From Acidimicrobiaceae bacterium (GTDB lineage Bacteria > Actinomycetota > Acidimicrobiia > Acidimicrobiales > Ilumatobacteraceae), in the NCBI GenBank assembly GCA_003455715.1, contig DMQJ01000437.1, positions 921-10,616 on the forward strand: a stretch of 9,696 bases of DNA, given 5' to 3'. This document shows positions 1 to 9,696 of the stretch, piece after piece (within the stretch, counting starts at the first letter, position 1; the number at the start of each line of letters is the position of its first letter). Position numbers and translations under genes: made by a program. The notes under the pieces were generated by a model that was given only the letters and a program-made list of their open reading frames with translations, was not told the DNA's origin and searched no databases.

Positions 1-140
1 CCGGGCGCGCCCCGCGGCTGGGGGTGGGGGTGGGCTCGGCTCGGGAGCGGCGATTCTTCTGGCCGTAGGTGGTCATGGCAGTAGCCACGGTACCAAGGGG
101 GTGCGCGCCAGATGAGGCACTTCGTCAGCGGCGGATCGGC

Positions 141-146
141 TACTGT
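141..146 (+). promoter_or_regulatory. Possible -10 box upstream of the heptad-repeat gene
   Basis: TACTGT fits the actinobacterial TANNNT -10 pattern. It lies 17 nt before the GGGAGG ribosome binding site at 164-169, so the mRNA would begin near 152-154 with a leader of about 20 nt. No convincing -35 hexamer is present 16-18 nt upstream. In DNA this GC-rich a single hexamer is weak evidence. The rest of 1-173 contains no gene I can support; its first 50 bases are G-rich. Confidence 0.3.
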
Positions 147-173
147 CGGCCACGGAGTTCTACGGGAGGTCTC

Positions 174-557
174 ATGTCGGAGGAAATGGTCGACGTCGTG
201 CTGTCGCACGCAGGGCAGACGCGACGAGCGTTCATCGCCAAGTTGGTGCTCGGTTCGGCTGCGTTTGCAGCGCCCGTCGTCGCCTCCTTCACCATCGGCG
301 GCAGCGCGGCCCCTCGCCGCTCCCCCATCCAGCCAGCCGACCAGGAGCCGATCCTGATCGATTGCGGCCCCAACTCCACCGATGAGGCGTGCAACACCAT
401 CGACGAGGGTCCCAACACGGTCGACGAGGGCCCCAACACAGTCGACGAGGGCCCGAACACAGTCGATGACGGTTGCAACACCACTGAGGGAGAGCCCTGC
501 GACGACGACTCCGGCTCGGGCGTTCCCGGCGGTGGCGGCATTCCCGCCACCGAGTGA
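174..557 (+). CDS. Tat-signal exported protein with six acidic heptad repeats (candidate modified substrate)
   Basis: This is a 127-aa protein. I chose the ATG at 174 because GGGAGG at 164-169 sits 4 nt before it and because the Tat-like motif T16-R-R-A-F-I then falls near the N-terminus. A hydrophobic segment follows (about 24-41), with a possible signal peptidase site near A45-A46. From P66 to E107 the protein is six consecutive heptads (PNSTDEA, CNTIDEG, PNTVDEG twice, PNTVDDG, CNTTEGE), then a Gly-rich tail. The four cysteines C64, C73, C101 and C109 flank the repeats. There is no Lys or Arg after R49, and about 19 residues from 50 onward are acidic. I recognise no family. The layout suggests a precursor or surface protein: signal or leader followed by a repetitive modifiable core. 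The next gene, a SunS-like glycosyltransferase, overlaps its stop by GTGA, so the two are probably co-translated. A metal-binding acidic repeat is an alternative role. Confidence 0.8.
   Translation: MSEEMVDVVLSHAGQTRRAFIAKLVLGSAAFAAPVVASFTIGGSAAPRRSPIQPADQEPILIDCGPNSTDEACNTIDEGPNTVDEGPNTVDEGPNTVDDGCNTTEGEPCDDDSGSGVPGGGGIPATE
369..494 (+). repeat. Six tandem 21-bp units encoding (P/C)NTxDEG heptads
   Basis: Six in-frame 21-nt units encode residues 66-107 of the exported protein. The units at 411-431 and 432-452 differ at one base (ACG versus ACA, both Thr). The unit at 453-473 is more diverged, and the outer units (369-410 and 474-494) keep mainly the N-S/T core and acidic residues. The near-identical central units point to recent duplication, so copy number may vary between strains. 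Confidence 0.9.
530..552 (+). promoter_or_regulatory. Hairpin directly before the SunS-like GT start codon
   Basis: CGGTGGCGG at 530-538 and CCGCCACCG at 544-552 form a perfect 9-bp stem with 8 G-C pairs and a CATTC loop, ending one base before the GTG at 554. The stem would take up the sequence where the downstream gene's ribosome binding site should be, and no free Shine-Dalgarno is visible. Because it lies inside the last codons of the heptad-repeat gene, ribosomes finishing that gene would melt it. That would tie glycosyltransferase synthesis to substrate synthesis. It could instead act as an attenuator, or be a by-product of the Gly-rich tail codons. Confidence 0.45.
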
Positions 558-1699
558 ACCGCCGCGACGTCGTGTCGCCCCCGCTGCTCGGCGCGGCCAT
601 CATCGTCAAGAACGAAGCCGACCATCTTGAGCGGTGCCTCACGTCGCTGCGCGGCGTGTGCGACCAAGTCGTCGTTGTCGACACCGGCAGCGCTGACCGC
701 TCGGTGCAGGTAGCCGAACGCCACGGAGCCGTCGTGGGCCACTACCCCTGGGACGGCAACTTCTCGGCAGCTCGTAACACCGCGCTCGACCTGCTCACCG
801 CCGAATGGGTGCTGTACATCGATGCCGACGAGGAGGTGCAACCCGGCGACATCGCAGCGTTCCATCACCAGCTCCGCCATGCCGACGGCATCATCACGTT
901 CACGGTGCGCTTCGCAGCCCGCGTGGGCTGGACGCCCTACTGGGAGTACCGGTTGTGGCGGCACCGGCCCGACATTCGCTTCCGCAATCGCATCCACGAG
1001 ACGCATGTGCCCGATCTACGCCGCATCATGCGCACCGAGCATCTGCGCGAAGCACGCAGCCTGCTGTCGATCCAGCACTACGGCTACGAGGGCGACCAGA
1101 CCCACAAACACCACCGCAACCGGCCCCTGCTCGAACAGCAGGTGATCGACAGTCCCCGACGGGTGTATCTGTGGAACCACCTCGGGCAGGTGTACGACGG
1201 GCTGGGGATGCAGGCCGAGGCCGAGGCCGCGTGGAGGCACGGTGTGGAGATCGTGCGTGTCGACGGGCTGAAGGAGACCGTCGACATCCTCGTCTACGGC
1301 TCGCTCGCCCTGCACCTGTTGCGCAACCGACGCAGCGCACGAGCGGTCATCGACGAAGGACTGGCGCTCGACGACGACCACTACACCCTCATCCTCGCCG
1401 ACGCTCGTCAACGGGCGCTCGACGGCGACTTCGAGGCAGCCGTGACGTCGATCGACCGCCTCATCAGCGCAGGCACGTCGCTCGACCATCAGTCGCTCGC
1501 GTACAACGCAGCCATCTTCGGCCCCTGGGCGTGGCAGTTGCTCGGCGAGAGCCTGTTCGAACTCGGCAGATATCAGCAGGCGGCAGAGGCGTTCACCGAA
1601 GCCGTCCACCACGGGGCGCCCGAAGTGGAGATGCGCACCAAGGCAACGCTGTGCCGATCGCTGGCGGGTTCAGGCGATGAGTTGCTCGGCGCGCAGTGA
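554..1699 (+). CDS. SunS-like GT2 glycosyltransferase with C-terminal TPRs
   Basis: This is a 381-aa cytoplasmic glycosyltransferase. The start is GTG, overlapping the previous stop as GTGA. The N-terminal GT-A domain has IIVKNEADHLERCL (16-29), VVDTGSADRS (41-50) and the metal/nucleotide-sugar motif YIDADEEV with D90-A-D92. The R-I-H-E signature at 146-149 is typical of the GT2 group containing SunS, the sublancin S-glycosyltransferase. TPR-like helices follow at about 203-236 and 326-354, and could bind a peptide substrate. Family knowledge: SunS-type enzymes transfer a hexose from UDP-sugar to Cys or Ser of a peptide, but many relatives act on other acceptors. The adjoining Cys/Thr-rich repeat protein is the obvious candidate acceptor, by inference. 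The last 30 bp overlap the 3' end of the convergent PqqD-like gene. Confidence 0.88.
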   Translation: MNRRDVVSPPLLGAAIIVKNEADHLERCLTSLRGVCDQVVVVDTGSADRSVQVAERHGAVVGHYPWDGNFSAARNTALDLLTAEWVLYIDADEEVQPGDIAAFHHQLRHADGIITFTVRFAARVGWTPYWEYRLWRHRPDIRFRNRIHETHVPDLRRIMRTEHLREARSLLSIQHYGYEGDQTHKHHRNRPLLEQQVIDSPRRVYLWNHLGQVYDGLGMQAEAEAAWRHGVEIVRVDGLKETVDILVYGSLALHLLRNRRSARAVIDEGLALDDDHYTLILADARQRALDGDFEAAVTSIDRLISAGTSLDHQSLAYNAAIFGPWAWQLLGESLFELGRYQQAAEAFTEAVHHGAPEVEMRTKATLCRSLAGSGDELLGAQ

Positions 1700-1927
1700 C
1701 GCCATCACCGTGGCCACCTCTGCCGTCGGCGCCTCGTCGAGCCCGAATGCCTGCTGTACCAGCGCGACGATCTGCTCGTCGCTGTTTGCTCCGGTGCACA
1801 GCTCGAAGATGAGCGCAGCGGTGACGTTGAGGTGGTGCACACGGCGGGTCTCGGGCTGGAACACCACCAGGCCGTCGTCGGTCTCGGTGATGTCGAGTCG
1901 CGGAACCTGGGCAGGGTGTGCAGCCAT
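1670..1927 (-). CDS. Standalone PqqD-like peptide-recognition protein (RRE fold)
   Basis: This 85-aa protein matches the PqqD family. It has an N-terminal strand pair (about V8-R29), the segment HHLNVTAALIFELCTG (31-46), an acidic linker and a C-terminal helix AEVATVMASL (69-78). Family knowledge: PqqD and its relatives are RiPP recognition elements that bind a precursor's leader peptide and hand it to a modifying enzyme. The ATG at 1927 is preferred because TACACT sits 7 nt upstream on this strand, as expected for a leaderless transcript. An ATG at 1954 is possible, but its GGAGG is 16 nt away. The gene runs antisense between two forward-strand glycosyltransferase genes. It overlaps the first by 30 bp and diverges from the second by 30 bp. 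No radical SAM partner is visible in the window. Confidence 0.78.
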   Translation of the reverse strand: MAAHPAQVPRLDITETDDGLVVFQPETRRVHHLNVTAALIFELCTGANSDEQIVALVQQAFGLDEAPTAEVATVMASLRAEQLIA

Positions 1928-1934
1928 TGCCGCG

Positions 1935-1940
1935 AGTGTA
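1935..1940 (-). promoter_or_regulatory. -10 box of a leaderless promoter for the PqqD-like gene
   Basis: Read on the minus strand, TACACT (TANNNT) is 7 nt upstream of the ATG at 1927, which would make the start codon the first transcribed base. It lies in the 30-bp gap to the divergent glycosyltransferase gene. The expected -35 region falls inside that gene's first codons and shows no good match. Confidence 0.4.
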
Positions 1941-1957
1941 GGCAGGCCCTGCATCCA

Positions 1958-3076
1958 ATGATTCGCTACGCCTCCGAGTTCGACCACAGCGGCTACGCCG
2001 TCGCTGCCCGTCGTTACGTGCGCGCGCTCATCGCCGCCGGGGTGTCGCTGCACTGGGACCCGCTCGTCAACACGCACGACGGGCGCGTCCTCACCGACCG
2101 ATCGGCGGCTGCCTCGTCGGCGTTGCGCGATCTCGCCGCCCAACCTCGCCTGCCACCGGGCTTCGAGGCCGAGGCAACGATTGCCCACTGCATGCCCATG
2201 TCGTGGCGCCGCCTCTTCGACGAACTCCCCTCACGCCGCCGCATCGGGCAAACGGTGTGGGAAACCGAGACCGTTCCGACGCGGTGGCATCGGGAACTCG
2301 ACCCAGCCGACGAGCTCTGGGTGCCCACACGATGGAACGCCGACACGCTCCGACGCGGCGGCTGGACCAAGCCGTTGCATGTGGTGCCGCACATCGTCGA
2401 CCTGGCGCCAACCGCTCCCCCGCCGCTCGATCTGCCCGACGACGTCACCGTGTTCGTCACCATCGCGGCGTGGGAGCAACGCAAACGACCCGACCTCACC
2501 GTCGAGGCATTCCTGCGTGCGTTCACGACCGACGACCCTGTGGTACTCGTCGTGAAGACCGGACCACGCGTGCAGTCGTGGTTCACCGCCTCGGCCGCCG
2601 AGCGAGCCACGTGGTGGCAGGTGATGCAGCTCGTCAAGCAGCACAGCAGGCCGGCAGGGGTGCACCTGGTGACCGAGGTGTGGACCGACGAGCACATGGC
2701 CGGCCTCGTCGATCGGGCAGACGCCTACATCACCCTCACCGCCACGGAGGGATGGGGGCTTGGCGCCTTCGACGCCGCGACCCGCGGCGTTCCGGTCGTG
2801 ATCACCGGCTGGGGTGGCCAGCGCGAATGGCTCGCCGACGATGCCCCGTTCGTGGTGCCGTACCAGTTGGTGCCTGCCGACCACCCTGACCGCAGCATGT
2901 TCGAACCGGGGATGACCTGGGCTGCGGCCGACGTGGACGCAGCGGCCGCCATGCTGCGAGCAATCCACCTCGATCGTGGAGCGGCCCGCCGGGCGTCGGC
3001 GCCGATGGCCACCCGGTTGCAGCGCCAATACAGCCCCGAGGCCGTGGGATCGCTGATGAGGGAGGTGCTCGGTTGA
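1958..3076 (+). CDS. GT4-like (GT-B fold) glycosyltransferase
   Basis: This 372-aa protein starts at the ATG at 1958, because recognisable GT sequence begins at once (YASEFDHSGYAVAARRYVRAL, from residue 4). The N-terminal Rossmann domain ends near 160. The C-terminal nucleotide-sugar domain starts with VTVFVTIAAWEQRKRPDL (163-180), followed by VVLVVKTG (195-202) and the donor-site region TEGWGLGAFDAATRGVPV (263-280). In the usual E-x7-E pattern E264 is present, but the second Glu is D272. Retaining GT4 enzymes use this region to bind the donor sugar. Substrate and product cannot be told. The ribosome binding site is weak (AGGCAGG, 11 nt before ATG). Its stop overlaps the next gene's TTG, so the two are translationally coupled. 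It probably elongates a glycan started by the SunS-like enzyme, by context only. Confidence 0.83.
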   Translation: MIRYASEFDHSGYAVAARRYVRALIAAGVSLHWDPLVNTHDGRVLTDRSAAASSALRDLAAQPRLPPGFEAEATIAHCMPMSWRRLFDELPSRRRIGQTVWETETVPTRWHRELDPADELWVPTRWNADTLRRGGWTKPLHVVPHIVDLAPTAPPPLDLPDDVTVFVTIAAWEQRKRPDLTVEAFLRAFTTDDPVVLVVKTGPRVQSWFTASAAERATWWQVMQLVKQHSRPAGVHLVTEVWTDEHMAGLVDRADAYITLTATEGWGLGAFDAATRGVPVVITGWGGQREWLADDAPFVVPYQLVPADHPDRSMFEPGMTWAAADVDAAAAMLRAIHLDRGAARRASAPMATRLQRQYSPEAVGSLMREVLG

Positions 3077-3837
3077 GCAATGTGCTCGTGCTCACACCGG
3101 CGAAGAACGCCGCGCACGAGGCACCCGGCTTCGTCGACCGATTGCTGGCCCTCACCTACCCCCGCGAGCGGCTGTCGCTCGGCATGCTGGTGAGCGACAG
3201 CGACGACGGCACGGCCGACGCGTTCCGCCGTGAGACGCACCGCTTGGTCGACGGCGGCTGGCACGCGGTCGACATCTGGCAGCGCGACTTTGGCTATCGC
3301 ATTCCCGAGGGCCTGCCGCGCTGGGCGCCCGAGATCCAGCTGGAACGGCGGCGCATTCTGGCGCTCAGCCGCAACCACCTGTTGTTCAACGCCCTCACCC
3401 CCGCCATCGACTGGGTGCTCTGGGTCGATGTCGACGTGGTGGAGTATCAGCCCGACATCATCGAACTACTGCTCGCGCTCGGCCGCGACATTCTGCAACC
3501 GCACTGCGTCACCGAGTGGGGTGGCCCAACGTTCGACCTGAACGCGTGGCGCGACCACGGACGCCTCCACCTCGACGATCTGCGCGACGAAGGCTTCCTC
3601 GTGCCGCTCGACGCAGTGGGCGGAACCATGTTGCTCGTGCGCGCCGATTGCCACCGCGACGGTCTCATCTGGCCCGCGTTTCGTTACGGGCTGGCGAACC
3701 CACGGGTCCGCACCGATCCGGCGCAGATCGGGCGACCCGAGCTGGGTGAGATCGAGACAGAGGGGTTGGGTGTGATGGCCCACGACATGGGCATCACGCC
3801 CTGGGGCCTTCCCCACGTGGAGATTCGCCACCGCTGA
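3073..3837 (+). CDS. Anp1/Mnn9-like glycosyltransferase (GT62-type)
   Basis: This is a 254-aa protein starting at TTG 3073. The start is backed by AGGGAGG at 3059-3065 with a 7-nt spacer and by a TTGA overlap with the preceding stop. The pattern matches the yeast Anp1/Mnn9/Van1 family: LTPAKNAA (7-14), LGMLVSDSDDGTAD (36-49), LSRNHLLFNAL (98-108), WVLWVDVDVVEY with the metal-binding D119-V-D121, DLNAW (155-159), DAVGGTMLLVRADCHRDG (180-197), and IETEGLGVMAHDMG (227-240). Yeast members are Golgi alpha-mannosyltransferases that extend N-glycans. Bacterial homologues are little characterised, so mannose as donor is a guess. Unlike the yeast proteins it has no N-terminal membrane anchor, so it should be cytoplasmic or peripheral. 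It is the last gene of the forward-strand run. Confidence 0.82.
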   Translation: MSNVLVLTPAKNAAHEAPGFVDRLLALTYPRERLSLGMLVSDSDDGTADAFRRETHRLVDGGWHAVDIWQRDFGYRIPEGLPRWAPEIQLERRRILALSRNHLLFNALTPAIDWVLWVDVDVVEYQPDIIELLLALGRDILQPHCVTEWGGPTFDLNAWRDHGRLHLDDLRDEGFLVPLDAVGGTMLLVRADCHRDGLIWPAFRYGLANPRVRTDPAQIGRPELGEIETEGLGVMAHDMGITPWGLPHVEIRHR

Positions 3838-3871
3838 GCCGACACGCAGCCCGGCGCGTCAGCCGTTGGCG
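3826..3871. terminator. Imperfect palindrome across convergent stops, possible bidirectional terminator
   Basis: CGCCA-CC-GCTGA (3826-3837) can pair with TCAGC-CGT-TGGCG (3859-3871), and an inner GCCG/CGGC (3838-3841 with 3852-3855) extends the structure. Both genes end in GC-TGA inside the arms, so part of the symmetry is coding coincidence. There is no T-tract on either strand. It is the only candidate terminator in the 21-bp gap between two converging glycosyltransferase genes. Confidence 0.35.
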
Positions 3872-5010
3872 ACCAGCCCCGCCACGAGGCTGTCGAACAC
3901 CGTTGCCGCATAGCGCTGCTCGACGAGCGCCCGGCCAGCAGCGCCGACGGCGGCAGCCATCGATGGGTCGCACAGCACGGCATTGACCGCTTCCGCAAAG
4001 GCGGTCGGCGAGTCGGCCACCAATGCGTGCAGGCCGGGTTGGAACGTGAGCCCCTCCAGTGCTGCCGACGTGGCCACCACCGGACGGCCGTGTGCCCACG
4101 CCTCCAGCACCTTGATGCGGGTGCCGCTGCCCACGCGAATCGGGGCGATCGCCACCGTCGATGCGGCGTACTCCGGACCGAGATCGGCCACCAACCCGGC
4201 AACATCGACACCGGCGGTGTCGCCAAAACGCTCGCCACCTCGCCCGACGATGCGCACCATCGGGTGGCGTCCGCTGGCGAGCAGCAGCGGGTGTGCGGAA
4301 CGGAGATACCACTCAAGCCCATCCACGTTCGGGCCGTACGTGAGGTTGCCGACGAACAAGATCGGCCCGCTCGCGGGCGGCGGCGACACATCAGCAGGCA
4401 GATCGACGCAGTTGGGCAGCACGACCACGCCGGGCAGCGCGTGCACGCCAGCGGCAACAAAGCGCGTCTCGGCATGCATGCGCAGTCGGCCGTACAACCG
4501 CTCGTACGCAGCGGCCAGCGCAGCGTTACCGCTGGCGTGGTGAAACGCGGCGTCGTCGTCGTCGAGGTCGACCACGAGCCGGGCCGCGGCGACTGCGGGC
4601 GAACTCGCTCGCAGCCCCACGACGAATGGCGCCAGGTACGCACGAAAGCACACGACGACGTCGAACGGAGGAGCCTGAGCGAAGTGACGAGCAGCTTCTG
4701 CACCCAACCACGGCGGGGCGGCCGCGGCCAACGGAACCCCACCGGACCCACTGTCGAAGGTTGCCATCGCAGTGCGCACCGCCGGCACTGCCATGCCCCG
4801 GATGGCGCCGGCGCGCACCTCATCGCCACTGGGCAGAGCCACCACGTGCGCATCCGCGGCCCCCACGCGTGCTCCCGGGTCGACCACCGGCACCACCAGC
4901 GTGCTCACGTCGCCAACCGCCGACAGCGCCCGCACCCATGCGGCGGAGCGATGGGCGAGGCCGCTGCCCACCAGACCTGGACGGATCGGGGTGACGAACA
5001 GCGCCCTCAG
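3859..5010 (-). CDS. GT4-like glycosyltransferase with an unusual start
   Basis: This protein is about 383 aa. Recognisable sequence begins at ALFVTPIRPGLVGSG, but there is no ATG, GTG or TTG in frame just before it. Upstream codons in this frame are Arg-rich antisense-type noise overlapping the lipoprotein gene. The nearest option is CTG at 5010, 14 nt after the lipoprotein stop. A GTG at 4971 would remove the first beta strand. The rest is normal for GT-B sugar transferases: RLVVDLDDDD (144-153), ILFVGNLTYGPNVDGLEWYL (217-236), VRIVGRGG (252-259), and the donor site IRVGSGTRIKVLEAWAHGRP (291-310) with E303. The pattern resembles the sugar transferases of exopolysaccharide loci. It sits last in the dapA-rnj unit and has no clear ribosome binding site, so it probably relies on ribosomes arriving from the lipoprotein gene. 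Function is certain only at family level; the 5' end is uncertain. Confidence 0.75.
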   Translation of the reverse strand: MRALFVTPIRPGLVGSGLAHRSAAWVRALSAVGDVSTLVVPVVDPGARVGAADAHVVALPSGDEVRAGAIRGMAVPAVRTAMATFDSGSGGVPLAAAAPPWLGAEAARHFAQAPPFDVVVCFRAYLAPFVVGLRASSPAVAAARLVVDLDDDDAAFHHASGNAALAAAYERLYGRLRMHAETRFVAAGVHALPGVVVLPNCVDLPADVSPPPASGPILFVGNLTYGPNVDGLEWYLRSAHPLLLASGRHPMVRIVGRGGERFGDTAGVDVAGLVADLGPEYAASTVAIAPIRVGSGTRIKVLEAWAHGRPVVATSAALEGLTFQPGLHALVADSPTAFAEAVNAVLCDPSMAAAVGAAGRALVEQRYAATVFDSLVAGLVANG

Positions 5011-5024
5011 GTGACGACCACTTG

Positions 5025-5579
5025 CTACAGGGGGTCGACCGAGACGATGCCGCCATCGCCGTCGACCACGATGTCGAGCCCGCCGCCGCATTGGGCGACG
5101 CCGAGAACGGCGTACCGCACTGATCCTTGGCCGTCGCCGTTGACGTAGAACGTCTGCAGCACCAAGTCGGGCACCTCGTCCCGAACCGTGGCGAGCACGG
5201 TGGTCGGATCGAACGCCAACTGGTCGGCCGTGAAGGTGCCCCCCTGTGCAGCCTGACCCTCGGTGGAGGTGAGCCCACCATCGACGTAGATCCACTGTTG
5301 AGCGATGGTGCCGCCGCTGAGTGCGACGAACAGGTTCACCGCACGCGCCGTGGCGTTGACTTCGAAGAACTCTGGCGGCGCACCAAGTGCTCCTTCGAGC
5401 GCGTCGACTGCCTCGGCGATGCGACCCACCTGCGGCAGGTCGGTGTCGGGTTGGGCGGTGCCCGAGGGGGTGCAAATGGTGACGTCGGGCTGCTCGGTGG
5501 TGGCGCTCGATCCGTCATCGCTACACGCCCCCAGCACGACCACGCTGAAGGCTGCGAGCAGCGCCAGTCGGCGCCTCAT
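5025..5579 (-). CDS. Small secreted lipoprotein, function unknown
   Basis: This 184-aa protein has a short lipoprotein signal: basic MRRR, a hydrophobic stretch 5-18, and the lipobox V-L-G-A-C19, followed by an acidic/Ser-Thr linker. The lipidated Cys would tether it to the outer face of the membrane. The mature part (about 50-184) is one small domain with alternating strands and helices, two further cysteines (C36, C164, possibly a disulfide) and an ending DIVVDGDGGIVSVDP vaguely like PepSY-type repeats. I do not recognise a family. Its ATG overlaps the RNase J stop as ATGA, and the GGAGG next to it is too close to act normally, so it is probably made by translational coupling. Confidence 0.82.
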   Translation of the reverse strand: MRRRLALLAAFSVVVLGACSDDGSSATTEQPDVTICTPSGTAQPDTDLPQVGRIAEAVDALEGALGAPPEFFEVNATARAVNLFVALSGGTIAQQWIYVDGGLTSTEGQAAQGGTFTADQLAFDPTTVLATVRDEVPDLVLQTFYVNGDGQGSVRYAVLGVAQCGGGLDIVVDGDGGIVSVDPL

Positions 5580-7249
5580 GCCTCCATCACCACCGGAACG
5601 ATCATCGGCCGACGCTTGGTGCGTTCGTTGACGAACTTGCCGGCGGCGCGGCGCACATCGCGCTCCAGCGACTCCACGTCGCGTACGCCGGAGGCCAGCG
5701 CGCGCTCTACGGCATCAGCCACCCGATCGCAGGCCTCATCGAGTAGGTCTTCGGCCTCCGGTGCGTACACCCAGCCGCGGGTGATGATCTCTGGGCCGGT
5801 GAGCACCTTGCCGGTCTCGATGTCGACGGTGACCACCACCACCACGACGCCTTCTTCGGCCAGCACCCGCCGGTCGCGCAACACGCCCTGGCCCACGTCG
5901 CCGACGATGCCGTCAACGTAGAGGTAGCCCGCAGGCACGCGACCACCGAGCTGCAGCCCATCGTCGGAGAGCTCGAGCACGTCGCCGTCTTCGCACACGA
6001 GCACGTGGTCGGCGGGCACGCCCATGAGCCTGCCAAGTTTGGCGTTGGCCATCATGTGTCGGTACTCGCCATGCACCGGAACGTAGAACTCGGGCCTGGT
6101 GATGTTGAGGTAGGTCTTGATCTCGTCGGCCTGGGCATGCCCGGTGGCATGCACGTCGGCCACCCCGCTGTGCACCACTTCCACCCCGGCGCGCAGGAGC
6201 CCGTCGATGACCCGGTTGACGTTGCCCTCGTTGCCCGGAATCGCATGGCTGGAAAGGATGACGGTGTCGTGCTCGCCCACCTTCACCCACTTGTTCTCGC
6301 CTCGAGCCAGCAGCGCCAACGCCGACATGGGCTCGCCCTGCGAACCGGTGGAGATGACGCACACCTCACCCGGCGTGTGCGTGTCGATGTCGTCGATGTC
6401 GATGAGCGACGACTCCGGTACCCGTAGCACCCCCAACTCGAGGCCCATCCGGACGTTCTTCTTCATGCTCAGACCGAGGGTGGCCACTTTGCGACCGGTG
6501 GCCACTGCGGCGTCGCAGATCTGCTGGATGCGATGCAGGTGGCTGGCGAAGCTGGCGGTGACGATGCGCCGACCGGCATGCTCGATGAACAACTGCCTCA
6601 GCACGCTGCCAACGCTGGTCTCGCTGGGGGCATGCCCGTGCTCTTCGGCGTTGGTGCTGTCGCACATCAGAAGGCGAATACCCGGCCCGGCGGCAAGCGC
6701 ACCCAGCCGGGCCAGGTCGGTGCGGCGCCCGTCGACCGGGGTGAGATCGAGCTTGAAGTCGCCCGAGTGCAACACCACCCCCTGGGGCGTGTGCAATGCA
6801 ATGGCGTGAGCATGCGGCACTGAGTGCGTGACCGCAATGAACTCCACGTCGAACGGGCCGATGTTGCGGCGTTCGCCGTCGGCCACCACGACCAGGTCGG
6901 TCTTGCCGAGCAGGCCGGCTTCCTCGATGCGGTTACGGGCCAACCCGAGCGTGACCGCCGAACCGAACACCGGGAAGCTGAGGTCGCGCAGCAGGTACTG
7001 CAGGCCGCCCACGTGGTCTTCGTGGCCGTGGGTGGCCACACAACCCACGATGCGCTCGCCGTTGTCGCGCAGGTAGGTGAAGTCGGGCAGCACGAGGTCG
7101 ATGCCGTGCATGTCGGCATCGGGAAACATCAGCCCGCAGTCGATGAGCAGGATGCGACGATCGTCGCCCTCACCCTGCTCGACGGCCATGCAGTTGCGAC
7201 CGATCTCGCCGAGGCCACCCAGGAAGATGATGCGGACAGGAGCAGCCAT
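5576..7249 (-). CDS. rnj: Ribonuclease J (metallo-beta-lactamase/beta-CASP RNase)
   Basis: This 557-aa protein is full length for RNase J. The metallo-beta-lactamase core shows LGGLGEIGRN (10-19), the zinc motif H74-G-H-E-D-H79, H142 in VTHSVPHA and D164 in HSGDFKLD. The beta-CASP part has TASFASHLHRIQQI and STGSQGEPMSAL, then the last zinc ligand in PVHGEYRHM. The C-terminal domain is complete. The enzyme is a 5'-3' exonuclease and endonuclease in RNA maturation and decay in actinobacteria. It starts at ATG 7249, only 4 nt after the dapA stop, with no Shine-Dalgarno in between, so it is translationally coupled. The dapA-rnj order matches other actinobacteria such as Mycobacterium tuberculosis (Rv2753c-Rv2752c). 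Confidence 0.96.
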   Translation of the reverse strand: MAAPVRIIFLGGLGEIGRNCMAVEQGEGDDRRILLIDCGLMFPDADMHGIDLVLPDFTYLRDNGERIVGCVATHGHEDHVGGLQYLLRDLSFPVFGSAVTLGLARNRIEEAGLLGKTDLVVVADGERRNIGPFDVEFIAVTHSVPHAHAIALHTPQGVVLHSGDFKLDLTPVDGRRTDLARLGALAAGPGIRLLMCDSTNAEEHGHAPSETSVGSVLRQLFIEHAGRRIVTASFASHLHRIQQICDAAVATGRKVATLGLSMKKNVRMGLELGVLRVPESSLIDIDDIDTHTPGEVCVISTGSQGEPMSALALLARGENKWVKVGEHDTVILSSHAIPGNEGNVNRVIDGLLRAGVEVVHSGVADVHATGHAQADEIKTYLNITRPEFYVPVHGEYRHMMANAKLGRLMGVPADHVLVCEDGDVLELSDDGLQLGGRVPAGYLYVDGIVGDVGQGVLRDRRVLAEEGVVVVVVTVDIETGKVLTGPEIITRGWVYAPEAEDLLDEACDRVADAVERALASGVRDVESLERDVRRAAGKFVNERTKRRPMIVPVVMEA

Positions 7250-7253
7250 CGGG

Positions 7254-8168
7254 TCAGTCTGCCGGGCGATTGGGGAAGGCGTCGCGCCAACGCTGCAGGT
7301 TGGCGTGCACCTGGGGCGCCCGCTCCACCACGAACTGCGGTGCGGGGCCCATCGGCAACCGTGCTTCGCCCACGCCGAAGCCGAGGTGGCGCATCATGGC
7401 CTTCGTGGGAATGGGGTTGGGCGCGTCGTCGCCAGTCTCGAACGCAAAGCTCTCCAACAGGCGGGCATTCACCAGTCGGGCGCCAGCCGTGTCGCCTCGT
7501 TCCCAGCAGTCGAACAACTGCTGGTGGTCGGGCCCGGTCCAGTGCGTGGCGACACCCACCACGCCGACGATGCCGCTGGCGAGCAACGGAAGGGTCATGC
7601 CGTCGTCGCCGCTGTACACCTCGTAGCCCGCAGGCGCGTTGGCGATGACCGACGCGGTCTCCCCCGGATTGCCCGCAGCGTCCTTGAGGGCAACGATGGT
7701 GGGCACTTCACGGGCAAGCTTCAGCAGCAACGCACTGGCGATCTTGCGCCCGCTGCGCACTGGGATGTCGTACACCATCACGGGCAGGTCGCTGGCGGCG
7801 GCGATGGCCCGCATGTGGGCCTCGATGCCCGCCTGCGACGGACGGTTGTAGTACGGGCACACTGCAAGGATGCCGGCCGCTCCGAGCGCCTTCGCCTCAT
7901 GGGTGAGGTGCACCGAGTGCGAGGTGTCGTTGGTGCCGGTGCCGGCCACCACCGGGATGCTGACGGCTTCGATGACGGCGGCGAACAGCGATAGGCGCTC
8001 GTCGTCGGTGAGCACCGGCGATTCGCCGGTGGTGCCGCTGATGACCAACCCGTCGTGTCCGTTGGCCTCCAGCCAGCGGGCGAGCCGACGGGCTTCATCG
8101 AGGTCGAGCGCCCCGTTGGCGTCGAACGGGGTCACCATGGCCGACAGCACACGTCCGAAGCGGGCCAT
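7254..8168 (-). CDS. dapA: 4-hydroxy-tetrahydrodipicolinate synthase
   Basis: This 304-aa protein condenses pyruvate with aspartate semialdehyde, the first committed step to diaminopimelate and lysine. Motifs of the TIM-barrel family are all present: GTTGES (45-50) with the catalytic Thr pair, PYYNRPSQ (105-112) with Y107, YDIPVRSG (133-140) with Y133 and R138, and the Schiff-base lysine K162 in VALKDAAG. These positions nearly coincide with the E. coli numbering. The ATG at 8168 is chosen because the family sequence starts there. It overlaps the upstream stop by one base (TGATG), which suggests translational reinitiation. Product supply for cell-wall DAP is the expected role. Confidence 0.95.
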   Translation of the reverse strand: MARFGRVLSAMVTPFDANGALDLDEARRLARWLEANGHDGLVISGTTGESPVLTDDERLSLFAAVIEAVSIPVVAGTGTNDTSHSVHLTHEAKALGAAGILAVCPYYNRPSQAGIEAHMRAIAAASDLPVMVYDIPVRSGRKIASALLLKLAREVPTIVALKDAAGNPGETASVIANAPAGYEVYSGDDGMTLPLLASGIVGVVGVATHWTGPDHQQLFDCWERGDTAGARLVNARLLESFAFETGDDAPNPIPTKAMMRHLGFGVGEARLPMGPAPQFVVERAPQVHANLQRWRDAFPNRPAD

Positions 8169-8785
8169 CAGAACGATCCTTCCGCTGCGCGGTCGATGCC
8201 CTGGGTGAGAATGAGGTCTTCGTGCAACTCCATCCACACATCGTGGTAGCTGCCGCACATCACCCCGGTGAACATATTCGTTTCACCTGCGGCCACCCGC
8301 TGGCAGGTGTGCTCCAGCCGAGGCGCGTAGGGCGCCAGACGGGCCAGCACTGCACCCATCGCTGCCACTACCGGGCGGGCGGCCTGGTCGATGTCGCTCA
8401 ACCGGGCGATGACCTCGGCGTCGTAATCGGCATCGGAGTGGTCGTTGGGTTCACCGTTGCGCAACTGCCAGTCGGCGCACAAGGCCTTGAAGCGATCGTT
8501 GAGGGCGAGGAACTCGTGATAGGGCCCCGAGAGAGCGGCAAGGTCGACCCCGGCCGTATCGGCCGACAGCGCCACCCGATGCTCCTCACGGCCAGCAGGG
8601 GTGAGCTGCCACAGCTGCCGAGCCTCGCGGAACATCGCCCACTCGCGGGCCAGCAACGACTGCAGGTGTTCCTCCACCACGTCAACGGGAAGGTCGGCCA
8701 CCTCGGCAAGCACGTCGGCTTTGGCGAAACCCTTGATGCGCAAAGCATGGAACGTGCGGAAGAACGGGTCGCTAGCGAAAGTCAT
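8168..8785 (-). CDS. Conserved-looking winged-helix-like protein, function unknown
   Basis: This 205-aa cytoplasmic protein has no signal or membrane segment. Residues 7-65 resemble a winged-helix DNA-binding domain: DPFFRTFHALRIKGFAKADV, a helix pair (33-48), and a wing-like LWQLTPAGREEH. A linker and a helical C-terminal half (about 85-205) follow, ending in PYAPRLEHTCQRVAAGE and GSYHDVWMELHEDLILTQGI. I have seen similar C-terminal ends in actinobacterial proteins but cannot name the family with confidence. It begins the unit with dapA and rnj, in the place where some actinobacteria carry thyX. It may regulate the operon, but that is inference. There is no Shine-Dalgarno; a -10 box 8 nt upstream suggests a leaderless start. 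Confidence 0.8.
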   Translation of the reverse strand: MTFASDPFFRTFHALRIKGFAKADVLAEVADLPVDVVEEHLQSLLAREWAMFREARQLWQLTPAGREEHRVALSADTAGVDLAALSGPYHEFLALNDRFKALCADWQLRNGEPNDHSDADYDAEVIARLSDIDQAARPVVAAMGAVLARLAPYAPRLEHTCQRVAAGETNMFTGVMCGSYHDVWMELHEDLILTQGIDRAAEGSF

Positions 8786-8793
8786 CGGTCGTC

Positions 8794-8822
8794 ACGTTAG
8801 TGGACCAGCCCCTCAGGGCGAA
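8794..8822 (-). promoter_or_regulatory. Promoter of the dapA-rnj unit, leaderless type
   Basis: On the minus strand, TTCGCC (8822-8817) and TAACGT (8799-8794) are separated by exactly 17 nt. TAACGT fits TANNNT. TTCGCC matches the -35 consensus at three of six bases. The -10 box ends 8 nt before the ATG at 8785, so transcription would begin at or next to the start codon, consistent with the absent ribosome binding site. It lies in the 43-bp gap after the ECF sigma gene, so read-through from that gene is also possible. Confidence 0.5.
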
Positions 8823-8828
8823 GGTGGC

Positions 8829-9428
8829 TCAGCTCACGCCGAGGGCAGCCAGTTCGGCCCGCGCGCTCCTCAAGGCGTGGTGAGTGCGTGACTTCACCGT
8901 GCCCACTGGCACTCCGAGCGACTCGGCCACCTGGCGTTGCGGGGCGTCGGCCCAGAACAGGAGGTCGATCAGGTGGCGCTGCGCCGGAGTGACCCCGCCG
9001 AGCGCGACTCGCACCACTTCGCGCCGGATGACGGTGTCGTCGACCGCCGTCGTCTCGCAGACGGGTGCGGCCTCCGCTCGGCGCAGCGCGTCGGCGGCAC
9101 GTCCGCCCCGGCGTTGTAGGTCGGTCGCCAGGTTCCGGGCAATGGTGAACAGCAAGGAGGGCACGGAGCCACGTGCGGGGTCGAACGCCGCGGCCCCTCG
9201 CCACAGGCGCAGAAACGACTCCTGCACGATGTCTTCTGCGTGCCCTGCGTCGCCGACACGACGCAGGATCCAGGTGAAGAAGGGCCGGTGATAACGCCGG
9301 TACAGCTCCCTCACCGCTTCCTCCGACGTTTTCGGGCCCGCCAGAGCAGCCATGAGTTCGGCATCGGTGTGTTGGCGGCTGCGGAACTGCATGCCTGGCA
9401 TCGTCCGCGACCTGCGCCGCAAAGACAT
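8829..9428 (-). CDS. ECF-family RNA polymerase sigma factor
   Basis: This protein is up to 199 aa. The sigma-2 domain is at about 43-107, with the core-binding and -10-melting stretch HAEDIVQESFLRLWRG (63-78) and FTIARNLATDLQRR (94-107). Sigma-4 spans about 144-193, with a helix-turn-helix QRQVAESLGVPVGTVKSR (164-181). There is no region 1 or 3, as in ECF factors. The start is uncertain: ATGs at 9428, 9401 and 9392 all lack a strong ribosome binding site, and the last still leaves 187 aa. ECF factors are usually held by an anti-sigma encoded next door. The downstream gene has no transmembrane or zinc anti-sigma signature, so none is visible here. Its target promoters are unknown. Confidence 0.92.
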   Translation of the reverse strand: MSLRRRSRTMPGMQFRSRQHTDAELMAALAGPKTSEEAVRELYRRYHRPFFTWILRRVGDAGHAEDIVQESFLRLWRGAAAFDPARGSVPSLLFTIARNLATDLQRRGGRAADALRRAEAAPVCETTAVDDTVIRREVVRVALGGVTPAQRHLIDLLFWADAPQRQVAESLGVPVGTVKSRTHHALRSARAELAALGVS

Positions 9429-9450
9429 CAGTAGGTCGCGGGCCGAGTTC

Positions 9451-9456
9451 TACGAT
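9451..9456 (+). promoter_or_regulatory. -10 box of a leaderless promoter for the ATPase regulator
   Basis: TACGAT fits TANNNT and lies 6 nt before the ATG at 9463, which would place transcription start on the A of the start codon. No clear -35 is present. The matching upstream DNA belongs to the first codons of the divergent sigma factor gene, so the two genes may interfere at this 34-bp junction. Confidence 0.45.
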
Positions 9457-9462
9457 GCCGCC

Positions 9463-9696
9463 ATGCCGGAACCCCGAGGGCGCGACGAACTCTTGGCGCG
9501 GCTGTCGGGCCCATTGGCGCTCGCCGCCGCTGGCACGGGCACCTGCACGCTGCTCGAGGGTTCTCCGGGCATCGGCAAGACCACGGTCCTCGACGCGCTT
9601 GCTCAGCGCGCCCAGCGCCGCTACGGAATGGCCGTCGCCCGCGCACGAGCCGACGAGTCGGCGGCCCCGCGGCCGTTCGGGTTGTGGGTCGACGCG
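9463..9696 (+). CDS. AAA/LuxR-type ATPase regulator, N-terminal part (cut by window end)
   Basis: The frame is open from ATG 9463 to the last base, 78 codons without a stop. It starts with RGRDELLARL (5-14), the usual opening of AAA_16-type modules, and has a Walker A P-loop G33-S-P-G-I-G-K39-T40. Residues 67-78 (ADESAAPRPFGL region) fit the segment after the first helix in large LuxR (LAL) regulators and ATPase-linked cyclases. Such proteins couple ATP binding to transcription control through a C-terminal HTH, which lies outside this window. The exact subfamily cannot be decided. It diverges from the ECF sigma gene. Confidence 0.78.
   Translation, partial: MPEPRGRDELLARLSGPLALAAAGTGTCTLLEGSPGIGKTTVLDALAQRAQRRYGMAVARARADESAAPRPFGLWVDA

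Follow-up and report, generated by a model that had tools for sequence, protein, structure and literature searches.

In a 9,696-nucleotide stretch of DNA from an Acidimicrobiaceae bacterium (the window, meaning the whole stretch analyzed), a gene encoding a short protein with a Tat-type leader and a repetitive tail overlaps that of a SunS-like glycosyltransferase. The locus raises the question of whether the short protein is the substrate of the enzyme and, if so, how the two would meet, which residue would take the sugar and where the product would end up.

A leader-tail gene and its glycosyltransferase neighbors

The leader-tail gene (174..557, + strand) encodes the predicted substrate, a protein of 127 residues that begins MSEEMVDVVLSHAGQTRRAFIAKLVLGSAAFAAPVVASFTIGG... 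and continues into six heptads. Its leader (residues 1-44; 174..305, +) has the twin-arginine motif TRRAF ahead of a hydrophobic stretch, the arrangement of a Tat substrate, plus a PVVASF motif, and the genome contains a TatC gene (PF00902, 227.3 bits). The heptads (372..497, +), each with asparagine as first residue, read NSTDEAC, NTIDEGP, NTVDEGP, NTVDEGP, NTVDDGC and NTTEGEP, and at the DNA level the array is a tandem repeat with a 21-nt unit (5.5 copies, 77% matches). The first-pass annotation had described six (P/C)NTxDEG heptads; six are present, although the first and last match that pattern only loosely. In an AF2 model of the protein (pLDDT 52) the tail has no predicted fold. The TGA of this gene and the GTG (554) of the glycosyltransferase gene share a 4-nt overlap, and the sequence contains, as that annotation had it, a small repeat protein with a Tat-type signal overlapping a TPR-bearing SunS-like glycosyltransferase. 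Scans of the window gave no Rfam match and no sigma-70 promoter match, and terminator matches were at about the chance level. At E ≤ 0.01 the protein has 11 relatives besides itself, the nearest named one from an Ilumatobacteraceae MAG, and in their alignment (A1) the leader is nearly unchanged and the best-conserved part, with tails that vary in length and sequence. Given these relatives and this conservation the leader-tail reading frame is, on comparative grounds, a real and conserved gene.

The overlapping gene (554..1699, +) encodes a GT-A (GT2) glycosyltransferase with TPRs (Glycos_transf_2, 67.2 bits). Its best NCBIfam match is SunS at 52.3 bits, well below the 350 bits needed for the SunS equivalog. 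The AF2 model (pLDDT 95.2) consists of a GT-A domain plus helical repeats and has the SunS/ThuS fold, these two proteins being the best structural matches by both Foldseek and VIA-align, and a DAD motif is invariant across 56 aligned sequences. The PDB titles name SunS and ThuS as S-glycosyltransferases. By sequence the best PDB match is GmaR (77.4 bits), which was absent among the 50 Foldseek and 50 VIA-align matches listed, and its entry may postdate the structure library. We take it that the nearest solved relatives of this enzyme act on polypeptides.

Tail-to-tail with the glycosyltransferase gene, and overlapping it, lies a gene (1670..1927, - strand) encoding a PqqD-family protein, a predicted RiPP recognition element (PF05402, 41.9 bits versus a cut-off of 23.4). 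It scored 32.7 bits against the PQQ-biosynthesis PqqD family TIGR03859, below the 46-bit cut-off, and its match to solved RREs was marginal (TfuB1, E 0.039). Then come a GT4 glycosyltransferase (GT4a; 1958..3076, +; Pfam), predicted to extend the glycan, and an Anp1/GT62-like glycosyltransferase (3073..3837, +; PF03452, 149.9 bits versus a cut-off of 28.8) that also scores 70.6 bits against Mnn9 and 32.2 bits against procollagen galactosyltransferase 1. Pfam matches thus agree with the earlier description of a PqqD-like protein and two further glycosyltransferases beside the pair. A second GT4 glycosyltransferase (GT4b; 3859..4995, -; Pfam), the start codon of which is uncertain as the frame stays open further upstream, lies outside the interval 174..3837 first considered and belongs to the recurring set described below. 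Adjoining it is a lipoprotein-like reading frame (5025-5579, -) with no Pfam match. Further downstream are genes for RNase J, a dihydrodipicolinate-synthase-family protein and a sigma-70-family factor, which are excluded from the recurring set.

Recurrence of the gene set

The SunS-like glycosyltransferase was searched for in 390 genomes of the class. Up to 5 glycosyltransferase candidates per genome were scored here, and up to 18 leader candidates in the reverse search described below; the counts are therefore lower bounds, and a close glycosyltransferase lacking a leader could be missed. The search gave 11 matches at E ≤ 2e-50 in 10 genomes, the next match coming only at E 6.9e-29. Thirty loci were compared, 11 strong and 19 weak, one additional weak match being without a locus. 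A leader was detected by the profile in 10 of the 11 strong loci, the eleventh being a second glycosyltransferase copy within the same G038 cluster, and in 0 of the 19 weak loci. All 10 genomes with a close relative of the enzyme therefore encode a leader protein, and the coupling proposed from the window alone holds up. Close glycosyltransferases conserved without the repeat protein were not found, but the pairing is not exclusive in the other direction, since leader and PqqD genes exist without this glycosyltransferase. The reverse search with a profile of diverse leaders covered 375 genomes and gave 11, namely those 10 again plus G443, which has leader and PqqD genes and in which no SunS-like glycosyltransferase was found; as some of the same leaders built that profile, the glycosyltransferase search is the independent arm.

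Thirteen distinct loci (G000, G003, G025, G038, G120, G122, G295, G359, G416, G420, G890 and two named Actinomycetes MAG contigs, L008 and L009; L010, with the same score as L009, was omitted) were examined for gene order. The leader protein adjoins the glycosyltransferase in every one, its gene being directly upstream and co-directional in 12 and downstream in G038. A PqqD gene lies within 4 kb of the glycosyltransferase in 12 of the 13, in accord with the original proposal (in G120 none is seen before the contig end). At E ≤ 1e-8, GT4b homologues are present in 10 of 13 loci and GT4a homologues in 9 (one cut at the locus edge), although GT4 genes are common and their presence is weak evidence. 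The Anp1-like gene, less frequent than the GT4s, is found in 5 of 13 loci and, in a separate count, 4 of 61 genomes (its own included), so it is optional rather than the core part it had been taken for. One further cluster (G006) has PqqD, GT4 and Anp1-like genes on a contig that begins inside the cluster. In the glycosyltransferase tree a branch supported at 45/87 and present in 50% of bootstrap trees separates the leader-linked enzymes from the others, and a 105-residue fragment (L085) without a leader groups near them. Side observations in single loci include two tandem leader proteins with SGN repeats ahead of one SunS-like glycosyltransferase in G122 (L062 8196-9921). In G003 the leader gene is split at its repeats by two contig ends (L017 5739-5915, L018 3-236); repeats of this kind may interrupt assembly, and the genes that carry them may be undercounted. 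Within the same cluster (L017 1369-3249), a frame that holds a GT4 also scores weakly for a sulfotransferase (21.9 bits, short of the 27-bit cut-off); the glycan might be sulfated.

It could be argued that these glycosyltransferases belong to an ordinary surface-polysaccharide cluster that merely adjoins an unrelated secreted leader protein, as several GT4/GT2 genes are present and related loci contain FkbM and Gly_transf_sug genes. We consider this very improbable: it fits poorly with the all-or-none coupling of leader to glycosyltransferase, with the near-constant PqqD gene and with the polypeptide substrates that we ascribe to the nearest solved relatives, and the 12 window proteins scanned gave no flippase or polymerase match.

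The leader is kept while tails are exchanged between loci. Residues R17, R18 and F20 (RRxF) and P34 are invariant in 20 aligned leaders picked for diversity among the matches. A wider leader profile, which contains some tail columns, matched 411 of 7997 candidate proteins scored at E ≤ 1e-3, genomic context having been seen for only a minority of them; the 120 matches listed have the leader RRxF..AFxxPVVxSF, then mostly short Thr/Ser/Gly/Pro-rich tails. Many of these tails close with an [IL]P motif (GIPATE, LPSTE, DIPK; window 540-557 in our protein), an [IL]P being found in the final six residues of 37 of 109 tails among the matches listed versus 2.5 in shuffles. The motif might serve in processing or recognition, with shared ancestry contributing to its frequency. 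A strict regular expression for the leader picked up 11 of the 16 leader loci and had no match in a further 206 kb of DNA; it is thus specific yet misses members. Other searches gave candidates that we rejected. The whole-length A1 profile hit 6 of 221 genomes, of which G000 and G003 are members; the hits in G171, G008, G002 and G034 were weak and were dropped, and their loci (L021-L024) had no match to any window protein. Leader profile A2 at E ≤ 1e-3 hit 20 of 395 and 6 of 396 genomes, and nine of its matches (L063-L067 and L069-L072; E 6.9e-5 or weaker) are not counted as members, having no SunS-like match by tblastn, nor a PqqD match except a weak one in L065 (E 2e-5). A seeming PqqD-leader fusion in L067 was also set aside, as PqqD gave only 8.5 bits by profile and nothing in Pfam and a contig end cuts the frame.

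PqqD domains are also fused to enzymes. Above the Pfam cut-off of 23.4 bits, the partner is a GT4 homologous to GT4b in G025, an FkbM methyltransferase in G890 and a GT2/GT92-like protein in contig C518 of the genome that contains the window. Two further fusions score below it, one to FkbM (G025, 23.3 bits) and one to GT4 (G038, 19.3 bits). Leader and PqqD genes without a SunS-like glycosyltransferase occur in L055, L007 and C518, which means that the leader may have a role in other kinds of modification. C518 (L031 3755-9753) is a second PqqD-leader locus, with the GT2/GT92-PqqD fusion, an HprK-like gene (our own label for a P-loop match below cut-off), a leader protein with a PPPTT tail and NTP_transf_5, a decorating gene set that differs from that of the window. 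L007 (9718-14102), in a MAG labelled Acidobacteria, has PqqD and leader genes followed by LicD, nucleotidyl/aminotransferase and methyltransferase genes. Judging from gene order, these arrangements point to a wider platform that keeps PqqD and leader and exchanges the decorating enzyme.

We read the leader-tail protein, SunS-like glycosyltransferase and PqqD protein as a cytoplasmic protein-glycosylation system with Tat export afterward, and give this reading a probability of roughly 0.6. It draws on the gene set and how it recurs, on a leader that is conserved while tails change, on the SunS/ThuS fold and the PqqD fusions, and on the TatC gene.

Candidate acceptor residues in the tails

Several loci have tails of 20-78 residues, and with a SunS-fold enzyme alongside, the tail could be the glycosylated antimicrobial peptide of a glycocin-like secreted bacteriocin. 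However, the leader is Tat-type, the tails are of low complexity, three glycosyltransferase-linked tails exceed 200 residues and that of G359 has no cysteine. Moreover, no C39 peptidase or ABC transporter was matched among the 12 window proteins scanned, on a contig of 10,616 bases beyond which farther genes lie out of view. We therefore regard a bacteriocin as highly unlikely.

The first-pass annotation placed the sugar on heptad threonine, serine or cysteine. As a general acceptor this did not survive comparison: the G359 tail, as delimited, contains ten asparagines and no Ser, Thr or Cys, and its own glycosyltransferase matches at E 4.8e-69, whereas the relative P0012 has three DEGPNVI heptads that likewise lack all three residues. 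Heptad threonine is also unconserved, as alignment A1 has no invariant heptad Thr column. Its asparagine columns are invariant in five of the six heptads, and there are invariant Asp and Gly columns too. The tails beside SunS-like glycosyltransferases comprise GPNTVDE, GGGGNT, NGS, SGN and PNQY repeats, and asparagine makes up 2.4-18.2% of 14 such tails. Its share is 1.5-2.3% in three leader proteins that lack the enzyme and 1.9% in ten other proteins of the window. The ranges nearly meet, since the non-repetitive tails of L008 and L009 have one Asn each (2.4%), hardly more than L007 (2.3%). Among the 120 matches listed for the wider family, all 113 proteins shorter than 150 residues have a tail with Asn. 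Across 109 distinct tails from those matches, PN[QTS] occurs 89 times versus 14.5 in shuffles and N-x-T 129 times versus 82.8, whereas N-x-S (34) falls below its shuffled value of 46.6. Because every tail examined contains asparagine, this residue is the more likely acceptor, judging from tail composition; with 14 tails against three, a narrow gap at the low end and related loci, it is a lead rather than a result. Tyrosine and glutamine are open alternatives in G359.

The same system could instead make O- or S-linkages, with Ser/Thr (poly-Thr, GSN, NTT) or Cys modified and asparagine serving as a turn-forming or recognition residue. SunS and ThuS are themselves titled S-glycosyltransferases, threonine makes up 25.7% of the short tails among the wider-family matches listed, and glycocin sugars sit on Ser, Thr or Cys in the account consulted (PMC12457901). 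The G359 tail and P0012 heptads argue against this alternative, as does the asparagine content that splits linked from unlinked tails, albeit with the small numbers and narrow gap given above. We hold O- or S-linkage to be possible, on about the same tentative footing as the most specific form of our proposal. In that form a SunS-fold (GT2) enzyme, guided by a PqqD protein that reads the Tat signal as a leader, would act in the cytoplasm and N-glycosylate asparagines in low-complexity tails that can be exchanged, within a wider PqqD plus Tat-leader platform whose enzymes vary with the locus (SunS-like glycosyltransferase, GT92-like, FkbM, LicD).

Proposed pathway and known systems

The pathway we propose would begin with PqqD binding the leader and recruiting the enzyme. 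Still in the cytoplasm, the SunS-like glycosyltransferase would then attach a first sugar to the tail, more likely on asparagine than on heptad Thr, Ser or Cys, the TPR part possibly holding the substrate. The glycan would be lengthened by the GT4 enzymes, joined in some lineages by the Anp1-like one. Tat would export the finished protein and signal peptidase would cut off the leader, so that the glycosylated tail would end up outside the cell.

Each part of this system has known counterparts. The fold is shared with the enzymes of glycocins such as sublancin (SunS/ThuS), but the glycosyltransferase lies far from the SunS equivalog score and is accompanied here by a Tat-type leader, a PqqD partner, extra glycosyltransferases and asparagine-bearing tails. 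GmaR, its best sequence match in the PDB, is a cytoplasmic GT2 glycosyltransferase whose substrate is flagellin. FlmG, another cytoplasmic flagellin glycosyltransferase, combines TPRs with a glycosyltransferase part as the present enzyme does and, in the description drawn on here, its TPR part binds the substrate and its catalytic part is GT-B (PMC7591256), whereas ours is GT-A. Unlike GmaR and FlmG, the present enzyme has as predicted substrate a short Tat-leader protein with a PqqD partner. A PF05402 domain above cut-off is shared with the RRE-guided RiPP pathways of the PqqD family. RRE-glycosyltransferase fusions outside known classes were recorded by RRE-Finder (PMC7470986, PMC12710340), and the passages on them mention neither a precursor family nor a Tat leader nor a partner of the SunS-like kind. 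In bufferins and oxazolins, as outlined in the reports consulted, a signal peptide also replaces the RiPP leader, but theirs is a Sec signal with an MNIO enzyme and a Cys core, rather than a Tat-type signal with glycosyltransferases. The Anp1-like protein resembles Mnn9/Anp1 (GT62) and procollagen galactosyltransferase 1 but is bacterial and an optional accessory. No combination of Tat leader, PqqD and SunS-like glycosyltransferase was found in searches of the open-licence PMC literature. The gene set is therefore likely an undescribed system, a new combination of known parts, since each part is known and the assembly is not.

If the proposal is right, RRE-guided modification extends past small natural products to exported glycoproteins. 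A Tat signal would double as recognition leader with swappable tails, giving leader-addressable protein glycosylation, and the uncharacterized RRE-glycosyltransferase fusions would gain a possible explanation and candidate substrates. Whether a SunS-fold enzyme can use asparagine would become directly testable. GT41 enzymes provide a bacterial route to cytoplasmic asparagine glycosylation, and the N-glycosylation reading, if true, would place a second beside it.
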